A stretch of DNA of 6,819 nucleotides from a bacterium (GTDB lineage: Bacteria; ARS69): the NCBI GenBank assembly GCA_025774865.1, contig JALGZO010000504.1, positions 1-6,819 on the forward strand, written 5' to 3'. Positions 1-6,819 of this stretch are shown in pieces. The position numbers and the translations under genes were made by a program. Numbering within the stretch: the stretch's first letter is position 1; every line of letters starts with the position of its first letter. Under the pieces are notes generated by a model, which saw nothing but the letters and a program-made list of their open reading frames with translations, made no database searches and was not told where the DNA came from.

Positions 1-552
1 CATCACGAACCCGAGTCGACCGCCGTCGGTGCGCCGGAAGCGGCTCGGGTATACCCGGGCCAGCGGATGGCCACGTTCCGAGTACGCTCGGAGCACGCGC
101 TCGACATCGGAGCGAAACACGGCCTCCGAGAACGTACGCCCAGGTCCGAGATCCATCTCGGCGAAGATCTCTTCCTGGCTCAGCCGCAGATTGCCGCGGA
201 CACCGATCTCGCCGACGACCACGGGCTCGCCCGCGTCGATCGTGAGAGTCACGACGCCTTCTGCCGCGTCGCCGGACACGGCCGCCTGCCACCACCCGGC
301 GGCGACGAGGTGCTCACGAACCTTCGTGGCCGCCCTCACCGGGGCGTCGGCGGGAACGGAGTCCCCGGGCGCCCACGGCAAGAAGGCCGCCATGTCTTCG
401 ACGTCGAGGAGCCGGTCGCCCGCGAGCTCCCATCGCGTGAGCAGAAAGTCGAGCGGGGGCGCCGGCGGTGTCTGAGCGGTCCCCGCGGCCGCGCCCACCG
501 TCAGAGCGAGGAGGAAGCCGGTGGGCCCGCTGATTCGCAATCGACGTCTCAT
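1..552 (-). CDS. Partial Omp85-family (BamA/TamA-like) protein, N-terminal POTRA domains
   Basis: First 184 residues; the frame stays open to the window edge, so the barrel is not visible. The start ATG (552-550) has an AGGAGGG Shine-Dalgarno 7 bp upstream. The N-terminus MRRRLRISGP then a hydrophobic core ending GTAQ (24-27) is a signal peptide. Residues about 38-112 form a first POTRA-like unit (WELAGDRLL, a VREHLVAAGWWQA helix, VTLTIDAGEPV). Residues 113-184 form a second, clearer POTRA: VGEIGVRGNLRLSQEEIFAE, then FSEAVFRSDVERVLRAYSER and GHPLARVYPS, the classic strand-helix-helix-strand order with GN after strand one and the GYxxA-type turn (here GHPLA). POTRA domains bind periplasmic clients in outer-membrane protein insertion (BamA) or translocation (TamA, TpsB-like). 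Having two POTRAs before the edge fits several Omp85 subfamilies, so the exact one cannot be set. Placed 12 bp after the barrel-like protein, it may be a dedicated or paralogous assembly factor for it. Confidence 0.85.
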   Translation of the reverse strand, partial: MRRRLRISGPTGFLLALTVGAAAGTAQTPPAPPLDFLLTRWELAGDRLLDVEDMAAFLPWAPGDSVPADAPVRAATKVREHLVAAGWWQAAVSGDAAEGVVTLTIDAGEPVVVGEIGVRGNLRLSQEEIFAEMDLGPGRTFSEAVFRSDVERVLRAYSERGHPLARVYPSRFRRTDGGRLGFVM

Positions 553-559
553 CCGCCGG

Positions 560-566
560 CCCTCCT
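560..566 (-). promoter_or_regulatory. Shine-Dalgarno of the Omp85-family gene, overlapping the upstream stop codon
   Basis: Reading the minus strand, TAGGAGGG contains the TAG stop of the 1101-residue protein and a full AGGAGGG ribosome binding site, 7 bp before the ATG at 552. A ribosome terminating on the upstream gene sits directly on the next start region, so coupling or reinitiation is likely. Confidence 0.75.
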
Positions 567-3500
567 AGAACAGCGCTCGGACTTCCGCCCGCGCGAGATG
601 CGTGGTCGGGAGTCCTTCGAGGGTGCGACCCGAGTAGGAGATCGCAGCATTGATGTGATCGGACAACGAGAGATCGAGACCACTCCGCCAATCGAGTTGG
701 TTCACCTCTCTCGTTCGGAATCGATTCGCGACGTCGATCCCCTGGATCGAGAGCGGGTGGACCCACGTGAGCTCCGCCCGGACCCGACCGCGACGGAACA
801 CCGTGCCACTCGCCGAGGCGCCGAGCGACAGCCCGTCGATCGACGCGTCGTTCTCCCGGTCTCGCTCCCTCACCCAGCCGCCGCGCCCGGAGAGACGCCT
901 CGTCGGTAGGGGCTGCCACACGAGCTCTTCGCGAATTTCGACGAGGCGGACGTCGAACTCGGAGCGGTTGAGCGCGGAATCGGACCTCGAGTCGTCCTGT
1001 AGCGTGCCCTGGCTTTCGAGGGTCCACCGGGGGCCGAGCCGGTTGCGCGCCCGCAACACGGTCCGCTCGGAGAGAATCTCGATGCGCTGAGGATCCGCTC
1101 GATTGTCCTCGGTGTCGATCCGCTCCCAGCGCCCTGTCAGAGAGAAGGGTCCACCCGAAGGAAAGAGCGTCACCTCCTGGCGGAGGAGGATCTTTCCGAA
1201 GATCGTGTCGTCGTCGGACTGGAAGCGCCTCAGGTCGAGAAGATAGATCGGGAGTCGATCCGGCCGCGTCGTCTCCTCTTCGACGCGGACGAACGTCTCG
1301 GAGCGGAAGAGCGAGAGCCGGCGCCGCCAGGTGGTTTCCTCGTCCTTCGCTCGCGAACGCCGGCCGCCGAGTCGCAACCGGGCGCTGGCGTTGATCGCGA
1401 GCGTGGGCTGTTCCTCGGCTCCCGGTGAGGCGAGAATGTCCGAGAAGAAGCGCGACGTGGTCTGATACACGTACTCACCGCTCAGAAGCCCACCGAGATT
1501 CTCGTGGACCAGGTCTCCGCGCGTGAGCTGGGTGTCGCGATCCGTCCCGCGATCCTCTTCGAAATCGAGCTCTCGTCGAATCCAGGAGAAGCGCGCGCGA
1601 ACGGCGCGCGACGGCGTCGCTTCGGTCACCACCTCGTAGGTCCGACCGACCGAGCGGCGCATCCAGCGCCCATCCTCTACGTCGTCCGTGGTCATGAGCG
1701 CCGCCCGCAGGCTCGTGCGCCACGAGCTCCACGGCTCCAGTCCGAGACGCGCCGTGGTCTCCAGCTGGTTCTGACCGGCAAGCGTCGAGTCGGCGCGTGA
1801 CTCGTCGCGATCCTCCTTCCACACGGACAGGCCGGGGCGGATCCAGCCGACGCGGCCGGTGACCGCGGCTCGTTGCCGCAGCAGATCTCCCACGACGAGG
1901 CCCAGGGAGTCCGCCGCGTCCTCGCGGCGCACCTTCTCGATCCGGTAGCTCGCTTCCGGGAGGCGATACCCACTCCACGAGACGTTCCCGGCTCGTCTGT
2001 CGCTTCGAAAGAGCCCCGTGCGCTCGAGCACACCGTACGTTCCGTTCACCGCCCATCGGTCCCCCGAATCCAGATGCGCCGAGATCCCGCCCTCTGCCTC
2101 GTCAGCCCTCGTGGAGTCGGCGAAATTCCAGACTTCCCCCAGATAGGGGGTGCGGGTCCGCCCGAGCGAAACGAACGAGGCCTCCTCCCCCCGGAACGAC
2201 GCTTGGGTCCGGAACCGGAGAGGGCTCTCGCGGATCTTCCCCGTTCGTTCCCAGGACAGTTTGGCGAGTCCGGCGGCGGCCTCATTGTCGTCGTCCGACC
2301 TCGTCGAGAGCAGATTGCGATCCTCGCGGCTCACCGCCCCGTCCACCTCGAGGACGAGCCCCCCGGTGCGCGCGCGCAGCGCCATGTCGCTCAGCGTCAG
2401 CCGCCGGGGTGCCGTGAGGAGAAGACCGGGCTCGTAGTCCCCCGCCCCTGCCCCCACGAATCGAAAGAACCTGAGACCGGTGTCGAGGTCGCGATCCCGC
2501 ACGTACGAGCCCGAATCCTGTCCCACGAACGAGAACGAAACCTGGCAACGACCCGAGTCCTGGCCCACGTATTCGAAGTACTCCACGCTGTCGGGGCCCG
2601 CCGTCGTCATCTTCTCGTAGTCACCGGTGCCGACGGTGTCGGTGCAGACGTCGCCCGGCACCAGGATCGGCTCGTCGCCCGCCTGCGCGAGAAGCTCACG
2701 GTTCTCTTCCGAGAGCTCTAGGTTGAGCGGATCCTGGTCGTCGACTTCCGAGGCCACCCCCACGCGCCACTCGAGCCCGCGCCCCTCGGAGGCGAAGGCG
2801 CCTTCGCCCAGGTAGAAGTTGCGACGATACGCCTGTTCCGCGACTTCGAAGTCGACGGCGATCTCCGAGTCCTCCGTGACGAGACGGCGATTCGTGAACT
2901 CGAGCTCGCCGCGCGAGTAATCGATGACGTAGTCGTGGTTTTCGCCGCGCGTCAGGCGCGCCCCGTTTATCCAGACGCGCTCCGAGCCGGCGACGATCAC
3001 TCCCCCCGCTCCCGATTCGAATCCGCCGAGCACGTACGGGCCCTGCTTTCCCTCGACACCGAAGAACTCGGCGGTGCGAAACGTCCCACGAGCGGACGCC
3101 CCGATCCCCCACGCCTGTCCGGGACCCGCGCGAGCTTTCGCTTCCGCGCCGGACAGGCGTCGCTCGAAGTTCGCGAACGCGGTCCCGTCGCGCATGGCGA
3201 CGAAATCTCCCAGAGTCGCCGATCCCCGACGAGCGTCGACGCGAATGAGAACCTCGTCGAGCTCCTCGAGTCTTTGGGTGTTGCCTTCCGGCTGCAGCGG
3301 GACGTTCTGATCGGAGAGGAGCGCCGTGATCTTCACGTCCTCCCCGACCCGCCCGGTGACGCTCACCCGCAGCGACTGCTCGACGGCGGCGTCCTTGTTA
3401 CTGCCGACTTCGATGGCGACCGTCTTGGCGCCGCCGATCACGAGCTCCTCGTCCACCGTGCGTGCAATCCGGTCCACCGTGGAGGGCTCCGCCGCCATTC

Positions 3501-3870
3501 GGACGGAGTCCACGGGGGTGGGCTCGCCTCGCACGAGAGACGTGAACTCACGCGGCAGGTCGAGCGGAACCCAGGCGTACGAGATGACCAGCTTCTCGCC
3601 CGCGTGGAGCGGCTCCGCGAGCTGCAGCGTGCCAGCGTCCGGATCGAGGCGGTAGCCGACCTCGGGATCCAGATTGCGCCCGCCCCGTGAGATCGATTCG
3701 GAACCGACCAGGACGAAGCGATGCGCGAGCGCGTGAACGACTTCGGATCGCCCATCCTCGGTGCCGGTAAAGACCTCGGTGGTTTCCGGGGCCGCGATCT
3801 GCGCGTGCCCGATGCCCGTCAGGCCGAGCCAGACGCCGAGCGCGGAGGCCGCCCACGCGACGCGAGTCAT
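565..3870 (-). CDS. Large outer-membrane beta-barrel-like surface protein with SprA-resembling beta modules
   Basis: 1101 residues. ATG start overlapping the previous stop; signal peptide MTRVAWAASALGVWLGL..GHAQ with cleavage near residue 23-24. Visible regions in order: a beta module (about 52-100, GSExxxxxGxxL...Y.LDPDAGTL); a linker; a conserved-looking block (about 166-221) with SLRVSVTGRV, LSDQNVPLQPEGNTQRLEEL and ATLGDF; a second copy of the beta module (about 291-343, VAGSERVWINGARLTRGE then DYVIDYSRGELEF) preceded by GKQGPYVLGG; a cluster of VG(x)GDYE/VGQDSG repeats (413-480); then from about 535 to the end many alternating amphipathic strands separated by acidic or charged loops, ending RALF. 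A C-terminal aromatic after an amphipathic strand is typical of outer-membrane barrels recognised by BamA. The module wording resembles SprA-family and related large surface proteins of the FCB group, but this protein is much shorter than SprA (about 2400 residues), so the kinship is a family resemblance, not an assignment. Only two cysteines, C409 and C442. A transport, adhesion or surface-display role is inference. Confidence 0.85.
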   Translation of the reverse strand: MTRVAWAASALGVWLGLTGIGHAQIAAPETTEVFTGTEDGRSEVVHALAHRFVLVGSESISRGGRNLDPEVGYRLDPDAGTLQLAEPLHAGEKLVISYAWVPLDLPREFTSLVRGEPTPVDSVRMAAEPSTVDRIARTVDEELVIGGAKTVAIEVGSNKDAAVEQSLRVSVTGRVGEDVKITALLSDQNVPLQPEGNTQRLEELDEVLIRVDARRGSATLGDFVAMRDGTAFANFERRLSGAEAKARAGPGQAWGIGASARGTFRTAEFFGVEGKQGPYVLGGFESGAGGVIVAGSERVWINGARLTRGENHDYVIDYSRGELEFTNRRLVTEDSEIAVDFEVAEQAYRRNFYLGEGAFASEGRGLEWRVGVASEVDDQDPLNLELSEENRELLAQAGDEPILVPGDVCTDTVGTGDYEKMTTAGPDSVEYFEYVGQDSGRCQVSFSFVGQDSGSYVRDRDLDTGLRFFRFVGAGAGDYEPGLLLTAPRRLTLSDMALRARTGGLVLEVDGAVSREDRNLLSTRSDDDNEAAAGLAKLSWERTGKIRESPLRFRTQASFRGEEASFVSLGRTRTPYLGEVWNFADSTRADEAEGGISAHLDSGDRWAVNGTYGVLERTGLFRSDRRAGNVSWSGYRLPEASYRIEKVRREDAADSLGLVVGDLLRQRAAVTGRVGWIRPGLSVWKEDRDESRADSTLAGQNQLETTARLGLEPWSSWRTSLRAALMTTDDVEDGRWMRRSVGRTYEVVTEATPSRAVRARFSWIRRELDFEEDRGTDRDTQLTRGDLVHENLGGLLSGEYVYQTTSRFFSDILASPGAEEQPTLAINASARLRLGGRRSRAKDEETTWRRRLSLFRSETFVRVEEETTRPDRLPIYLLDLRRFQSDDDTIFGKILLRQEVTLFPSGGPFSLTGRWERIDTEDNRADPQRIEILSERTVLRARNRLGPRWTLESQGTLQDDSRSDSALNRSEFDVRLVEIREELVWQPLPTRRLSGRGGWVRERDRENDASIDGLSLGASASGTVFRRGRVRAELTWVHPLSIQGIDVANRFRTREVNQLDWRSGLDLSLSDHINAAISYSGRTLEGLPTTHLARAEVRALF
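2431..2634 (-). repeat. Protein-level VGxxxGxY repeat cluster in the large surface protein
   Basis: Four related short motifs occur within residues 413-480 of the 1101-residue protein: VGTGDYE (413), YVGQDSGRCQ (434), FVGQDSGSYV (448) and FVGAGAGDYE (471). Aromatic strands (YFEY, FSF, FFRF) precede the last three. The two central copies are nearly identical as protein and are spaced 14 residues apart. This looks like a small tandem beta-hairpin duplication inside the gene. Confidence 0.7.
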
Positions 3871-4847
3871 TTCGCCCCGTCGGTCTCGCGAACGATCCAG
3901 AAGCGCTCGACGACCTCGCGCTCCTCGTCGACTACATACACGCGCCCGTCCGGCGCCACTGCGACGTCCACGGGAGTACGAAACCGGCCGGGGCCGTCAC
4001 CGGGGCCGCCGAATTCGAAGAGCAGGGCCCCGGTCGGAGTGAGGACGCGGATGAATGCGCTGCCCGCGTCGGCTACCCAGACGTTGCCGTGCGGATCGAC
4101 GTCGATCCCGATCGGGGTATCGAGGAAATCCTCGTCCGGCCCGCCCCACGCCGCGATCCAGTTTCCGATCGCGTCGAACACCTGGATCCGGCGGTTCCCG
4201 GAGTCGGCGATGTAGACCCTCCCCTTGGGACCGACCGCGACCCCCGACGGATCCCGGAAACGGGAGGGCTCCTGCCCGAGTCCACCGAGTCGGCTGATCA
4301 GCGCGCCGGTCGGCGTGAAGATCCAGACGCAGTGGCACAGAGAGTCGGAGACGTACACCCGACCCTCCGGGTCGACGCAGACGCGCGAGGGGAGCACGAG
4401 CTCCTCCCCGGCGAGCCCCGCCCCCTCCCGGAACGGAAAGACGGCGCCCTCCGGCGATGAATCTCCGATGTCGAACCACTGGATGCGTTCGTTCCCCGCG
4501 TCCACGACGAACAAGGCAAAGCCCTCGCGGGCCGACGCGTCCGTGGGGCTGGACAGCTCGCCTTCGTTCCAGCCGTAGCCGCCGAACTCGAACACGAACC
4601 GGCCGTTCGGGTCGAAGTGGACGACCCGGTGGTTGCCGGTGTCGACGACGAAGACGCTTCCGAAGAGATCGGTCGTGACGCCGCCAGGGCGGCGGAATCC
4701 CGGATCATCGGTCGTCGAGAGGAGAGAGGCCTCGAACCGGGCGACCATCCGGACGGTCTCATCGCCTTCCGGCGGGGCGGCGAAACCCGGTCCCGCCACC
4801 ACAAGAGCCAACGCGGTCGACGTGTGAACGAAAGAGGCGCGGTTCAC
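3867..4847 (-). CDS. Exported NHL-repeat six-bladed beta-propeller protein
   Basis: 326 residues from a GTG start. I chose 4847 because a GGAGGT Shine-Dalgarno lies 9 bp upstream and the product then begins with a signal peptide (VNRASF, hydrophobic core, cleavage near GFAA at 21-24). An in-frame ATG at 4979 would overlap the preceding gene by 92 bp and add an Arg/Ser-rich shadow-like extension. The mature protein has six NHL-type strands, typified by VFVVDTGNHRVVHFDPNGRF (from residue 65) and VYIADSGNRRIQVFDAIGN (from 211), with others near 112, 164, 256 and 303. This gives a complete six-bladed propeller. Such propellers usually act as periplasmic or surface protein- or ligand-binding scaffolds, and no catalytic residues are evident. 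Blade three is odd: SDSLCHCVWIF replaces the usual G-N-H/R-x, and with C157 the blade has three cysteines. It overlaps the next gene by 4 bp (ATGA). Confidence 0.88.
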   Translation of the reverse strand: MNRASFVHTSTALALVVAGPGFAAPPEGDETVRMVARFEASLLSTTDDPGFRRPGGVTTDLFGSVFVVDTGNHRVVHFDPNGRFVFEFGGYGWNEGELSSPTDASAREGFALFVVDAGNERIQWFDIGDSSPEGAVFPFREGAGLAGEELVLPSRVCVDPEGRVYVSDSLCHCVWIFTPTGALISRLGGLGQEPSRFRDPSGVAVGPKGRVYIADSGNRRIQVFDAIGNWIAAWGGPDEDFLDTPIGIDVDPHGNVWVADAGSAFIRVLTPTGALLFEFGGPGDGPGRFRTPVDVAVAPDGRVYVVDEEREVVERFWIVRETDGAK

Positions 4848-4856
4848 GGCAGGGCG

Positions 4857-4862
4857 ACCTCC
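4857..4862 (-). promoter_or_regulatory. Shine-Dalgarno deciding the GTG start of the NHL-repeat gene
   Basis: GGAGGT on the minus strand lies 9 bp before the GTG at 4847-4845, within the 40-bp gap after the DUF5683-like gene. It supports the GTG start and signal peptide over the in-frame ATG at 4979. Confidence 0.7.
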
Positions 4863-4887
4863 GCCGGGGGAAGCTGGGCCGCGGGCG

Positions 4888-5706
4888 TCAGTATCGCTTC
4901 GTGAGGACCGGTCCGATCGCGAGACCGTCGATCGTCTCCCGCGCGCCGATGCGAAAATCGAGTCGGGCCCTCTGTTCATCCAACGCGCGGTTTTGCCGGC
5001 GTGTCAAGGTCATGACGTGCACGACGGAAACGAGCCGGTTGACGAGAGCGGCACCCGCCACCAACCGCGAGTTGCGGTAGGACTTCTCGAATCGAGATCG
5101 AAGTACCCGGTAGTCGGTGCGGACCTCGTCGTCGGCCCACTCCCAGAACCGGCTCTCGTCGTATTTCTTGTTCTCTTCGAAGAAGCGGGCCTGGGCGTCC
5201 GGATCGTCCGGAAAGCGGAGCCGGGCGTCCCGGCGAACGATCTCGTGCCACTCGTCGAGTGAGAGCCATTGGCCGATGTGCTCGTAGTAGTCCGCGTCTC
5301 CTTGCGTGCTCGCTTGACCGTGAGTCCGCGCGAACTCGATCGCGCGATCCTGCCTCAGGTTTCCCTCGATTCGGTAGTACGCGAACGCCGTCCAGATCAC
5401 CGCCTCGGCCACGAAGAAGATCTTCGCTCGATCCCCGCGACCGATGTACTGCTCGCCGAGGCCCGGCAGGATCGCGGACGCGGTCATGGCGAGCGCGACC
5501 GACTTCTTGTCGTCGGACTCCGCCGTCGGCCACCGATCGACCCAGTCCCAGTCGTCCGTCGCCCAGTCCGGATCGACGTCGGAGAAGGAAGTGAACGCGA
5601 ACGCGTCTCGGGCCGCGAGCGTCAGTGGCGTCGGCGCCGCGCCGGGGCTCGCCGCTGCGGTTCCGGCTCCCAGGAGCCAGATCGTCGTGGCGAGCCATCG
5701 CTTCAT
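4888..5706 (-). CDS. DUF5683-like membrane protein
   Basis: 272 residues. The ATG overlaps the preceding stop (ATGA). An N-terminal signal or anchor (KRW, then a hydrophobic run ending near AAAS at 17-20) is followed by an Asp/Trp-rich acidic stretch (about 42-68). Next comes a hydrophobic segment containing LPGLGEQYIGRGDRAK (80-95), closely resembling the LPGxGQxYxGxxxK signature of DUF5683 and related small membrane proteins. A second hydrophobic segment is at about 96-111 (KIFFVAEAVIWTAFAYY) and a third at about 214-233. About 100 charged residues lie between the second and third, rich in Trp, Tyr, Asp and Arg. The C-terminus is hydrophilic, possibly beta-forming, ending TKRY. The family has no firmly known biochemical role; it often occurs beside envelope or surface protein genes in FCB-group bacteria. 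Its place in this operon suggests envelope assembly. I am fairly sure it is a real gene and moderately sure of the family. Confidence 0.8.
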   Translation of the reverse strand: MKRWLATTIWLLGAGTAAASPGAAPTPLTLAARDAFAFTSFSDVDPDWATDDWDWVDRWPTAESDDKKSVALAMTASAILPGLGEQYIGRGDRAKIFFVAEAVIWTAFAYYRIEGNLRQDRAIEFARTHGQASTQGDADYYEHIGQWLSLDEWHEIVRRDARLRFPDDPDAQARFFEENKKYDESRFWEWADDEVRTDYRVLRSRFEKSYRNSRLVAGAALVNRLVSVVHVMTLTRRQNRALDEQRARLDFRIGARETIDGLAIGPVLTKRY

Positions 5707-6819
5707 CGGATCACCGCGAATCTCTCGAGACGTGTCTCCACGACGTCTCCGGACCGGGCTCGAACGTTACAGATGTAGACTCCGCTCACGAGACGGTCGC
5801 CCGGGATCGTGACGATGTTCTGGGTGTTCGGATGCACCGATCCCCGCCGCGAGTCGACCGCTTCGCCGGCGAGGTTGTACATCGTGATGTGTACCTCCGC
5901 CGCGGCAGCCAGCTCGGTTCCGAGCGTGTATCTCACGGTGAGCTCGCCGTCCCCTGCGAAGAGGGGATTCGGATACACGTGGACCGGTCCGTTCAGAATC
6001 TTGCCCTCTGTCGAGACCAGATTCGGTAGGGCCGCGTCCGCGTACGAGCGGTGGGGCCGCGGCCCCCCGCCGAACATGCTCCAGACCGGATTCCGGTCCG
6101 AGGCCAGGCCGGCGAGAATCCGCGAGTACACGTGCCCGTCCGCCGAGTGTACGTACAACTCGAGGCGTCCATCCCCGTTGGCGTCCAGGATGGCCGGCGT
6201 CGAGCGCACCTGTCCGCCCGTGACGATCGGGAAGCCGTCGACCTCTTTGCCGTCGGGGGCGATGGCGCGCACGGTGAAGTCCATCAGACCCACGACGATG
6301 TCGAGCCGGCCGTCGCCGTCGACGTCCGCGATCGCCGGGCCGGGGACATCCCCACCGAACGAGGTCGGAAAGTCCGCGAACTCGGGCGAGGCCGGGAAGC
6401 CCGGGATCTCCGTGCCGTTGTAGTTGAGCGCGTGGACGGATCTCGCCTCGGACATGAAGGCGATCTCGAGCAGACCGTCCTGGTCGAGATCGCCGAACGC
6501 GGCCGGGCCGTGGATCGGAGGATCGACGGACTGCGGCCAGCCGGGCTGCACGCGCCCCTGGGAATCGACGACGGCGAGCCATCCTCCCTCGGTGGCGAGG
6601 AACGACTCCAGAGTGTTCGCGCGGGGATCACGGTCGAGATCAGCCAGACTCACCCACACTCGTTCTCCCTCGTGCTCTTCGGGAAGCTCGAAGGAACGGG
6701 TGACGGGGCGCCGGCCGTCGGCTCCGAAGATCTGGAAGTGGACGCGACCGTCCTGGACGTACGAGATGACACCGTTGAAGCGAGAGTCCCCGTCCGTGTC
6801 GCCGATCGCCATCGTGGAG
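5703..6819 (-). CDS. Partial FG-GAP/VCBS-repeat surface protein with C-terminal sorting-type domain
   Basis: C-terminal 369 residues plus two in-frame upstream codons; the frame is open to the window edge and the ATG at 6812 sits inside a repeat, so the true start lies outside. Acidic calcium-loop motifs of FG-GAP/VCBS type recur: DTDGDS (residue 5, counted from that ATG), DLDRDP (58), DLDQDG (108), DVDGDG (163) and DANGDG (210). They alternate with turns such as NGTEIPGFP and DGKEVDGFP, as expected of beta-propeller blades. After a linker, residues 277-369 have VYPNP near the start, a GEAVDS turn, SGVYICNV, and a final FAVIR, the layout of FlgD-Ig-like/type IX (T9SS) type-A C-terminal sorting domains. 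Such proteins are usually secreted or surface-attached and may bind calcium or other partners; an enzyme domain could lie upstream, out of view. The stop overlaps the next gene's ATG by 4 bp, so translation is probably coupled. Confidence 0.85.
   Translation of the reverse strand, partial: STMAIGDTDGDSRFNGVISYVQDGRVHFQIFGADGRRPVTRSFELPEEHEGERVWVSLADLDRDPRANTLESFLATEGGWLAVVDSQGRVQPGWPQSVDPPIHGPAAFGDLDQDGLLEIAFMSEARSVHALNYNGTEIPGFPASPEFADFPTSFGGDVPGPAIADVDGDGRLDIVVGLMDFTVRAIAPDGKEVDGFPIVTGGQVRSTPAILDANGDGRLELYVHSADGHVYSRILAGLASDRNPVWSMFGGGPRPHRSYADAALPNLVSTEGKILNGPVHVYPNPLFAGDGELTVRYTLGTELAAAAEVHITMYNLAGEAVDSRRGSVHPNTQNIVTIPGDRLVSGVYICNVRARSGDVVETRLERFAVIR

What the first reader, a model, noticed from the sequence alone, without database searches (positions are those of the whole stretch)
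565..3870. SprA-resembling large surface protein of about half the usual size
Phrases such as GKQGPYVLGG, VAGSERVWINGARLTRGE and DYVIDYSRGELEF resemble modules I recall from SprA and related FCB-group surface proteins, and the gene also encodes a barrel-like C-terminal half. SprA is the type IX secretion translocon. A shorter relative beside a protein with a T9SS-type sorting domain could be a divergent export or display channel, or simply a shared beta module in an unrelated outer-membrane protein.
Basis: partly seen in the sequence, partly recalled or inferred. Interest (0 to 1): 0.7.

Follow-up and report, generated by a model that had tools for sequence, protein, structure and literature searches.

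The report
Compact SprA-related giant outer-membrane barrel
The gene encodes a so far unnamed outer-membrane protein, half the length of the type IX secretion channel SprA and related to it, predicted to form an equally huge 38-strand barrel; it is conserved across the FCB bacteria and found almost only where SprA is also present, so it may be an overlooked partner of that secretion system.

Summary
In detail: the 1101-aa gene (565-3870, minus strand) carries the quoted SprA-like phrases. It is not a shared module alone. Profile-profile comparison with 44 SprA proteins finds three colinear matches: residues 140-289 (E 4e-6), 291-345 (E 5e-13) and 985-1040 (E 1e-4, weak). Reversed-sequence and Omp85 controls are negative. 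AlphaFold2 (pLDDT 86) gives about 38 amphipathic strands, against 36 in SprA; the top Foldseek PDB hits are SprA. It is not SprA: 28 bits against a cut-off of 200, no SprA_N domain, and the genome has a separate true SprA. More than 560 relatives occur across FCB phyla, commonly in an operon NHL propeller - barrel - three-POTRA Omp85. In 198 Bacteroidota genomes it occurs in 120 of 154 with SprA and 0 of 44 without. No Pfam or NCBIfam model covers it, and I found no paper describing it. Best reading: a compact sister family of SprA acting as a giant channel or scaffold in T9SS-bearing cells, with a dedicated assembly factor. Barrel, kinship and linkage rest on computation; protein transport is inferred.

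The parts
565..3870 (-). Compact SprA-superfamily giant outer-membrane barrel protein, 1101 aa ('c0' in the report)
   Evidence: ORF; family; profile match to SprA; AF2 model
3799..3870 (-). Signal peptide (residues 1-24, ...GIGHA/Q), read by eye
   Evidence: sequence; low-pLDDT N-terminus
3556..3750 (-). First SERV/DY.iDy-type beta module (residues 41-105), N-terminal to the barrel; duplicate of the second module
   Evidence: hhalign to the SprA module, E 4e-12
3004..3453 (-). First barrel strands (residues 140-289), homologous to the first conserved block of SprA (residues about 176-287 of SprA L143)
   Evidence: hhalign E 4.3e-6, prob 87; Omp85 control E 0.26
2836..3000 (-). Second SprA module VAGSERVWINGARLTRGENHDYVIDYSRGELEF... 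(residues 291-345), inserted between barrel strands, probably extracellular
   Evidence: TIGR04189; hhalign E 5e-13; position from DSSP
2404..2727 (-). Inserted small beta domain with GxGxY repeats (residues 382-489), probably extracellular
   Evidence: alignment; DSSP
568..2403 (-). Rest of the barrel (residues 490-1101), 29 of the ~38 long strands, ending in F
3867..4979 (-). NHL beta-propeller protein with signal peptide (real start probably GTG near 4847); conserved upstream partner
   Evidence: Pfam NHL E 3e-32; NHL gene within 3 genes in 47 of 80 loci, nearly always directly upstream
1..552 (-). Omp85-family protein cut by the contig end, POTRA part only; conserved downstream partner
   Evidence: Pfam POTRA E 1.5e-8; full relatives have 3 POTRA + Omp85 barrel; in 33 of 80 loci
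4888..5706 (-). DUF5683-like small protein, recurrent upstream neighbour
5703..6818 (-). C-terminal part of an FG-GAP-repeat protein with T9SS type A sorting domain (relatives: T9SS-dependent M6-like inactivated metalloprotease), cut by the contig end
   Evidence: NF052323 and TIGR04183; relatives

Best explanation
The gene encodes a compact sister of the T9SS translocon SprA: a secreted protein folding into one giant outer-membrane beta-barrel of about 38 strands, with a SprA-type beta module and a second small domain inserted on what is probably the outer face, and a duplicate module at the periplasmic N-terminus. It most likely works as a very wide channel or channel scaffold in the outer membrane of cells that run a T9SS, passing or holding protein cargo alongside SprA. 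The neighbouring three-POTRA Omp85 protein would insert it, and the periplasmic NHL propeller would act as plug, gate or adaptor. Shown by computation: sequence kinship with SprA, predicted barrel, operon, co-occurrence with SprA. Inferred: sidedness, plug and assembly roles, protein transport.
For: Profile-profile: 97.4% probability, E 1.3e-11 against 44 SprA. Separate colinear segments: 140-289 E 4e-6, 285-350 E 5e-13, 985-1101 E 1e-4; reversed and Omp85 controls negative. AF2 mean pLDDT 86, ~38 long strands, with inside-outside hydrophobic alternation above the shuffled median in 36 of 38 (mean 3.7 vs 2.3). Foldseek ranks 1, 2, 3 and 5 in the PDB are SprA. C-terminal Phe in 55 of 71 members, as in BAM-inserted proteins. 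Operon NHL - barrel - Omp85 across many phyla. Among 198 Bacteroidota: 120 SprA+/c0+, 34 SprA+/c0-, 0 SprA-/c0+, 44 neither; Fisher p 6e-23, uncorrected for phylogeny. Found in 62 of 63 genomes of another phylum. All 15 carriers in the first sample also have PorV.
Against: No experiment. Whole-structure TM-score to SprA is low (0.25) and VIA-align lists ordinary porins and no SprA among the rows shown, so the barrel superposition is not proof. Between the matched blocks the sequence similarity fades. In many Bacteroidota the gene stands alone, without NHL or Omp85 neighbours. 34 SprA-positive genomes lack it, so the core T9SS does not need it everywhere. One carrier MAG had no detectable SprA. 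Strand count and closure come from one AF2 model.
Confidence: 0.6

Rival explanations
1. Giant barrel of SprA descent used for something other than protein transport (polysaccharide, lipid or lipoprotein export, or an envelope scaffold); it tracks SprA because both sit in the same lineages.
For: Barrel kinship does not fix the substrate. Bacteroidota neighbours are unrelated genes, and ExbB/ExbD-like motor genes in Balneola. It lacks the large extracellular mass of SprA.
Against: Absent from all 44 SprA-less Bacteroidota genomes. A T9SS-sorted M6-like protein recurs beside it in several phyla.
Confidence: 0.25
2. Accessory assembly or anchoring component of the T9SS itself (docking platform for sorted proteins or for SprA) rather than a channel.
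For: Tight linkage to SprA-bearing genomes; T9SS-sorted neighbour.
Against: A 38-strand closed barrel is an odd choice for a mere platform; 34 SprA-positive genomes do without it.
Confidence: 0.15
3. Unrelated outer-membrane barrel that only borrowed the SprA beta module.
For: The strongest match is the ~55-residue module, which also weakly matches phage tail models; hhalign of A3 with 7 SprA sequences aligned only this region.
Against: Residues 140-289 match SprA alone (E 4e-6), in order, with negative controls; the C-terminal block matches weakly; Foldseek puts SprA first; similar strand number.
Confidence: 0.1

Closest known systems
SprA/Sov, T9SS outer-membrane translocon (TIGR04189; PDB 6h3i, 8gl6, 8gl8)
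   Same: Colinear profile matches in the first barrel strands, the SERV/DYxIDY module and, weakly, the last strands; single-chain giant barrel (36 strands in SprA, ~38 predicted here); FCB-restricted as far as sampled
   Different: Half the length, far below the TIGR04189 cut-off, no SprA_N domain, small extracellular part, encoded with an NHL propeller and an Omp85; coexists with a true SprA
Omp85 proteins BamA/TamA (downstream neighbour)
   Same: POTRA repeats plus 16-strand Omp85 barrel; PDB profile hits to BamA and TamA
   Different: Three POTRAs and ~580 aa (TamA-like size), tied to the giant-barrel gene
NHL beta-propeller proteins (ScyF-like by NCBIfam)
   Same: NHL repeats, secreted
   Different: Below the ScyF cut-off; conserved as the operon partner of this barrel; might play a BamB-like or plug role (inference)
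Predicted 38-stranded barrels of Deinococcus radiodurans (PMC9388160)
   Same: Similar predicted strand number
   Different: Homology not tested; a different phylum

Membership tests
SprA/Sov T9SS translocon (TIGR04189) | Score above the curated cut-off of 200 bits | tested here: not met
   27.9 bits over residues 287-343 only; the genome's true SprA scores 530.7
SprA/Sov T9SS translocon (TIGR04189) | SprA_N domain(s) (PF14349) | tested here: not met
   No Pfam family at E <= 1 in the window protein
SprA/Sov T9SS translocon (TIGR04189) | Typical length of about 2000-2700 aa | tested here: not met
   1101 aa; family ~1050-1250 aa; SprA ORFs 1681-2741
SprA superfamily (homology, not membership in TIGR04189) | Profile homology beyond the single module, in colinear order | tested here: met
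   140-289 E 4e-6, 291-345 E 5e-13, 985-1040 E 1e-4 (weak); controls negative
SprA superfamily (homology, not membership in TIGR04189) | Giant single-chain barrel of about 36 strands | tested here: met
   AF2 prediction, ~38 long amphipathic strands, pLDDT 86; Foldseek top hits SprA; closure inferred, not measured
SprA superfamily (homology, not membership in TIGR04189) | Same overall barrel geometry as SprA | tested here: inconclusive
   TM 0.25; SprA not among the 50 VIA rows shown
SprA/Sov T9SS translocon (TIGR04189) | Lateral opening that docks PorV/Plug; passes CTD cargo driven by the GldLM/PorLM motor | not testable with these tools
   Needs complexes or structures
T9SS-associated gene | Occurs only in genomes with a T9SS | tested here: met
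   0 of 44 SprA-less Bacteroidota carry it; 15 of 15 carriers have SprA matches and PorV; one exception MAG of 18
Omp85 superfamily (downstream neighbour) | POTRA repeats plus Omp85 barrel | tested here: met
   Relatives: Omp85 30/30, POTRA 28/30, AF2 model; in the window only the POTRA part is present
T9SS type A cargo (gene 5703-6818) | TIGR04183 above cut-off | tested here: met
   29.7 bits, cut-off 23

The most novel reading that the evidence does not exclude
An undescribed second giant protein-conducting channel of T9SS-bearing bacteria: a compact, possibly ancestral form of the SprA barrel, with its own Omp85 insertase and propeller gate, conserved across the FCB group and missed because no family model covers it.
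Probability: 0.35. Interest if true: 0.88.

Novelty: new variant of a known kind. Interest (0 to 1): 0.72.

Why it matters
[quoted passage not shown] A single-copy, widely conserved sister with a similar barrel in half the length would give T9SS research a new candidate component, a simpler model of how such barrels are built and inserted (a dedicated Omp85 in the same operon), and a way to ask how the T9SS translocon evolved. It is also present in many Bacteroidota, including cultivated ones, so it can be tested.

Tried and rejected
(1) Solved-structure sequence search with the protein and with the 71-member profile: no hit (E up to 1 and up to 10). (2) Pfam: no domain in the barrel protein; weak phage tail-tube/distal-tail matches (NF052337, TIGR02217, DUF2460) fall on the same beta module and were taken as chance or generic beta similarity. 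(3) Truncated or broken SprA: rejected, because the family is full length and conserved and a real SprA is present. (4) VIA-align: the rows shown are porins, AlgE and ushers; SprA is absent from them, which is inconclusive. (5) Paper searches for SprA paralogues: one search also matched 'spray' and was useless; the usable ones gave nothing on such a family. (8) Conserved Bacteroidota neighbours (aspartokinase, ribosomal genes, ExbBD) differ between lineages and give no single functional clue.

Full report
WHAT IS THERE. The window is a whole 6819-base contig (C508) of a 4.7-Mb draft genome. The five long genes that make sense lie on the minus strand in a tight row, with start/stop overlaps or short gaps: T9SS-sorted FG-GAP protein (5703-6818, cut) - DUF5683-like protein (4888-5706) - NHL propeller protein (3867-4979, real start probably near 4847) - the 1101-aa protein of the finding (565-3870) - Omp85-family protein (1-552, cut). 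The quoted phrases are in residues 274-324.

IS IT SPRA? Not by the curated test: TIGR04189 gives 27.9 bits over residues 287-343 against a cut-off of 200, and Pfam finds no SprA_N. The same genome carries a separate true SprA on contig C42 (530.7 bits; cut at the contig end) and at least 150 T9SS sorting tails.

IS IT RELATED TO SPRA? Yes, by profile. I built a family alignment of 71 full-length members (A3) and an alignment of 44 SprA proteins taken from whole genomes. hhalign gives 97.4% probability, E 1.3e-11. Cut into pieces, the family still matches SprA in order: residues 140-289 with the first conserved block of SprA (E 4.3e-6), residues 285-350 with the SERV/DYxIDY module (E 5e-13) and residues 985-1101 with the SprA C-terminus (E 1e-4; weak). 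Residues 25-110 are a second copy of the module (E 4e-12). The same pieces against the Omp85 alignment, and reversed profiles, give nothing. So more than a borrowed module is shared, although the middle of the barrel shows no significant similarity (377-700: E 0.008).

STRUCTURE. AlphaFold2 from the 71-row alignment: mean pLDDT 86.1, pTM 0.76; from residue 143 to the C-terminus there are about 38 long strands (39 if the short strand 207-213 is counted). Family-averaged hydrophobicity alternates inside these strands far more than in shuffles (3.72 vs 2.26, sd of the mean 0.14; 36 of 38 above their own shuffled median), and 55 of 71 members end in Phe. Foldseek against the PDB: ranks 1, 2, 3 and 5 are SprA chains (E 1.5e-10 to 2.5e-8), among and followed by TonB-dependent receptors, the Mtr complex barrel and SlpA; TM-scores are low, as one may expect for differently shaped giant barrels. 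VIA-align rows span residues 140 to 1101 with much smaller porins, which fits adjacent first and last strands but does not prove closure. Counting back from a periplasmic C-terminus, the second module (291-345), the GxGxY insert (382-489) and the loop with the conserved D-x-N-x-x-S-x-x-D-D motif would face outside. This is an inference from DSSP parity, not from coordinates.

FAMILY AND GENOME CONTEXT. At least 568 relatives were found, with many phyla named: KSB1, Zixibacteria, Gemmatimonadota, Calditrichota, Latescibacterota, Eisenbacteria, Neomarinimicrobiota, Ignavibacteria, Balneola, Chitinophagaceae and others. In 47 of 80 loci an NHL gene lies within three genes, nearly always directly upstream, and in 33 of 80 an Omp85 gene lies within three genes, nearly always directly downstream (lower bounds, because some contigs end). 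The Omp85 relatives have three POTRAs and a 16-strand barrel. A T9SS-sorted M6-like protein and DUF5683-like proteins recur upstream in several phyla. In Bacteroidota the gene is mostly single copy and without these partners; in three of the 40 loci read there the NHL gene is still next to it.

LINK TO THE T9SS. In 198 Bacteroidota genomes at least 95% complete, 120 have both this family and SprA, 34 only SprA, 44 neither, none this family alone (counts made by hand from the two tables, with 10 weak SprA-module-only matches counted as absent; Fisher p 6e-23, not corrected for phylogeny). In another phylum 62 of 63 genomes have it. In the mixed sample every carrier has SprA matches and PorV. 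Of 18 further carrier genomes, 17 have SprA over the cut-off; the exception is one Ignavibacteriales MAG.

HOW IT PROBABLY WORKS. The best-supported reading is a giant outer-membrane channel or channel scaffold of SprA descent, inserted by its own Omp85 and closed or gated from the periplasm by the NHL propeller and its N-terminal module, acting in cells with a T9SS. SprA itself is a 36-strand barrel capped outside with a lateral opening where PorV docks (PMC10994853) and carries more than 150 kDa outside the membrane (PMC12611786); the present protein keeps the barrel but little of that mass. Whether it transports proteins is not known.

NOVELTY. No Pfam or NCBIfam model covers the family. 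The literature I could search describes SprA as FCB-specific but reports no relative. 38-stranded barrels have been predicted in Deinococcus (PMC9388160), so the strand number alone is not new; kinship with those was not tested. I file it as a new variant of a known kind.

Noticed in passing
L060 (G000:C606) 4165-5645: Second partial SprA-like fragments in the same genome (TIGR04189 positions 372-544 and 890-950, on opposite strands), perhaps a second SprA copy, an assembly break or contamination.
   Followed up: no
window 5703-6818 and L083, L100, L109, L110, L133, L134: A T9SS-dependent M6-like inactivated metalloprotease (NF052323) with FG-GAP repeats recurs a few genes upstream of the barrel operon in several phyla.
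   Followed up: partly
L122, L130, L131 (Balneola and relatives): The barrel gene sits between a DsbD-like gene and ExbB/ExbD-type motor genes, which suggests a possible energised link in this lineage.
   Followed up: partly
window 2836-3000 (residues 291-345 of the barrel protein): The SprA-type beta module weakly resembles phage tail-tube and distal-tail protein models (NF052337, TIGR02217, DUF2460).
   Followed up: no
L198 (Bacteroidota): A family member that seems to lack the N-terminal module, so that module may be dispensable for the barrel.
   Followed up: no
L078, L097, L112, L140: In Ignavibacteria and Bacteroidetes loci the barrel is followed within two genes by a ~740-aa gene (in L112 a UvrD-like helicase by eye).
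   Followed up: no
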